64,000 nucleotides of DNA from Marinobacter sp. C7 (GTDB lineage Bacteria > Pseudomonadota > Gammaproteobacteria > Pseudomonadales > Oleiphilaceae): NCBI RefSeq assembly GCF_022343555.1, contig NZ_JAKQZH010000003.1, forward strand, positions 62,001-126,000, written 5' to 3'. This document shows positions 1 to 64,000 of the stretch, one piece after another. Made by a program: the position numbers and the translations under genes. Under the pieces are notes generated by a model. The model made no database searches and was not told the origin of the DNA. It worked only from the letters and a program-made list of their open reading frames with translations. Position 1 is the stretch's first letter, and each line of letters begins with the position of its first letter.

Positions 1-1
1 C

Positions 2-226
2 ACCATGGTGGTTCTCGGCGGTATGGGTTCCACTATGGGCGTCATCCTGGGTGCCGTGGTGCTCAAGCTCCTGCCCCAGGTGCTGGCGGATTTCCAGGAG
101 CTGGAAACCGTCATGTTCGGTGCAATCCTGATGCTCACCATGATCTTCATGCCCAAGGGCCTGCTGCCCACTATCCAGATGGCTGTCGGTAAGCGGATGA
201 AGAAAAAGGCGGGAGGTCAGGCATGA
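2..226 (+). CDS. livM: Branched-chain amino acid-type ABC transporter permease, C-terminal fragment (LivM-like)
   Basis: Only the last 74 or so codons are in the window; the gene enters from the left edge. The fragment begins with the GGMGS segment and hydrophobic helices typical of the C-terminus of LivM permeases, and ends in a basic cytoplasmic tail (KRMKKKAGG). LivM forms the inner-membrane channel with LivH and is driven by LivG and LivF. Its stop codon overlaps the start of the following ATPase gene by 4 bases (ATGA), so the two are translationally coupled. Position opposite a paa cluster suggests an aromatic acid such as phenylacetate as substrate, but that is inference. Confidence 0.85.
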   Translation, partial: TMVVLGGMGSTMGVILGAVVLKLLPQVLADFQELETVMFGAILMLTMIFMPKGLLPTIQMAVGKRMKKKAGGQA

Positions 227-981
227 GCGCACTGATTGAAGTAAAAGGCCTGGACAAGGCTTTCGGTGGCGTCCATGCAGTGGAAGGCGTGTCCTTCTCG
301 GTGGAAGCCGGCCAGGTGTATTCGGTGATCGGCCCCAACGGGGCAGGCAAGACGACCCTGTTTAACCTGATTTCAGGTATCTACACCCCGACCAAGGGCG
401 AAATCAGCCTGAAAGGGGAGAGCACTGCCAGGCTGGAACCGAACCAGCTGGCGGAGCGGGGCATGTGCCGCACGTTCCAGCAGATGCAGATCTGCATGAA
501 CATGTCCGCCATCGAAAACGTGATGCTGGGGCGCCATCTCAAGCTCCGGAGCAATCTGTTCACCACGCTGTTCCGGTTGCCGTCCCTGCTTCGGGACGAG
601 AAATCCTGCCGGGAGCGGGCAGCGGAACTGATGGAGTTCGTCGGTTGCGGCGATTACCTGGATACCGAGGCGTCGGCCATGTCCTATGGCGCCCTGAAGC
701 GGCTGGAAATCGCCCGGGCGCTGGCGGCAGAGCCCAAGGTCATCCTGCTGGATGAGCCGGCCGCCGGTCTGAACGCCGTGGAAACCGCGGCTCTGGAGAA
801 GCTGATCCGGAAGATTGCCGATCAGGGCACCACCGTCATGCTGGTTGAGCACGACATGAAGCTGGTCATGGGTATTTCCGACCGCCTGCTGGTGCTCAAC
901 TACGGGCGCGTGCTGGCGGAAGGTACGCCGGAAGAAATCCGCAACAACCCGGACGTCATTGCTGCCTACCTGGGCGGCTGA
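223..981 (+). CDS. livG: ABC transporter ATP-binding protein, LivG type
   Basis: This 252-residue ATPase of the hydrophobic amino acid uptake (HAAT) family has Walker A GPNGAGKTT at 37-45, a signature-region variant (SYGALKRLE, near 154-162), Walker B VILLDEP at 173-179 and the switch His at 210. The signature departs from the LSGGQ form, as is common in LivG proteins. It would pair with the LivF-like ATPase encoded 17 bases downstream and dock on the LivM/LivH permeases. Length is normal for the family. The substrate is not readable from sequence; the neighbouring phenylacetate genes make an aromatic carboxylate plausible. Confidence 0.9.
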   Translation: MSALIEVKGLDKAFGGVHAVEGVSFSVEAGQVYSVIGPNGAGKTTLFNLISGIYTPTKGEISLKGESTARLEPNQLAERGMCRTFQQMQICMNMSAIENVMLGRHLKLRSNLFTTLFRLPSLLRDEKSCRERAAELMEFVGCGDYLDTEASAMSYGALKRLEIARALAAEPKVILLDEPAAGLNAVETAALEKLIRKIADQGTTVMLVEHDMKLVMGISDRLLVLNYGRVLAEGTPEEIRNNPDVIAAYLGG

Positions 982-998
982 GCAAGGAGACATTTCAT

Positions 999-2363
999 AT
1001 GAGCGAGCAACAGACCGAAATGGCGCCTGCCCAGTCCCGCAGCGAGCAGGCAGTACGCATTATTGTTCACGAGCATCAGGCGCTGTGGCGCATACTGGAC
1101 CTGCTGGACCAGCTGCTGAGCGACATGAACATCAACGAGCAACAGCCGGATGAGCGGTTGTTCACCAAGATCTTCGATTACATCGAACACTTTTCCGAGC
1201 GGGTACACTCGACACCAACGGACATCGAGCTGTACAAGCGCCTGGGAGCCAAGCACCCGGAGTCGCTGCCACTGCTGGAGAAGCTTTCCAAGGGCTACCT
1301 CGTCGGCCATGAGAAGCTGATGGAGCTTCGCCAGCTGCTGACCGCCTGCATGGAAAACTGGCCGGAGGGTCGGGAAGAATTCAGTCACGCTCTGGCCCGG
1401 TTCACCGAAGCCCTGCGCAAGCACATCCGCAAGGAAGAAGGGGTGGTGATTCCCCGTGCCCGCAAGGTGCTCTCCGATGAGGACTGGGAGCAGATTATCG
1501 AAGCGCGGGACATCGAGAACGATCCCCTGTTTGGCGAGCGGGTCCGGGAGGAATTCCGGGAGCTGCGCCACGAGATCATCAGCTATACCCCGGAGCGCTT
1601 CGGTGGTCTTGGCCTCAAGCATGCGGAGCAGGTCACTGCACCCCACGCCCGGGAGGAAATGCTGGCAATCAAAGGCCTTGCAACCTCCTATGGCCAGATC
1701 GAAGTGCTGCATGACATCGACATCAGCATCAACAGCGGCGAAATCGTGTCACTGGTGGGCGCCAACGGTGCCGGCAAGTCCACCCTGCTGATGAGCATCT
1801 CCGGCCTCCAGCCGATGGATCGCGGCAGCATGGTGTACCAGGGCAAGGACCTTGCGAAGGTCTCTGCCGACCAGCGGGTCGGCGACGGTATTGTCCAGGT
1901 GCCGGAAGGTCGTCAGGTGTTCAAGGATCTGTCGGTCCATGACAACCTGTTGCTGGGAGCCTACACCCGCGGGCGCAGCCAGGAAGTGGAAGATGATCTG
2001 GAGCGGATGTATACCAAGTTCCCGATACTGCGCCAGAAGCGCCACAACCTGGCCGGGGAGCTCTCCGGCGGTCAACAGCAGATGCTGGCCATGGGGCGCG
2101 CGCTGATGGCCCGGCCGAAGCTGCTGTTGCTCGATGAACCGAGCATGGGCCTGGCGCCTCTGATCATCGAGGAGATCTTCGACATCATCAAGGAGTTGAA
2201 GAAAGAAGGCATCACCATTTTCCTGGTGGAGCAGAACGCGTCCCAGGCCCTGGCCCTGGCGGACCGCGGTTACGTGCTGGAAACCGGTAAGGTGGTCATC
2301 GAGGGTACCGGCCGGGAGCTGCTCAGCAACGAGAAGGTCCGGGAAGCTTACCTGGGCATGTAA
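999..2363 (+). CDS. livF: Hemerythrin (HHE)-domain / LivF ABC ATPase fusion
   Basis: This 454-residue protein is about twice the usual LivF length. Residues 1-200 are helical and carry the pattern of an HHE hemerythrin domain: His24/His26, His64 with Glu67 and His70, His104, and His142 with Glu146, which could hold a non-haem di-iron centre. Residues 221-454 are a complete LivF ATPase with Walker A GANGAGKST at 254-262, signature LSGGQQQ at 355-361 and Walker B LLLLDEPS at 375-382. AAGGAG precedes the ATG. A Met at 221 preceded by GGGAGGAA could act as a second start for a free-standing LivF. The fusion is read directly in one frame; an oxygen- or redox-sensing role for the extra domain is inference. 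Confidence 0.88.
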   Translation: MSEQQTEMAPAQSRSEQAVRIIVHEHQALWRILDLLDQLLSDMNINEQQPDERLFTKIFDYIEHFSERVHSTPTDIELYKRLGAKHPESLPLLEKLSKGYLVGHEKLMELRQLLTACMENWPEGREEFSHALARFTEALRKHIRKEEGVVIPRARKVLSDEDWEQIIEARDIENDPLFGERVREEFRELRHEIISYTPERFGGLGLKHAEQVTAPHAREEMLAIKGLATSYGQIEVLHDIDISINSGEIVSLVGANGAGKSTLLMSISGLQPMDRGSMVYQGKDLAKVSADQRVGDGIVQVPEGRQVFKDLSVHDNLLLGAYTRGRSQEVEDDLERMYTKFPILRQKRHNLAGELSGGQQQMLAMGRALMARPKLLLLDEPSMGLAPLIIEEIFDIIKELKKEGITIFLVEQNASQALALADRGYVLETGKVVIEGTGRELLSNEKVREAYLGM

Positions 2364-2385
2364 AGCCTGAGCCGGGCGGAAACAG

Positions 2386-2420
2386 AAAAGGGGACAGGCT
2401 TTTGGCCTGTCCCCTTTTTA
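2386..2420. terminator. Bidirectional intrinsic terminator between livF and paaZ
   Basis: A perfect 14-bp stem (2386-2399 with 2405-2418) and a 5-base loop. The arms start with AAAA and end with TTTT, so a U-tract follows the hairpin in both directions. It separates the convergent liv and paa transcripts. The core GGGGACAGGC/GCCTGTCCCC resembles dispersed palindromic elements seen in gammaproteobacterial genomes. Confidence 0.85.
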
Positions 2421-2478
2421 TTTGCCTCCGGCCTGCCGTTCGGGTCCAACGGATGGCAGGCCGGACACGCCCCCAGTC

Positions 2479-4524
2479 TTACTGGGGACGTTTGGCAACC
2501 AGTGTCAGGATGTCGTAGCTCGCCACCAGCTCGTCGTTCTGGTTGTGAACCTGGACGTCCCAGACCACCACACCCTGGGGGTGGCCGTCCGGAGAAGTCC
2601 GACCCTGATCGATCTTGCGCTTGCAGGTCAGGCGGGCCCGGATGGTGTCGCCCGGGGCTACCGGCTCGATGAAGCGCAGGGTGTCCAGGCCGTAGTTGGC
2701 CAGGACCGGACCCTCGCCCGGGGAAACGAACAGGCCTGCGGCTGCGGACAGCACGAAGTAGCCATGGGCAATGCGCTTGCCGAACTGGGATTCCCGCGCT
2801 GCCAGCTCATCGAAATGCATGTAGAAGTGGTCGCCGGACAGGCAGCCGAAGTTGACGATGTCCGCCTCGGTTACGGTCCGACGATGCGTCAGCAGGGACT
2901 CGTTGATCTGCAGATCTTCGAAGTGACGACGGAACGGGTGCACCTCGGTCTCGATTACATCGGCGCCGCGCACATACTCGCGGGTCACGGCTGCCAGCAT
3001 GGTCGGGGAGCCCTGGATGGAGGTCCGCTGCAGGTAGTGATGGACCGCGCGGATACCGCCCAGCTCTTCGCCACCACCGGCGCGACCGGGGCCGCCGTGC
3101 TTGAGCATGGGCAGGGGTGAGCCGTGACCGGTGGATTCCTTCGCCGCTTCGGCATCCAGCAGGTGCAGACGGCCGTGGAACGCGGCAAGCAGCGGAGCAA
3201 TCCTGCCGGCAGTGGCCGGATCGCGGGTGGTCAGAGTGGTGACCAGCGAGCCGCGGCCCTTGGAGCACAGCTCCACTGCATCTTCGATGGTGTCATAGGG
3301 AATCACGGTGGCCACCGGACCAAACGCCTCGATATCGTGTGCGCCACAGCCGTTTTCCGGGTTGCGGCACAGCAGCAGGTGCGGCTCGATGAACGCACCC
3401 TTCTCAGTCCCTTCGCCAGTAGGCTTGAAGCTGCCGTCGCCACCGACGACCAGTTCACTGGTTTTCAGCAGTTCCTGAATATTGGCCTTGACGTCTTCCA
3501 GCTGATCGATGGAGGCCAGGGCGCCCATGCGCACGCCTTCCACGGAAGGATCGCCGACGGTGACTTTCGCCAGTCGCTCTTTCAGCTTCTCGCAGACGGC
3601 GTCCACCCGGTCTTTCGGGACCAGGACCCGGCGGATCGCGGTACACTTCTGGCCGGCCTTGGCGGTCATCTCACGGCCGACTTCCTTCACGAACACGTCG
3701 AACTCTTCGTGTTCGGGGGTTACGTCCGGGGCGAGGATGGCGCTGTTGAGCGAGTCCGCTTCCGCGTTGAAGGGAATGGACTTGTTGATGATGTTCGGAT
3801 GGTTGCGCAGCTTGCGTGCCGTCGCTGCCGAGCCGGTAAAGGTAACCACGTCCTGTTCTTCCAGGTGATCGAACAGGTCGCCGGTGCTGCCGATGATCAG
3901 CTGCAGGGCGCCTTCAGGCAGGGCGCCGGAATCCTGCATCAGGCGAACGGCCAGTTCGGTGACGTAGCAGGTGGAGGTGGCCGGTTTCACGATGCAGGGC
4001 ATGCCTGCCAGGAACGTGGGCGCGAATTTCTCGAGCATGCCCCAGACCGGGAAGTTGTAGGCGTCAATGTGGACCGCCACACCGCCACGGGGCACCAGGA
4101 TATGGGTGCCCGCGAAGTGGTTGTTCTTGCCCAGCGGCATTACCGGACCTTCGTGCACGACGTTGCCGGACGGCAGCTCGCGGCGGCCCATGCTGGCGTA
4201 CGAAAACAGCGTACCGAAACCGCCATCGATGTCGATGCCATTGTCACCCTTGCTGGCACCGGTGTGCATGGACAGGGCATACAGCTCTTTCTTGTGTTCC
4301 TGCAGGTACATGGCCATGGCTTTCAGGGCCAGGGCACGTTCCTGGAAATCCATGGCCATCAGGTTCTTGCCGCCAACCTTGCGACCATATTCAACGGCTT
4401 TCTTGAAGTCGAGGGTGTCGTCGTGGGTATGGGCCACGATTTCGCCGTTGACGGCGCTGGGCAGCGCCTTGGCGGGCTTTTCACCGACCCACTGGCCGGC
4501 AATGAAACTTTTCAGGACTGACAT
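2479..4524 (-). CDS. paaZ: Bifunctional oxepin-CoA hydrolase / 3-oxo-5,6-dehydrosuberyl-CoA semialdehyde dehydrogenase
   Basis: PaaZ opens the oxepin ring hydrolytically with its C-terminal MaoC-like hydratase domain and oxidises the resulting aldehyde with its N-terminal NADP-dependent dehydrogenase domain. The 681-residue product shows the dehydrogenase Glu255 and Cys294 (AGQKCTA). The C-terminal hot-dog domain carries the Asp565/His570 pair in a GDHFYMHF segment, matching the known active-site positions of the family. Start chosen at the ATG with GGAG eight bases upstream; a longer in-frame start has no such site. It is the last gene of the leftward paa operon and is separated from paaE by a perfect hairpin. 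Cytoplasmic. Confidence 0.96.
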
Positions 4525-4552
4525 GGGAAACTCCATTCGTTTCTGAAACACG

Positions 4553-4584
4553 AAGGCAAGCCCCGACTTCCCGGGGCTTGCCTT
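4553..4584 (-). other. Intercistronic hairpin between paaE and paaZ
   Basis: A perfect 13-bp inverted repeat (AAGGCAAGCCCCG and its complement) with a 6-base loop. There is no clear U-tract on the leftward transcript, so it may stabilise or process the paa mRNA or attenuate paaZ rather than end transcription. Structure is seen directly; function is inferred. Confidence 0.6.
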
Positions 4585-4611
4585 GTTCGTATCGTTCGGG
4601 TGGGGCCGGAC

Positions 4612-5691
4612 TTACATCTCGTCGTAGTCCAGAACCACCTTGTCGCTGATCGGATAGCACTGGCAGGAAAGCACGTAGCCGGCTTCGACCTCGTAATCCT
4701 CGAGTGCGAAGTTCTGGTCCATTTCCACCTCACCTTCGACGACCTTGGCGCGGCAGGTGGAGCAGACGCCCGCCTTGCACGAATAGGGCAGGTCTGCGCC
4801 TTCTTCGTTACCGGCATCCAGGATGCTCTTGGTGTCGCGAACCAGCGGGAAGGTCAGGGAGCGGCCGTCGGCAATGACGGTCACTTCACTGATGGACTCC
4901 GGGTTCACGTGGGATGGATCCCTGTCTTTCCTGGCCTGGGGCACACCACCGGCAGGCGTGAACAGCTCATAGTGAACCTTGCTCTTGTCCATGCCATGGC
5001 GAACCAGAGAATCGCGAACCGTTTCGGTCATCGCCTGGGGACCACAGATGAAGGCCGCGGTGAGTTCCTTGGCGTTGATCCAGTGATCGAACAGGGCATC
5101 GCATTTCTCATGGTCGATTCGACCGTTGTAGAGATCGATGTCCTGCTCTTCGCGGGTGAAGATGTACACCAGGTTCAGGCGGGACATGTACTCGTTCTTC
5201 AGATCCTGGAGTTCGTCCCGGAACATGGTGTTGCTGGTGGCCTTGTTGCCGTAGAACAGGGTGACCTCGCTCTTGGGCTCGGTTTCCAGCGTGGTCTTCA
5301 CGATCGACAGGATCGGTGTGATACCACTGCCGGCGGCGACGGCCAGGTAGTTGCCTTCACGCTCGGGATCCAGATCGACGGAGAAATGGCCCTGGGGCGG
5401 CATGACTTCCAGGGTCTGGCCGGGTTTGAGCTGCTCGTTGGCAAAGGTGGAGAAGCGGCCACCGGGAATCCTCTTGACTGCAATGCGCAGCTCGTGGTCA
5501 TTGACGCTGTTGCAGATAGAATAGGAGCGGCGCACTTCCTCGCCATCCAGCTTCGTTCTCACCACCAGGTGCTGGCCCTGCTTGTAGGAGAACTTGTCGG
5601 CCAGGTCCTCCGGTACGTCGAAAGACAGGGTTACTGCGTTTCTTGTTTCAGGTCTGACCTCTTTGAGGGCCAGTGAGTAGAATTTATTCAT
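4612..5691 (-). CDS. paaE: Phenylacetyl-CoA 1,2-epoxidase reductase subunit
   Basis: PaaE passes electrons from NADPH through FAD and a [2Fe-2S] cluster to the di-iron centre of PaaA. The 359-residue protein has an N-terminal ferredoxin-NADP reductase module (RRSYSICNS flavin-binding motif, AGSGITPI nucleotide-binding motif) and a C-terminal plant-type ferredoxin domain. The cluster cysteines are Cys305, Cys310, Cys313 and Cys343 in the expected CX4CX2CX29C spacing. It lies 13 bases from paaD in the leftward operon. Length and domain order are normal. Confidence 0.96.
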   Translation of the reverse strand: MNKFYSLALKEVRPETRNAVTLSFDVPEDLADKFSYKQGQHLVVRTKLDGEEVRRSYSICNSVNDHELRIAVKRIPGGRFSTFANEQLKPGQTLEVMPPQGHFSVDLDPEREGNYLAVAAGSGITPILSIVKTTLETEPKSEVTLFYGNKATSNTMFRDELQDLKNEYMSRLNLVYIFTREEQDIDLYNGRIDHEKCDALFDHWINAKELTAAFICGPQAMTETVRDSLVRHGMDKSKVHYELFTPAGGVPQARKDRDPSHVNPESISEVTVIADGRSLTFPLVRDTKSILDAGNEEGADLPYSCKAGVCSTCRAKVVEGEVEMDQNFALEDYEVEAGYVLSCQCYPISDKVVLDYDEM

Positions 5692-5704
5692 GGTCGTCTT
5701 GGCT

Positions 5705-6274
5705 CTAGATGCATTTGAAATAGTCGAAGGGCTCGAGGCAGTCCTTGCAGCGATACAGGGCCTTGCAGGCGGTGGATCCGAACTCGCTGACCCGCTCTGT
5801 TTCGGTGCTGCCGCAATGGGGGCAGGTGATCACTTCGGAGTCGCCCAGCAGGCTTCGCTTGCTGGCACTGCCCTGGGGCGGCGCAATACCGAACGCCCGG
5901 AGCTTCTCTTTGCCTTCGTCTGTAATCCAATCGGTGGTCCAGGCCGGGGTCAGCACCTGGTTGATCCGGACATTCCGGAAGCCCGCAGCGCGCAGGGCTT
6001 CCTCGATCAGTTCCTCGATCAACTCGGTCGCGGGGCAGCCGGAGTAGGTCGGCGTCACATCGACGGAAAGTTCCTTCCCGTCCCAGTGCACGGCCCGGAC
6101 AATGCCGAGCTCCACGACACTTACCGCCGGAACTTCGGGGTCCTTGACGTCTTCAAGGATCGCCCAGATATCCGCCTCAGTCAGTTGGTCGGTGTTGGCA
6201 TTTGCCGGCACCCGATCACTGGCTATCAGCTTGTCTACCGCTGACCGCGGGTCTGTATCACCATGTTGTGGCAT
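5705..6274 (-). CDS. paaD: Phenylacetyl-CoA epoxidase maturation protein
   Basis: PaaD belongs to the MIP18/DUF59 family of Fe-S assembly factors and is needed for an active PaaABCE epoxidase, probably for cluster insertion in PaaE. The N-terminal half holds the DUF59 core (DPEVP, CPATELIEE). The C-terminal tail is a Cys-rich metal-binding knuckle with Cys151, Cys154, Cys170, Cys176, Cys179 and Cys188. I place the start at the ATG preceded by GAGGG, giving 189 residues and a 17-base overlap with the end of paaC. A longer open frame runs further into paaC but reads as unrelated sequence. Confidence 0.93.
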   Translation of the reverse strand: MPQHGDTDPRSAVDKLIASDRVPANANTDQLTEADIWAILEDVKDPEVPAVSVVELGIVRAVHWDGKELSVDVTPTYSGCPATELIEELIEEALRAAGFRNVRINQVLTPAWTTDWITDEGKEKLRAFGIAPPQGSASKRSLLGDSEVITCPHCGSTETERVSEFGSTACKALYRCKDCLEPFDYFKCI

Positions 6275-7022
6275 CGGGATAGGCCCTCTGCAGAAACTGC
6301 ATTTCTGCCAGAATGAAACCGAGATGTTCGGTGTGCTCACCACGCTTGCCGCCCAGGTACATCCAGGCATCGTCCGGCTGCGGCGTCAGGGTGGCTTCCT
6401 CGAGCACTTCCTTGACCAGTCCGCGCCAGTCTTCCTTCAGCTGCTCGGGATCCGGACCGATTCCGGCCTCAGCCATCAGCTGGTCGGTCTTGTCCGGCGT
6501 GATCAGCTCGCCGGTGAAGCGCCAGAGAATGTCCACCGCATCCTGCATACGACGGTGGCTTTCCTCGGTACCGTCACCCAGGCGCTTGACCCACTCGGAC
6601 GAGCGGCGCAGGTGGTAGGTCACTTCTTTCAGTGCCTTGGCAGCGATGGCGGCAACCCGCTCGTCGCTGGCGTTGACCAGGCTCTTCAGGGTGAAGTAGT
6701 GCCAGGCGTCGTAGAAGAACTGACGACCCATGGTGACCGCGTAGTCCTCATTCGGCTGCTCGGTCAGGAGCAGGTTGCGGTAGTCGTGGGCGTCGCGACG
6801 GAACGCGAGTTTGTCGGCATCCCGACCGTCATCGATCAGCTCGGCGGCATACTCGTACCAGTTCCGGGCCTGACCGACGAGGTCCAGCGCGACGTTCATC
6901 AACGCCATTTCTTCTTCCAGCGCCGGGGCCTTGCCGCACAGCTCACACAGGCGCTGGCCCAGGATCATGTCGGAGTCCGCCAGGCGCAACAGGTATTCCG
7001 TGAGTGCTTCTTTCTGAGTCAT
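6258..7022 (-). CDS. paaC: Phenylacetyl-CoA epoxidase structural subunit
   Basis: PaaC is the non-catalytic ferritin-like partner of PaaA; the two form the heteromeric core of the ring 1,2-epoxidase. The 254-residue sequence is almost wholly helical and matches the family in length and in the YLLRLADSDMILGQRL and RNWYEYAAEL segments. It lacks a full set of di-iron ligands, as expected for PaaC. A 3' overlap with paaD and an 11-base gap from paaB indicate tight co-expression. Cytoplasmic. Confidence 0.95.
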   Translation of the reverse strand: MTQKEALTEYLLRLADSDMILGQRLCELCGKAPALEEEMALMNVALDLVGQARNWYEYAAELIDDGRDADKLAFRRDAHDYRNLLLTEQPNEDYAVTMGRQFFYDAWHYFTLKSLVNASDERVAAIAAKALKEVTYHLRRSSEWVKRLGDGTEESHRRMQDAVDILWRFTGELITPDKTDQLMAEAGIGPDPEQLKEDWRGLVKEVLEEATLTPQPDDAWMYLGGKRGEHTEHLGFILAEMQFLQRAYPDATTW

Positions 7023-7033
7023 GGAACCACTCC

Positions 7034-7315
7034 TTACATGTGTCCGACTTCGTCGGGCAGCTCGTAGAAAGATGCGTGTCGGTAGACCTTGTCTTCCGAA
7101 GGATCGAACAGGACCTCTTTCTCATCGGAGGCGGAGGCTGTGATCGCGTCGGACGGAACCACCCAGATGCTTACACCTTCGTTGCGGCGCGTGTACAGGT
7201 CACGGGCGTTCTCCATGGCCATTTCCGCATCGGCGGCGTGAACGCTGCCAACGTGCTTATGGTTCAGACCGTGCTTGCTGCGTACGAAAACTTCGTAAAG
7301 GCTCCATTCAGCCAT
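7034..7315 (-). CDS. paaB: Phenylacetyl-CoA epoxidase subunit B
   Basis: This 93-residue protein has the PaaB hallmark start (EWSLYEVFVRSKHGLNHKHVGS) shortened here to the segment SLYEVFVRSKHGLNH, and the DAEMAMENARDLYTRR region. PaaB is required for epoxidase activity and probably bridges PaaAC units. It sits between paaA and paaC with gaps of 17 and 11 bases, the usual paaABCDE arrangement. Confidence 0.95.
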   Translation of the reverse strand: MAEWSLYEVFVRSKHGLNHKHVGSVHAADAEMAMENARDLYTRRNEGVSIWVVPSDAITASASDEKEVLFDPSEDKVYRHASFYELPDEVGHM

Positions 7316-7332
7316 GATTCTTTCCTCCGGTA

Positions 7333-8325
<993 letters not shown>

Positions 8326-8395
8326 ACAATACCTCCGGTTCGGCTTGTTGTTCTGCGAGCAAGAATGCTCTCTTCATGTTCCTCTGATTTTAGTC

Positions 8396-8424
8396 AATAT
8401 TAAATGATACTGAATAAAAATCAA
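8396..8424 (-). promoter_or_regulatory. Predicted sigma-70 promoter of paaABCDEZ
   Basis: On the leftward strand a -35 TTGATT (8419-8424) and a -10 AATATT (8396-8401) are 17 bases apart. This puts the start of transcription near 8389 and leaves a leader of about 64 bases before paaA. The surrounding 150 bases are AT-rich compared with the coding sequence. Prediction by pattern only. Confidence 0.5.
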
Positions 8425-8482
8425 GGAACGATTTTGTGTGTCATGTCAGGTTAAAAGGTTGCGCCATCGCTATTTAAGCGCT

Positions 8483-8510
8483 TGATACGCTGCCTAAAAA
8501 AAGTGATACG
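8483..8510 (+). promoter_or_regulatory. Tandem TGATACG repeats upstream of paaA (candidate operator)
   Basis: TGATACG occurs at 8483-8489 and again at 8504-8510, a direct repeat spaced 21 bases start to start, i.e. two helical turns on one DNA face. The second copy (AAAGTGATACGTAAT) resembles the E. coli PaaX box core as I recall it (TRTGATTCG), with A for the second T. Similar half-sites occur at the paaG promoter. They lie about 100 bases upstream of the predicted paaA start. Confidence 0.4.
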
Positions 8511-8576
8511 TAATGAAAAACTATCGAGATCTATTGAGAGAAAGTTAAATTAAATCCCGATAATCCGGATGGAAAG

Positions 8577-8607
8577 GCCCCGGCCGTTCGCGTGAACCGG
8601 CCGGGGC
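8577..8607 (-). terminator. Hairpin downstream of paaK
   Basis: A GC-rich inverted repeat (GCCCCGGCC at 8577-8585 with GGCCGGGGC at 8599-8607) lies 12 bases after the paaK stop. The stem extends one pair further inward. Only a short TTTCC follows on the leftward strand, so termination may be partial, leaving some readthrough to paaA. Confidence 0.55.
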
Positions 8608-8618
8608 ACTGCCGGGAT

Positions 8619-9926
8619 TTACTTCCGGCGGTCGATAACCCGCTTGGCCTTGCCCTCGGAGCGGGCCAGACGGTTGGGTTCCACCACCTCGACACGGGTG
8701 CTGATGCCGATGTAGGACTTGATGTGGTGAGCCAGTTCCTTGGCTGCCTTGGTGCGTACCTCGTCGCCCATGCCGGCTTCCGGCTTGAGTTCGGCACGGA
8801 TGTCCACGCAGTCCAGGTTGCCCTCCTTGTAGACCTCGATCTCGTAGTGCGGCGCCAGCGCCTCGCACTTGAGGACCTGTTCTTCGATCTGGCTCGGGAA
8901 CACGTTCACACCACGGATGATCAGCATGTCATCGCTGCGCCCGGTGATCTTGTCGATACGACGCATCGGACGGGCGGTGCCGGGCAGCAGACGGGTCAGA
9001 TCGCGGGTACGGTAGCGCAGGATCGGCAGGGCGACCTTGGTCAGGGAGGTGAACACCAGCTCGCCGTATTCACCGTCCGGAAGCACCTCGCCGGTGTTCG
9101 GATCGATGATTTCCGGATAGAAGTGGTCTTCCCAGATGGTCGGGCCGTCCTTGGTTTCGATGCATTCCATACCAACACCCGGCCCCATCACTTCGGACAG
9201 GCCATAGATGTCCAGAGCCTGGATGCCCAGGCGCTCCTCCAGCTCCGTGCGCATGCTGTTGGTCCACGGCTCGGCGCCGAAGATGCCCAGGCGCAGGGGC
9301 AGTTTGCGCGGGTCAATGCCCTGGCGGTCCATCTCGTCCGCGATGTTCAGCATGTAGGACGGCGTCACCATGATGATGTCCGGCTGGAAATCCTTGATCA
9401 GCTGGACCTGCTTCTCGGTCTGGCCGCCGGACATGGGGATTACGGTACAACCCAGACGCTCGGCACCGTAGTGGGCACCCAGGCCGCCGGTGAACAGGCC
9501 GTAACCGTAGGAAACATGGACCTTGTCACCGCGGTAGCCACCGCCGGCACGGATGCTTCGGGCCACGATATCGGCCCAGGTGTTGATGTCACTCTGGGTG
9601 TAGCCGACCACGGTGGGCTGGCCGGTGGTGCCGCTGGAAGCGTGTACCCGGACCACATCGGACATCGGCGTGGCGAACATGCCGAACGGGTAGTTCTCGC
9701 GCAGGTTCGCCTTGGTGGTAAACGGGATCTTGGCCAGGTCTTCCAGGGAGTTGATGTCCATCGGTTTCAGGCCGATGTCATCAAACGCCTTCCGGTAGAA
9801 CGGAACATTGGTGTAGGCATGGACCACACTCCAGCGCAGGCGCTGGAGCTGCTCGTGACGAAGTTCGTCAATGCTGGCGGTTTCCATGCGGTCGAGTTTC
9901 CCGATTTTCTGCAGAGGTAAGCTCAT
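8619..9926 (-). CDS. paaK: Phenylacetate-CoA ligase
   Basis: PaaK activates phenylacetate with ATP and CoA, the first step of the pathway. The 435-residue protein has the acyl-adenylate P-loop SSGTTGQPT at 97-105, the YGLSEVMGPG segment and the C-terminal region of PaaK ligases (RGVNVFPSQIEE). Length is typical. It is the last gene before the hairpin that separates paaGHIJK from paaABCDEZ, and follows paaJ by 57 bases. A transporter plus PaaK would trap imported phenylacetate as its CoA ester. Confidence 0.97.
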   Translation of the reverse strand: MSLPLQKIGKLDRMETASIDELRHEQLQRLRWSVVHAYTNVPFYRKAFDDIGLKPMDINSLEDLAKIPFTTKANLRENYPFGMFATPMSDVVRVHASSGTTGQPTVVGYTQSDINTWADIVARSIRAGGGYRGDKVHVSYGYGLFTGGLGAHYGAERLGCTVIPMSGGQTEKQVQLIKDFQPDIIMVTPSYMLNIADEMDRQGIDPRKLPLRLGIFGAEPWTNSMRTELEERLGIQALDIYGLSEVMGPGVGMECIETKDGPTIWEDHFYPEIIDPNTGEVLPDGEYGELVFTSLTKVALPILRYRTRDLTRLLPGTARPMRRIDKITGRSDDMLIIRGVNVFPSQIEEQVLKCEALAPHYEIEVYKEGNLDCVDIRAELKPEAGMGDEVRTKAAKELAHHIKSYIGISTRVEVVEPNRLARSEGKAKRVIDRRK

Positions 9927-9983
9927 AATCGAATCCTGCTTGTTCTTGTGCCTTGAGTCAGCGTGTCATTGTTGATGATGGTA

Positions 9984-11227
<1,244 letters not shown>

Positions 11228-11231
<4 letters not shown>

Positions 11232-11674
11232 GAATTGTCCTCCGAATTGCGGACGGTGCCGCGAACTTCATAGGAGCGGCCGCGGAACAGTGCCACGGTG
11301 CGGCCGTCCTGGTTGGTCAGGGTAATGTCGTAAATGCCGGTACGGCCGCCCCGGGAACGTTCTTCCGCGGTGGCGGTCAGCAGGTCGCCCTCTCTGGCGC
11401 CGGACATGTAGTCAATGCTGCAGCCGGAAGCCACGGTGGCCCGGTCATAGCTGTTGCAGGCAAAGGCAAAGGCGGAATCGGCCAGGGTGAACAGGTAGCC
11501 GCCATGGCAGGAGCCGTGGCCCTGGATCATGTCGGGGCCTACGGTCATGGTCAGGATGGCCTTGCCGGGGGCTACGGATTCGATTTTCATGCCCAGTTTC
11601 TGGCTGGCACGGTCCCTGGCGAACATGGACTCGGCGCATTCTTCTGCCAGTTTCTGTGGATCGATAGCGCTCAT
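11228..11674 (-). CDS. paaI: Hydroxyphenylacetyl-CoA thioesterase
   Basis: PaaI is a hot-dog fold thioesterase that frees CoA from stalled ring-hydroxylated intermediates. The 148-residue protein shows the [15 protein letters not shown] segment with Asp66 in the place of the catalytic Asp of E. coli PaaI, and the conserved helix that follows. It overlaps paaJ and paaH by 4 bases at each end, so all three are probably translationally coupled. Confidence 0.94.
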
Positions 11675-13191
11675 GCGTAAAACCCCTTGTTGGCAAAACA
11701 GTTCTTTCTCAGCAGCAGCGACGGCCGGTAGCGATCTTCGCCGTAGCTGTTCTGGATGTTGGTCAGCACGGTGAAGGTGCGGCCGGCCCCGAGGCGGTCA
11801 CTCCAGCTCAGAGGCCCTTCCGGGTAATTCAGGCCGGCTTTCATGGCCAGATCGATATCGGCAACCGTGGCGACTCCGTGCAGGTGGGCATCGGCACCCT
11901 CGTTCGCCAGCATGGCGACGGTGCGCATGACCACCAGGCCCGGGCGATCGGCAATGCGGCTGACCGCAAGGCCGGCCGTCTGCAGCAGGGCGCAGGCGTC
12001 GTCGATGGCCTGCCCGGAGGCCTGGTCCGCCGCCGCAATCGCCAGACGGGAGGCCTGGGCGTAGTCGAAGGCAAGGTCGAACAGCACCAGGTTGGCGCAG
12101 CCTTGCGCGGCGGCCCGTTCGGTGGCCAGACGGCCGTCGGTCAATGCCAGCACTGCCTGGCCAAAGCGCAGTTGGCCGTTGCCGGCCCGCTCGATGATCT
12201 TCAGACCCGCATCGCGGAGACGATCCACCAGGGCCGACGCAGGGCCCAGGCTGCCTTCGACGATAACTACAGATTCATTGCTCTGGCGCGGAGCTTCGGT
12301 CTGCGGCTCGGGGCGCTCTGCCCCCTCCTGGTAACTATAGAAGCCCTGGCCGCTCTTGCGACCGAGATGGCCTGCGGAGACCAGCTCCTGCTGAACCAGT
12401 GAGGGCAGGAAACGGGTGTCCTGGTAGTAGGCGTTGAACACCGAGTTGGTCACCGCGTAGTTGACGTCATGGCCGATCAGGTCGGTGAGCTCGAAGGCGC
12501 CCATGCGGAAATTGCCGGCCTCGCGCATCAGGGCGTCAAGGGTAGCCGGGTCCGCGGCCTGTTCCTGGACGAGGCGCAGGCTCTCGGCATAGAACGGTCG
12601 TGCAACCCGGTTGACGATGAAGCCGGGAGTCGACGTCGCATAGACGGGTTTCTTGCCCCAGTTGGCGGCGGTGTCGTACACCGTCTCGGCAACGGCCTTG
12701 TCGGTGGCCAGGCCCAGCACCACTTCCACCAGCGCCATCAGCGGAGCGGGGTTGAAGAAGTGCATGCCCACCAGGCGACCGGGATGCTTCATGCCGGCAC
12801 CCAGGGAGGTGACGGAAATGGAGGAGGTGTTGGTGGCGAGGATGGCGTCCTCGCGGCACAGCGCCTCGAGGTCAGCCAGCAGGCCGCGTTTGATGTCGAG
12901 GTTCTCCACGATCGCCTCGATCACCAGCCCGCTTTCGGCTACTTCCGAGAGATCGGCCACCGGCTGGATGCGGTCGAGGAGGGCGTCCAGGTCCTGCTGC
13001 TCCATCTTGCCCTTGTCCACACGGCGTTGCAGCACCTTGGCAATGCCGTCGCGCCCCGCCTCGGCGGCCCCTTCGCGCTGGTCATGCAGGAAGACGTGGT
13101 GCTCTGCCTGGGCCGCTACCTGGGCGATGCCAGCGCCCATGGCGCCGGCGCCGATGACTGCAACTTTGGTTTGGGTATCCAGTGCCGGCAT
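11671..13191 (-). CDS. paaH: 3-hydroxyadipyl-CoA dehydrogenase
   Basis: PaaH oxidises 3-hydroxyadipyl-CoA to 3-oxoadipyl-CoA with NAD. The 506-residue protein begins with the Rossmann motif GAGAMGAG at 14-21, followed by the 3HCDH_N domain (HFFNPAPLMALVEVV) and two C-terminal 3HCDH helical domains, the two-repeat layout usual for PaaH. The catalytic His-Glu pair is in the HFFNP region and the ELTDLIGHDVN region. The start is 3 bases after the paaG stop. Length is normal. Confidence 0.95.
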   Translation of the reverse strand: MPALDTQTKVAVIGAGAMGAGIAQVAAQAEHHVFLHDQREGAAEAGRDGIAKVLQRRVDKGKMEQQDLDALLDRIQPVADLSEVAESGLVIEAIVENLDIKRGLLADLEALCREDAILATNTSSISVTSLGAGMKHPGRLVGMHFFNPAPLMALVEVVLGLATDKAVAETVYDTAANWGKKPVYATSTPGFIVNRVARPFYAESLRLVQEQAADPATLDALMREAGNFRMGAFELTDLIGHDVNYAVTNSVFNAYYQDTRFLPSLVQQELVSAGHLGRKSGQGFYSYQEGAERPEPQTEAPRQSNESVVIVEGSLGPASALVDRLRDAGLKIIERAGNGQLRFGQAVLALTDGRLATERAAAQGCANLVLFDLAFDYAQASRLAIAAADQASGQAIDDACALLQTAGLAVSRIADRPGLVVMRTVAMLANEGADAHLHGVATVADIDLAMKAGLNYPEGPLSWSDRLGAGRTFTVLTNIQNSYGEDRYRPSLLLRKNCFANKGFYA

Positions 13192-13194
13192 GGT

Positions 13195-13986
13195 TTATTT
13201 CCCCTTGAAAGACGGTGTGCGTTTTTCCATGAAGGCGGCCACGCCCTCGCGGTAGTCTTCAGTGCGACCGGCTTCCCGCTGCAGATCCCGTTCGAGGTTG
13301 ATCTGCTCTTCAAAGGTGTTGTTGACGCTGGCGTGCAGGGCCTGCTTGATGAGTGCCAGGCCCTTGGTGGGCTGGGTGGCGAAGTGGCGGGCCAGTTTCA
13401 TGGTTTCTTCCATCAGCTGGTCGTCGTCCACGCACTGCCAGATCATGCCCCAGTCTTCCGCCTTTTCCGCGCCAATCTTGCCGCCCAGCAGGGCCATGCC
13501 CTTGGCGCGGGCCATGCCTGCCACCCGGGGCAGGGTCCAGGTACCACCGGAATCCGGCACCAGGCCCAGCTTGCAGAAAGCCTGGACGAAGCTGGCGGAG
13601 CGGGCGGCCAGAGTAATGTCGCAGGCCAGGGCGATGTTGGCACCGGCACCGGCGGCTACTCCGTTCACGGCGCACAGCACCGGCATGGGCAGGTCGCGAA
13701 GGCTGCGCATCATCGGGTTGTAGTAGTTCTCCAGGGAGGCACCCAGATCCGGCATTTCCTGGCCCGGGGAAACGCTGCGATCCGAAAGGTCCTGACCGGC
13801 ACAGAATCCCCGGCCGGAACCGGTGATGACCAGCACCCGCACCGTTTCGTCCTTGCGGACGGTGTCGATGGCATCGCGCATGCGCTCATGCATTTCGACA
13901 TTGAAGCTATTGAGGTTATCCGGTCGGTTCAGGGTAAGCAGGGCGACGCCCTGATCGATTTCAAGAAGGATGCTCGGCTGGGTCAT
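13195..13986 (-). CDS. paaG: 1,2-epoxyphenylacetyl-CoA isomerase
   Basis: PaaG converts the ring epoxide to oxepin-CoA and also moves a double bond later in the pathway. The 263-residue crotonase-fold protein has the oxyanion-hole segments RGFCAGQDL and NGVAAGAG and the acidic residue in LVPDSGGTW, and follows E. coli PaaG closely over its length. It is the first gene of the paaGHIJK transcript. No separate paaF hydratase follows it here, so hydration of 2,3-dehydroadipyl-CoA must come from elsewhere or from this enzyme. Confidence 0.94.
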   Translation of the reverse strand: MTQPSILLEIDQGVALLTLNRPDNLNSFNVEMHERMRDAIDTVRKDETVRVLVITGSGRGFCAGQDLSDRSVSPGQEMPDLGASLENYYNPMMRSLRDLPMPVLCAVNGVAAGAGANIALACDITLAARSASFVQAFCKLGLVPDSGGTWTLPRVAGMARAKGMALLGGKIGAEKAEDWGMIWQCVDDDQLMEETMKLARHFATQPTKGLALIKQALHASVNNTFEEQINLERDLQREAGRTEDYREGVAAFMEKRTPSFKGK

Positions 13987-14273
13987 GGTGTTGTCCCGTT
14001 GTTGGTAGCAAGAAATGGTTCGGGACGCTCAGCGTCCCGTTACAGGAATGGCGAATAGCCCCCGGAGCACGCGAGGGGTGTCCGGGCGGAAATTGGCAGG
14101 GGTGGTATGGATGTTTTCCGGTACCGCCCCTGCGGATGTGATGTGCAGGTTGTTTGGCATAAGCAATCCGGTGCGACTTTGTTTTTGTCTCATCATTTGC
14201 CGGCTTGGCCGATCAGATTCCGGGCGCTGCATACCCTGGTCTTTCTGGTCTGTCAGGGTCGAATGCGTGAATG

Positions 14274-14301
14274 AGTATATCTCAGAATTGATACCCGTCA
14301 A
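14274..14301 (-). promoter_or_regulatory. Predicted sigma-70 promoter of paaGHIJK with overlapping half-site
   Basis: On the leftward strand a -35 TTGACG (14296-14301) and a -10 TATACT (14274-14279) are 16 bases apart. A TGATACC half-site (14289-14295, plus strand) fills the spacer, where a bound protein would block RNA polymerase. An opposite-strand TGATAC lies at 14333-14338. Transcription would begin near 14267. Confidence 0.55.
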
Positions 14302-14477
14302 GGATCCATGGTATCGACTTCTGTATCACTTTGGCATTCTGGGGGTTTGTTGCCTGTTTATCTTGATGAAAATAAAGAAAAATAAATTCGAGTATTGAGT
14401 TTTTTATAGCCGTTCAGAAGGCAATTGATCGTTGTTAAGCCTCCCGGGGACATGAAATTCCACACAAAAACGGATAA

Positions 14478-14500
14478 TGTGATACGGAAAATGAATCACA
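14478..14500. promoter_or_regulatory. Inverted TGTGAT repeat upstream of paaY (candidate PaaX-like operator)
   Basis: TGTGATACG on the plus strand faces TGTGATTCA on the minus strand, giving 6-bp arms TGTGAT/ATCACA separated by 11 bases. Both half-sites match the core TRTGATTCG recalled for E. coli PaaX, one with a single change. GATAAT at 14473-14478 could be a -10 for paaY, which would place this repeat over the start point. The arm spacing is too wide for a CRP site. Confidence 0.45.
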
Positions 14501-14560
14501 ATAATCGTTTTGGGTTCCATAAGGCTTCGTGCCGCAACCCCCTGCCAACAGGAGAAAGTT

Positions 14561-15154
14561 ATGCCCGTATACAGCATTGAAGGTGTTGTCCCGGTTGTCC
14601 ACCCGACCGCTTATGTTCACCCGAGCGCCGTTCTGATTGGTGACGTCTGGATCGGACCGGATTGCTATGTGGGGCCGGCGGCCTGTCTGCGGGGGGATTT
14701 TGGCCGTGTTGTCCTCAAGGAAGGTTCCAACATTCAGGACACCTGCGTGATGCACGCCTTCCCGGGCATGGACACGGTGATCGAAAAGAACGGCCACGTG
14801 GGGCACGGTGCGATCCTGCACGGGTGCATTGTGGGTGAAGACGCGATGGTTGGAATGAATGCGGTGGTCATGGACGAGGCGCATATTGCGCCCCGTTCGA
14901 TTGTCGGCGCCGGCGCCCTGGTCAAGGCCAAATTCCAGTGCGAGCCGGCATCCCTGATCGTCGGATCGCCGGCGAAGGTACTGCGAACCCTGAGCGACAA
15001 GGAAGTGGCCTGGAAGAAGAAGGGCACCGAAGAGTATCAGCGCCTGACGCGCCGCTCACTCGACAGTCTGGTGGAATGTCAGCCCCTGGAAGAGGGGGAG
15101 CCCGACCGTCCGCGGGTAGACGCCGGCCAGTACCAGCCGAAACACCAGTCCTGA
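14561..15154 (+). CDS. paaY: Phenylacetate-pathway gamma-carbonic-anhydrase-like thioesterase
   Basis: PaaY is a left-handed beta-helix (hexapeptide repeat) protein that hydrolyses the toxic 2-hydroxycyclohepta-1,4,6-triene-1-formyl-CoA by-product of the pathway. The 197-residue protein shows the repeat pattern (IGDVWIGPDCYVGP, VGEDAMVGMNAVV) and metal-binding-type histidines in HAFPG and GHVGHGAILHG. The start is the ATG with GGAG ten bases upstream. It is transcribed away from paaG, sharing the control region. Confidence 0.93.
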   Translation: MPVYSIEGVVPVVHPTAYVHPSAVLIGDVWIGPDCYVGPAACLRGDFGRVVLKEGSNIQDTCVMHAFPGMDTVIEKNGHVGHGAILHGCIVGEDAMVGMNAVVMDEAHIAPRSIVGAGALVKAKFQCEPASLIVGSPAKVLRTLSDKEVAWKKKGTEEYQRLTRRSLDSLVECQPLEEGEPDRPRVDAGQYQPKHQS

Positions 15155-15189
15155 CCCCTGAGCCTCCGGGGGCTTCGGAGTAAGGCAAC

Positions 15190-15215
15190 GAAATGGCGGC
15201 TCAGGCCGCCATTTC
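15190..15215. terminator. Hairpin at the paaY / hydrolase 3' ends
   Basis: A perfect 11-bp stem (GAAATGGCGGC with GCCGCCATTTC) with a TCAG tetraloop. The loop contains the stop codon of the convergent hydrolase gene. The A/T-rich stem base gives a weak terminator in both directions. Confidence 0.55.
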
Positions 15216-16100
15216 CGATTTCAGGGCATCAATAATGATGCGTGCGAAATCCTCCGGGGAATCTTCCTGCAGGAAATGCCCGCCCCGCAGGGTAATGTGC
15301 GGTTGGCCGTGAGCGCCGGGGATCCTGCGCTGCATGTAACGGTCCTCGCCGCGGGTAATGGGGTCTCCGCTGCTGAAGCAGGTTATAAACGGTTTGCGCC
15401 ATTTCTTCAGAACTTTCCAGGTCGCCCGGTTGGCCAGTCCGGCCGGGTCATCCCGGGATACCGGAACCAGCCTGGGGAACGCGCGGGCACCGGCCTTGTA
15501 CTTCGTCGAGGGAAAAGGTGCCTCGTAGGCCGCTTGTTCGGCTCTGCTCAGGGTTCGTTCCGTGCCCAGCTGTACAATGCGCCCGACAGGAAGCCAGGGG
15601 CTGTGGGTGACAAAGGTTTTCCAGAGGGAGAACATGGCCGGTGCACGGGTGTTTCCGGTCGGCAACATGCCGTTACCGACAATGATGCAGCGGATCCGAT
15701 GGGAATGCTCGGCCGCCAGGCGGAGTCCCAGCAAAGACCCCCAGTTCTGGCACACCAAGGTGATGTCCTTGAGGTCCAGCTGTTCGATCCATTCCGTCAG
15801 CCACGCCATGTGCCGGTCGTAGCTGTAGTCCGCCATGTCTGCCGGCTTGTCCGATTTACCAAACCCGATAAGATCCGGGGCCAGTGCCCGGTGGCCGGCA
15901 GCGGCGATCGGCGGGATCATGTGACGGTACAGATAGGACCAGGATGGCTCTCCGTGCAGCATCAGTACCGGTGAAGCGCCGCGGGGGCCTTCATCGACGT
16001 AGTGCATTCTCAGGTTGGGCTCTACGTCGAGGTAATTGGGGGCAAAAGGGTAATCCGGCAGACCCTGAAAGCGGGCTTCGTCGGTTCTCAGAATACGCAT
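15201..16100 (-). CDS. Haloalkane dehalogenase-like alpha/beta hydrolase with Asn at the nucleophile
   Basis: The 299-residue protein aligns in pattern with subfamily I haloalkane dehalogenases: HGEPSWSYLYR at 49-59, a cap domain, acid Asp246 in SGDP and base His275 in GGHFLQED. In these enzymes the nucleophile lies in a QDWG motif; here it reads QNWG, with Asn119 (codon AAC at 15744-15746) followed by the halide-contacting Trp120. The rest of the catalytic set is intact. It may be inactive, may self-convert by deamidation, or may have another function. It converges on paaY and is not part of the paa pathway. Confidence 0.85.
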   Translation of the reverse strand: MRILRTDEARFQGLPDYPFAPNYLDVEPNLRMHYVDEGPRGASPVLMLHGEPSWSYLYRHMIPPIAAAGHRALAPDLIGFGKSDKPADMADYSYDRHMAWLTEWIEQLDLKDITLVCQNWGSLLGLRLAAEHSHRIRCIIVGNGMLPTGNTRAPAMFSLWKTFVTHSPWLPVGRIVQLGTERTLSRAEQAAYEAPFPSTKYKAGARAFPRLVPVSRDDPAGLANRATWKVLKKWRKPFITCFSSGDPITRGEDRYMQRRIPGAHGQPHITLRGGHFLQEDSPEDFARIIIDALKSEMAA

Positions 16101-16222
16101 GCCATCGACTGTCCTGACTGATAGGTTGCGTAATTGCCGTTATGACAATCCTCGCAAATCAGGATAAATCAGATGGCTGTTTCATGTGTTTGAGTTGCGT
16201 AACAGTGCGTATCCCGTTTGCT

Positions 16223-16471
16223 TCAGCAGGCCAGGTCCAGCAAGAGGTCGGGGTTTTCGATCTCTGTCATGGCGTCGTCACAGCAGTTCACGGCACCGCA
16301 ATCGTCCGCCGGACACAAGGCCAGAACCTGACACTGGATGTCCTGCTGGTTCTCGCCTTCGTTGCGGAACATCCGGGCACGGGAAAGAATGGATCGACAA
16401 TGGCCGCAAAGCAGGGTCGGTACAGCGCTGCCAACGGCGAGAATGGCGTTGTAATGGGTCTGTTCAGTCAT
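16223..16471 (-). CDS. Small cysteine-rich protein of unknown function
   Basis: An 82-residue protein preceded by a near-perfect Shine-Dalgarno AGGAGG, which makes it a convincing gene. It has eight cysteines: Cys22 and Cys25 in a CGHC pair, Cys47, Cys53, Cys58, the adjacent Cys63-Cys64, and the C-terminal Cys82. There is no signal peptide or membrane segment, so the cysteines probably bind metal in the cytoplasm. I do not recognise the family. It is flanked by the dehalogenase-like gene and another leftward hypothetical gene. Confidence 0.7.
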   Translation of the reverse strand: MTEQTHYNAILAVGSAVPTLLCGHCRSILSRARMFRNEGENQQDIQCQVLALCPADDCGAVNCCDDAMTEIENPDLLLDLAC

Positions 16472-16548
16472 AAATATCCTCCTGATAGGTTCAGACTAGG
16501 GCCGCAGTGTGACAATACAGCGTCGGCCTTTCGCTGAGGTTTCCGTCT

Positions 16549-16941
16549 CTATACGGATCCTTTATCCGGATCGACCACCGGCCGGCGATTGGAGCGCTTG
16601 TCTTCCCAGTCAAGCTCCTTCGGATCGTACCAGCCGATGGCATTGAGTACTTTCTGGCGGGTACGCGGGGAGAGCGTGGGCCAAAGCTCCTGGAAGTCGT
16701 CCAGGCCCTGTTCCCGCTGCTTCTGCTGTTTGCTCTGCAGTCGGTTGATGATCTTCGGGAGCTGCAGAGCCTCCCCGAGCTGGCCGGGTACCAACACCTC
16801 CTGCCCCATCACCTTACGGCGATGAGTCCTTGTCGCCAGCACACGCTGGAGTTCCGTCGCAGCTTCAAGCGCCGTTTCGGTGGTAAAGGTTTCCAGTTCC
16901 AATAATGTGACTCGTTTGTCGGTTAAGCCATAACCGATCAC
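16549..16941 (-). CDS. Hypothetical protein, 130 residues
   Basis: I do not recognise this protein. It is predicted soluble, with a helical N-terminal half rich in Leu and Glu, a Lys/Gln-rich middle (QSKQQKQREQ) and a C-terminal part with WPTLSPRTRQKVLNAIGWYDP. No signal or membrane segment is visible. The assigned start has only a weak upstream ribosome site, so a downstream start is possible. It is divergent from the AI-2E-type transporter gene. Confidence 0.6.
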   Translation of the reverse strand: MIGYGLTDKRVTLLELETFTTETALEAATELQRVLATRTHRRKVMGQEVLVPGQLGEALQLPKIINRLQSKQQKQREQGLDDFQELWPTLSPRTRQKVLNAIGWYDPKELDWEDKRSNRRPVVDPDKGSV

Positions 16942-17049
16942 TATAACCTGAAGCAGGCTACAGTGGCCATGTCATCGTGGTAGGCTATCGGGCCGGAGTG
17001 GCCGGACAGACACCCGGTCACCGTTCACAGCTTTGGGAAGACCTGACCT

Positions 17050-18171
17050 ATGTACGCAAAACTTGAAACACGGACTTTTCTGGCCTTGCTGGTTGGCGTT
17101 TCCCTCGCGTTCGTGTTTCTGATGAAGCCTTTCTTCGGTCCCATTTTCTGGGCCGTGGCGATCGCGCTCATCTTCCATCCGGTCCAGAACCTGCTGGTCC
17201 GCTGGCTGGGAGAGCGACCAAACACCAATGCCCTGATCACTCTGGTGTTCTGCATGGTGATCGTGGTCATTCCGGTGCTGGTACTGGTGACGTCTCTGGT
17301 TGCCCAGGGCGTGGATCTCTACCAGCAGATCCAGCGCGGGGAGATCCGGCCGGGCGAATATATCGATCAGGTCAACAAGTCGTTTCCGGCGATTCAGGCC
17401 TTCCTCGCCCAGTTTGACATCAGCTTTACCGAATTGCGGGACCGTGCCGTCAGCCTGTTCGTCGGTGGCAGTCAGTTCCTGGCCAAACAAGCTCTGGGAA
17501 TCGGCCAGAATACCTTCCAGTTCTTCATGGGCCTCGCGCTGATGGTGTACCTGGCGTTTTTCCTGCTCCGGGATGGTCACTCCCTGGTTGAGCTGATTAT
17601 CCGGGCGCTGCCGTTGGGCGATGAACGCGAGCGCCTGCTGTTTGCCAAGTTTGCCGAGGTCACCCGCGCAACGGTCAAGGGGAACCTGCTGATTGCCATT
17701 ATCCAGGGTGCCCTCGGCGGGTTGATCTTCTGGATTCTCGGGATTTCCGGTGCGCTCCTGTGGGGCGTGGTCATGGCAATTGTGTCCCTGCTGCCGGCGG
17801 TGGGGGCTGCTCTCGTATGGGTACCGGCGGCCATATACCTGGCCGCAGTCGGGGATGTGGTCCCGGCCATTGTCCTGACCGTGTTCGGCGTAGTGGTGAT
17901 TGGTCTTGCCGATAACCTGTTGAGGCCACTTCTGGTCGGTCGGGATACCAAGTTGCCGGATTACGTGGTGTTGCTTTCAACCCTGGGCGGCATTGTCATG
18001 TTTGGTATCAACGGATTTGTGATGGGGCCCCTGGTCGCGGCCCTGTTCATGGCCTTCTGGGGCATTTTTATCCGGGAATTCGGGCACGAGGCGCAAACAG
18101 TCCGGCATCCGGGAACCGGGCCGGAATCGGAAGATGAGAACCGCGGCAACCGCCCCGAAAGCAAACTGTGA
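17050..18171 (+). CDS. AI-2E family transporter (PerM/YdiK-like)
   Basis: A 373-residue inner-membrane protein of the AI-2E transporter superfamily. Paired hydrophobic helices occur at the N-terminus (FLALLVGVSLAFVFLM) with more in the middle and C-terminal parts, and the family segment GLADNLLRPLLVG is clear near residue 280. A soluble, amphipathic stretch of about 90 residues follows the second helix pair, as in relatives. Members export autoinducer-2 or act as ion/proton antiporters; the sequence does not distinguish these. The C-terminal tail is short and charged. Confidence 0.88.
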   Translation: MYAKLETRTFLALLVGVSLAFVFLMKPFFGPIFWAVAIALIFHPVQNLLVRWLGERPNTNALITLVFCMVIVVIPVLVLVTSLVAQGVDLYQQIQRGEIRPGEYIDQVNKSFPAIQAFLAQFDISFTELRDRAVSLFVGGSQFLAKQALGIGQNTFQFFMGLALMVYLAFFLLRDGHSLVELIIRALPLGDERERLLFAKFAEVTRATVKGNLLIAIIQGALGGLIFWILGISGALLWGVVMAIVSLLPAVGAALVWVPAAIYLAAVGDVVPAIVLTVFGVVVIGLADNLLRPLLVGRDTKLPDYVVLLSTLGGIVMFGINGFVMGPLVAALFMAFWGIFIREFGHEAQTVRHPGTGPESEDENRGNRPESKL

Positions 18172-18261
18172 TACGGTATTCAGTGTTTGCCCCAGCCTGT
18201 GGAGATTGGCACCACATAACAAGAAAAGACCGATGCCGCAAAGGCATCAGGAGTATGGCAG

Positions 18262-18684
18262 GTGAGTACCATGAAGAAAACGACCCGTTCTCTTGGTCGC
18301 CTTCTGGCTGCAGCCGGTGTGGCGGCTACGCTGGGCCTTGCGCCGGTGGCCCACGCAGATGAAACCGTGGCAGTGAAAAACGCCCTGTACGGTGCCGGAT
18401 ATAACATCACTAATGTGAGACCGGGTATGGACGACGAGACCCGCGCCGCATTGACCAAGTTCCAGAAAGATCATGGTCTCCAGGCCACCGGTGCTCTGAA
18501 TGAAGAAACCAAAAAGGCACTCGGCATGATAACCGTTCAGGCAGCCGCCGCGGCGCCTGCTCAGGGCGGGGCGCCGGCTACGACTGAAGCCCCGGAGAAT
18601 GGTGCTTCAACCCAGTCTGCCGGGGAGTCCGCTGACAAGGACGCTATCGAGGAAGATGACGACGGCGGCTGGTCACTCTGGTAG
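18262..18684 (+). CDS. Secreted peptidoglycan-binding domain protein
   Basis: A 140-residue exported protein with a basic N-terminus and hydrophobic core ending VAHADE, a good signal-peptidase I site, followed by one PG_binding_1-like repeat (ALYGAGY... ALTKFQKDHGLQATGALNEETKKAL). The tail is Ala/Pro/Thr-rich, then acidic, ending in DDDGGWSLW. A GTG start has CAGGAG eight bases upstream; an ATG nine bases later is the alternative and would also keep the signal peptide. It probably binds the cell wall in the periplasm. A strong terminator follows. Confidence 0.8.
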   Translation: MSTMKKTTRSLGRLLAAAGVAATLGLAPVAHADETVAVKNALYGAGYNITNVRPGMDDETRAALTKFQKDHGLQATGALNEETKKALGMITVQAAAAAPAQGGAPATTEAPENGASTQSAGESADKDAIEEDDDGGWSLW

Positions 18685-18706
18685 CGCTACCGCTTCACCG
18701 TTCCAC

Positions 18707-18743
18707 AAAAAAGCCCGCCGGATTGATGCCTGACGGGCTTTTC
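18707..18743. terminator. Bidirectional terminator between the PG-binding protein gene and ilvD
   Basis: Stem AAAAGCCCG (18709-18717) pairs with CGGGCTTTT (18734-18742), flanked by an A-run on the left and a T-run on the right, so it serves both convergent genes. Confidence 0.8.
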
Positions 18744-18762
18744 TGTTTCTGGGCGGAAGAGG

Positions 18763-20598
18763 TCAGTCGAGTTTTTCCAGATCCCGGACCGCGCCCTTGT
18801 CGGCACTGGTAGCCAGCAGGGCGTAGGCCTTGAGCGCTGCCGACACCTTTCGGTCACGCGGCAGATCCGGTTTCCAGCCCTTGGCATCACGGGCTTCCCG
18901 GCGCCGGTCAAGCTCCTGCTGGTCCAGCTGGACGTTGATAGAGCGGTTGGGAATGTCGATCAGGATGGTATCGCCATTCTCGATCAGGCCGATCTCGCCA
19001 CCGGCTGCCGCTTCCGGGGAGGCGTGCCCGATCGAGAGGCCCGACGTACCGCCGGAAAAACGGCCGTCCGTCAGCAGGGCACAGTCCTTGCCCAGACCTT
19101 TGGACTTCAGGTAACTGGTGGGGTAGAGCATTTCCTGCATGCCCGGTCCGCCCCGGGGACCTTCGTAACGAATGATGACGACCTCACCGGGTTTGACCTC
19201 GTCACCGAGGATGCCTGCCACTGCGGAGTCCTGACTCTCGAACACTCGCGCCTTGCCTTCGAACACGTAGATACTCTCGTCCACCCCGGCGGTCTTTACC
19301 ACGCAGCCGTCGCGGGCGATGTTGCCGTAGAGTACGGCCAGCCCGCCTTCGGTAGAATAGGCGCTGGCGACCGAGCGGATGCAACCGGACTCGCGGTCGC
19401 CGTCCAGGCTTGGCCAGCGGGTGCTCTGGCTGAAGGCTGTCTGGGTGGGAATGCCAGCCGGACCAGCCTTGTAGAACTCCACCACTTCCGGCGTCGGTGA
19501 GCGCATGATGTCCCAGGTTTCCAGGGCTTCTTTCATGGTCTTGCTGTGAACAGTGGGGAGTTCGGTGTTGATCAGGTTGCCCCGTGCCAGCTCACCGAGA
19601 ATACCCATGATGCCGCCGGCACGGTGGACGTCTTCCATATGGTATTTAGGTGAGTTCGGCGCCACCTTGCACAGCTGGGGGACGTGACGCGACAGCCGGT
19701 CGATGTCGGCCATGGTGAAATTCACGCCGCCTTCCTGGGCTGCAGCCAGCAGGTGCAGAATGGTGTTGGTGGACCCGCCCATGGCGATGTCCATGGTCAT
19801 GGCATTCTCGAAGGCCGCCTGGGAGCCGATGCTGCGGGGCAGCACGCTGGCGTCGTTGTCCTCGTAGTAGCGCCGGGCATTTTCCACGATCTGGCGTCCG
19901 GCCTTCAGGAACAGCTGTTCGCGGTCAGCATGGGTGGCCAACAGTGAGCCGTTGCCCGGCAGGGCCAGGCCGATGGCCTCGGTCAGGCAGTTCATGGAGT
20001 TGGCGGTGAACATGCCGGAGCAGGAGCCGCAGGTCGGACAGGCACTGCGCTCATACTCTTCCACCTGCTCGTCGCTGGCGTTCGGGTCCGCGGCGATGAC
20101 CATGGCATCCACCAGGTCCAGCTTGTGCTCGGAAAGCTTGGTCTTGCCGGCCTCCATGGGCCCGCCGGAAACAAAAATGGCCGGGATGTTGAGACGCATG
20201 GCGGCCATCAGCATGCCCGGGGTGATCTTGTCGCAGTTGGAAATGCACACCAGGGCGTCGGCGCAGTGGGCATTGACCATGTACTCCACCGAATCGGCGA
20301 TGATCTCCCGGGAAGGCAGGGAGTAGAGCATGCCGTCATGCCCCATGGCGATGCCGTCGTCCACGGCAATCGTGTTGAACTCCTTGGCGACACCGCCGGC
20401 CGCCTCGATCTCGCGGCAAACCAGCTGCCCCAGATCTTTCAGGTGCACATGGCCGGGTACGAACTGGGTGAAGGAGTTGGCCACCGCGATGATGGGTTTG
20501 CCGAAATCCTCGTTTTTCATACCGGTAGCGCGCCAGAGGGCGCGGGCACCGGCCATATTACGGCCGGCTGTGGAGGTCCGCGAACGATACTGAGGCAT
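18763..20598 (-). CDS. ilvD: Dihydroxy-acid dehydratase
   Basis: IlvD dehydrates dihydroxy-isovalerate and dihydroxy-methylvalerate to the keto acids in valine and isoleucine synthesis, using an Fe-S cluster. The 611-residue product begins [10 protein letters not shown] and shows [15 protein letters not shown], the cluster cysteines in [10 protein letters not shown] and [11 protein letters not shown], and the C-terminal [11 protein letters not shown] motif. I choose this start because it matches the family N-terminus; a longer frame adds 30 unrelated residues. It is monocistronic in appearance, divergent from the HDOD gene. Confidence 0.96.
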
Positions 20599-20759
20599 GT
20601 GTTCTGATCTCTCTCTTGTTGCCTGACAAATTCGGTAAAAAACAGAGGATACCAGATTAGGCCCGGGGCGCATGGTTGTTTTTGCCACTCCCGATGACTA
20701 TAAGAAAGGCATGGACCGGAAGTTTGTTGCGTTCTGCTGAGCGGAGAAGGAGTTCGTCT

Positions 20760-22016
20760 ATGGCTGGCCGGGAACGCCTGCCTCTGCGTCGTCTGAGAAG
20801 CTTCGATCCCCTGAACCGCCTGACGGCGGACCAGCTGGTTCTGCTGGTCAACCGAGCTGAGCGTCGTTGCCACAGTCCGGGCCAAACCGTGATTGAACAG
20901 GGGGCACGGGATGGTCTGGATTTTTTTCTGGTCAGCGGCGCTGTGGAGCTCCACGCCAAGGACGGCCGGAAGTCCGTCATAGAGGCTGAGACGGAGCAGG
21001 CCAGGAATCCCATTGCGCGACTGCAGCCGCGCATGTACGAGGTGGTTGCTGTCAGGCCCAGTGAATTCCTGGTGGTCGAACAGGACATACTCAACGACTT
21101 TCTGAATTCGGCGCCGGTCAGTCAGGTCGAAATGGACCCGTCGGGAGAGTGGGTGGCTTCGGACAGCGTCGAGCACCGACTCCGGATGGAGTTCAATTCG
21201 GAGCTCCGGTCCAACCATATCCGGTTGCCCAGCGTGCCGGATATGGCCTGGAAAGTTCGACGCACAGCCGCGAGGGAAGGGCTATCGGGAAAGAAATTGG
21301 CCCGGGCGATAACCGCTGACCCGGCGATGGTTGGCAAGCTGCTGCGGGCCTGCAGCAGCCCTCTGTACCGCGAACCGGGAGCCGTTCGTAGTGTCCATGA
21401 AGCGGTCGACCGGCTCGGACCGGGCACCACACGGCAACTGGTGTCAGAGTTTGCGCTCAGGGAGGTGTTCAGAAGCCGGCAGATGAGCTTGCAGAGAGAG
21501 ATGGTAAAAGCCTGTCAGCAATCCCGGGAAGTGGCGGCGTTGTCCTGGCTGATCGCCAGCCAGATCGGTGGCGTGGATCCTGACGAGGCGGAGCTGGCCG
21601 GGTTGCTGCACAATATCGGAGTTGTGCCCTTACTGGTTCTGGCCGAGCACCACCCGGGCCTGTGGTCCAGTGAAGCCAGTCTCCGGTCTGTTGCCGGGTC
21701 ATTGCGGCCGGAGTTCGGGGCCGCACTGCTGGAAAGCTGGGCGTGTCCGCGAGATCTGCTCGAGGCTGTGAGCCATGCCGGGGACTGGCATTATGAGAGC
21801 CCCGAGACAGGCCCGCAGCTGGTGGATGTGGTGATCACTGCCCGGTTGCATTCAATGATCAGCTCAAGCCAGAATGGCGAGCTTTCCGCCCCGAACCAGG
21901 TGCCTGCTGTGTGGCGACTGGGTGGGCCGGAGCCCGGTGCCTCCCGGAGCCAGGAGCTTCTTGCCGAAGCCAGGGCCAGGGTAGGGCAAACAGAACAATT
22001 GCTCTCGACTCGATGA
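20760..22016 (+). CDS. Cyclic-nucleotide-binding-like / HDOD domain protein
   Basis: The 418-residue protein combines an N-terminal cNMP-binding-like fold (residues about 15-115, including VIEQGARDGLDFFLVSGAVEL) with an HDOD domain (about 145-345, including LPSVPDMAWKVRR and AGLLHNIGVVPLLVLAE). HDOD is a degenerate relative of HD phosphohydrolases used in bacterial signalling scaffolds. The cNMP domain lacks an obvious complete phosphate-binding cassette, so ligand binding is uncertain. AAGGAG lies eight bases before the ATG. Its stop overlaps the next start as ATGA, suggesting joint production with the LON-domain protein. Confidence 0.85.
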   Translation: MAGRERLPLRRLRSFDPLNRLTADQLVLLVNRAERRCHSPGQTVIEQGARDGLDFFLVSGAVELHAKDGRKSVIEAETEQARNPIARLQPRMYEVVAVRPSEFLVVEQDILNDFLNSAPVSQVEMDPSGEWVASDSVEHRLRMEFNSELRSNHIRLPSVPDMAWKVRRTAAREGLSGKKLARAITADPAMVGKLLRACSSPLYREPGAVRSVHEAVDRLGPGTTRQLVSEFALREVFRSRQMSLQREMVKACQQSREVAALSWLIASQIGGVDPDEAELAGLLHNIGVVPLLVLAEHHPGLWSSEASLRSVAGSLRPEFGAALLESWACPRDLLEAVSHAGDWHYESPETGPQLVDVVITARLHSMISSSQNGELSAPNQVPAVWRLGGPEPGASRSQELLAEARARVGQTEQLLSTR

Positions 22017-22606
22017 TCGATCCAATCATGCATGTCCCCCTTTTCCCTCTCAACTCCATTGTCCTGCCCCGGGGACGCATCCCGCTCCAGCTGTTTGAGC
22101 CCCGCTACATCGATATGCTCACCCGTTGTCTCAAGGAGGACCGTGGTTTTGTTGTGGTGCTGCTGAGAGATGGCGAAGAAACCAGCCCGGTCGCGCGTTT
22201 TTACGATATCGGTACTTATGTTCGGATCATCGATTTCCAGCAGCTCCAGAACGGGCTGCTGGGTATTACTGTTGAGGGTGAAGCCAAAGTGTCCGTGGTT
22301 CGTAGCTGGCAACAGGATGACGGGTTGAATGTGGGGGATGTGGAGTGTCTGCTCGAGGAGGCCCGGAGCGAGTTGCCGGATCGTTACGGTGAGCTGTCAT
22401 CGGTTCTGCAGGCTTTGTTCAGGCACCCTGTCATCCGCGACCTGGCGATGGAGGTCGATTACGGCGACGCCCGCGAAGTGGGCTGGCGGTTGACGGAACT
22501 CCTGCCACTGGATAAACAGGAAAAACAGCGACTGGTTGAGCTTCAGGATCCTCTGGAGCGGCTCAATCGACTGCAGGGACTGCTGGAGGCACTGGAAGAA
22601 GGCTAG
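22013..22606 (+). CDS. LON substrate-binding domain protein
   Basis: A 198-residue stand-alone version of the N-terminal domain of the Lon protease, starting MIDPIMHVPLFPLNSIVLPRG and continuing with LFEPRYIDML. It lacks the ATPase and protease parts. Such proteins are widespread in gammaproteobacteria and of unknown role. The start codon overlaps the HDOD gene's stop (ATGA); an ATG 15 bases later is the alternative. The last 44 bases overlap the tail of the convergent DedA-PAP2 gene. Confidence 0.85.
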   Translation: MIDPIMHVPLFPLNSIVLPRGRIPLQLFEPRYIDMLTRCLKEDRGFVVVLLRDGEETSPVARFYDIGTYVRIIDFQQLQNGLLGITVEGEAKVSVVRSWQQDDGLNVGDVECLLEEARSELPDRYGELSSVLQALFRHPVIRDLAMEVDYGDAREVGWRLTELLPLDKQEKQRLVELQDPLERLNRLQGLLEALEEG

Positions 22607-24074
22607 GTTGTTTCTGTTCCGTGGCCGCAGGCTCCCTGGCATAGGCCTCCAGGGCCCCGGGCAGGCGTTCGTATAGGTAGCCGATCGTAATCAGGGCCCA
22701 GAGCAGCAGGGCCGCCAGGGTAAAGCCATCGGTATGGATCGGGACCCGGTCGTATCGGCTGTAGCTGGCCCGCACCAGGCCGGTAATCGCCAATCCCAAC
22801 AGGATGCCCCCGATTATATCCGTAAACCAATGCACTCCCAGGTAAAGACGGCTGACCGCTACCGGCACCAGGGGCAGTGAAAACAGCACATAGGCCTGCC
22901 AGCGTTTTCGATGGCGGGTTTCGCCAGCAACGAAACTGGCCAGCATGGTGACAAACACGGTTATGCCCGCGCTGTGGCCGCTGGGGAAGGCGCCGGAGGA
23001 AGGCGGCCGGAAGACCTGATCCGGGCGCGGAATGGCAAGAGTCGATTTCAGTAGCCAGACAAGGATCAGGGTCAGGCCTGCAGCGAGCACTATGTGCATT
23101 GCCGCGGCGTAGTAGCCCCGGAACGCGAGAGCGAGGACCGCCAGGAGCGCAGCGGTAAACAATACCCAGGGGTCCCCGATCAGGGTAAAGACCGTGGCCG
23201 GGCCATCGAGCAAGGGCTGTCGAAGCTGGCGGAACCACTCGAGGGTCAACTGGTTGAAGGGCTCCAGCACACCGTGAACGGTCAGTTGCCCCCAGATCAG
23301 CAGAAGTCCGGAGGCGGCAACAGCCATAAGCATGGAGGCAAGCGGAAACTCGCCTTCCCTGGCGGGTCGGTCGTTGGTGTACAGGCGCCAGAACCGATGT
23401 GAGAGCTCGTATTGCCGCATCCGGCGTTCGAACCATCGGTAAGTCCGGCTGCCCTCGCCCAATCCCATCTGGAAGCGAACCATGATGAGATAGACCACGA
23501 ACAATGCCGCCAGGCTGACTCCCGTGACTGCATAAAAGTGTGCAGGAGGCCGGATTTCACTTTGCAGGGCGCTACCGACCAGAAAGCCCGGCAGAATATA
23601 GGCGGGTGCCCAGCCGATGGCCGAGGCAATATTGAAACCCAGGAACCGTCGCCAGGGCATCAACAGGGCGCCGGCGATCATTGGAATGATAGGACGGATA
23701 GGGCCGATAAAGCGCCCGATGACAACGCTCTTGCCGCCGTGCCGGTGGAAAAAGGCTTCTCCCTTGTTAATCAGCACCGGGTATCGGCTCAGGGGCCATA
23801 CTGATGTGAGCCGGCCCTGCAGTTGGCGGCCAAGGGCAAAGCTGACACTGTCACCGGCCACGGCTCCCAGTCCCGCCCAGACCAGGGCTTCGGTCAGGGG
23901 CATGCCGGATTTGCCCGCCAGCGCGGCAACGGCAAACAGGATGGCAACGCCGGGGACAATGATGCCGGCGATCGCGAGGGATTCGATGAATGCGGTCAGA
24001 AACAGTGCCGCGGCCAACAGCCCGGGATTGGCTGATAGCCATGCCGTCAGCTCCGTTAGCCAGGCGCTACTCAT
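22563..24074 (-). CDS. DedA / PAP2 phosphatase fusion membrane protein
   Basis: The 503-residue integral membrane protein joins a DedA (VTT) domain in residues 1-200 to a PAP2-type lipid phosphatase domain in 270-440. The DedA part has the FIESLAIAGIIVPG and GRFIGPIRPIIPMIAG motifs. The PAP2 part has KSTLAIPRPDQ, PSGHSAG and SRLYLGVHWFTDIIGG, the three phosphatase motifs with their Lys, Arg, His and Asp residues present. This points to lipid flipping coupled to dephosphorylation, for example of undecaprenyl pyrophosphate or phosphatidylglycerophosphate. The start overlaps the upstream gene's stop as ATGA, so it is coupled to the GGDEF-like pair. Confidence 0.92.
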   Translation of the reverse strand: MSSAWLTELTAWLSANPGLLAAALFLTAFIESLAIAGIIVPGVAILFAVAALAGKSGMPLTEALVWAGLGAVAGDSVSFALGRQLQGRLTSVWPLSRYPVLINKGEAFFHRHGGKSVVIGRFIGPIRPIIPMIAGALLMPWRRFLGFNIASAIGWAPAYILPGFLVGSALQSEIRPPAHFYAVTGVSLAALFVVYLIMVRFQMGLGEGSRTYRWFERRMRQYELSHRFWRLYTNDRPAREGEFPLASMLMAVAASGLLLIWGQLTVHGVLEPFNQLTLEWFRQLRQPLLDGPATVFTLIGDPWVLFTAALLAVLALAFRGYYAAAMHIVLAAGLTLILVWLLKSTLAIPRPDQVFRPPSSGAFPSGHSAGITVFVTMLASFVAGETRHRKRWQAYVLFSLPLVPVAVSRLYLGVHWFTDIIGGILLGLAITGLVRASYSRYDRVPIHTDGFTLAALLLWALITIGYLYERLPGALEAYAREPAATEQKQPSLLPVPPAVPAVD

Positions 24075-25069
24075 GCCTCGATGGTCTCTCCCGGGCTGAA
24101 CCACGCCGAATCGGCGCCCCGTTTACGCGCCTCTTCGAGGGCCTGTCGGGCACGTTTGCGCAACGTGTCGGTTCGGGTGTCGCCGTTGCCGCGGTTAGTG
24201 CAGCCAAGGCTGACCGTTGCCTTGCCGACCACCGGCCAGTGGTGCTCGGCAATATTCCTCCGGATGCGCTCCGCGATGACCCGGACACCTTCCTCCGGCG
24301 TGAACGGAAGTACCAGGAAAAACTCTGCATTATCAAGTGTATAAAGGGTGTCGCCGGCCCGGATGACGCCAAACAGATGCTGGGTCATGTCGCGGAATAC
24401 GGTCTGGATCGCGTCCTCGCCATGGAGGTCCCTGGCCTCATCCACGTAGTCGAGTCCGAGATGGATAACCGACAGCGGGTGGCCGGTGGCGATTGCCCGG
24501 CTGATTTCCTTTTGCAGGGTCTCGTCCAGGAAGCGGGCATTGTGGGCGCCGGTAATGGGATCCGTTATTGCCAGGTCCTCTGCGGACTGGGCCATATGGC
24601 CGTAGTGCCAGGTGTAGAGCGCGGTAACGGCAAGCAGGATCAGCAGCCCTGTGGTAATGGTCACGGCTTCACTGGCCGGATGCTTCAGGAACAGGGTTAT
24701 CCCGAGTGGCACCAGCAGTAACAGTGACAACCCGATGCCCTGGCGGAGGGGCAGGATGAGCAGGTTGAGGACAAGTAACGGCATGGCCCAGTGGCTGATG
24801 CCCGGCCCTTCCATTGTAATCAGCGCCGCAACCAGACCGCTGTTCAGCCCGGACAGGATGATCAGGTGGCCGGGTGCAGAGAGCTGATGTCTGCGATTGA
24901 TGATCGTGTAGACCAGCCCCGTGGTGGTGAGAATGGCCATACCGGCGGCCAGGTAAAACAGATCATAGAAACCATAGCGCAGGTTCTGTCCTGCCAGGCT
25001 GGTAATGAACACGGTGGCCAGCACATAGCCGGCACTGTGGGTCCAGGTCCTCAGGCGGGTCTCGGTCAT
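24071..25069 (-). CDS. Membrane protein with degenerate GGDEF domain (second of pair)
   Basis: A 332-residue protein with about six membrane helices in residues 12-155 and a GGDEF-fold domain in 165-325. The signature is DNAEF at 246-250 rather than GGDEF, losing both glycines and the metal-binding acid while keeping EF; ITDPITGAHNARFLDE and an Asp at 207 remain. Diguanylate cyclase activity is unlikely. It may bind GTP or c-di-GMP or act as a partner. Its start overlaps the stop of the upstream paralogue and its stop overlaps the DedA-PAP2 start, both by 4 bases. Confidence 0.82.
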   Translation of the reverse strand: MTETRLRTWTHSAGYVLATVFITSLAGQNLRYGFYDLFYLAAGMAILTTTGLVYTIINRRHQLSAPGHLIILSGLNSGLVAALITMEGPGISHWAMPLLVLNLLILPLRQGIGLSLLLLVPLGITLFLKHPASEAVTITTGLLILLAVTALYTWHYGHMAQSAEDLAITDPITGAHNARFLDETLQKEISRAIATGHPLSVIHLGLDYVDEARDLHGEDAIQTVFRDMTQHLFGVIRAGDTLYTLDNAEFFLVLPFTPEEGVRVIAERIRRNIAEHHWPVVGKATVSLGCTNRGNGDTRTDTLRKRARQALEEARKRGADSAWFSPGETIEA

Positions 25070-26079
25070 GACGCTGGACGCTCCTGCCCGGTCATGCCCT
25101 GGCCCTGCTGTGACCAGGCGCTATAGACCTGGGTTCGGTTGCCGCCCTGCTGTTGGGCCCTGCGCAGGGCGTGCGCAGCACTTTGCTGCAGGCTGTCCGC
25201 GTCGTCTCCGATGTTGAGTCCGGCAATGCCGGTGCTGACGGTCAGGCCCATTCCGTGGGATTCGAGCAGGGTTTGCAGGCCGGTGCGGATGGTTTCGGCC
25301 CGGCCAAGCGCATTATTGGTGCCGATGCCGGGCAGGATGACCAGAAACTGCAGGTCTGCCACCCGGTAATAGGTGTCGAAGTCACGTAACTGGGAATGCA
25401 GGTACCGGCCAATGCGGGGCAGGATCGAGCGGATATCCTCGTCCCGTTCGTTGTCACTCAGGTGAGTGTCCAGTCCGATCATGATGACGGACATATCCGT
25501 GCCTTCCCGTTCGCTGCGTTGTATCTCCTTGTGCAGATCGGCGGAAAGGTATTCCCGACTGGCGGCCTGGGTCAGCTCATCCGTGCGTCGCAAGGGCGCA
25601 AGCTGGCGGCTCTTGTACTCACGGAGAAATACCAGCAGTGCGGACAGCAACAGCGTCAGCAAAAATGCACTGATCATCTGGTGCCGGTCGGGCAGGCCTG
25701 TTGCCCACCAGACACCGGCCATGGCGAGAACAGTCACAACCAGCACCAGTGCCATGGCTGCTGCAGGCGGAAAAAGGGAGAAAGCGGCCAGCGGGACGGC
25801 ATAGAGCCAGTGGGTGAGGGCCCACGGGCCCAATACGAAGCCGCTGAGCAGCAGCATTACAAGGGCAAGGAAAAACAGTCGCTGAATCAGGGGCCAGGGT
25901 TGCCTGGCGCGGTTCGTGTGGAACGTCCGGCCGCTGATCACAACGCCGGCGGCGGCAGCGGCAACTGCCGTTAACAGGGGCTGCCCGAGCAGGGCGCCCA
26001 GCAGGGTAATGGCAATAAAAGCCACAAACCCGGCTCGCGACAGTTTGGTCAGCAGGAATCTATCGGCCGTCTGGGCCAT
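25066..26079 (-). CDS. Membrane protein with degenerate GGDEF domain (first of pair)
   Basis: A 337-residue protein with roughly six hydrophobic helices in residues 15-155, then a GGDEF-fold domain starting at RRTDELTQAASREYL. At the signature position it reads ADLQF (241-245), so the catalytic Gly-Gly-acid-Glu is lost. It shares layout with the next gene and both look like diverged copies of one ancestor. First gene of a three-gene, ATGA-linked leftward set ending in a DedA-PAP2 fusion. Likely a sensor or effector rather than a cyclase. Confidence 0.8.
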   Translation of the reverse strand: MAQTADRFLLTKLSRAGFVAFIAITLLGALLGQPLLTAVAAAAAGVVISGRTFHTNRARQPWPLIQRLFFLALVMLLLSGFVLGPWALTHWLYAVPLAAFSLFPPAAAMALVLVVTVLAMAGVWWATGLPDRHQMISAFLLTLLLSALLVFLREYKSRQLAPLRRTDELTQAASREYLSADLHKEIQRSEREGTDMSVIMIGLDTHLSDNERDEDIRSILPRIGRYLHSQLRDFDTYYRVADLQFLVILPGIGTNNALGRAETIRTGLQTLLESHGMGLTVSTGIAGLNIGDDADSLQQSAAHALRRAQQQGGNRTQVYSAWSQQGQGMTGQERPAS

Positions 26080-26239
26080 GGTGTGTCCTTCCTCTCCCGG
26101 GCATCCATTAATCAGAGGCGTCTTAAGTATGAATCATAGCGCAGCGGTATAATATCGGTTTGGGATGCGTACTTGAAACGGGAAAGGTAAAGTTAGGCCC
26201 TTATTCCTGAAAATGACTGACAAGGTGCAAGGAAACGGG

Positions 26240-27496
26240 ATGGATATAGCAGCATACATGGCCGAGGTCGGCCAGCAGGCGCGAGCGGCTGCCACGCAGG
26301 TAGCCCGGTCAACCACGGCCACGCGCAACCAGGCTTTGCTGGCCACTGCGGAGGCCCTTGATGCCGCTCGCAATGAACTGGCGGTTGCCAACAGCAAGGA
26401 TCTGGAAAAAGGGCGTGAGAACGGTCTGGATGCCGCCATGCTGGACCGGCTGGAGCTGACACCCCAGCGAATCGATACCATGATCGAGGGATTGAAGCAG
26501 GTGGCTTCGTTGCCGGACCCGATCGGTGAGATCACCGGGATGACCTATCGCCCGTCCGGAATTCAGGTTGGCAAGATGCGGGTCCCGCTTGGCGTTATTG
26601 GCATCATCTACGAGTCCCGTCCCAACGTGACCGTGGAAGCAGCCAGCCTTTGCCTGAAATCGGGCAATGCCACCATCCTTCGGGGTGGTTCCGAGGCGAT
26701 TCACTCCAATCAGGCTATTGCCGCCTGCCTGGCTCAGGGCCTGGCGGCTGCCGGCCTGCCTGAAGCCGCTGTGCAGGTAGTCAGGACCACAGATCGTGCG
26801 GCGGTCGGTGAGTTGATCACCATGCCCCGCTATGTCGACGTGATCGTGCCCCGGGGTGGCAAGGGCCTGATCGAACGCATCAGCCGGGATGCACGGGTAC
26901 CGGTTATCAAGCATCTGGACGGCGTATGCCATGTCTACATCGACAGCCATGCCGACCCGGAAAAAGCGCTGAAAGTGGCAGTCAACGCCAAGACTCAGCG
27001 CTACGGCACCTGCAACACCATGGAAACCCTGCTGGTGGACCGGGAGGTGGCGTCCGATATTCTGCCTCTGCTGGCGTCTGCGTTCGAGGAAAAGGGTGTG
27101 GAGCTGCGCGGCTGTCCCGAAACCCGCGAGATCGTTCCCGGCGCGGGTGAAGCTACCGAAGCGGACTGGGGGGAAGAGTACCTGGCGCCGATCCTGGCGG
27201 TTCGTGTGGTGGAAGGGCTCGACGGGGCCATTGAGCACATCAATCGCTACAGCTCTCAGCATACCGACAGCATCATCACGGAAAACTATACCCGGGCCCG
27301 CCGGTTCATCACCGAGGTGGACTCCAGTTCGGTGATGGTGAACGCATCCACCCGTTTTGCCGACGGTTTTGAGTACGGACTCGGTGCGGAGATCGGGATT
27401 TCCACCGACAAGATCCATGCCCGCGGTCCGGTGGGGCTGGAGGGGCTGACCTCCCAGAAGTACGTTGTGTTTGGCGACGGTCACATCCGGACCTGA
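26240..27496 (+). CDS. proA: Gamma-glutamyl phosphate reductase
   Basis: ProA reduces gamma-glutamyl phosphate to the semialdehyde in proline synthesis. The 418-residue protein starts [17 protein letters not shown], typical of ProA, with AAGGAA just upstream; an ATG nine codons earlier has no comparable site. Aldehyde dehydrogenase-fold motifs include [14 protein letters not shown], the ILRGGSEA loop and the catalytic Cys in [13 protein letters not shown]. proB is not adjacent. The stop overlaps the nadD start by one base (TGATG), beginning a long rightward housekeeping block. Confidence 0.96.
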
Positions 27497-28152
27497 TGCC
27501 GATGCATGTGATCTACGGGGGCACTTTCGACCCCATCCATCACGGCCACCTGCGCCTGGCGGTCGAGTTGTGCGATCGCCTTGAGGTCGCTCGGGTCAGT
27601 CTGGTGCCGTGCCATATCCCCCCGCATCGGGGGGATACAGGCGCCAGCGCGTCACAGCGGCTGAAGCTGATGGAGCTGGCAGTGCGGGGCGAGCCCCGGT
27701 TGCATATTGACGACCGGGAACTGCGTCGTGCCGGGGCTTCCTACACCGCCGATACTCTCCGTCAGCTGCGGGAAGAGCTGGGGCCGGATCATCCCCTGGT
27801 GATGGTGGTGGGTACCGACGCCTTCGCCGGCTTCGATCGCTGGCGGGAGTGGGAGCGCATACCTGAACTGGGCCACATCGTGGTGGTGCGCCGTCCGGGC
27901 CCCGCACTGGATCCCGGGAGCGCTCCCGCCATGCTGCTGGCGAGCAGGGGGGTGGAGGAGGCCGCGAGTCTGCGGCATTCGCCCGCCGGGTGCGTGCTGG
28001 AGCTGGATCCGCCGCTGCTGGATATCTCCGCCACCGGAATCCGGGACCGGATTGCCGACGGTCGATCCCCCCGTTACCTGATTCCCGATTCGGTCTGGGA
28101 CGAAATACGCCGTCAGGGGCTTTATGGTGCCTGCCCTGACGGGAACTTTTAG
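27496..28152 (+). CDS. nadD: Nicotinate-mononucleotide adenylyltransferase
   Basis: NadD makes deamido-NAD from nicotinate mononucleotide and ATP. The 218-residue protein carries GGTFDPIHHGHL near the N-terminus and ISATGIRDRI near the C-terminus, the nucleotidyltransferase motifs of the family. The start is either the ATG overlapping the proA stop or one two codons later. Placement between proA and rsfS is the common gammaproteobacterial order. Confidence 0.95.
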   Translation: MPMHVIYGGTFDPIHHGHLRLAVELCDRLEVARVSLVPCHIPPHRGDTGASASQRLKLMELAVRGEPRLHIDDRELRRAGASYTADTLRQLREELGPDHPLVMVVGTDAFAGFDRWREWERIPELGHIVVVRRPGPALDPGSAPAMLLASRGVEEAASLRHSPAGCVLELDPPLLDISATGIRDRIADGRSPRYLIPDSVWDEIRRQGLYGACPDGNF

Positions 28153-28222
28153 TGCTACAATCGCGTCTGAGTATGACTATTCGGGCCGCCAATCCGGCTG
28201 AAGCCCGTACAACAGGGTAATT

Positions 28223-28573
28223 ATGCAGGCTGAAGAACTGAAAGATCTGGTTGTCAAAGCACTTGAAGAGGTAAAAGCACAGGATGTCAGTGTGATCGAC
28301 GTGCGCGACCGTACCAGCGTTACGGATTTCATGGTACTGGCCTCCGGTACATCAAACCGTCATGTAAAGTCCCTCGCTGATTCCGTGGTGATCGAAGCCA
28401 AGGAACAGGGAGTGCGCGCCAGTAATGTCGAGGGCGCCACTGCCAGTGACTGGATACTGGTAGACCTCGGCGATGTTGTGGTTCATGTCATGATGCCCGC
28501 TACCCGCGAGTTCTATGATCTGGAGCGATTCTGGCGCGACGCACCGAATCTGGGTGTCGCGGGCAGCGAATAA
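28223..28573 (+). CDS. rsfS: Ribosomal silencing factor
   Basis: RsfS binds ribosomal protein L14 on the 50S subunit and blocks subunit joining when growth slows. The 116-residue protein has the family segments [26 protein letters not shown], of which the [10 protein letters not shown] part is diagnostic, and [19 protein letters not shown]. Length is typical. It lies two bases before rlmH, suggesting joint translation. Confidence 0.95.
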
Positions 28574-28575
28574 CC

Positions 28576-29046
28576 ATGCGGTTACGTCTGATCTGTGTGG
28601 GGCAAAAAATGCCCGACTGGGTCAGTGCCGGTTACAGCGACTATGCCCGTCGGATGCCCCCGGAACTTCCCCTGGAACTGGTCGAGATCCCCATGGCACA
28701 CCGGGGCAAGAATCCCGATATTCCCCGGCTGATGCAGAAGGAAAGCGACGCCATTCTGGCGGCGACCGGCCCCAGGGATCGTGTTGTTGCCCTGGAAGTC
28801 GGCGGCCGGCCCTGGTCTACCGAGAAGCTTGCCAGCCAGCTTGAAAACTGGCAGCAGGACGGTCGTGACGTCAGTTTCCTCGTTGGTGGTCCGGACGGCC
28901 TGGCGGACGCCTGTCGCCAGCGGGCGGACCAGCAATGGTCGCTGTCGCCACTGACGCTTCCTCATCCGCTGGTGCGAATTGTGCTGGCGGAACAGCTCTA
29001 CCGGGCCTGGTCGATCACCCGCAACCACCCGTATCACCGAGCCTAG
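28576..29046 (+). CDS. rlmH: 23S rRNA pseudouridine-1915 N3-methyltransferase
   Basis: RlmH methylates pseudouridine 1915 in helix 69 of 23S rRNA. The 156-residue SPOUT-fold protein shows the SAM-binding trefoil motif FLVGGPDGL and the C-terminal [25 protein letters not shown] region, of which LPHPLVR is diagnostic. It directly follows rsfS and precedes mrdA, the common order. Confidence 0.95.
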
Positions 29047-29055
29047 GGGGCTGTC

Positions 29056-30951
29056 ATGCCGTGGGGTGAATTCAAGGATACCGCCGCCGAACGTCGGTTG
29101 TTCCAGCGCCGCACCGTGGTGATGCTGGTGTTCGTCATCGTGATGCTGGGGGGCCTGCTGGGCCGTATGTATCAGCTGCAGGTGGTCGAGCATGAGACCT
29201 ACACCACGATCTCCGACAAGAACCGGGTGCAGGTGCAGTCGGTGCCGCCACCCCGCGGGCTGATCTATGACCGCAATGGCGAACTGCTTGCCGAAAACCG
29301 CCCGGTGTTCAGTGTCACCCTGGTCCCCGAGCGCGTGGACGGGATGGATGAGACCCTCATCCAGCTGGGCGGCATCCTGGATATCTCCGAGCAGGATCTC
29401 GAACGTTTTCACCGCCGCCTGCAAGAACCCCGGCGTCCTTTCCAGGAGATTCCGCTGCGGTACGATCTGACCGAGCAGGAAATTGCCCGGCTGGCAGTCC
29501 ATCGCCATGAGTTGCCCGGTGTTGAAGTCAAGGCGGAACTGGTCCGTTACTACCCGCATAGTGAACTCACCGCCCACGTGCTTGGCTACGTCGGACGTAT
29601 CAACCGGGAGGAGTTGCAGCGGATCGATCCGGTCAACTACGCCGGAACCAACTATATCGGCAAGTCCGGGGTCGAGCGCTTCTATGAGGAAACCCTGCAC
29701 GGCGCCGTTGGTTATCAACATGTGGAAACCAATGCCCGTGGCCGGACACTGCGCGTGCTTGAGCGTGAAAATCCGGTACCGGGAGAAGACCTGAAATTGC
29801 ACCTGGATCTTCGGCTGCAGCAGCGGGCGCACGAACTGCTGGATGGCCGGCGGGGCGCAGTGATCGCCATTGAGCCCAAAAGCGGGGGTATCCTGGCCCT
29901 TGCCAGTGTGCCGGGTTTCGATACCAACAAGTTTGTGACCGGCATCAGCGTGGACGATTATCGTGCCCTGAGCCAGAGCAAGGACAAACCCCTGTTCAAC
30001 CGGGCCCTGCGTGGACAGTACCCGCCGGGTTCCACCCTCAAGCCGATGCTGGCCATAGCAGCGCTGGACAGCGGTGCTACAACCCGCGATTACACGATCT
30101 GGGATCCGGGCTATTTTCGCTTGAATGAAGGTGGCCGGTTGTGGCGCGACTGGAAACGGTCCGGCCATGGTTGGGTCGATCTCAAGGACGCCGTTGCCGA
30201 GTCCTGCGACATCTATTTCTACGAGATGGCCGTTGAGATGGGGGTCGACACCATGTCGAGCTACCTTTCCAGTTTCGGTTTTGGCGAGGACGCCGCTCTC
30301 GACGTGTCCGGCGCACTGAGTGGATTGCTGCCCTCCAGGGAGTGGAAGCGTGGCATTCACAACCAGCCGTGGTATCCGGGTGACTCGGTTAACCTTGGCA
30401 TCGGTCAGGGGTTCATGCTGGCAACGCCTCTGCAACTGGCCACGGCCACTGCCCTCATTGCCAACCGGGGCACCTGGGTTGAGCCGCGCCTGCTGAGGGA
30501 CGTGATCGGTGATGACAGGGTTGACGATGTCCTCCCCGAAGAGACCCACGAGCCGCTCAAACTGAAGAACCCCTCTGATTGGGAGTACGTGGTCGAGAGC
30601 ATGGCGGAAGTCATGCACGGTGCAAAGGGAACGGCCCGGCGGGCAGGCAGCAACGCCCCCTACCGGATGGCGGGCAAGACCGGCACTGCGCAGGTATTCA
30701 GTCTGGCGGAGGACGAGGAGTACGACGCCGAAGAAATCCGGGAGCGTCTCAGGGACCATGCATTGTTCGTCGGTTTTGCGCCGGTTGAAGATCCGAAGAT
30801 CGTGGTTTCTGTCATCGTCGAGAATGGCGGTAGCGGCAGTGGCACAGCGGCACCGGTCGCTCGTGCGCTTTTCGATGCCTGGTTGCTGGAGTTTTCCGGC
30901 GGCCGTGAAGGAGATCTGGTAAGCCAGTCGTCTGCAGGAGGAGTGGAGTAA
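29056..30951 (+). CDS. mrdA: Penicillin-binding protein 2, elongasome transpeptidase
   Basis: PBP2 cross-links peptidoglycan during side-wall growth with RodA and MreB. The 631-residue protein has one N-terminal membrane anchor (about residues 22-42), the PBP dimerisation domain and a transpeptidase domain with active Ser326 in STLK, SCD in AESCDIYFYE, and KTG at 541-543. Its stop overlaps the mrdB start by one base, so the synthase pair is coupled. Periplasmic catalytic domain. Confidence 0.96.
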   Translation: MPWGEFKDTAAERRLFQRRTVVMLVFVIVMLGGLLGRMYQLQVVEHETYTTISDKNRVQVQSVPPPRGLIYDRNGELLAENRPVFSVTLVPERVDGMDETLIQLGGILDISEQDLERFHRRLQEPRRPFQEIPLRYDLTEQEIARLAVHRHELPGVEVKAELVRYYPHSELTAHVLGYVGRINREELQRIDPVNYAGTNYIGKSGVERFYEETLHGAVGYQHVETNARGRTLRVLERENPVPGEDLKLHLDLRLQQRAHELLDGRRGAVIAIEPKSGGILALASVPGFDTNKFVTGISVDDYRALSQSKDKPLFNRALRGQYPPGSTLKPMLAIAALDSGATTRDYTIWDPGYFRLNEGGRLWRDWKRSGHGWVDLKDAVAESCDIYFYEMAVEMGVDTMSSYLSSFGFGEDAALDVSGALSGLLPSREWKRGIHNQPWYPGDSVNLGIGQGFMLATPLQLATATALIANRGTWVEPRLLRDVIGDDRVDDVLPEETHEPLKLKNPSDWEYVVESMAEVMHGAKGTARRAGSNAPYRMAGKTGTAQVFSLAEDEEYDAEEIRERLRDHALFVGFAPVEDPKIVVSVIVENGGSGSGTAAPVARALFDAWLLEFSGGREGDLVSQSSAGGVE

Positions 30952-32093
30952 TGGCCCTGAAGGATCTGGTGGACCCGGCTGCGTCAGGTCCGTTCGCGCG
31001 TTCCCGGGGCGTCTGGTCTGCCCTGCACCTGGACCCGGTCCTTCTTTTGTTGCTGTTGCTTCTGGTGTCCGGCGGTCTGTTCGTATTGTACAGCGGTGCC
31101 GACCGCAACATTGAGGTGGTCAAGGCCCAGGGTATCCGCCTGGGAGTCGCCTTCGTGGTGATGTTTGTCTTCGCCCAGCTGGATCCTGCCGTATTCCGCC
31201 GCTGGGCACCCTGGCTCTATGCCGTGGGGCTGGTTGGTCTGGCCGCGGTTCTGGTTGTGGGGGTCGGTGCCAAAGGGGCCCAACGCTGGCTGGCACTGCC
31301 CGGTCTGCCGAGGTTTCAGCCCTCGGAAATCATGAAACTGGTCGTCCCCATGATGGCTGCCTGGTATCTTTCCCGGCACTTTTTGCCGCCTCGTCTGTCT
31401 CAGGTCGCCGTGGGGCTGGCCATCGTGCTGGTTCCCATGGTGATGATCATCCAGCAGCCGGATCTGGGGACGTCCCTTCTGGTGGGGATGGCAGGCCTGT
31501 TCGTGGTCTTCTTTGCCGGAATGAGCTGGAAGTTGATCGCCGCCTTTGTGGCCATGGCCTCCGTTTCGGCGCCCCTGATGTGGTTTTTTGTGATGCGGGA
31601 GTACCAGAAGCAAAGGGTGCTTACCTTGCTGGATCCGCAGAGTGATCCTCTCGGGGCCGGCTGGAACATCATCCAGTCCAAGACCGCCATCGGCTCAGGG
31701 GGCATCGACGGCAAGGGGTGGCTTCAGGGGACCCAGTCACACCTGGAATTCCTGCCGGAGAGCCACACCGACTTTATCGTGGCAGTACTGGCCGAGGAGT
31801 TCGGCTTTGTCGGAATGCTGGTTCTGTTGATGGTCTACTTTCTGATCATCTTGCGCTGCCTGTACATTGCTGCGACGGCACAGGATTCGTTTAGCCGCCT
31901 GCTGGCAGGAGCCTTGACCATGACCTTCTTCATCTACATTTTTGTGAATGTGGGTATGGTCAGCGGATTGTTGCCGGTGGTGGGTGTGCCTCTGCCCCTG
32001 ATCAGTTACGGTGGTACCTCGAGCGTAACGCTGATGGCCGCGTTCGGGGTGTTGATGTCGATCCACACCCACCGCAGGATGATCAGTGCATGA
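30951..32093 (+). CDS. mrdB: Rod shape-determining peptidoglycan glycosyltransferase RodA
   Basis: RodA is the SEDS-family polymerase that works with PBP2. The 380-residue membrane protein has about ten helices, with the family segments FQPSEIMKL, QPDLGTSLL, LPESHTDFI and the C-terminal GVPLPLISYGGTSS. Length and motifs are normal. It follows mrdA with a one-base overlap. Confidence 0.96.
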   Translation: MALKDLVDPAASGPFARSRGVWSALHLDPVLLLLLLLLVSGGLFVLYSGADRNIEVVKAQGIRLGVAFVVMFVFAQLDPAVFRRWAPWLYAVGLVGLAAVLVVGVGAKGAQRWLALPGLPRFQPSEIMKLVVPMMAAWYLSRHFLPPRLSQVAVGLAIVLVPMVMIIQQPDLGTSLLVGMAGLFVVFFAGMSWKLIAAFVAMASVSAPLMWFFVMREYQKQRVLTLLDPQSDPLGAGWNIIQSKTAIGSGGIDGKGWLQGTQSHLEFLPESHTDFIVAVLAEEFGFVGMLVLLMVYFLIILRCLYIAATAQDSFSRLLAGALTMTFFIYIFVNVGMVSGLLPVVGVPLPLISYGGTSSVTLMAAFGVLMSIHTHRRMISA

Positions 32094-32200
32094 TCAACCA
32101 TTGAGAGCGGGTAATGGTGAATCCGCAGGATAACCCGCTACAATGACTGAGAGCCGTCGGGTTTGAACAGGGCGGGTAAAGAAAAGAGGATGTCTGGACC

Positions 32201-33094
32201 GTGAAGACGAGGTTTATGTTTACATGGTGGCTCACTGCCTCCGCCATGCTGATCCTGGCTGGCTGTGCCTCGTCACCCGAGACCGATCATTCTTCCCGCT
32301 ATACCCTGAGTCAGGACCGGGCCCCGGCCGGCGATTTTGATGTCTCCGGGCTCGAAGATGCGCAGCCCCGGTATGAAGCACCCAGAGCCGCCGGCAACAA
32401 ATCGCCCTATACGGTCTGGGGCAAGAGCTACCGGGTTCTGGGAAGCAATGAAGGTTATGTCGCCACCGGCACCGCCAGTTGGTATGGCGAGAAGTTTCAC
32501 GGCCACAAGACTTCCAATGGTGAAACCTTCGACATGTACGAAATGTCTGCGGCTCACAAATCCCTGAGGATTCCCGGCTATGCCCGGGTCACGAATCTCG
32601 ACAACGGCCGGTCGGTCATTGTCCGGGTGAATGATCGTGGGCCTTTCCATGGCGACCGTCTCATCGATCTGTCCTACGCGGCCGCCAAGAAACTTGGATA
32701 TCAGGCCAGAGGCACGGCAAGGGTTGAGGTGGCGGCGATTACGGTCAGACCGGATGGCTCCATGACCCTGGCCGGCGAGCCGTTTGTCCCTGGTGACCGG
32801 GGCACCCTGGTAGCTTCGGGCGTGGCGGCGGATACCGACGTTGGCAGCGGCGCCCGTGGCCTCTTCGTCCAGTTGGGGTCTTTCAGCAGCCGGGATCCGG
32901 CGGAGGCCCTGCTGAACCGGGCCCGATCGGTGCTGGAGAACCCCATGCGGGTTCGCGCTATTGATACCCAGTCGGGGCGCTTTCACCGGGTACAGGTCGG
33001 ACCTTTCCGGGACGAGGCCACCGCCCGGCGTACCCAGAGCCTGTTGGAGGCGCGGGGCTTTTCGCAGTCGGTCCTGCTGACCGATTCACACTGA
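32201..33094 (+). CDS. rlpA: Septal ring lytic transglycosylase RlpA, lipoprotein
   Basis: RlpA cleaves denuded glycan strands at the septum. The 297-residue precursor has a lipobox LAGC with Cys22, a double-psi beta-barrel domain (about 88-180, with TASWYGEKFHGHKTSNGE and VRVNDRGPF containing the catalytic Asp) and a C-terminal SPOR domain (about 217-297) for binding denuded glycan. The start is GTG, with AGAGGA upstream; no ATG gives a full signal peptide. It lies between mrdB and dacC; mltB, often found here, is absent. Confidence 0.92.
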   Translation: MKTRFMFTWWLTASAMLILAGCASSPETDHSSRYTLSQDRAPAGDFDVSGLEDAQPRYEAPRAAGNKSPYTVWGKSYRVLGSNEGYVATGTASWYGEKFHGHKTSNGETFDMYEMSAAHKSLRIPGYARVTNLDNGRSVIVRVNDRGPFHGDRLIDLSYAAAKKLGYQARGTARVEVAAITVRPDGSMTLAGEPFVPGDRGTLVASGVAADTDVGSGARGLFVQLGSFSSRDPAEALLNRARSVLENPMRVRAIDTQSGRFHRVQVGPFRDEATARRTQSLLEARGFSQSVLLTDSH

Positions 33095-33125
33095 GCATTT
33101 TCAAAACCAGAAACACATCTGACGA

Positions 33126-34304
33126 ATGAATGGACCCATGGCCATAACAACCGCTTTACGTTCCCTTGCTGTCATCCTTGTCCTTGCCCTGGCCCTGGCC
33201 GGAAAGGCAATGGCCCAGTCGGTGCTGATACCCTCGCCGCCGCAGATTGCGGGCACTTCCTATGTGCTGATGGACCCGAAGAGCGGGAGCATCATCATGG
33301 ATGAGAACAGTCACGAGCGCCTGCCGCCGGCCAGCCTGACGAAGATGATGACGGCCTACATCGTGGAGCGTGAGCTCGACGAGGGCAGGCTTTCCATGTC
33401 CGACATGGTGCCCATCAGTGTGAAGGCCTGGAAAACAGAAGGGTCGCGCACCTTCGTGCGCGAGGGGACCTCGGTCTCCGTCGAAACCCTGCTCAAGGGC
33501 GTGATCATCCAGTCCGGCAACGATGCCTCTGTGGCGCTGGCCGAGTTCATCGCCGGCAGCGAAGATGCGTTCGTGGATATCATGAATCAGCAAGCTCAGC
33601 TGCTCGGCATGAAGGATACCAACTTTGCCAATGCCACCGGGCTGCCGGCGGAGGACCATTACTCCACCGCGTATGACCTGGCGCTGTTGGCGCGGGCGAT
33701 CATCAATGATTACCCCGAGAACTATCCCCTGTATGCCGAAAAGCATTTTACCTACAACAACATCCGGCAGCCGAACCGAAACAGCCTGCTGTGGCGCGAT
33801 GACAGTGTCGACGGCCTTAAAACAGGCCATACCGAAGAGGCCGGCTATTGTCTCGTTGCCTCCGCCAAGCGCGATGACACCCGGTTTATTGCTGTTGTGA
33901 TGGGAACGAGGAGCGCCGAGGCCAGAGCCCAGGAAGTTCAGAAGATGCTGAATTATGGCTTCCGTTACTATGAGAGCGAGCGGTTGTTCCGCACCGGCCA
34001 GGAACTCATGGAAGCCCGTATCTGGGGTGGGCAGGCCGATCAGGTCTCGGTCGGGCTGACCGAAGATGTGTTCGTGACCATCCCACGGGGATCACGCAAC
34101 CAGCTGGAATCCACCGTAGACCTTGATTCTGTAATCAAAGCACCCATTAATGTTGGCGACGAGCTGGGTCGGGTCAAGGTCAGTCTGAACGGGACAGTGC
34201 TGGTGGATGAGCCGGTACTGGCGCTGAACGAGGTGCCCGAGGGTGGATTGTTCAAGCGCCTCTGGGATGCGATCAAGCTCTTTTTCGTCCAATTGTTTCA
34301 GTAA
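33126..34304 (+). CDS. dacC: D-alanyl-D-alanine carboxypeptidase (PBP5/6 family)
   Basis: This enzyme trims the terminal D-Ala from peptidoglycan stem peptides. The 392-residue precursor has a signal peptide ending AMA at residue 30, active Ser70 in SLTK, SGN at 130-132 and KTG at 232-234, then the beta-sandwich domain and a C-terminal amphipathic helix (FKRLWDAIKLFFVQLF) for membrane docking. The start has a weak ribosome site; an ATG four codons later is possible. Whether it matches DacA or DacC best cannot be settled by eye. Confidence 0.94.
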   Translation: MNGPMAITTALRSLAVILVLALALAGKAMAQSVLIPSPPQIAGTSYVLMDPKSGSIIMDENSHERLPPASLTKMMTAYIVERELDEGRLSMSDMVPISVKAWKTEGSRTFVREGTSVSVETLLKGVIIQSGNDASVALAEFIAGSEDAFVDIMNQQAQLLGMKDTNFANATGLPAEDHYSTAYDLALLARAIINDYPENYPLYAEKHFTYNNIRQPNRNSLLWRDDSVDGLKTGHTEEAGYCLVASAKRDDTRFIAVVMGTRSAEARAQEVQKMLNYGFRYYESERLFRTGQELMEARIWGGQADQVSVGLTEDVFVTIPRGSRNQLESTVDLDSVIKAPINVGDELGRVKVSLNGTVLVDEPVLALNEVPEGGLFKRLWDAIKLFFVQLFQ

Positions 34305-34335
34305 GGGTGATGACAGTACCCGGGAGTAATGCGGC

Positions 34336-34605
34336 ATGAGTGAGCCGAAAGCACCAAAAATCGAATTCCCCTGCGATTACGTGATCAAGGTCATCGGTAA
34401 CGCCGCACCGGATTTCACCGATTTCGTCGTGGAAGTGGTGGAGTGCCACGCGCCCGGGATCACCGAGGCGGACATTTCCGTCACCGAGAGCAGCAAAGGT
34501 CGTTTTTCCTCGGTCCAGCTGAAAATAGTGGCGACCGGTGAGGAACAACTCAAGGCGTTGTTCGAGGAACTGAAGGCCAGCGGCCGGGTTCACATGGTGC
34601 TCTGA
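34336..34605 (+). CDS. ybeD: YbeD family protein (DUF493)
   Basis: An 89-residue ACT-like-fold protein of the YbeD family, with [13 protein letters not shown] near the N-terminus and the C-terminal [12 protein letters not shown]. It is almost always found next to lipB and is thought to have a regulatory role in lipoate metabolism, not proven. It ends 5 bases before lipB. Confidence 0.93.
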
Positions 34606-34610
34606 CGTCC

Positions 34611-35249
34611 ATGGCCGAATTGATCGTCCGTTCCCTTGGGGAGCAGCCCTACCTCGAAACCTGGGAAGCCATGAAACGTTTCACGGCGGATCGGGATGAG
34701 ACGACTGTGGATGAACTGTGGTGCCTGGAGCACCCCAGGGTGTTTACCCAGGGGCAGGCGGGGAAGGCCGAGCATATCCTTTTGCCCGGTGATATTCCGG
34801 TCATACAGGTGGACCGGGGTGGCCAGGTAACCTATCACGGGCCCGGCCAGTTGGTGATTTACCTTCTGATTGATCTGCCGCGCAAAAAACTGGGTGTCCG
34901 GGGCCTCGTGGATCAGATCGAGCAGGGCATCGTCCGTACCCTGGCAGATCTGGGTGTTGAAGCGGCACCACGCCCCGATGCGCCGGGCGTGTACGTCGGA
35001 GATGCCAAGATCGCCTCGCTGGGCCTCCGGGTGCGGCGCGGGTGCTCGTTCCATGGCCTTGCCCTGAATGTTGATATGGACATGGAGCCTTTCAGCCGTA
35101 TCAACCCCTGCGGATATGCCGGCATGCCCATGTGCCAGGTGGGGGATTTTGTGTCCGGTGCCACGGTGGCCGACATCCAGCAGCGCCTGGTTGATCATCT
35201 TGTTGCCGGCCTCGATTACCCTCGGGTACATCACCACCAGGGCTGGTGA
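34611..35249 (+). CDS. lipB: Octanoyl-[acyl-carrier-protein] transferase
   Basis: LipB moves the octanoyl group from acyl carrier protein to lipoyl domains. The 212-residue protein has [12 protein letters not shown] at 69-80, Lys133 in [10 protein letters not shown] and the catalytic Cys167 in NPCGYAGM. lipA normally follows; here a leftward diguanylate cyclase gene ends seven bases away, and lipA lies about 25 kb to the right. Confidence 0.96.
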
Positions 35250-35255
35250 CCGACG

Positions 35256-36338
35256 TCAGGTCGTCGCGGCACAGGCCTGGTTACGGCCCGAACTCTTTGC
35301 GGCATAGAGGGCCTCGTCGGCGCGCTGCAACAGTCGGTCAATAGATTCTGCGCCGGCAATGGTGGCCGCACCGATGCTGATCGTTGCCCTGAGTTGTCGT
35401 CTATCCACGTCGACCGAGCCTGCCTCGACAGCCGCACGAATGCGCCGGGCGGTCTTCAGGGCTTCTTCCGCCCCCGTCTCGGGTAAGAGTACAAGATACT
35501 CCTCGCCGCCCCACCTCGCCGCTGTATCGACTTTCCGGCATTGGTCCCGCAGGATGCGGGCGACCATTCTGATCAGTTCATCGCCCGCATGGTGACCGTA
35601 GTGGTCATTGATAGCCTTGAACAGATCGATATCCATCAACATCACCGAGAATGGCCGTCCCGTGCGCAGGAAACGCTGGTACTCGGCATCCAGTTGCTCC
35701 AGCGCCTCCCGCCGGTTGGCAAGACCGGTCAACGCATCGTGCTTGGCGGCGAATTCGAACTCTGACGCCAGTTTGAGCAGGCGAAGTTTGCTGCGACGCC
35801 GGCTCTGGTCAAGGATGTAACAGGTAACCATTTCAAAGCCGAGTACGATGACCATCGAGATCCGGAAACTTGCACTGTAGGGCGGCTCGAAGATCAGATC
35901 ACCTACGGGGCTGAAAAGGAGGATGAGCGCGGCCAGACCGCCGGCGCAGGCGATGATGCCCACCCGGGCCTGGCTGATATAGAAAATCACGGGTGGATAG
36001 GCGAATAGCCAGATGATTGCCGAGCCATCCTCGACTGCCTGGATCACCAGAAAGGTAAACAATGCGGTAATCAGGCTGATAAAGCCGCGGCGGTGAAGGG
36101 TCTGGTGCCGGATTCCGAGATAGACCAGGGAATTCAGTCCCAATAGCGCTGCGAAGGTCACCAGAAGCGGTGCGGTGAGGGGATTCTCCGCCGTGCTGGC
36201 GGCTCTTCCGGCAAAGAACAGCAGGATGGGTACCGCAGCAGCGGTGAGCCAGTTGATCAGGAGCGGAACCGGAATCTCACCTTGCACGCGAAACTGGGAC
36301 AGCTCGGTATCCGGGGTCTTGGCAGCCGTTTGCGTCAT
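35256..36338 (-). CDS. Membrane diguanylate cyclase
   Basis: A 360-residue protein with six or so membrane helices in residues 25-175, no obvious sensory motif, and a C-terminal GGDEF domain. The active-site signature is GGEEY at 277-281, preceded exactly five residues earlier by an RxxD inhibitory site (Arg268-Asp271). DIDLFKAINDHYGHHAGDE holds the metal and substrate residues. It should make c-di-GMP and be product-inhibited, in contrast to the degenerate pair at 24-26 kb. Tail-to-tail with lipB. Confidence 0.9.
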   Translation of the reverse strand: MTQTAAKTPDTELSQFRVQGEIPVPLLINWLTAAAVPILLFFAGRAASTAENPLTAPLLVTFAALLGLNSLVYLGIRHQTLHRRGFISLITALFTFLVIQAVEDGSAIIWLFAYPPVIFYISQARVGIIACAGGLAALILLFSPVGDLIFEPPYSASFRISMVIVLGFEMVTCYILDQSRRRSKLRLLKLASEFEFAAKHDALTGLANRREALEQLDAEYQRFLRTGRPFSVMLMDIDLFKAINDHYGHHAGDELIRMVARILRDQCRKVDTAARWGGEEYLVLLPETGAEEALKTARRIRAAVEAGSVDVDRRQLRATISIGAATIAGAESIDRLLQRADEALYAAKSSGRNQACAATT

Positions 36339-36528
36339 TTGAGTCTTGTTCTTGTGTTTTACTGAGCCTGATGCTGCCTGACATACTAGACCGTATTCAC
36401 GGTCAGGACTGTAGAAAAACGTAAACAGGGACCGCAGGCGCAGTGAAATCGGAATCCTCGGTCCGGCATTGGCCGACAGGCCGGGAAAACGGAGTCGAAT
36501 CGGTGAGGATAGGATTCCACTGTATCCG

Positions 36529-36534
36529 TATAAT
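36529..36534 (+). promoter_or_regulatory. Possible -10 element for the UbiB-like gene
   Basis: A perfect TATAAT 52 bases before the ATG of the UbiB-like gene. The matching -35 position (AGGATA) is poor. The remaining 240 bases between the divergent genes show no other clear signal. Confidence 0.35.
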
Positions 36535-36586
36535 GGAATGAACCGCTGACCTACAGCTCAAATTTCCCGAAACCCGCAGGTTGTCC

Positions 36587-38038
36587 ATGTCTTCCAAGCG
36601 TCCAGGAGCAAAGGTTTCCCGTATCAAGACCGGCAGTTTCGAGCGCAGGCTGAGCCTGACCCGGGCCGGGCTGACCGCAGGTACCCGGATGGCCTCCCAC
36701 ATGGCCACCAACTGGTTCAGCAGTCGGGACAAGCGGGAAGAACGGCACCGTGCCATGTTGTCCAATCAGGCCCGGTTTCTGGTTGACGAACTGGGGCGTC
36801 TCAAGGGCAGCGTGGTGAAGATTGGTCAGGTGATGGCGCTGTATGGCGAGCATTTCCTGCCGGAAGAGGTTACCGAGGCCCTGCACACCCTTGAGGATCA
36901 GACCACCTCGCTGGAATGGCCGGCGATCGAGAAGGTACTCAAGGACGAGCTCGGGAGTGACCGACTGGCGGAGCTGCAGGTTGACGCCGAGCCCATAGGC
37001 GCAGCCTCGCTGGGCCAGGTGCACCGGGCAGTCCGGCGCAGTGACGGGCTGGAGTTGGTGCTGAAGGTGCAGTACCCGGGCGTTGCAGACGCAGTGGACA
37101 GCGATCTGAATGCGGTGGCGCAGTTGCTGAAAGTGGCGCGGCTGGTCAGTTTCGGGCCGGAATTCAATGACTGGCTCGAGGAAGTCAGGGACATGATGCA
37201 CCGGGAGGTGGATTACCGCCTGGAAGCCCGGACTACCGAGAAATTCCGCTCCATGCTGGCGTCCGATCCGCGCTTCATAGTGCCAAGGGTGTTGCCGGAA
37301 TTCTCCACGGCCCATGTGATTGCCTCTACCTACGAACATGGCCATTCGGTAGGTTCCAGGGAGGTTCGAGAGCTATCGCTTGAGCGTCGCAGCGCTCTTG
37401 GTGAGGCTGCGCTGGAGCTGTTTTTCAGGGAACTGTTCGTCTGGGGGGAGATCCAGACCGACCCCAATTTCGGCAATTACCGAATCCGTATTGCCGGTGA
37501 GGAAGGCGAGGATCCGGGCTATGACCGCATCGTTCTGCTGGACTTCGGTGCGGTACAGTCCTATTCGGACGAATTCCTGGCTCCGGTCATCCAGATGATC
37601 CGGGCGTCCTACGAGCAGGATCTGGAAGCAGTGATTGATGGTGGCGTTAAACTGCGCTTCATGAGTCTGGAATGGCCCCGGGAAGTGCTGGAGAAGTTCG
37701 GCAGGATCTGCATGTCCGTACTTGAGCCCCTCGCGAAGGATCAATTCGAGTGGCCGGAGTATGCAGTCAACAGGCACGGCCAGTATCGCTGGAAACAGAG
37801 CGACCTGCCATCCCGGGTTGCCCGGCAGGCAGCGCGTTCTGCGATCAGCCGCTATTTCCGGGTGCCGCCCAAGGAATTTGTGTTCCTGAACCGTAAGTTG
37901 ATCGGCGTTTACACGTTTATTGCCGTGTTGCATTCGGAGTTCAATGGTGAACCCCTGTTGCGCAAGTACCTTTATGGTGAAGGGGAGGGGGAAGGGACCC
38001 CGGATGCCTCGGCCACCAGCCACAGCACGAAGGCATAG
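36587..38038 (+). CDS. ABC1/UbiB family atypical kinase
   Basis: A 483-residue member of the UbiB/ADCK family. It has the KxGQ motif (SVVKIGQVMA), the alanine-rich loop IGAASLGQVHRA in place of a P-loop, the ATP-anchoring Lys in LVLKVQYPG, and the DFG motif in VLLDFGAV. The family serves isoprenoid lipid (ubiquinone) metabolism, but this protein differs from true UbiB in lacking C-terminal membrane helices. The start is the ATG preceded by GCAGG. Its last 67 bases overlap the convergent gene. Confidence 0.87.
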   Translation: MSSKRPGAKVSRIKTGSFERRLSLTRAGLTAGTRMASHMATNWFSSRDKREERHRAMLSNQARFLVDELGRLKGSVVKIGQVMALYGEHFLPEEVTEALHTLEDQTTSLEWPAIEKVLKDELGSDRLAELQVDAEPIGAASLGQVHRAVRRSDGLELVLKVQYPGVADAVDSDLNAVAQLLKVARLVSFGPEFNDWLEEVRDMMHREVDYRLEARTTEKFRSMLASDPRFIVPRVLPEFSTAHVIASTYEHGHSVGSREVRELSLERRSALGEAALELFFRELFVWGEIQTDPNFGNYRIRIAGEEGEDPGYDRIVLLDFGAVQSYSDEFLAPVIQMIRASYEQDLEAVIDGGVKLRFMSLEWPREVLEKFGRICMSVLEPLAKDQFEWPEYAVNRHGQYRWKQSDLPSRVARQAARSAISRYFRVPPKEFVFLNRKLIGVYTFIAVLHSEFNGEPLLRKYLYGEGEGEGTPDASATSHSTKA

Positions 38039-38421
38039 CGGGCGCCCTTGCCGATTGCCACCAGGACCACGAAGTTCAGCCAGGGTACCCGCATGATCCC
38101 GCCTACCAGCGTCAGTGCGTCGCCCCCCAGGGGCAGCCAGCCCAGCAACAGCGACCACTGGCCGTACCGGTTGAACCGGTTTCGGGCCTTGTGCAGCTGC
38201 AGTTCGCTGATCGGAAACCAGCGTTTGTGCCTGAAACGATCCACCTGGCGCCCGATGACGCCGTTGACCACGGAACCGAGGGTGTTACCCGCGGTGGCCC
38301 AGAACCAGAGCCACCACAGGGAGTAACCCTGGGCCACCAGAGTGCCCAGCAGCACCTCGGAGTAGGCCGGTAACAGTGTGGCTGCCGCAAAGGCCGTCAA
38401 AAAAAGGGTAAGGTAGACCAA
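37972..38421 (-). CDS. YqaA family (DedA-like VTT) membrane protein
   Basis: A 149-residue membrane protein with four to five helices and the YqaA pattern AYSEVLLGTLVAQG, GNTLGSVVNGVIGR and GWLPLGGDALTLVGG. Relatives belong to the DedA/VTT superfamily of lipid scramblase-like proteins. The only workable start is TTG, with GGGG seven bases upstream. Its C-terminal Ser-Pro repeat tail is encoded inside the convergent kinase gene's 3' end. Confidence 0.82.
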   Translation of the reverse strand: MVYLTLFLTAFAAATLLPAYSEVLLGTLVAQGYSLWWLWFWATAGNTLGSVVNGVIGRQVDRFRHKRWFPISELQLHKARNRFNRYGQWSLLLGWLPLGGDALTLVGGIMRVPWLNFVVLVAIGKGARYAFVLWLVAEASGVPSPSPSP

Positions 38422-38588
38422 ATCGTTTCCCCGTCTTGACTAAATTCAACGCCGGTTGTCGGTCCTGTCGGTATGGTCACGTACTATGGTTGCCATGCAA
38501 ACCATTAATTTTTACTCGCTGTTGCCTTGCCAGTATCCTTTCGTCAGGTTTTCATACACCAGTTTCTGACACCGTTGCAGGAGGTTTT

Positions 38589-38843
38589 ATGGAGCAGGTC
38601 ACGATTTATGGCCGTTCGAGTTGTGGATTTTGCGTTCGGGCAAAAGGCCTGTGTGAATCCATGCAGCTGCCCTATACCTGGATCGATATGATCGAAAAGG
38701 GTATCTCCAAGGCTGATATTGCCGACAAAATTGGCAAGCCGGTACACACTGTGCCACAGATTTTCGTCGGACAGCAGCACATTGGCGGGTTTGACGAGTT
38801 TTACGCCTATGTGCGTGAACACGAGGCTGCAACCAGCCGCTGA
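38589..38843 (+). CDS. Glutaredoxin
   Basis: An 84-residue dithiol glutaredoxin with CGFC at residues 12-15, the TVPQIFVG cis-proline motif and GGFDEF glutathione-binding segment. It reduces protein disulfides and glutathione adducts in the cytoplasm. CAGGAGG lies six bases before the ATG, a strong site. It appears monocistronic, ending at a strong terminator. Confidence 0.92.
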   Translation: MEQVTIYGRSSCGFCVRAKGLCESMQLPYTWIDMIEKGISKADIADKIGKPVHTVPQIFVGQQHIGGFDEFYAYVREHEAATSR

Positions 38844-38858
38844 AAGAGCATTTCGGCC

Positions 38859-38898
38859 AAAAAAAGCCGCCCCGGTAAAGGCCGGGGCGGCTTTTTTC
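38859..38898. terminator. Bidirectional terminator between glutaredoxin and phosphofructokinase genes
   Basis: A perfect 16-bp stem (38860-38875 with 38882-38897) whose outer six pairs are A-T, giving U-tracts on both strands; 6-base loop. Confidence 0.9.
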
Positions 38899-38913
38899 GG
38901 TTCCGGGCGCAGG

Positions 38914-40176
38914 TCAGATATCGAACTCGGTCTTGAGTTTCTTATCCACCAGCTGGTTCTTCAGCTTTGCAACCCTGGGCAGGCCGTTTTCAAACGGCGG
39001 GAAGCTTTCCCCGTCAATCAGGGGCTCAAGGTAGTCCCGGCAGTCCTGGGTAATGCCGAAACCGTCATCAGTGATGTAATGGATCGGCATTTTCTTTTCC
39101 TGGTTGGCCACTTCGCTCAGGTTGGCTTCGCCAATCTTCCAGCGGTAGGGGCGGGCCTGTTCGCGAACAATGGTCGGCATGAGGGCCTGTTTGCCGGCCA
39201 CCGCCATTTCCACTGCAGCCTTGCCCACCGCGTAGGCCTGTTCCACGTCCGTGGCTGAGGCAATGTGCCGTGCGCTACGCTGAAGGTAGTCCGCAACCGC
39301 CCAGTGGTATTTGTGGCCCAGGGCCTGCTTCACCATATTGGCGAGTGCCGGCGCCACGCCGCCGAGCTGGGTGTGGCCAAAGGCATCCTTGGCGCCGGCG
39401 TCGGCGAGGAAACGGCCGTCTTCGTACTGGGCACCCTCGGAGGCAACCACGACGCAATAGCCATAATCCTTCACGCACTGATCCACGCGTGCCAGGAAGG
39501 CTTCCCGATCGAAGGGAATCTCCGGGAACAGGATGATGTGCGGCGGCTCGCCCTCGCCCTGGCCGGCCAGGCCTCCCGCGGCGGCAATCCAGCCGGCATG
39601 GCGGCCCATTACTTCAAGGATGAACACCTTGGTGGAGCTTTCACACATGGACTTGATGTCGAGGCTCGCTTCCAGCGTTGACGTGGCGATGTATTTGGCG
39701 ACTGAGCCAAAGCCCGGGCAGCAGTCGGTAAAGGGCAGGTCGTTATCCACGGTCTTGGGCACGCCGATGCAGGTGATGGGGTAGCCCATCTTGTCGGCGA
39801 TCTGGGACACCTTGTAGGCAGTATCCTGGGAGTCCCCGCCGCCGTTGTAGAAAAAGTAGCCGATGTCGTGGGCGCGGAACACTTCGATAAGCCGCTCGTA
39901 CTCGGCCCGGTTTTCGGAAATGTTCTTGAGCTTGTGACGGCAGGAACCAAAGGCGCCGCCCGGGGTGTGGATCAGGGCCTGGATCGCCTCGTCACTCTCG
40001 AGGCTGGTATCAATCAGTTCTTCCCTCAGCGCCCCGATAATGCCGTTGCGACCGGCAAACACCTTGCCGATCTTGTCCGGGTGCTTGCGGGCAGTCTGGA
40101 TGACGCCACAGGCGCTGGCATTAATGACGGCGGTGACGCCGCCGGATTGGGCGTAAAAAGCATTCTTGATAGCCAT
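38914..40176 (-). CDS. pfp: Pyrophosphate-dependent 6-phosphofructokinase
   Basis: The 420-residue protein phosphorylates fructose 6-phosphate using pyrophosphate, reversibly. Evidence for PPi use: GGGDS at 112-116 has Ser where ATP enzymes have the Gly after the Asp, and PKTVDND at 140-146 has Lys where ATP enzymes have Gly. The catalytic Asp144 and Asp146 are present. The start is the ATG that matches the family N-terminus, with CAGGAGG about 12 bases upstream. Reversibility suits an organism living mainly on non-sugar carbon. Confidence 0.9.
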   Translation of the reverse strand: MAIKNAFYAQSGGVTAVINASACGVIQTARKHPDKIGKVFAGRNGIIGALREELIDTSLESDEAIQALIHTPGGAFGSCRHKLKNISENRAEYERLIEVFRAHDIGYFFYNGGGDSQDTAYKVSQIADKMGYPITCIGVPKTVDNDLPFTDCCPGFGSVAKYIATSTLEASLDIKSMCESSTKVFILEVMGRHAGWIAAAGGLAGQGEGEPPHIILFPEIPFDREAFLARVDQCVKDYGYCVVVASEGAQYEDGRFLADAGAKDAFGHTQLGGVAPALANMVKQALGHKYHWAVADYLQRSARHIASATDVEQAYAVGKAAVEMAVAGKQALMPTIVREQARPYRWKIGEANLSEVANQEKKMPIHYITDDGFGITQDCRDYLEPLIDGESFPPFENGLPRVAKLKNQLVDKKLKTEFDI

Positions 40177-40331
40177 CTCGGGCTGAAGCCTCCTGCTGGT
40201 TCGACAATGGCGCAGATGATACGCCAAATGCCCCGGATTTTCATGAGCACGATTGCGGATAGCGCGGGCCTTGACGCCCTGCGGCGTATAGGGGAGGCTT
40301 GGCAGGTTTCAACGGAGAGGTCGAACACCGA

Positions 40332-41726
40332 ATGCATATCCACATCCTAGGAATCTGTGGCACTTTCATGGGCAGTCTGGCTGTGTTGGCGCGGGAACTG
40401 GGTCACACGGTGACCGGCTCGGATCAGGGCGTCTACCCGCCCATGAGCACCCAGCTGGAAAGCCAGGGTATCGGCCTGATGGAGGGCTACAGTGCCGGGC
40501 ACCTGGAGCCCAGGCCGGATCTGGTGCTGATCGGTAATGCCATGTCGAGGGGCAATCCCGAGGTCGAGGCGGTGCTCAACCTCAACATTGATTATATGTC
40601 CGGGCCCGAGTGGCTGGCCCGCGAGGTGCTGCGTCACCGCTGGGTCATGGCGGTTGCAGGAACCCACGGAAAGACCACCACGACCTCGATGCTGCTGTGG
40701 ATCCTCGAGCAGGCCGGTTTCAACCCCGGATATCTCGTGGGAGGTGTTCCCCTGGACTTTCCGGTCTCCGCCCGGCTCGGGAGCAGCGACTTTTTCGTGA
40801 TCGAGGCTGATGAATATGACAGCGCCTTTTTCGACAAACGCTCGAAGTTCATCCATTACCGGCCACACACCCTGATCCTTAATAACCTGGAATTCGACCA
40901 CGCCGATATCTTCGAGAACGTCGAGGCCATCGAACGCCAGTTCCATCACCTGGTGCGCACCGTGCCCTCCCAGGGCCTGATCGTCCGCCCCGCGTTGGAT
41001 CCGCATCTGGACAACGCCCTGGCCATGGGTTGCTGGAGCCCGGTTCAGGACACCGCCATCGGCAGCGAGGTTACCCGCACGGCGGACTGGCGCGCAGAGT
41101 TGCTGTCAGAGGACGGCAGCCGGTTCATGGTGATTCATCACGAGCAGCCGGTGGCGACCCTCAAATGGGGCCAGACCGGTATGCATAATGTGCGTAACGC
41201 ACTGGCCGCAATCGCCGCCGCCCGACACGTGGGCATCACCCCGGATCATGCCGTGGCGGCACTGTGCCGGTTCTCCGGGGTCAAGCGCCGGATGGAGCTG
41301 CTGGCAGATGTTGGAGGTGTGCGGGTATACGATGATTTTGCCCATCACCCAACTGCCATTGCCACCACCCTGGAGGGCTTGCGCAACCAGGTGGGTGATG
41401 AGCCGATCCTGGCGCTGATTGAGCCCCGCTCCAACACCATGAAACAAGGCGTGCACCGTGACAATCTGCTGGCCAGTGCGGCCCAGGCTGATCGGGTGCT
41501 GTGGGCCAACCTGAATGACATGGACTGGCTGCAGGAGCTGGTCGGTGCCTGGCAGGCGGATAACGGGGATACTGACCTGCACCGGGTTGAGTCATCCGTT
41601 GAGGGCCTTATCGAGCGTGTGCTGGACGATCTGCCAAGCCCCTGCCACATTGTCATCATGAGCAATGGCGGTTTTGGCGGGATCCACGGCAAACTGGTGG
41701 CAGAGCTCGAACGTATCCGGGGCTGA
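40332..41726 (+). CDS. mpl: UDP-N-acetylmuramate:L-Ala-gamma-D-Glu-meso-DAP ligase
   Basis: Mpl reattaches recycled murein tripeptide to UDP-MurNAc. The 464-residue Mur-ligase-fold protein starts MHIHILGICGTFMG and has the ATP loop GTHGKTTTT at 110-118, NNLEFDHADIF and DDFAHHPTA. GGAGAGG precedes the ATG by about eleven bases. It fits with the peptidoglycan genes at 29-34 kb. ubiX follows on the same strand. Confidence 0.95.
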   Translation: MHIHILGICGTFMGSLAVLARELGHTVTGSDQGVYPPMSTQLESQGIGLMEGYSAGHLEPRPDLVLIGNAMSRGNPEVEAVLNLNIDYMSGPEWLAREVLRHRWVMAVAGTHGKTTTTSMLLWILEQAGFNPGYLVGGVPLDFPVSARLGSSDFFVIEADEYDSAFFDKRSKFIHYRPHTLILNNLEFDHADIFENVEAIERQFHHLVRTVPSQGLIVRPALDPHLDNALAMGCWSPVQDTAIGSEVTRTADWRAELLSEDGSRFMVIHHEQPVATLKWGQTGMHNVRNALAAIAAARHVGITPDHAVAALCRFSGVKRRMELLADVGGVRVYDDFAHHPTAIATTLEGLRNQVGDEPILALIEPRSNTMKQGVHRDNLLASAAQADRVLWANLNDMDWLQELVGAWQADNGDTDLHRVESSVEGLIERVLDDLPSPCHIVIMSNGGFGGIHGKLVAELERIRG

Positions 41727-41761
41727 TGATTCTGAACTGAAACCTCTGGGGAATACCGCAA

Positions 41762-42409
41762 ATGACCTTGCCCGCACCGGCACAGCGAACCGTAAACCTG
41801 GCGATTACCGGCGCATCCGGCGCCCAATATGCCTTGCGGCTGCTGCAATGCCTGGTGGCGGCCGGCTGCCGTGTGCATGTGATGGTCAGCCGGGCCGCCC
41901 AGGTGGTGATCGCCACCGAGACGGATCTGAAACTGCCGGGGTCGCCTTCGGCCATGCAGGAATGCCTGACGGAGTTTTCCAGCGCCAAGCCCGGACAGGT
42001 CCTGGTATTTGGCCGGGAGGAATGGTTTGCGCCGCCGGCCTCCGGTTCCGGCGAAAAGGCCCCCCTGGTGATTTGTCCCTGCAGCACCGGAACCTTGTCG
42101 GCGCTGGCCACGGGGGCCAGTAACAACCTGATCGAGCGGGCCGGGGACGTCGCCCTCAAGGAGCGTCGCCAGCTCATTCTGGTGCCCCGGGAGGCACCGT
42201 ACTCGGAAGTGCATCTGGAGAACATGCTGCGCCTGACCCGCATGGGTGCGGTGGTCATGCCGGCCAGCCCGGGCTTCTATCACAAGCCCCAGTCCATCGA
42301 AGATCTGGTGGACTTTGTGGTTGCCCGACTGCTGGACCACCTGAACCTGCCTCAAGAACTGATGCCACGCTGGGGTGAAGCCCGGGTAGACGCGAAACAG
42401 CCTCGCTGA
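41762..42409 (+). CDS. ubiX: Flavin prenyltransferase
   Basis: UbiX makes the prenylated FMN cofactor for the UbiD decarboxylase of ubiquinone synthesis. The 215-residue protein has the flavin-binding TGASGAQYALRL, CPCSTGTLSALATGASNNLIERAGDV, of which PCSTGTLSA is diagnostic, and VPREAPYSEVHLENM. Length is normal. It is 35 bases after mpl and probably co-transcribed. Confidence 0.95.
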   Translation: MTLPAPAQRTVNLAITGASGAQYALRLLQCLVAAGCRVHVMVSRAAQVVIATETDLKLPGSPSAMQECLTEFSSAKPGQVLVFGREEWFAPPASGSGEKAPLVICPCSTGTLSALATGASNNLIERAGDVALKERRQLILVPREAPYSEVHLENMLRLTRMGAVVMPASPGFYHKPQSIEDLVDFVVARLLDHLNLPQELMPRWGEARVDAKQPR

Positions 42410-42532
42410 AGCCTGGCGCACCCGATGGTTTTGGTCAGCGCGATTGATGGTTTTCATCATTGAGCGAAACCGGCCGCCGGCCGAGACTTGGTGAACGACA
42501 ATCACAACACACGTCATTCACCGAGGTTTCCC

Positions 42533-43672
42533 ATGATTCCACGTACCGTTTTCGATGCCGACCTGGAAGGCTTCCGCGACTCCGTTCGCAAGTTCCTGGA
42601 GCAGGAGGCAGCGCCCTATCACGACCAGTGGGAAAAGGACGGCCAGGTCAGCCGTGAACTCTGGCGAAAGGCCGGGGAACTGGGATTCCTGTGCCCGACC
42701 ATGCCGGAGGAGTACGGTGGTGTGGGGGCCGATTTCCGCTACAGTGCTGTGGTTATCGAGGAAATTTCCCGGGCCGGCCTGTCCGGCATCGGCTGGGGGC
42801 TGCACTCGGACATCGTCGCTCCCTATATCCTCAATTACGGCTCAGAGGAACAGAAGCAGAAGTATCTGCCCAAGCTGGTTTCCGGTGAGATGATCGGTGC
42901 CATTGCGATGACCGAACCGGGGGCTGGCTCCGATCTCCAGGGGGTCAAAACCACGGCCATTCGGGATGGTGACACCTATCTCCTGAACGGCTCCAAGACC
43001 TTTATCACCAACGGCCAACTGGCGGATCTGGTGGTTGTGGTGGCCAAGACCGATCCGAAGGAAGGCGCCAAGGGCACCAGCCTGCTGCTGGTGGAAACCG
43101 CGTGGGAAGGTTTCGAGAAGGGGCAGAACCTGAACAAGGTGGGCATGAAGGCCCAGGATACCTCGGAGCTGTTCTTCCAGGATGTGAAGGTGCCGGCCGG
43201 TAATCTGCTCGGATCCATGGAGGGCCAGGGCTTCTTCCAGTTGATGCAGGAGTTGCCGGCCGAACGCCTGCAAGTGGCCCTGGCTGCGGTCGCGGCTGCC
43301 GAGGCGGCCTGGCAGTGGACCCTGGACTATGTCAAAGAGCGCAAGGCCTTCGGCAAGCCGGTGATTGCCTTCCAGAACACCCGCTTCAAGCTGGCGGAGC
43401 TGAAAGCCGAGATCACCGCGGCCCGGGTGTTTACCGACCGCTGCCTGGAGTTGCACCTGGAGAAGAAACTGGATATCCCCACCGCGGCCATGCTCAAGCA
43501 GCACACCACGGATCTGCAGTGCAAGGTTATGGATGAATGTGTCCAGCTGCACGGTGGCTATGGTTATATGTGGGAGTATCCCATTGCCCGTGCCTGGGCC
43601 GATTCCCGCGTGCAGCGCATCTATGCCGGCACCAACGAGATCATGAAGGAAATCGTCGCCCGCTCGTTCTGA
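42533..43672 (+). CDS. Acyl-CoA dehydrogenase, long-chain (LCAD) type
   Basis: A 379-residue FAD-dependent acyl-CoA dehydrogenase. AMTEPGAGSD and KTFITNG mark the family. The base appears to be Glu244 in LPAERL, the LCAD/isovaleryl position, because the medium-chain position reads IYAGTNE with Ala instead of Glu. The start is the ATG preceded by GAGG. It is monocistronic, followed by a hairpin. The substrate is probably a fatty or branched acyl-CoA; this cannot be fixed by eye. Confidence 0.92.
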   Translation: MIPRTVFDADLEGFRDSVRKFLEQEAAPYHDQWEKDGQVSRELWRKAGELGFLCPTMPEEYGGVGADFRYSAVVIEEISRAGLSGIGWGLHSDIVAPYILNYGSEEQKQKYLPKLVSGEMIGAIAMTEPGAGSDLQGVKTTAIRDGDTYLLNGSKTFITNGQLADLVVVVAKTDPKEGAKGTSLLLVETAWEGFEKGQNLNKVGMKAQDTSELFFQDVKVPAGNLLGSMEGQGFFQLMQELPAERLQVALAAVAAAEAAWQWTLDYVKERKAFGKPVIAFQNTRFKLAELKAEITAARVFTDRCLELHLEKKLDIPTAAMLKQHTTDLQCKVMDECVQLHGGYGYMWEYPIARAWADSRVQRIYAGTNEIMKEIVARSF

Positions 43673-43680
43673 TGGCCGCT

Positions 43681-43709
43681 GGCCTCGCTGGCCCTTGGCT
43701 GGCGAGGCC
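43681..43709 (+). terminator. Hairpin after the acyl-CoA dehydrogenase gene
   Basis: GGCCTCGC (43681-43688) pairs with GCGAGGCC (43702-43709) with a 13-base loop, starting nine bases after the stop. The downstream tract is only mildly T-rich. Confidence 0.5.
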
Positions 43710-43812
43710 TTCAGTTACCAATCTTTACAAATTGCCAAGCCTGTCAAGGTCTCCTCCGGCAACATCCCCTAAAGTAGCGGCACACCTCTGATAACAATAA
43801 ACGGTTGCCGCG

Positions 43813-45726
43813 ATGACACGCCTGGAATACATACCCGTTGCACTGCTGACCCTTTTTCTCGCCGGTTGTGGTCAGGAGTCCGATACCCTGCCGTTGGATG
43901 GGCGGGATTTCGACGGTGTGTCGTATGCGGAACCGGCCCCCTATACCGGAAAGGTGATCGATGGCTATCTGGTAAATGCGCGGGTGTGGCTGGATATGGA
44001 TGGCGACAGCCAGTACACCCCTGGCCCGCTGGAGATCGAGCTGGAGAACGGCAACGTGGCGGTGCTCGAATCCGGGGAGCCTACCGCGATGAGCGGGCAA
44101 GGCGGTGAGTTTTCCCTTGACGTGGGAGAGCTGGCTCTTTCGCCGGCGATCGGGCCCGACCTGGATCCGAGGAATTACCCTTTCTACGCGGTAGCGTTGC
44201 CGGGTAAAACCCTGGAACAGACCTGGCGAGGCGACGTACCGGTGGCCCGGGCATTCCTGATGTCTGCAGCACCCGGCGTCCGGAACATCACTCCGCTTAC
44301 CACGCTGGCCCGATACCGCAGACTGTTTGGTCTGGGTTCCTATCTGGATACTCCGGAAGATCTCTCCGGCAGTCTGGCTGGTCTCAACCTGGTGGCGGAT
44401 TATGTGTTATCGGGCGACGAGCGGGCCCATGCCTATGCCCGGGCCCTGGCCAGGTTCATGGCCAGCCAGATTCCGGATGATTACAACGAGGCCTTGAGTC
44501 GACCTGACAGTGATGGCACCGAGCGCTCTTTGCGGAATCCTGAGCAGGCTGCCTACCTGTTTGGTCTCTCCCTGGTACAGAACGCCCCCTCGGTGATCGC
44601 CCTGGTGGATGAGGCCGCCGGCGGTGACTATGCCAATGTCGACCCGGACGCCCTGACCTTGCCGGTGGTGCCGCTGGAGCTGTCTGATCCGGTTCTGCTC
44701 ACCCATCAGCGTATTCTGGCCCAGCCCGAAAACGACCAGAACCTGCCGGCCAGTACCTCGAGCCTGTTGGCGTCCGCCGAGCTTTTCTTTGATTTTTCCG
44801 AGGCAGGCCAATTGTTGTCGGTATCCGCTGAAGGGTGCCTCGCGCCATCCATGCCGGAACTGGTCCGGCTGATCAATGTGAACGGTCTGATGTACCGGCT
44901 TGGCAGCCAGTGGCGGCCATCGGTCTCGCTGTCGCCCCAGAGTCGGATTGCCTACGAAGTGGAAGGTGTGGACGAGCGCCTGATCTTCGATTGGAATGGT
45001 CAGCGGATCTATTTCGAGACTTCCACAACTTGCCATGAACATGAAGGTATTTTGGCGGGTTCCACGGAGCTTTCGGGGAATCCGGAGGTGATCTTTCGCT
45101 GGCAGAAGGTTGGTGACGCAGTGGCGGAGCTGGTGGCAGAGATTCCCCAGTCGGATGGCTCGATCCTGATTCGGAGGCTGGAGCCGCAGCCTGAGCCTGA
45201 GGTCGCCCCCGATGACTTCGGTGGCTTTACTTTAGTCGAGAATGGTTCACAGATTGCTTCACTGGAGCTTGGCGGAACGGAGGCTGCATGCGACGAGCTG
45301 CTGGCAGCTGAAGCGGAGGTCGCCGCCCTGGATCACGTTGTTACCGATCAATATGGCTATGCGTTTACCGGCTACGATCCGCAGCCCGCGAATTTTGTGA
45401 ATCTGGCGCTGGAGTATGATACCCGGGATCTGGATGGCGACGGAGCGGGGGCTCCGGTCAGCCGATTGCTGCGTTATGGATTCCTTGATCCGGATCTCTC
45501 CGGTCTGGCCAATGTGGATGCAGGGACCGGTTTTCAGTGGGCGATGTATTACCCCACCACATTTGATCCGGCCAATCCGAACCTGATCCGGGAGGCCTAC
45601 CTCACCAGCTATAGCGGTGCTCGGGAATGCAAAAGGGAATTCGAGGAGACGCCTTCTTCCGCCTACGCGAAAGTGGAGTACAGCTATCAGGTGTTGTCGG
45701 AATACTTGCTGGGGCTGCTTGATTGA
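43813..45726 (+). CDS. Large lipoprotein of unknown function
   Basis: A 637-residue precursor with lipobox LAGC and Cys19, so probably anchored in the outer membrane. Near the N-terminus GYLVNARVWLDMDGDSQYTPG has a DxDxDG calcium-binding look and resembles a repeat-like segment found in secreted proteins. A second Asp-rich stretch (DTRDLDGDGAGA) occurs near residue 540. The rest has no motif I recognise. Four late cysteines could form disulfides. It stands alone between a dehydrogenase and a tRNA gene, with no operon partner. Confidence 0.75.
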   Translation: MTRLEYIPVALLTLFLAGCGQESDTLPLDGRDFDGVSYAEPAPYTGKVIDGYLVNARVWLDMDGDSQYTPGPLEIELENGNVAVLESGEPTAMSGQGGEFSLDVGELALSPAIGPDLDPRNYPFYAVALPGKTLEQTWRGDVPVARAFLMSAAPGVRNITPLTTLARYRRLFGLGSYLDTPEDLSGSLAGLNLVADYVLSGDERAHAYARALARFMASQIPDDYNEALSRPDSDGTERSLRNPEQAAYLFGLSLVQNAPSVIALVDEAAGGDYANVDPDALTLPVVPLELSDPVLLTHQRILAQPENDQNLPASTSSLLASAELFFDFSEAGQLLSVSAEGCLAPSMPELVRLINVNGLMYRLGSQWRPSVSLSPQSRIAYEVEGVDERLIFDWNGQRIYFETSTTCHEHEGILAGSTELSGNPEVIFRWQKVGDAVAELVAEIPQSDGSILIRRLEPQPEPEVAPDDFGGFTLVENGSQIASLELGGTEAACDELLAAEAEVAALDHVVTDQYGYAFTGYDPQPANFVNLALEYDTRDLDGDGAGAPVSRLLRYGFLDPDLSGLANVDAGTGFQWAMYYPTTFDPANPNLIREAYLTSYSGARECKREFEETPSSAYAKVEYSYQVLSEYLLGLLD

Positions 45727-45849
45727 GAGGGATGGACGTCGGGCTTGTGTGAGCCGGAGCGCAGACAGGTCCGTGCGCAAAACACAAAATCCAGGCACAA
45801 AAAAGTTATGCTGTCTGGCTGTGATTACTAAGTCTCGGGGATTTCTATG

Positions 45850-45872
45850 CCATTTCCTGGGGAAGGAAATGG
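45850..45872 (-). terminator. Possible hairpin terminator of tRNA-Leu
   Basis: CCATTTCC and GGAAATGG form an 8-bp stem with a 7-base loop; the stem begins within the encoded CCA end of the tRNA. No long U-tract follows, so it may be a processing structure. Confidence 0.35.
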
Positions 45873-45956
45873 TGCCGAGGAGAGGACTTGAACCTCCACG
45901 GGGTTGCCCCCACTAGCACCTGAAGCTAGCGCGTCTACCAATTTCGCCACCTCGGC
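45870..45956 (-). tRNA. tRNA-Leu (anticodon CAG)
   Basis: An 87-base tRNA with encoded CCA. The acceptor stem is GCCGAGG/CCTCGGC, the anticodon stem-loop CTAGCTTCAGGTGCTAG reads CAG, the long variable arm of a class II tRNA is present, and the T arm contains GGTTCAAGTCC. It reads leucine codon CUG. A -35/-10 pair lies just upstream. Confidence 0.96.
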
Positions 45957-45977
45957 AGATGACTTGCAACGTTTGCT

Positions 45978-46005
45978 ATCTTACTGAATTCATTTCCGAA
46001 TTCAA
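45978..46005 (-). promoter_or_regulatory. Predicted promoter of tRNA-Leu
   Basis: On the leftward strand TTGAAT (46000-46005) and TAAGAT (45978-45983) are 16 bases apart, about 22 bases upstream of the mature tRNA 5' end. Confidence 0.55.
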
Positions 46006-46157
46006 GCTTTTCGTTGCTGGCTGAGGTGTGCCCCTCAACCGATGGCGCGTACTTTAATGATTCCCTCAGAGGCTGTCAAACATTTTTTTCCAAAAAGTTT
46101 CGGTGGTATTTGTGCCTATCATATGCCCCCTTGTTAGGCAGCATTGGCGTACCAACG

Positions 46158-46163
46158 TTATAC
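46158..46163 (+). promoter_or_regulatory. Possible -10 element of rnr
   Basis: TTATAC with TTAGGC 18 bases upstream; it would give a leader of about 50 bases before rnr. The 250 bases between the tRNA and rnr hold nothing else clear. Confidence 0.35.
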
Positions 46164-46217
46164 TGCAACGAAACACTAATTCTGCCGCGCCGATGCGGCT
46201 TTAAAACAAGGATCCGA

Positions 46218-48731
46218 ATGGTTTCCAGGAAGAAAGACAAAGGTGATCCTCACGCCGACCGTGAGGCCCAGAAATACGAAAACCCTATCCAGAGTCGGGA
46301 ATTCATACTCAAGCACCTGAAAGACCGGGGGGCGCCAGCCACCCACGAGACCCTGTGTCAGGAGCTGGGGCAAACCTCGCCGGAAGGTATTGAGGCTTTA
46401 CGCCGCAGGCTGATTGCCATGTGCCGGGACGGGCAGCTGATCTGTAACCGTCGTGGTGCCTATTTGCCCATCGAGGAGGCCGACCTGGTCACCGGAAAGG
46501 TGACCGGCCACAAGGATGGCTTCGGTTTCCTGATTCCCGATGATGGCGGCTCCGACCTGTTCCTCACGGCCCGGCAGATGCGCCAGGTGTTCCATGGCGA
46601 TCGGGTTGCGGCTCGCGTGGATCGAGTCGATGACCGCGGCCGCCGTGAGGGCAAGATCGTCGAAGTGCTTGAGCGCAACACCAGCCAGATTGTTGGCCGG
46701 TTTTTCCGGGAGAGCGGCATCAGTTTCGTGGTACCGGAGAATGCCCGCATCAATCACGAGATTCTGGTGCCGGAAGAGCACGTGGGTGAGGCCTACCAGG
46801 GCCAGTATGTCGTGGTGGAGATCCTGCGTCACCCCACCGTCCGCACCCAGCCCATGGGCAAGGTGATTGAAATCCTGGGTGAGCACATGGCGCCGGGCAT
46901 GGAAATCGATGTCGCCATCCGCTCCTATGAGATTCCCCACAGCTGGCCGCCCGCCGTGGGTGAGCAGGCCGCCGCCATTTCTGCAGAAGTCGAAGAGAAG
47001 GACAAGCAGAACCGGGTGGATATCCGGCATTTGCCACTGGTCACCATTGATGGTGAGGATGCCCGGGACTTTGATGATGCCATCTATTGCGAGCCACGCC
47101 CGCGCGGGGGCTTCCGCCTGCTGGTGGCGATTGCCGATGTGTCCCACTATGTCCGTCCCGGCACGCCACTGGATGAAGAGGCGCTGAACCGGGGTAACTC
47201 GGTCTATTTCCCGGATCACGTGGTTCCGATGCTGCCGGAGAAACTCTCCAATGGCCTGTGTTCCCTGAATCCGGGCGTCGACCGTCTGTGCATGGTCGCC
47301 GACATGACCCTCAGCGCCAACGGTCGCATCAGTGGTTACAGCTTTTACCAGGCGGTGATGCACAGCCACGCCCGGCTGACCTACAACAAGGTCAGTGACA
47401 TTCTGGAGCGCCCGGATTCCGAGCCGGGCTACCGCTTGAGCCAGCAATACTCTGAAGTGTTGCCGCAGCTCTATAATCTCTACGAGCTCTACAAGCTGTT
47501 GCGTTGGGCGCGGACAGAACGCGGTGCTATCGATTTCGAGACCACCGAGACCCGAATCATCTTCGATCCCAACCGCAAGATCGAGGAGATCGTTCCGGTT
47601 CACCGCAACGACGCCCACAAGATTGTCGAAGAATGTATGCTGTGCGCCAATGTGGCGACGGCGCGTTTTCTGAAAAAGCACAAGACGCCCGCCCTGTACC
47701 GGGTGCATGAAGGCCCGTCGGAAGAGCGACTGGCAGCACTCAGGCTGTTCCTGGGCGAACTTGGGTTGCAGCTGCGTGGCGGCGACAAGCCGACCTCTGC
47801 GGACTATCAGGAGCTGTTGTCCCAGATTGCCGATCGCCCGGACGCCGACGTGATCCAGACCGTAATGTTGCGCTCCCTCAGTCAGGCCGTATACAGTCCC
47901 GAGGAGAGTGGTCACTTCGGCCTTGGTTTTGCCAGCTACGCCCATTTCACCTCGCCGATCCGGCGTTATCCGGATCTGGTCGTGCACCGGGCCATCAAAT
48001 CCCGGATCCACAATCCAGAGGTCGAAAAGGACGTGGTTACGCCACCGGTCACCGATCCGGAACTGGCGGAATATCCTTACGATTATGCCCGCCTGGAACA
48101 GCTGGGCGAGCATACCTCCATGACCGAGCGGCGCGCTGATGATGCGACCCGGGATGTCATGGCCTGGCTCAAGTGTGAATTCCTGCGGGATCACGTGGGC
48201 GAGGAGTACAACGGCGTGATTTCCGCAGTGGTGCCCTTCGGCTTTTTTGTCGCCCTGGAGGACATCTATATCGAGGGGCTGGTTCATGTTTCCACGCTCA
48301 GCGGTGACTATTTCCATCACGATTCCGCGAAGCATCGCCTGATCGGTGAGCGCACGGCCGTGAGCTTCCGGCTCGGTGACGATGTTCGGGTTCGTGTTGC
48401 CCGGGTGGATCTGGAAGATCGCAAGATCGATCTGGAGCTGGTCAGCCAGCCCAGGCGTCGCAAGGCTGACAGGGAAGCGCTGGATGTCTCCCGTCGCGAG
48501 GAGCGCGGTAAAGGCAAGGGCAAGGACCGCGGTGCGGGACGCAAGAAGACCGCGCGCGGCCGCAAGGCCAAGCCCGAGTCGACCGCGCCTGCCAAGGGTA
48601 AGCCCGGCAGTGCCAAGCAGAAGCTGGTTGCCGAAGCCGCCCGCGAAGCAGAGAAAAAATCCGGCAAGGCCAAGGGCAAGTCCGGACAAGCCGGTTCCGG
48701 CAAAAAGCCCCGGCGCAGAACCCGTAAGTAG
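46218..48731 (+). CDS. rnr: Ribonuclease R
   Basis: RNase R is a 3'-5' exoribonuclease that degrades structured RNA and takes part in rRNA and tmRNA quality control. The 837-residue protein has an N-terminal winged-helix region, two cold-shock domains, the RNB catalytic domain with DGEDARDFDDAIY (metal-binding aspartates), an S1 domain (GVISAVVPFGFFVAL) and a long Lys/Arg-rich tail. The ATG follows AAGGA; upstream in-frame sequence does not look coding. rlmB follows 37 bases later. Confidence 0.96.
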   Translation: MVSRKKDKGDPHADREAQKYENPIQSREFILKHLKDRGAPATHETLCQELGQTSPEGIEALRRRLIAMCRDGQLICNRRGAYLPIEEADLVTGKVTGHKDGFGFLIPDDGGSDLFLTARQMRQVFHGDRVAARVDRVDDRGRREGKIVEVLERNTSQIVGRFFRESGISFVVPENARINHEILVPEEHVGEAYQGQYVVVEILRHPTVRTQPMGKVIEILGEHMAPGMEIDVAIRSYEIPHSWPPAVGEQAAAISAEVEEKDKQNRVDIRHLPLVTIDGEDARDFDDAIYCEPRPRGGFRLLVAIADVSHYVRPGTPLDEEALNRGNSVYFPDHVVPMLPEKLSNGLCSLNPGVDRLCMVADMTLSANGRISGYSFYQAVMHSHARLTYNKVSDILERPDSEPGYRLSQQYSEVLPQLYNLYELYKLLRWARTERGAIDFETTETRIIFDPNRKIEEIVPVHRNDAHKIVEECMLCANVATARFLKKHKTPALYRVHEGPSEERLAALRLFLGELGLQLRGGDKPTSADYQELLSQIADRPDADVIQTVMLRSLSQAVYSPEESGHFGLGFASYAHFTSPIRRYPDLVVHRAIKSRIHNPEVEKDVVTPPVTDPELAEYPYDYARLEQLGEHTSMTERRADDATRDVMAWLKCEFLRDHVGEEYNGVISAVVPFGFFVALEDIYIEGLVHVSTLSGDYFHHDSAKHRLIGERTAVSFRLGDDVRVRVARVDLEDRKIDLELVSQPRRRKADREALDVSRREERGKGKGKDRGAGRKKTARGRKAKPESTAPAKGKPGSAKQKLVAEAAREAEKKSGKAKGKSGQAGSGKKPRRRTRK

Positions 48732-48768
48732 GTTCTGAACAGTAACCCGCAAACAGGATCAAGAGTCA

Positions 48769-49506
48769 GTGTCCCAGGAATATGTATTCGGGTGGCATGC
48801 GGTTGAGGCTGTCCTCAAGCGCGAGCCGGAAAGATTGCAGCAGGTCTGGATCCAGACCGGGCGCCAGGATAAACGCGTCAAAACCATCACCGATGCGCTG
48901 GATGGTCTCGGTGTGCGTTGGCAGGTGGTTCATCGCCGGGAGCTTGATGAGCGGGTATCCGGTGTGCATCAGGGCGTCGTCGCGGCCGTGTCCGAGAGTC
49001 GTGAATGGACCGAAGGCGACTTGTTGGCCGAGCTGGAAAAGAGCGACAAGTCGCCATTTCTGCTGGTGCTTGATGGCGTGACCGATCCCCATAATCTGGG
49101 GGCCTGCATGCGTACGGCAGATGCGGTGGGTGTCCAGGCCGTCATTGTCCCCAAGGACAAGTCCGCGTCGCTGACTCCGGTCGCCCGCAAGGTTGCCTGT
49201 GGTGCCGCCGAAACCGTCCCGTTCGTGCGCGTGACCAACCTGGCGCGTTTCCTCAGATCCCTCCAGGAGCAGGGTGTCTGGCTGATCGGTACCGCCGGTG
49301 AGGCCACGGCCACGCTCTATCAGGCGGATTTCAAGGGCCCGGTTGCCCTGGTGATGGGGGCCGAAGGCAAGGGCATGCGGCGGCTGACCAAAGAGCACTG
49401 TGACCAGCTGATCAATATTCCCATGCTGGGGCACGTGGACAGTCTGAACGTTTCTGTTGCCACCGGTGTCTGCCTCTATGAGGCGCTGCGCCAGCGTCTT
49501 GGTTAA
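48769..49506 (+). CDS. rlmB: 23S rRNA 2'-O-ribose methyltransferase (G2251)
   Basis: A 245-residue SPOUT methyltransferase with an L30e-like N-terminal domain and the SAM motifs [27 protein letters not shown] and LNVSVATGV. The start is GTG preceded by a weak AGGA. Position after rnr is conserved in gammaproteobacteria. A terminator hairpin follows within 40 bases. Confidence 0.95.
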
Positions 49507-49542
49507 CCCTTGCACAGATGGCGCTGTACGCCTAGAATACGT

Positions 49543-49570
49543 CACCCCTTTTTTAAGGGGTGGCTTTTTA
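49543..49570 (+). terminator. Terminator after rlmB
   Basis: CACCCCTT/AAGGGGTG 8-bp stem with a TTTT loop, followed by GGCTTTTTATT. It separates rnr-rlmB from the ribosomal protein operon. Confidence 0.75.
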
Positions 49571-49654
49571 TTGCCTGAACAAACGGGCGATAAGGCCACG
49601 CTTTTGATCAAGCCTTTCGTTGTAAAGCCTTATTGATAAAGCAAAAGAAACCGG

Positions 49655-49751
49655 CAGCCCGAGGCTGTCACCTCCTTGCTTTCATGCTCAACGGGGCGGC
49701 CAGCAGCCGCGCGGTTGAAAAAGGAAGCTGTTTAAACCGTAGGGAGAACTC
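49655..49751 (+). promoter_or_regulatory. rpsF leader, candidate S6:S18 autoregulatory region
   Basis: The roughly 100 bases before rpsF are GC-rich with potential hairpins, such as GGCGGCC with nearby GCCGCGC. In many bacteria the S6:S18 complex binds a structured rpsF leader and represses the operon. I could not confirm the consensus by eye, so this rests mainly on position. Confidence 0.3.
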
Positions 49752-50168
49752 ATGCGTCACTACGAAATCGTATTCATGGTACACCCTGATCAGAGCGAGC
49801 AGGTGCCCGCAATGATCGAGCGTTATACCGGCGTCATCACCGAAGATGGCGGCAAGGTACATCGCCTGGAAGATTGGGGCCGTCGTCACCTGGCTTACCC
49901 GATCAACAAGATCCACAAGGCTCACTACGTCCTGATGAACGTCGAGTGTTCCCAGGCCGCTATGGACGAGCTGACTCACAACTTCCGGTTCAACGATGCC
50001 ATCATCCGTGACCTGATCCTGCGTCGCGATGAAGCCGTGACCGATATGTCTCCGATGAAAGCCGCCGAGTCCCGTGAGGACCGTCGTTCCGGCGGTGAGG
50101 ACCGTCCGCGTCGTTCTGCCGATTCTGACAGCCGTCAGAAGGCCGAGTCCCAGGACGAAGAAGAGTAA
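49752..50168 (+). CDS. rpsF: 30S ribosomal protein S6
   Basis: S6 pairs with S18 on the platform of the 30S subunit. The 138-residue protein starts [17 protein letters not shown] and has the [13 protein letters not shown] and [18 protein letters not shown] segments. The C-terminal tail is long and charged, rich in Arg, Ser and acidic residues, a usual site of RimK glutamylation. GGGAG precedes the ATG. First gene of the operon. Confidence 0.97.
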
Positions 50169-50193
50169 TTAACCGGAGTTGAGGAGTTAAGTT

Positions 50194-50424
50194 ATGGCTC
50201 GTTTTTTCAGACGTCGTAAGTTCTGCCGCTTCACGGCAGAAGGTGTTAAAGAGATCGATTACAAGGATCTGGACACCCTGAAAGGCTACATCACTGAAAC
50301 CGGCAAGATCGTGCCCAGCCGCATCACCGGCACCAAAGCACGTTATCAGCGTCAGCTGGCTACCGCTATCAAGCGTGCCCGCTACCTGGCACTGCTGCCG
50401 TATACGGACAGCCACGATCACTAA
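50194..50424 (+). CDS. rpsR: 30S ribosomal protein S18
   Basis: A 76-residue basic protein starting [17 protein letters not shown], with [12 protein letters not shown] and [18 protein letters not shown], all typical of S18. GAGGAG-type site upstream. It lies 25 bases after rpsF. Confidence 0.97.
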
Positions 50425-50449
50425 GAACAGATAAACAGGATTTGGGGCC

Positions 50450-51316
50450 ATGCGTGCACTCGCACAGTTTGTAATGCGCGGTCCCCTGCAGGCCGGCGGG
50501 GTTGCAGCAGTCACGACTGCGATACCTCTGTTGTTCTGGATAGGCGCAGCGGTGGTCGGCCTGGTGATTCTCAGGCTGGGTATCGGGCAGGGGCTGAATA
50601 TCGGCCTCTGGGCATTGCTTCCGGCGCTTGGCTGGAGCTGGTTCGGGCAGGATCCCACGGCTCTGGCGGTATTGCTGCAGACAATGCTGATGGCGTATAT
50701 CCTCAGAACCACGCTGTCCTGGGAAAAATCCCTCCTCGGGGGGAGTTTTCTGGCGATTGTCACGGGGCTGATGTTGCCCGTGCTCTATCCCGGTCTGCTG
50801 GACGATCTCGTTCAGGCCGGGGTGGAATTTTACGAGCAGTACAATGCCGAAGTGGCCCGCACCCTCGGGGGCGATCTCGAGAAGGTGATCCGGGACACGA
50901 TGAACGCGAGCATGGCGGGTACCTACCTGGCAACTGCCGTAGGTATGACGATGCTGGCCAGGGCATGGCAGGCCGGGCTTTATAATCCCGGTGGCTTCCG
51001 GAAGGAATTCCATGCCCTGCGGCTGTCGCCTGTGGTGGCGGTGTTGTGTGCGGTGACCATGCTGGTTGGTCCCCTCCTGGGCCTGAACTCGATGTTACTG
51101 GTCTGGGCCGCAGGCACGCCTCTGTTCCTGGCGAGTATCGCCCTGGTTCACGGTGTTGTGGGTCGTAAACAGCTGAGTGGTAACTGGCTGGCGATGTTCT
51201 ACATCGCGCTGTTGCTGCTGGGCCCAAGCCTGATGATTCTGTTAGTGGTTATGGCTTTTGTGGATAGCTGGCTGGATATCCGGGGGCGTATCAAACCTGC
51301 CGGGCCGGCTGAATAA
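50450..51316 (+). CDS. DUF2232 family membrane protein
   Basis: A 288-residue protein with about eight hydrophobic helices and few charged loops, matching the YybS/DUF2232 family. Its function is not known. It lies between rpsR and rplI, with spacing of 25 and 20 bases, a position it holds in several Pseudomonas-like genomes, so it is co-transcribed with ribosomal protein genes. No catalytic motif is visible. Confidence 0.85.
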
Positions 51317-51336
51317 AGCACGAAGAGGTTAACGAG

Positions 51337-51783
51337 ATGGAAGTTATTCTGCTCGAGAAAGTTGCAAACCTTGGCTCCCTGGGTGACAAGGTAAAGGTAA
51401 AGGCCGGTTACGGTCGTAATTTCCTGCTTCCCTACGGCAAGGCTGTGCCTGCCACCGAAGCAAACCTGAAGGCGTTCGAAGAGCGTCGTGCCGAGCTTGA
51501 AAAAGCGGCTGCCGAGAAGCTGGCGGCTGCCCAGGCCCGTGCCGAGGCCCTGGAAGGTGCGTCCTTCACCATCAGCTCCAAGGCCGGTGAGGAAGGCAAG
51601 CTGTTCGGTTCCATCGGTGTGCGCGACATTGCTGACGCGATCACTGCCGGCGGCACCGAAGTGGAGAAGAGCGAAGTTCGTCTGCCGGAAGGCCCGATCC
51701 GGGTGACCGGCGAGTACGACATCGAGCTTCAGCTGCACTCTGACGTTGAAGTAACCATCAAGCTGGCGGTTGTTGCGGACTGA
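51337..51783 (+). CDS. rplI: 50S ribosomal protein L9
   Basis: A 148-residue protein starting [22 protein letters not shown], with [13 protein letters not shown] and the long central helix and C-terminal domain ([17 protein letters not shown]) of L9. Normal length. It ends the rpsF operon, before a terminator. Confidence 0.97.
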
Positions 51784-51835
51784 TCCGCGACAGCGCACTG
51801 CCTGGCCGGGGCAACCCGGCCGTGCTTGATTGAAT

Positions 51836-51870
51836 GGGCCCGAACCGGAGACGGTTTCGGGCCTGTTTGT
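51836..51870 (+). terminator. Terminator after rplI
   Basis: GGCCCGAA-CCG pairs with CGG-TTTCGGGCC around a GAGA loop, followed by TGTTTGTTT. It ends the ribosomal protein operon before dnaB. Confidence 0.7.
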
Positions 51871-51921
51871 TTCTGGTATTCTTATCAGTTCCTGAGCTTA
51901 CCCCAACCCTGAAGCGTTCAT

Positions 51922-53328
51922 ATGGCCAAGCCCAATCTGAAACCTGCCAGTACTGATCTGGAAACCAGCCGCATCAAGGTGCCCCCTCATTCGGTGGAAG
52001 CCGAGCAGGCGGTCCTGGGTGGCCTGATGCTCGATAACCGTCGGTTTGACGAAATCGCCGAGGTCATTTCGGCCGCTGATTTTTACCGGCAGGACCATCG
52101 CCTGATCTTCGGGGCAGTCGAGCGCCTGGCCAGCGAGAGCGAGCCGCTGGATGTCGTGACCCTGGCCGAGTTTCTGGAACGGGCCGGCGATATCGAGGAT
52201 GCCGGCGGCCTGTCCTACCTGGCAGAACTGGCGGAGAAGACCCCCGGCGCTGCCAATATCCGTGCCTATGCCGATATTGTCCGCGAGCGGTCGATCTTGC
52301 GTCAGCTTGTGGAGGTTTCCGGGCAGATTTCCGATTCCGCCTTCAATCCCCTGGGCCGTACCAGTAACGAGATCCTCGACGAGGCAGAGCGTAACGTTTT
52401 CCGGATTGCGGAATCCCGTAACAAGGAGGGGTCTGGCCCGAAAGCGATCAATCCGATCCTGACCCAGACCCTGAGCCGGATCGAGGAGCTGTTCGAGTCC
52501 GGCGAGCAGACCACCGGCCTGACCACCGGTTTCCGGGACCTGGACGAGAAAACCTCCGGTATGCAGCCGGCCGACCTGATTATCGTGGCGGGCCGCCCCT
52601 CCATGGGTAAGACCACGTTCGCCATGAACATCGTCGAGAACGCCCTGATCAGTACCGGAACGCCGGTGCTGGTGTTCAGTATGGAGATGCCGGCGGATGC
52701 CCTGGCCATGCGTATGATTTCCTCGCTCGGGCGGATCGATCAGACCAAGGTCCGAAGCGGGAAGCTCGAGGAGGACGACTGGCCCCGGCTGACCTCGGCG
52801 GTCAGCCTGCTGAAGGACAAGCCACTGTACATTGATGATACTCCCGGCCTGAGCCCGACGGAAATGCGCTCCAGGGCCCGTCGTATCGCCCGGGAAAACG
52901 GTGGCAAGCTGGGCCTGATCATGGTGGATTACCTCCAGTTGATGCGGGTGCCCGGGAATACCGAGGGGCGGACGGCGGAGATCTCGGAAATCTCCCGGTC
53001 CCTGAAGGGGATTGCCAAGGAACTGAGTTGTCCGGTGGTGGCCCTGTCACAGTTGAACCGGAGTCTGGAGCAGCGGCCTAACAAACGCCCTGTGAACTCG
53101 GACCTTCGGGAATCCGGTGCGATCGAGCAGGATGCCGACGTCATCATGTTTGTATATCGTGACGAGGTGTACAACGAGGACACACCGGACAAGGGTATTG
53201 CCGAAATTATCATTGGTAAGCAGCGGAACGGCCCGATCGGTACCGTGCGCCTGGCCTTTATCGGCAAGTACACCAAGTTCGAGGATCTGGCCCACGGCGA
53301 TTACAGCGATTACGGTGACGATTACTGA
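51922..53328 (+). CDS. dnaB: Replicative DNA helicase
   Basis: DnaB is the hexameric helicase of the replication fork. The 468-residue protein has the N-terminal primase-interacting domain (PHSVEAEQAVLGGLM), a linker, and the RecA-like domain with Walker A GRPSMGKTT at 224-232, Walker B LIMVDYLQLM and the GAIEQDAD arginine-finger region. No intein is present. The stop overlaps the alr start by one base. Confidence 0.97.
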   Translation: MAKPNLKPASTDLETSRIKVPPHSVEAEQAVLGGLMLDNRRFDEIAEVISAADFYRQDHRLIFGAVERLASESEPLDVVTLAEFLERAGDIEDAGGLSYLAELAEKTPGAANIRAYADIVRERSILRQLVEVSGQISDSAFNPLGRTSNEILDEAERNVFRIAESRNKEGSGPKAINPILTQTLSRIEELFESGEQTTGLTTGFRDLDEKTSGMQPADLIIVAGRPSMGKTTFAMNIVENALISTGTPVLVFSMEMPADALAMRMISSLGRIDQTKVRSGKLEEDDWPRLTSAVSLLKDKPLYIDDTPGLSPTEMRSRARRIARENGGKLGLIMVDYLQLMRVPGNTEGRTAEISEISRSLKGIAKELSCPVVALSQLNRSLEQRPNKRPVNSDLRESGAIEQDADVIMFVYRDEVYNEDTPDKGIAEIIIGKQRNGPIGTVRLAFIGKYTKFEDLAHGDYSDYGDDY

Positions 53329-54404
53329 TGCCTCGAAGCACCATTGCCCGAATCGATTTGCAGGCCCTCCGCCATAACTACGCGCTGGCACAGAAGCTGG
53401 CCGGGAGTGCCCGGGCCATGGCCGTGGTTAAAGCCGATGGTTACGGCCATGGCATTCGGCCGGTGGCCTTGGCGCTGGCGGAGATGGCGCCGAAGTACGC
53501 GGTGGCCTGCCTCGAAGAGGCGCTGGCTATTCGCGATGCGGGTCTCCGCCAACCGGTGGTCTTGCTGCAGGGCATGCACGAGGCGGGTGACGTCAGGGAT
53601 TGCAGCGCTCACGATTTTGAACCGGTTCTGCACTGCAGCACCCAGCTGAACTGGCTGGCACAGAGCGAGAGCCGCCCGGAATTCTGGCTCAAGGTGAACA
53701 GCGGCATGAACCGCCTGGGTTTCCGACCGGCCGAGTTGCCTGAGGTTATGGCGGCGATCGATGCCATGGGCGCGCGCTCCCGCTTGCTGGGCTTCGTGAC
53801 CCACTTCGCATGCGCCGACGACCCCGCCAGTGCCCGGACGGCGGAGCAGACCGAGTGTTTCGTTCGGGGCACTGCGGCCTGGCCGGATCTTATGCGCAGC
53901 GTTGGCAACTCGGCAGCGCACTTTCTTCCGGACCAGCCTTTGTTTGACTGGAGTCGCCCCGGCATCATGCTTTATGGCGGTTCGCCGTCTCTGGGCAAGA
54001 TCGGCCCGGAGCTGGGTCTTCAGCCGGTGATGACCCTTGAGGCCCCCCTGCTGAGCACCCGTATCGTAAAGGCGGGAGAGGCCGTCGGGTATGGCTCCGC
54101 CTGGGTGGCAGAACGGGAGACGCTGATGGGCATGGTCGCCATCGGTTATGGTGACGGATATCCGAGACACGCCGGTACCGACACCCCTGCCGCAGTGAGG
54201 GGCCAGCGCATCCGGCTGATTGGCAGGGTCTCGATGGATATGCTGGCCGTGGACCTCACCAACGCGCCGGACGCACGGCCGGGCGATGCGGTGGAGTTGT
54301 GGGGCCGAACGGTAGGCGTGGATGAAGTCGCTGCCTGCGCCAACACGATTTCCTATGAATTGATGACCGGTATTACCGCCCGGGTGCCGCGGGAATACCG
54401 GTAG
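53328..54404 (+). CDS. alr: Alanine racemase
   Basis: Alr interconverts L- and D-alanine for peptidoglycan. The 358-residue PLP enzyme has Lys35 in AVVKADGYGHG as Schiff-base residue, the VNSGMNRLGF motif, and the C-terminal YGSAW and RVSMDMLAVD segments that hold the second catalytic Tyr region. Coupled to dnaB by a TGATG overlap, a common arrangement. Confidence 0.96.
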   Translation: MPRSTIARIDLQALRHNYALAQKLAGSARAMAVVKADGYGHGIRPVALALAEMAPKYAVACLEEALAIRDAGLRQPVVLLQGMHEAGDVRDCSAHDFEPVLHCSTQLNWLAQSESRPEFWLKVNSGMNRLGFRPAELPEVMAAIDAMGARSRLLGFVTHFACADDPASARTAEQTECFVRGTAAWPDLMRSVGNSAAHFLPDQPLFDWSRPGIMLYGGSPSLGKIGPELGLQPVMTLEAPLLSTRIVKAGEAVGYGSAWVAERETLMGMVAIGYGDGYPRHAGTDTPAAVRGQRIRLIGRVSMDMLAVDLTNAPDARPGDAVELWGRTVGVDEVAACANTISYELMTGITARVPREYR

Positions 54405-54419
54405 CGCCCCCGTCGGCTC

Positions 54420-54776
54420 TCAGGTCGTTTCCGGTTCGTGAATAATTTCCTCGATGAAGTCGAGTATGGCGGCGAGGCTTCGGTCGTCCAGCTTTTTGAG
54501 CACCTTGTGGACGACCATCTTACTGCCTTTGAGCATGCTGCCGATGCCCATTTTGGCCATGCCCAGCATCATGCTGCTGGCCTTGAGCCGGCGCAGCGGT
54601 TCCAGGAAAAAGAAGTCCAGGCCCTCTTCGGTCATTTCGACGATCAGCTCGTAGAGCTTGTCGATCGCTTCTTTATCGGCCTTGCCGCGTTCGCGGAGTT
54701 CACCCACGGTGTACAATGCACGGGTTCGGAGTTCGTCGGGTATTGGCGCAACGATATGGCTCTGTTGTTTCAGCAT
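54420..54776 (-). CDS. Hypothetical protein, 118 residues
   Basis: I do not recognise this protein. It is predicted soluble and mostly helical, with acidic N- and C-terminal parts and a Met/Lys-rich middle (MMLGMAKMGIGSMLKGSKMVVHKV) of which the LGMAKMGIGSML stretch is amphipathic. GGGAAG precedes the start. It converges on alr and has no partner gene. It is probably a lineage-restricted gene. Confidence 0.65.
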   Translation of the reverse strand: MLKQQSHIVAPIPDELRTRALYTVGELRERGKADKEAIDKLYELIVEMTEEGLDFFFLEPLRRLKASSMMLGMAKMGIGSMLKGSKMVVHKVLKKLDDRSLAAILDFIEEIIHEPETT

Positions 54777-54938
54777 GTGACTTCCCGTTGTTGTATGCTC
54801 TTGAAAGAGATGACAAAAATATTAGACGCTGGCGTGTCAGGCCGAGTGTTATTCTAAGAGGTCCGTCCAGCAAACCATTGGCCTGATGGTTTCGGGCTTT
54901 CCGTCACCGAAGTGAAAACCTGGAGGCATTGATTCCTC

Positions 54939-55814
54939 GTGCACGTACTTGTTGTCCATGACTACGGTCCCTTGGGAAAAGTCCTTCTGGAGCGCCTCCG
55001 GGAGACTCATCTGCAGGTCAGCCCATTGCTGGTCAGTGATCCTGAGAGTGCCGACCTCAATGCCCTGGATAACTGGATTCCGGAAGATACCGACCTGATC
55101 GTCAACGCCTTGTGGCTGGCTGATCCGGAAGTGGCTCAACAGGATCCGGAGGGCATCCACAAGGCGGCTTTCTCCCTGCCCGTGGCCATGGCGGAGTATG
55201 CCCGTGAGCACGATATCGCGCTGTTCCAGTTGTCCTCCTGCTATGTGTTTGACGGCCGCAAGCAGAGCGGTTACATCACCTCCAATCCGGGGCAGCCTGT
55301 GAACGAGCTGGGCAACTGGCAATGGGAGTGCGAGCAGGCGTTACGGTCGCTACTGCCGAGACATATCATTCTCCGGACCGGTTGGAGCCTCGCCCGGTTC
55401 ATCCGCAAGGTCCAGGCCAGCACAGTCGCGGGCGAGACCCTGTCGCTTCCCGGTCGGTGTCGGGGGCAGCCGGTTGCGGTCAAGGACCTGGCCCGGGTGA
55501 TGACCGCGGTCATTCTCCAGCTGGACTGTGGTGCCGAGGTGTGGGGCACTTACCAGTACGCCGGTGCCGAGGAGATCAATCTGTACGAGCTCGGGTTGGC
55601 CATTGCCGGGTTGCCCGGTATTCCCGAAGGTATCCGAGTCATCGATGAGGTTCCGGACTGGGGGCACCTGGAGCCGGTGAATACCACGATGATCTGCACC
55701 AAGATTCGCAACACCTTCGGCATCAAGCAGCAGCCGTGGCGGTCCGGGTTGGTCGAGGAGCTTGCGATGTTGAAGAAGCGGGAAGGGAAGGGGACGACCG
55801 AGGTAACCGGGTAG
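54939..55814 (+). CDS. RmlD-like NAD(P)-binding protein lacking the catalytic dyad
   Basis: The 291-residue protein follows the dTDP-4-dehydrorhamnose reductase (RmlD) pattern: YVFDG at 102-106, a C-terminal ILRTGW segment and overall length. The short-chain dehydrogenase YxxxK dyad falls at Leu124 and Gln128, the upstream STD motif reads SSC, and the N-terminal glycine loop is reduced to YGPLG. Reductase activity is therefore doubtful. The start is GTG with GGAGG twelve bases upstream. No rhamnose genes are near. It may be a regulatory relative, as MAT2B is in animals; that is inference. Confidence 0.8.
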   Translation: MHVLVVHDYGPLGKVLLERLRETHLQVSPLLVSDPESADLNALDNWIPEDTDLIVNALWLADPEVAQQDPEGIHKAAFSLPVAMAEYAREHDIALFQLSSCYVFDGRKQSGYITSNPGQPVNELGNWQWECEQALRSLLPRHIILRTGWSLARFIRKVQASTVAGETLSLPGRCRGQPVAVKDLARVMTAVILQLDCGAEVWGTYQYAGAEEINLYELGLAIAGLPGIPEGIRVIDEVPDWGHLEPVNTTMICTKIRNTFGIKQQPWRSGLVEELAMLKKREGKGTTEVTG

Positions 55815-55826
55815 GTCGATGTGAAC

Positions 55827-55860
55827 ACGGGGTCAGAAGAAGGCTTTCTTCTGACCCCGT
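55827..55860. terminator. Palindromic terminator between the RmlD-like gene and anr
   Basis: A perfect 15-bp stem (55827-55841 with 55846-55860) with a 4-base loop, followed by CTTTAGT. The core GGGGTCAGAAGAA/TTCTTCTGACCCC is similar in style to the hairpin at 2386-2420 and to dispersed palindromic repeats. It lies between convergent genes. Confidence 0.7.
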
Positions 55861-55889
55861 CTTTAGTCTCTGGCCCTGTTCAAGAGACC

Positions 55890-56639
55890 TTACTGGCAAC
55901 CCTGGCGGGAAAACTCGCGGGTTACAGTCTGCAGCGCTTCCACGTCCAGCAGTTCCACTTCCCGGCCCCGGGCGCGGATCAGGCCCTGGTTCTGGAAGCG
56001 GGTAAACACACGGCTGACGGTCTCTACCGCCAGACCCAGGAAGTTGGCGATGTCGTTCCTCGCCATTGGCAGGCTGAAGTTGGTCGGCGACAGCCGGCGG
56101 CGCTGGAAGCGGCTTGAAAGCGACAGCAGCAGCGCGGCGATACGTTCTTCCGCGGTGTTCTTGCTCAGCAGCATGGCCAGCTGATGGCTGTTCTGGATCT
56201 CCTGGCTCATCAGGTGGTACATGTGGTGCTGCAGTTCCGGCATCTTTCCGGTCAGCTCTTCCAGTTTCTCGATCGGGAACTCACAGACACTGGTGCGCTC
56301 CAGGGCCTTGGCAGTGCAGGCGTAGCTTTCTCCGCTCATGCTATCCAGACCTACCAGTTCGCCGGGCATGAAGAACCCTGTGACCTGCTCGTCACCACCC
56401 TCGGTAATGATCGAAGTCTTGATTGAGCCGCTTTTCACTGCAAAACAGGAGCGGAATGGAGTGCTCTGATCGAAGATGTGCTCGCCTCGATTGAAGATAC
56501 GTCCCTGCTGGACTATGTCCTCCAGGCGCTCGAGTTCGTTTTCCTCAATGGCCAGGGGCAGGCAGAGATTGCTCAGACTGCACTGGTGGCAAGAGGCTTT
56601 GAGGGGCGAGTTCTTACGAATGGGGATTGCTTGCGCCAT
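55890..56639 (-). CDS. anr: Anr/Fnr family oxygen-sensing transcription regulator
   Basis: The 249-residue CRP-family protein carries the four cysteines for an oxygen-labile [4Fe-4S] cluster: Cys17, Cys20, Cys26 and Cys108, in the Fnr spacing. A cNMP-like domain follows, then a helix-turn-helix with ETVSRVFTRF, the Fnr-type recognition helix that reads TTGAT half-sites. It should switch on anaerobic and microaerobic genes when oxygen falls. The start is the ATG matching the family; a predicted Anr box overlaps its own transcription start. Confidence 0.94.
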   Translation of the reverse strand: MAQAIPIRKNSPLKASCHQCSLSNLCLPLAIEENELERLEDIVQQGRIFNRGEHIFDQSTPFRSCFAVKSGSIKTSIITEGGDEQVTGFFMPGELVGLDSMSGESYACTAKALERTSVCEFPIEKLEELTGKMPELQHHMYHLMSQEIQNSHQLAMLLSKNTAEERIAALLLSLSSRFQRRRLSPTNFSLPMARNDIANFLGLAVETVSRVFTRFQNQGLIRARGREVELLDVEALQTVTREFSRQGCQ

Positions 56640-56658
56640 AGCGGATGAACCGTCCAAA

Positions 56659-56672
56659 TTGATCCATATCAA
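56659..56672 (-). promoter_or_regulatory. Anr/Fnr box at the anr promoter
   Basis: A perfect match to TTGATnnnnATCAA, reading TTGATCCATATCAA on the plus strand, centred about 26 bases before the anr start codon. It lies just downstream of a predicted -10 and would cover the transcription start, suggesting that Anr represses its own gene. Confidence 0.75.
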
Positions 56673-56678
56673 CCTCGT

Positions 56679-56707
56679 ACCTTAATACGTACAGAGCCTT
56701 TTGCCAA
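56679..56707 (-). promoter_or_regulatory. Predicted promoter of anr
   Basis: On the leftward strand TTGGCA (56702-56707) and TAAGGT (56679-56684) are 17 bases apart. The -10 is weak. The Anr box begins six bases downstream of it. Confidence 0.45.
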
Positions 56708-56775
56708 TGATGAATCGCATGGTATACGGCAAATTCTGATCCGGTGGCGGTTTCTCGAACCGCCACCGGCCATAA

Positions 56776-57984
56776 TCAGAGCTTTTCGAAGACCAGCGAC
56801 GCGTTTGTGCCACCGAAGCCGAAGCTGTTTGACATCACGCAATCCAGTGTCATATCCCGGGCTTCCGGACCGACAATGGGCAGATCCCGGATTTTTTCAT
56901 CGGCATCGAGCAGGTTGGCAGTGCCGGCTGCGAAGCCATGCTGAAGCATCAGCAGCGAGTAGATGGCCTCCTGGACACCGGCGGCACCCAGGGAGTGGCC
57001 GGACAGGGACTTGGTAGAGGATATGGCGGGAATGTCGGAGCCAAAGGTGTTCTTCACCGCACCCATCTCTGCCACGTCGCCGACCGGGGTGCTGGTGCCA
57101 TGAGCGTTGATGTACTGGATCTTGCCGCGGATGGTGGCCATGGCCTGCTCCATGCAGCGCTTGGCGCCTTCCCCCGATGGAGCAACCATGTCGTAACCAT
57201 CGGAGGTGGCACCGTATCCGGTCAGCTCTGCAATGATGTTGGCGCCGCGCTTTTTCGCATGCTCGAGCTCCTCGAGTACCACCATGCCTCCGCCGCCGGC
57301 GATAACAAAGCCATCACGGCCACTGTCGAATGGTCGGGAGGCGGTCTCCGGCGCGTCATTGTATTTGGTGGAGAGTGCGCCCATGGCGTCGAACATCATG
57401 GTGAGGCTCCAGTCTTCCTCTTCACCGCCGCCGGCGAACACAATGTCCTGCTTGCCGGACTGGATCTGCTCCATGCCATGGCCGATACAGTGGGCACTGG
57501 TGGCACAGGCTGAAGACATGGAATAGTTCACGCCACGGATCTTGTAGGCGGTGGCCAGGCAGGCAGACACGGTGCTGGTCATGATGCGGGGCACCATATA
57601 GGGTCCGATACGCTTTACACCGCGCTCGCGCATGGTGTCGGTGGCCTCGACCTGACTGGAGCAGGACGCGCCACCGGAACCGGCGATCAGGCCGGTGCGG
57701 TCATTGGATATCTGGTCTTCGGTCAGGCCCGATTGGGCTATGGCCTGTTCCATTGCCAGGTAGCTGTACATGGCGGCAGGCCCCATGAACCGCCGCATTT
57801 TGCGGTCGATCACGGAGGTGTCTACATCGACAGACCCGGAAACCTGGCTGCGGAAGCCCTTGTCCCTGTAGGTTTCATTGAAACGAATGCCGGACTTACC
57901 GTTCGTCAGGCTATCCAGCACATCTTCTATGGAATTGCCCAGACAGGAAACGATGCCCATACCGGTGACGACGACGCGTCTCAT
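56776..57984 (-). CDS. fabB: Beta-ketoacyl-ACP synthase I
   Basis: FabB extends fatty acyl-ACP chains and is needed for unsaturated fatty acid synthesis. The 402-residue thiolase-fold protein has the active Cys160 in SSACATSAH, His in [11 protein letters not shown] and His in [12 protein letters not shown], plus the GFGGTN C-terminal motif. The sequence character is FabB, not FabF. fabA, its usual operon partner, is not next to it; the upstream neighbour is a divergent Mpo1-like gene. Confidence 0.94.
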
Positions 57985-58074
57985 GTTCTTCCTCCTTTAT
58001 TGGCCTCCGATAGGTGGGCCAGCGAAACATTGACATTATTTGACAGTGTAGGCCCTTTGGCTCCCGGGTTATAT

Positions 58075-58103
58075 TTGACCTTGGTAAGGGGAGGTGAAAT
58101 ATT
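58075..58103 (+). promoter_or_regulatory. Predicted promoter of the Mpo1-like gene
   Basis: TTGACC (58075-58080) and AATATT (58098-58103) are 17 bases apart. The region also faces fabB, whose own promoter is not clear; a TTGACA at 58030-58035 has no good partner on the plus strand. Confidence 0.5.
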
Positions 58104-58133
58104 CACCACAACAAGAACAGAAGGAGCAGCACC

Positions 58134-58628
58134 ATGCGCACCCTCGAACAGTTCCTCCGGGATTACGGGGAGAGCCACCAGAACTCTTTTAACCAGTGGG
58201 TACACATTATCTGTGTTCCCGCGATCCTGATTTCGACACTGGGCCTGCTGTGGCTTGTACCGATAGGAAGCTGGCTGGGGCTGAGCGGGGCTGCCGTCGA
58301 GTGGGTAAACGGTGCGACGCTGGTCGCAGCGCTCTCCGCCGTCATCTACGCGCGCCTCTCCCTTTGGGTCCTGGTGCTGATGGCCGGCTGGTTTGCACTC
58401 TCCGCATGGATTATCCAGAGCGTGCTGTCTGCAGGCTGGTCCCTGCTCTGGACCAGTGTTGGCGTATTTGTGGTGGCGTGGATCTTCCAGGTCTACGGTC
58501 ACAAGGTCGAAGGCAAGAAGCCCTCCTTCGTCGATGACCTCGTCTTTTTGTTGATCGGGCCTATTTTCGTCAGCATCGAGTTTGCCGCCAAGCTCGGACT
58601 CCCGGTCCCCCACGCACAGGGTCATTGA
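58134..58628 (+). CDS. Mpo1-like (DUF962) membrane protein
   Basis: The 164-residue protein matches the DUF962/Mpo1 family: an N-terminal YGESHQNSFNQWVHIICVP with conserved His residues, four hydrophobic helices, and YGHKVEGKKPSF near the C-terminus. Yeast Mpo1 is an iron-dependent dioxygenase of 2-hydroxy fatty acids; the histidines seen here are those expected to bind iron. AAGGAG lies seven bases before the ATG. Divergent from fabB, so a lipid-related role fits. Confidence 0.88.
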   Translation: MRTLEQFLRDYGESHQNSFNQWVHIICVPAILISTLGLLWLVPIGSWLGLSGAAVEWVNGATLVAALSAVIYARLSLWVLVLMAGWFALSAWIIQSVLSAGWSLLWTSVGVFVVAWIFQVYGHKVEGKKPSFVDDLVFLLIGPIFVSIEFAAKLGLPVPHAQGH

Positions 58629-58648
58629 TCGGGTAACCCGGTTTCGGG

Positions 58649-58688
58649 AAAGGCGGTGTCAACGTTTATTGCCACCGCCTTTTTTCTT
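58649..58688 (+). terminator. Terminator after the Mpo1-like gene
   Basis: AAAGGCGGTG (58649-58658) pairs with CACCGCCTTT (58673-58682), followed by TTTCTT. The hairpin overlaps the last codons of the convergent GTPase gene. Confidence 0.75.
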
Positions 58689-59597
58689 CCCTGTCCCTTT
58701 TCCGCGAGCTTCTTGCTCCGCTGCCTTGTGAGCCTGCTCTTCAGCGGCAATCCGGGCTTCCCGCTCGACCATTTCCGGCGTCTCGAGGGAGATCCGCCCC
58801 AGGGTGCCGGAACGGAATTCGTTCAGCAGAACCTCGGCCACCTTGTGCAAGTCCGGGATACCACCGCGGGCAAAGAATCGCCGTTTCTCGGCAATGGCAT
58901 CCATCAGACCGATGCCGTCCTCCGGTAACTCGGCGAGGCCGTACCGCATCCGGACGAGCTCCGGATACGCTTCCAGCAGGTAGTCGGCCTCGAACAGGGC
59001 AACATCTTCGAAGTCCAGCACGGCACTGCGAATGGCTCCGGTGATCGCCAGCCGGTAGCCACAGGCTTCCGGCGACAGCTTGGGCCAGAGGAAGCCCGGG
59101 GTGTCGTACAGCAGGACGTTGCCCGGCAACTTGATGGCCTGCTGGGCCCGGGTCACCGCCGGCTCGTTGCCCGTTTTCGCCACCGGGCGGCCTGCCAGGG
59201 TGTTAATGATGGTGGATTTCCCGACATTGGGGATGCCCAGGATCATCACCCTCAGGGCGCTTTTCTGACGGTCGTGGTCCGGGGTCATTTCCTCGGCAAG
59301 CTTGAGTATGTCGAGGGCCTCGCCACGCTGGTTGTGGGTCAGGGTGATGGCGCGGACGCCTCGTTCCTTCTCCAGCCATTGCTGCCAGCGCTCGGTGATC
59401 TCCGGATCCGCCAGGTCCCGTTTGTTCAGGACCTTGATCAGCGGAGTGTCGCCGCGCAGGGAGGGAACCAGCGGGTTTTCGCTGCTGAACGGAATGCGTG
59501 CATCCAGGACCTCGATAATGAGATCCATCTGGGGCATTACCTTCTTGATCTCCTTGCGGGCCTTGTGCATGTGCCCTGGAAACCAGTTAATCGCCAT
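58659..59597 (-). CDS. Circularly permuted ribosome biogenesis GTPase (YlqF/RbgA-like)
   Basis: A 312-residue GTPase with permuted motifs: G4 NKRD at 58-61 precedes G1 GIPNVGKST at 121-129 and G3 DTPG at 165-168. The N-terminus is INWFPGHMHKARKEI, typical of RbgA, which helps late 50S assembly. The C-terminal tail is Lys/Gly-rich and may bind RNA. The start is the ATG with GGAG eight bases upstream. Monocistronic in appearance. Confidence 0.92.
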   Translation of the reverse strand: MAINWFPGHMHKARKEIKKVMPQMDLIIEVLDARIPFSSENPLVPSLRGDTPLIKVLNKRDLADPEITERWQQWLEKERGVRAITLTHNQRGEALDILKLAEEMTPDHDRQKSALRVMILGIPNVGKSTIINTLAGRPVAKTGNEPAVTRAQQAIKLPGNVLLYDTPGFLWPKLSPEACGYRLAITGAIRSAVLDFEDVALFEADYLLEAYPELVRMRYGLAELPEDGIGLMDAIAEKRRFFARGGIPDLHKVAEVLLNEFRSGTLGRISLETPEMVEREARIAAEEQAHKAAEQEARGKGTGKKKGGGNKR

Positions 59598-59839
59598 CTC
59601 GAGTACTCCGGACGTGTTCAAATCGCGCCATTATGAAGGGGAATGGATAAAGTTTCACATTTCATTGAATCCGCGTGTGTGGCGGGCTGAGGGGGTGCCG
59701 GGTGAGACGTGTGTACAAAAAGGGGGGATATCGGGATGAAATCCCCGGTCCGGATGTTTTAGGGTGTACCACCTGAATCGTGAAATTAACGACTGTTGGT
59801 GGTTTTCTGGTAGTGGCCACCCCAATAACGGAGATATTT

Positions 59840-60301
59840 ATGAAGCTTGCGAAGTTCCTCGGAACCGCCCTTGTGGCACTGACTCTGTCCGCCCCTGCTT
59901 TCGCCCAGCAGGCAGCCGGTGGACAGCCGGACCAGGTGGATCAGCTGGCACAGATGGTCGGCTTGTCCGATGATCAGCAGACCGAGATCCGCGCTATTCT
60001 CGAAGAGATGCAGGGTAAGATCGGTGAGTTGCGCCAGGAAGCCCAGCAGATCCAGCAGCAGATGCAGGCAGAGATCAAAGCCGACTATGACGAAGCAGCG
60101 ATCCGGGAAAACGCCGAGGAGCTGGGTGACCTGACTGGCGAGATCGCCGCACTCTCTACCCTGATGCAGGCCAAGGTAGACAGCGTGTTCACCCAGGAAC
60201 AGCGTGACGAGCTGGACAAGCGCATGCGTCAGATGCAGCAGCAGATGCAACAGCAGCGTCAGATGCAACAGCAGATGCAGCAGCAACAGCAAGGCCAGTA
60301 A
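59840..60301 (+). CDS. Periplasmic Spy/CpxP-like protein with Gln-rich tail
   Basis: The 153-residue precursor has a signal peptide cut after AFA, then a helical domain with LTxxQ-like motifs LSDDQQTEI and FTQEQRDEL, as in the chaperone-like Spy/CpxP/ZraP family. The last 25 residues are a Met/Gln repeat tail (MQQQMQQQ...), likely flexible or coiled-coil and possibly metal-binding through Met. GGAG precedes the ATG. It is monocistronic, closed by a strong terminator. Role in envelope stress is inferred from the family. Confidence 0.78.
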   Translation: MKLAKFLGTALVALTLSAPAFAQQAAGGQPDQVDQLAQMVGLSDDQQTEIRAILEEMQGKIGELRQEAQQIQQQMQAEIKADYDEAAIRENAEELGDLTGEIAALSTLMQAKVDSVFTQEQRDELDKRMRQMQQQMQQQRQMQQQMQQQQQGQ

Positions 60302-60344
60302 TCCTGGCCCACAGCCCCGGCCACGGAGCATCCGGGCCGGAGTT

Positions 60345-60395
60345 GGCATAAAAAATCCCCCGTCGGAACTGTCCGCACGGGGGATTTTTTTATGC
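60345..60395. terminator. Bidirectional terminator between the Spy-like gene and lipA
   Basis: AAAAATCCCCCGT (60351-60363) pairs with ACGGGGGATTTTT (60377-60389), with an inner CGG/CCG pairing in the loop and U-tracts on both strands. The match extends outward to GCATA/TATGC. Confidence 0.85.
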
Positions 60396-60403
60396 CGGCT
60401 CCG

Positions 60404-61453
60404 TCAGTCGACTGCCTTCACCGGAATCTGCATGGCGTTGTCCGGCTTGGGGACTTCCGGCACGGCGAGGCCCAGGTTGTTCTTGTCGAACACTTTGTCG
60501 GCGCGATAGCTGGAGCGGACCATTGGACCGGATGGCACTTCCATGAAACCTTTTTCCAGACCGATTTCACGGTAGCGGTTGAACTCCTCCGGAGTGACGT
60601 ATCGCTCCACCGGCAGATGGTTCGGGGTGGGGCGCAGGTACTGGCCCAGGGTGAGGATGTCGACACCGATCGCGCGCAGGTCGTCCATGGTCTCGAGGAT
60701 TTCCTCCTCGGTCTCGCCCAGGCCCAGCATCAGGCTGGTCTTGGTGAGCACATCAGGCCGGTATTTCTTGGCATGGGCCAGCACGCTCAGGGTTTTCTCG
60801 TAGCCGGCCCGGGGATCGCGTACCCGGCTGGTCAGACGCTTGACGGTCTCGACGTTCTGGGCGAACACATCCAACCCGGAGTCCACAACTTTTTCCACGT
60901 CGCTCATCACCGCATCGAAGTCCGGGGTCAGGGCTTCCACCGCCACTTCCGGGGTGCGCCGCTTGATGGCCGAGACACAGGCGGCGTAGTGGGCAGCGCC
61001 GCCATCGTCCAGGTCATCCCGGTCGACCGAAGTCAGCACGATATAGCGAAGGCCCATCAGCTCGACCGATTTGGCGGTGTTCTCCGGTTCGTCCGGATCC
61101 AGCCAGCCCTTGGGGTTGCCGGTATCCACCGCGCAGAACTTGCAGGCCCGGGTGCACACCGAGCCCATCACCATGATGGTGGCGGTGCCATTGGTCCAGC
61201 ACTCGCCGATGTTCGGGCAGTGGGATTCCTGGCATACGGTGCTCAGGCGGTGCTCGTTGACGTTGCGGCGCACCGCATCATAGCGCTCGCCACCGGGCAT
61301 GCGTGCCCGCAGCCACTTGGGCTTGCGCTCCACCGGTTTGTCTTCCGTGCTTGCGGAGGCGGTGCGTTTGACGCCGTCCTTGATGGCGGAGAATCCATGC
61401 TCGCTGCGGAATTTGGTACCACTGGTGACGCGGGACTTTGCGCTTTCGCTCAT
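60404..61453 (-). CDS. lipA: Lipoyl synthase
   Basis: LipA inserts two sulfurs into protein-bound octanoyl chains. The 349-residue radical-SAM enzyme has the auxiliary cluster cysteines Cys74, Cys79 and Cys85 (CX4CX5C), the radical-SAM CX3CX2C at Cys100, Cys104 and Cys107, and the C-terminal RSSYRAD with the Ser that binds the auxiliary cluster. The first 40 residues are variable. It stands apart from lipB-ybeD, which lie about 25 kb to the left. Confidence 0.96.
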
Positions 61454-61548
61454 TGACCGGAGACTCTCATATGAAAGGTATGGAGAACTCTAAAGGTTAA
61501 TGCGCGGAGGGCGCAGTTACAAGGCGGGTACGGGCAATCACGGGGTGT

Positions 61549-61574
61549 CCGGGCACGACATTGGTCGTACCCGG
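61549..61574 (-). terminator. Hairpin after metY
   Basis: CCGGGCACGAC (61549-61559) pairs with GTCGTACCCGG (61564-61574), one G-U-type mismatch, 4-base loop. It lies 11 bases beyond the metY stop; no U-tract follows. Confidence 0.45.
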
Positions 61575-61584
61575 ATGAGATAGA

Positions 61585-62862
61585 TCAAGCCTGGGATTTT
61601 TCCAGGGCCTGGGTAATGTCGGCAATGATGTCATCGGCGTGTTCGATGCCGATGGACAGGCGCACCAGGTCCTCGCTGACGCCCGCACTCTTCAGTTCGT
61701 CCGGATTCAGCTGGCGATGCGTGGTGGTAGCCGGGTGACACGCCAGGGATTTGGCATCACCGATGTTCACCAGGCGCAGGATCATGTCCAGGGCGTCGAT
61801 AAACTTCGCGCCGGCCTCGCGGCCACCCTTGATGCCAAAACTCAGGATGCCGGAGGCCTTGCCGTCGCAGATCTTGTCGCAGGTAGCCTTGTACGGGCTA
61901 TTGGCCAGGGCCGCGTAGTTCACCCATTCCACGGCAGGATGCTCCTGCAGGAACTGCGCTACTTTTTCCGCGTTCTCGCAGTGGCGTTCCATGCGCAGCG
62001 CAAGCGTCTCCAGCCCCTGCATGATCAGGAAGGCATTGAACGGTGACAGGGCCGAGCCGGTGTTGCGCAGCGGGACCACGCGGCAGCGGCCGATGAATGC
62101 TGCCTCGCCCAGAGCTTCGGTGTAGACCACGCCGTGGTAGGAGGGGTCCGGTTCGTTCAGCATCGGGAATTTGTCGGCGCTGGCTTTCCAGTCGAACTTG
62201 CCGGAATCCACCACGACACCGGCTACGGTCGTGCCATGGCCGCCGATGTACTTGGTCAGGGAGTGGATCACGATGTCGGCACCGTGTTCGAAGGGACGGC
62301 ACAGGAACGGCGTGGCCACCGTGTTGTCCACGATCAGCGGAATACCGTGCTTGTGGGCAATCTCGGCCCACTTCTGGATGTCCACAACGTTGCCGGCCGG
62401 GTTGCCGATGGATTCGCAAAACAGGGCCCGGGTCTGGTCGTCGATGGCATTTTCGACGGCCTCGAAATCGTCGTGGGGCACCATTTTGCACTCGATGCCC
62501 TGGTTGGGCAGGGAGTGGGCAAACAGGTTGTAGGTACCGCCATACAGCTGGCTCGTGCTGACGATGTTGTTGCCTACCCGGCAGATGGTCTGCAGGGCAT
62601 AGGTGATGGCGGCCATGCCGGAGGCTACGGCCAGGGCGCCCACGCCCCCTTCAAGGGCTGCCATGCGCTCTTCGAGCACCGCATTGGTGGGGTTCATGAT
62701 ACGGGTGTAGATGTTGCCCTGGACCTTGAGATCAAACAGATCGGCGCCGTGCTGGGTATCATCGAACGTATAGGACGTGGTCTGGTAGATCGGTGTGGTG
62801 GCCGCCTTGGTGGTCGGGTCGCTCTTGAAGCCTGCGTGAAGGGCGAGAGTTTCCGGTTTCAT
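61585..62862 (-). CDS. metY: O-acetylhomoserine sulfhydrylase
   Basis: A 425-residue PLP enzyme of the Cys/Met metabolism family that makes homocysteine from O-acetylhomoserine and sulfide. The PLP lysine is Lys204 in [11 protein letters not shown] and Asp179 in VDNT pairs with the ring nitrogen. Length and [12 protein letters not shown]-like segments fit MetY rather than MetB or MetZ. AAGGAA lies seven bases before the start; an upstream in-frame extension is not family-like. No other methionine gene is next to it. Confidence 0.92.
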
Positions 62863-63045
62863 CGCAACATTCCTTGCTGGTGGATTATTCTTGATTGGAT
62901 CAGGACACCGAGTATGCCATAGGCGGGCGAACCTGAGCACAGTTCCAAACCTCATATGGTTATAAGACGACGGTTTTCGTAGCAGACAGCGGGCCTGGTC
63001 CCCGGGGGGCGCGTTCAGGAGGCGGGGGCCGATTTCTCGTTTTGC

Positions 63046-63999
63046 CTATACCAGCGCCCCGTGCACCATGGCCCGGAGTTCCTGTCTCAGTGGATAGGAC
63101 GAGGAGGGCATCAGCTGGGTCATGAAGATCATCACCATATCCTCCTGGGGGTCTACAAAGAAGTTGGTGCTGGCCAGGCCGCCCCAGCCGAACTCACCTT
63201 CAGAGCCGTTGGTCAGGGACTTGGCGACATCGGTCTTGACCGAGAACCCGAGCCCGAATCCGCTGCCCTCGTAGGGCGTCTCGCTGAACGCACCGACGGA
63301 TAGCGCGGGCAGGTCCTGGTTTCCCGGCAGGTGGTTCCGGCGCATGAACTCCAGTGTCTTCCGGCCAATAATCCGCTGGCCGCGGTATTCGCCTCCCTGG
63401 CACAGTGCCTGGGCGAAACTGTGATAGTCGTCGATGGTGGAGACCAGCCCGCCTCCACCAGAGAGGAATCTGGGGGGCTTGAGGAATCTGGAGCGGTCCG
63501 GATCGTCCTGGAGTTTCATGGTGTCGCCGGGCTGATGCAGGTAGCAGGCGGCGAAACGGTCCAGCTGGTCGGCCCGGACCTGAAAGCCGGTGTCGACCAT
63601 GCCCAGGGGCGAGAAAATGTGCTCCCGGAAGTAGTCGTCCAGAGGTTTGTCGGCGAGCAGCTGGACCAGGTAGCCCACCACATCTGTTGACACTGAATAA
63701 TTCCAGGCCGTGCCGGGGGAGAACTCCAGAGGCAGTTCAGCCAGCCGGTCCACCAATTTGTCGAGGGTCAGAATGGAGCTTCCGTCCAGCTTGAGCTTAC
63801 GGTAGGCCGCATCCACGTTGGTCCGCTCCAGGAAACCGTAGGTCAGGCCGGACGTGTGGGTCAGCAGGTCCCGGATGGTCATGGCGGAGGCGGCGGGTTC
63901 CGTTTCGAAAGCCGGGTAAGTTCCGCCTTTATAGACCCGCAGGTTGCGCCAGGACGGAATGTACTTGTGCACCGGGTCATCCAGCAGGAACCGACCCTG
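63046..63999 (-). CDS. Beta-lactamase-family serine hydrolase, N-terminus cut by the window edge
   Basis: The last 317 or so residues of a class C beta-lactamase/family VIII esterase-type protein; the frame is open to the right edge ([12 protein letters not shown]). The YxN-position motif is YSVS in [12 protein letters not shown], and [14 protein letters not shown] and [12 protein letters not shown] are family segments. The SxxK motif must lie outside the window. Probably an esterase or 1,4-butanediol-diacrylate-type hydrolase rather than a resistance enzyme; exact substrate unknown. Confidence 0.88.
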
Positions 64000-64000
64000 C

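Follow-up and report, generated by a model that had tools for sequence, protein, structure and literature searches.

A natural, genus-conserved haloalkane dehalogenase variant of Marinobacter with asparagine at the position of the catalytic nucleophile

The window analysed in this study is a stretch of 64,000 nucleotides from Marinobacter sp. C7, in which a minus-strand gene encodes a protein related to the haloalkane dehalogenases of subfamily I (HLD-I) but with asparagine where the nucleophilic aspartate is expected (Table 1). The original prediction, which was made from the DNA letters alone, had assigned the nucleophile position to Asn119 and had named the HGEPSW motif, Trp120, Asp246 and His275 as hallmark residues; all of these were seen again in the translation. 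On the plus strand, the codon in question is GTT, which gives AAC in the coding direction. Trp160, the second halide-stabilising tryptophan, was missing from the earlier list; it is presumably the counterpart of DhlA Trp175, as matched by motif.

Table 1. Features of the Asn-type locus and its surroundings in the window
Feature	Position	Strand	Remarks
Asn-type HLD-I gene	15201..16100	minus	299 aa; ORF and translation, NCBIfam, PDB alignments
Codon 119, AAC (Asn at the place of the catalytic Asp nucleophile)	15744..15746	minus	PDB alignments; Asn in 116/116 genus copies
Trp120, first halide-stabilising residue	15741..15743	minus	Arg in 5/116 genus copies
HGEPSW motif, residues 49-54	15939..15956	minus	
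Trp160, second halide-stabilising Trp	15621..15623	minus	
Asp246, charge-relay acid	15363..15365	minus	115/115 readable genus copies
His275, general base	15276..15278	minus	115/115 readable genus copies
Conserved leader CAGTCAGGACAGTCGATGGC plus ATG	16098..16120	minus	Exact in 81/116, 0-2 mismatches in 104/116 genus copies
Conserved upstream element CTGTTACGYAANNNAAACA	16187..16205	minus	0-2 mismatches in 115/116 genus copies
Neighbouring ORF of no clear family	16549..16941	minus	Context, not part of the enzyme
AI-2E family transporter gene	17050..18171	plus	Context

Based on its score against the NCBIfam model NF002043 "haloalkane dehalogenase" (458 bits, cut-off 265), the protein belongs to this family, and its closest solved proteins are 6f9o, 5esr and 4mj3, which we take to be HLD-I enzymes. 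In the PDB alignments with these three structures, Asn119 is placed on the Asp of the CQDWGG motif, which confirmed the identity of the exchanged residue. In an AlphaFold model (44 sequences; pLDDT 89.8, pTM 0.90), residue 119 forms the turn that leads from strand 113-118 into helix 121-131, corresponding to the usual nucleophile elbow. The top fold match of the model is DpcA (6f9o) with Z 44.0 and rmsd 1.6 over 299 residues, and DhlA (1b6g) is matched with Z 37.8. Neither the domain search nor the model revealed an extra domain within the 299 residues. The accessible part of PMC6920932 words the HLD-I pentad as Asp-His-Asp+Trp-Trp. Measured against it, the protein combines the curated family score and the HLD-I fold with the His base, the Asp acid and, in the window, both halide-stabilising Trp residues (Trp120 and Trp160), but has Asn119 in place of the Asp nucleophile.

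The genomic setting of the gene is conserved. In 114 of 116 genus loci (the two others, L114 and L281, are short stretches), and also in all six loci of the sister groups g8 and g11, the gene is flanked by both the neighbouring ORF and the AI-2E transporter gene; the pair was found at none of 21 second-copy loci, for which stretches of about 4 kb were available. Allowing up to two mismatches, the upstream element CTGTTACGYAANNNAAACA is placed 77-133 bases before the ATG in 115/116 genus copies and occurred in none of 1160 single-base shuffles; it is absent from all 19 second copies and from five of the six g8/g11 copies. A 21-base form of the element has one match in its own genome at two mismatches or fewer, and the backward control pattern likewise has one.

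An ORF for a Cys-rich product of 82 aa (CGHC...CPADDCGAVNCCDD) lies at 16223-16471 on the minus strand; it is recognisable in 82 of the 116 genus loci and at all five g11 loci, and showed no Pfam match. On the other side, a phenylacetate-type gene run (9984-15154) is joined to the Asn locus in some species only. Its genes are presumably those for a thiolase, PaaI, PaaH, PaaG and PaaY, as named from sequence likeness, and the hexapeptide repeats of PaaY were identified by domain search. A role in the paa pathway was considered, as paaY and further paa genes adjoin the gene in the window, yet paaY is near the Asn copy in only 24/116 genus loci, as read within flanks of some 1 to 4 kb, and the idea was rejected.

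In order to determine the distribution of the exchange, 124 Marinobacter genomes were searched at a threshold of E ≤ 1e-60. The Asn copy is carried by 116 of them, and no HLD-I match at this threshold was found in eight. Residue 119 is Asn in each of the 116 genus copies, encoded by AAC in 103 and by AAT in 13. The original prediction had proposed to look for Asn119 in close relatives, and had allowed for a sequencing error at this codon and for relatives all carrying Asp; the same Asn in every genus copy at the locus, including that of the window, excludes the former and contradicts the latter. Glu51 is likewise kept in 116/116 copies, and His275 and Asp246 are present in all 115 readable ones. 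In the sole unreadable copy (L121/L287, genome G066), a frame change interrupts the gene after or near residue 237; in the window gene and in 115/116 genus copies, the frame is open. Genome G066 consists of a single contig, and its other HLD-I copy is also a partial match, so that a sequencing error is likely. The halide-stabilising residues are less strictly retained: Trp120 is found in 111/116 copies, with Arg in five, and Trp160 in 113/116, with two Leu and one Cys; the three copies lacking Trp160 comprise one of the five without Trp120 and two others.

By an eye count, which includes some incomplete genomes, 50 of the 116 carriers have no HLD-I match at E ≤ 1e-60 other than the Asn copy. 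Among the best 80 of 572 matches, 50 have Asn, including those of M. pelagius, M. nauticus, M. algicola, M. salarius and M. lipolyticus, and 30 have Asp. Judged by their identity of 62-68%, the Asp members among these best 80 are second copies or belong to other genera, with the exception of M. mangrovi (L212), which has Asp at 72% identity. M. nauticus DSM 50418 (L204) and M. algicola DG893 (L183) are two named strains with Asn. At the same chromosomal place in the sister groups, Asn is found in the one g8 genome and in two of five g11 genomes (L111, L112); the other three g11 loci (L109, L110, L115; one of them M. mangrovi) have Asp, for which a return from Asn is possible. The second HLD-I copies of the genus, located elsewhere in the genome, have Asp at all 21 loci read, two of which are more distant, and so do all 25 HLD-I loci read from other genera of the family.

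At the level of the order, 244 genomes gave 91 listed HLD-I matches, and the 86 that were read comprise 82 Asp (four of them Marinobacter second copies) and four Asn, all from Marinobacter (g1) or g11; the five matches left out are Marinobacter copies of the Asn gene already counted as Asn. Across 398 genomes of the phylum, the pattern L..C-Q-[ND]-W-G gave 34 matches, six of them with an Asn codon, namely four instances of the Asn gene in Marinobacter and two non-HLD sequences. Of 30 pattern loci from these genomes, 26 match the Asn119 protein: 25 with Asp, including three Marinobacter second copies, and one with Asn, which is again the Marinobacter Asn gene. Searching 390 genomes of the order for the Asn pattern returned 19 matches, 16 to the Marinobacter-type Asn gene and three to non-HLD sequences. 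Outside Marinobacter and g8/g11, no Asn-type HLD-I was found in the sampled order and phylum genomes with patterns that need Cys before Gln, so that Asn forms elsewhere could escape such searches. A MAG titled Halomonas sp. SAT58 (PAKW01; L188, L237) contains both Marinobacter-type copies, and its title looks wrong. We also found no HLD described as having Asn as its natural nucleophile in the literature searched, which includes the accessible parts of PMC3194198, PMC8233155, PMC6920932, PMC10503415, PMC3005927, PMC3938430, PMC8244358 and PMC13355053 and has most subscription papers outside its reach; this is no proof of absence. As far as sequence comparison can tell, the gene is confirmed as a natural, genus-conserved HLD-I variant without the defining nucleophile, and we classify it as an HLD-I-derived Asn lineage and not as a dehalogenase.

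Next, we analysed the selection acting on the gene. The median pairwise dN/dS of the Asn copies is 0.107 (941 pairs with dS 0.1-1.2 from 110 sequences, leaving out L121 and the five Trp120-less copies). These five, compared among themselves in 10 pairs with dS up to 2.0, have a median of 0.124, and 50 pairs from 19 sequences of the Asp second copies gave 0.070. The Asn copies are clearly constrained, though somewhat less than the Asp second copies. A tree of the syntenic copies (115 tips) has 12 changes in the third base of codon 119, none in the second and one in the first; this single change involves only the three g11 Asp rows and none within the genus. Since a transition at the first base is all that is needed to turn Asn into Asp, yet none of the 116 genus copies shows Asp, Asn is being kept. 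These comparisons show, at the level of sequence, that the Asn lineage is conserved in both sequence and synteny, that purifying selection acts on it, and that it differs from the Asp-type HLD-I copy which the genomes carry at another place.

In a tree of 64 chosen rows, all syntenic copies group together and apart from the Asp copies (support 100/98), and the distribution of Asn and Asp needs three changes. A single origin of Asn was neither rejected nor established: holding the 38 Asn rows as one clade cost 22.3 log-likelihood units (p-AU 0.083). The five g11 rows held as a clade cost 8.8 units (p-AU 0.346), and constraining the three Asp rows of g11 to a clade improved on the free tree by 0.9 units. 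Based on these trees, one step from Asp to Asn that was later reverted in the M. mangrovi group cannot be told apart from several steps from Asp to Asn. L003 and L121 were left out of one further tree, and L121 also out of the table of pocket residues.

The five Trp120-less copies (L142-L146, from genomes G016, G011, G064, G063 and G122) form a group within the genus at the same locus, with a support of 100/100 and a long branch (0.69). Here, HGEPSW has become HGEHGW, and Trp120 is replaced by Arg (Q-N-R-T/S-S). Further pocket changes are at Phe157, Pro209, Val212 and Ile248, whereas Glu51, Gln118, Asn119, Asp246 and His275 are kept in all five. The comparison of polar catalytic residues kept versus pocket residues changed gave a Fisher p of 0.0047, with sets that were picked after seeing the data.

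In HLDs, the nucleophilic Asp forms an ester with the substrate, which is then cleaved by a water molecule activated by His; an Asn should form no such ester. We tentatively favour, at a strength somewhat short of probable, that the Asn119 protein is a non-dehalogenating general-base enzyme which acts on an unhalogenated ligand and has kept the pocket and the His-Asp pair. The nucleophilic Asp would have become Asn in an HLD-I-derived lineage and would have been kept as Asn since then. As encoded, the protein is unlikely to dehalogenate and would form no alkyl-enzyme ester of the dehalogenase type; instead, the His275-Asp246 pair may be the general base for water or for the ligand, Asn119 would provide positioning by hydrogen bonds within the same hydrophobic pocket, and the halide-binding Trp residues would be the dispensable part. 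The working form is probably the Asn protein itself rather than a deamidated product, because the Asn codon is strictly kept and Trp120 is lost in some copies; the retention of the His-Asp pair in every readable copy points to chemistry rather than mere binding. Against a general-base enzyme counts that most pocket residues are the same in the Asn and the Asp copies, as expected of a protein still handling haloalkanes, and that the constraint on the Asn copies is slightly weaker than that on the second copies. Furthermore, with Asp at this locus in three of the five genomes of g11, parts of the lineage can do without Asn, and His and Asp may have been retained for structural reasons. With greater reserve, we consider it possible that the lineage represents a genus-wide Asn-His-Asp general-base alpha/beta-hydrolase that has moved past dehalogenation to unhalogenated substrates with Asn kept by selection, and that the five Trp120-to-Arg copies are the next step of this departure.

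Of the three readings offered by the original prediction, namely a self-maturing enzyme, a non-hydrolytic binder and a decayed copy, the last did not survive the comparison and self-maturation is disfavoured. A decaying pseudogene or a sequencing error could account for the missing nucleophile and would suit the frame change in the G066 copy; decay is ruled out, since 116 genomes agree, the dN/dS is 0.107, the frame is open, and both the leader and the upstream element are conserved, so that we regard this explanation as practically negligible. Unlikely, but with a real chance, the protein is a non-catalytic binder or sensor, i.e. a pseudoenzyme that holds a halogenated or unhalogenated small molecule without turnover. 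An exchange of Asp for Asn drops the nucleophile and preserves the shape, the pocket is conserved, and 7ziz (by its title, HaloTag7-D106A) provides a dead HLD holding a ligand without the nucleophile. However, His275 and Asp246 are kept in 115/115 copies, even where Trp120 is lost, although binding should not need them, and the protein carries no extra domain.

Self-maturation would mean that a water activated by His275 hydrolyses Asn119 to Asp after folding, resulting in an ordinary, if delayed, dehalogenase. His275, Asp246 and the whole pocket, the residues that such a hydrolysis should need, are present, and g11 has both Asp and Asn at the locus. There is also a precedent of 1995: Pries, Kingma and Janssen reportedly observed that the DhlA Asp124Asn mutant is activated by hydrolytic deamidation. 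However, if Asp were the working residue, A-to-G changes at the first codon base should recur, but they are seen in 0/116 genus copies against 12 third-base changes; moreover, the halide-stabilising Trp120 is lost in five copies, and Asn119 precedes Trp and not Gly, a context in which succinimide formation is slow. We therefore consider self-maturation improbable. Dehalogenation by another route, such as the direct attack of a His-activated water on a reactive halide, would be in line with both halide-binding Trp residues being mostly kept, but the loss of Trp is tolerated in several copies and we know of no precedent among HLDs; we judge it to be very improbable. The general-base enzyme acting on an unhalogenated ligand thus remains our preferred, if tentative, reading.

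A link to expression comes from electrode cultures of M. atlanticus, in which, according to the accessible part of PMC8233155, the expression of the "haloalkane dehalogenase" ACP86_14360 was higher at 160 mV compared to 310/510 mV, a response that its authors could not readily explain. The locus tag lies at 0.74 of the distance from recBC to recA. With main contigs treated as circles and the length of G109 rounded, eight of nine genomes examined have the Asn copy 0.65-0.73 of the way along the recC-recA arc, and the ninth (G051, 6% contamination) has it outside, and the Asp copy lies outside this arc in 7/7 genomes with a listed position. Based on gene order, the electrode-responsive gene is probably the Asn copy, and the reported induction of a "haloalkane dehalogenase" probably concerns it. 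The company that this gene keeps in the accessible part of PMC8233155 also prompted the idea of LexA control, which was rejected, as a loose LexA-like box was found in one of 35 upstream stretches chosen from 122 genus and sister loci.

As the protein reaches 458 bits against NF002043 though its nucleophile is absent, most Marinobacter genomes probably carry the wrong enzyme name for this gene. EnzymeMiner, as described in the accessible part of PMC13355053, filters by essential residues, and such mining would discard the Asn lineage if Asp is required. The locus provides a natural series (Asp; Asn with Trp; Asn without Trp), which may reveal the order of catalytic loss and of the gain of a new role. 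The lineage also represents a natural test of whether cells use the self-activation of Asn to Asp, which to our knowledge is known only from a laboratory mutant.

Comparing the protein to known systems, the closest relative by structure is the HLD-I enzyme DpcA of Psychrobacter cryohalolentis K5 (6f9o), with 54% identity over the structural alignment and the same HGEPSW motif, Trp-Trp, His and Asp residues; it differs in the motif CQDWGG, with the Asp nucleophile, where the Marinobacter protein has CQNWGS. DmxA of Marinobacter sp. ELB17 (5mxp) is another Marinobacter HLD with an odd pentad, in which, according to the accessible part of PMC6920932, the halide residue is Q40; unlike the Asn119 protein, DmxA belongs to HLD-II, has an intact Asp nucleophile and is active. 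The Asp-type second copy (L002, 65% identity) shares nearly all of the pocket and every other catalytic residue, but has Asp at 21/21 genus loci and occupies a different genomic place. Finally, DhlA (1b6g/2had), which we take to originate from Xanthobacter autotrophicus, shares the fold, and the same substitution has been made in it; while Asp124Asn of DhlA is a laboratory mutant, the Asn of Marinobacter is natural, genus-wide and kept by selection.
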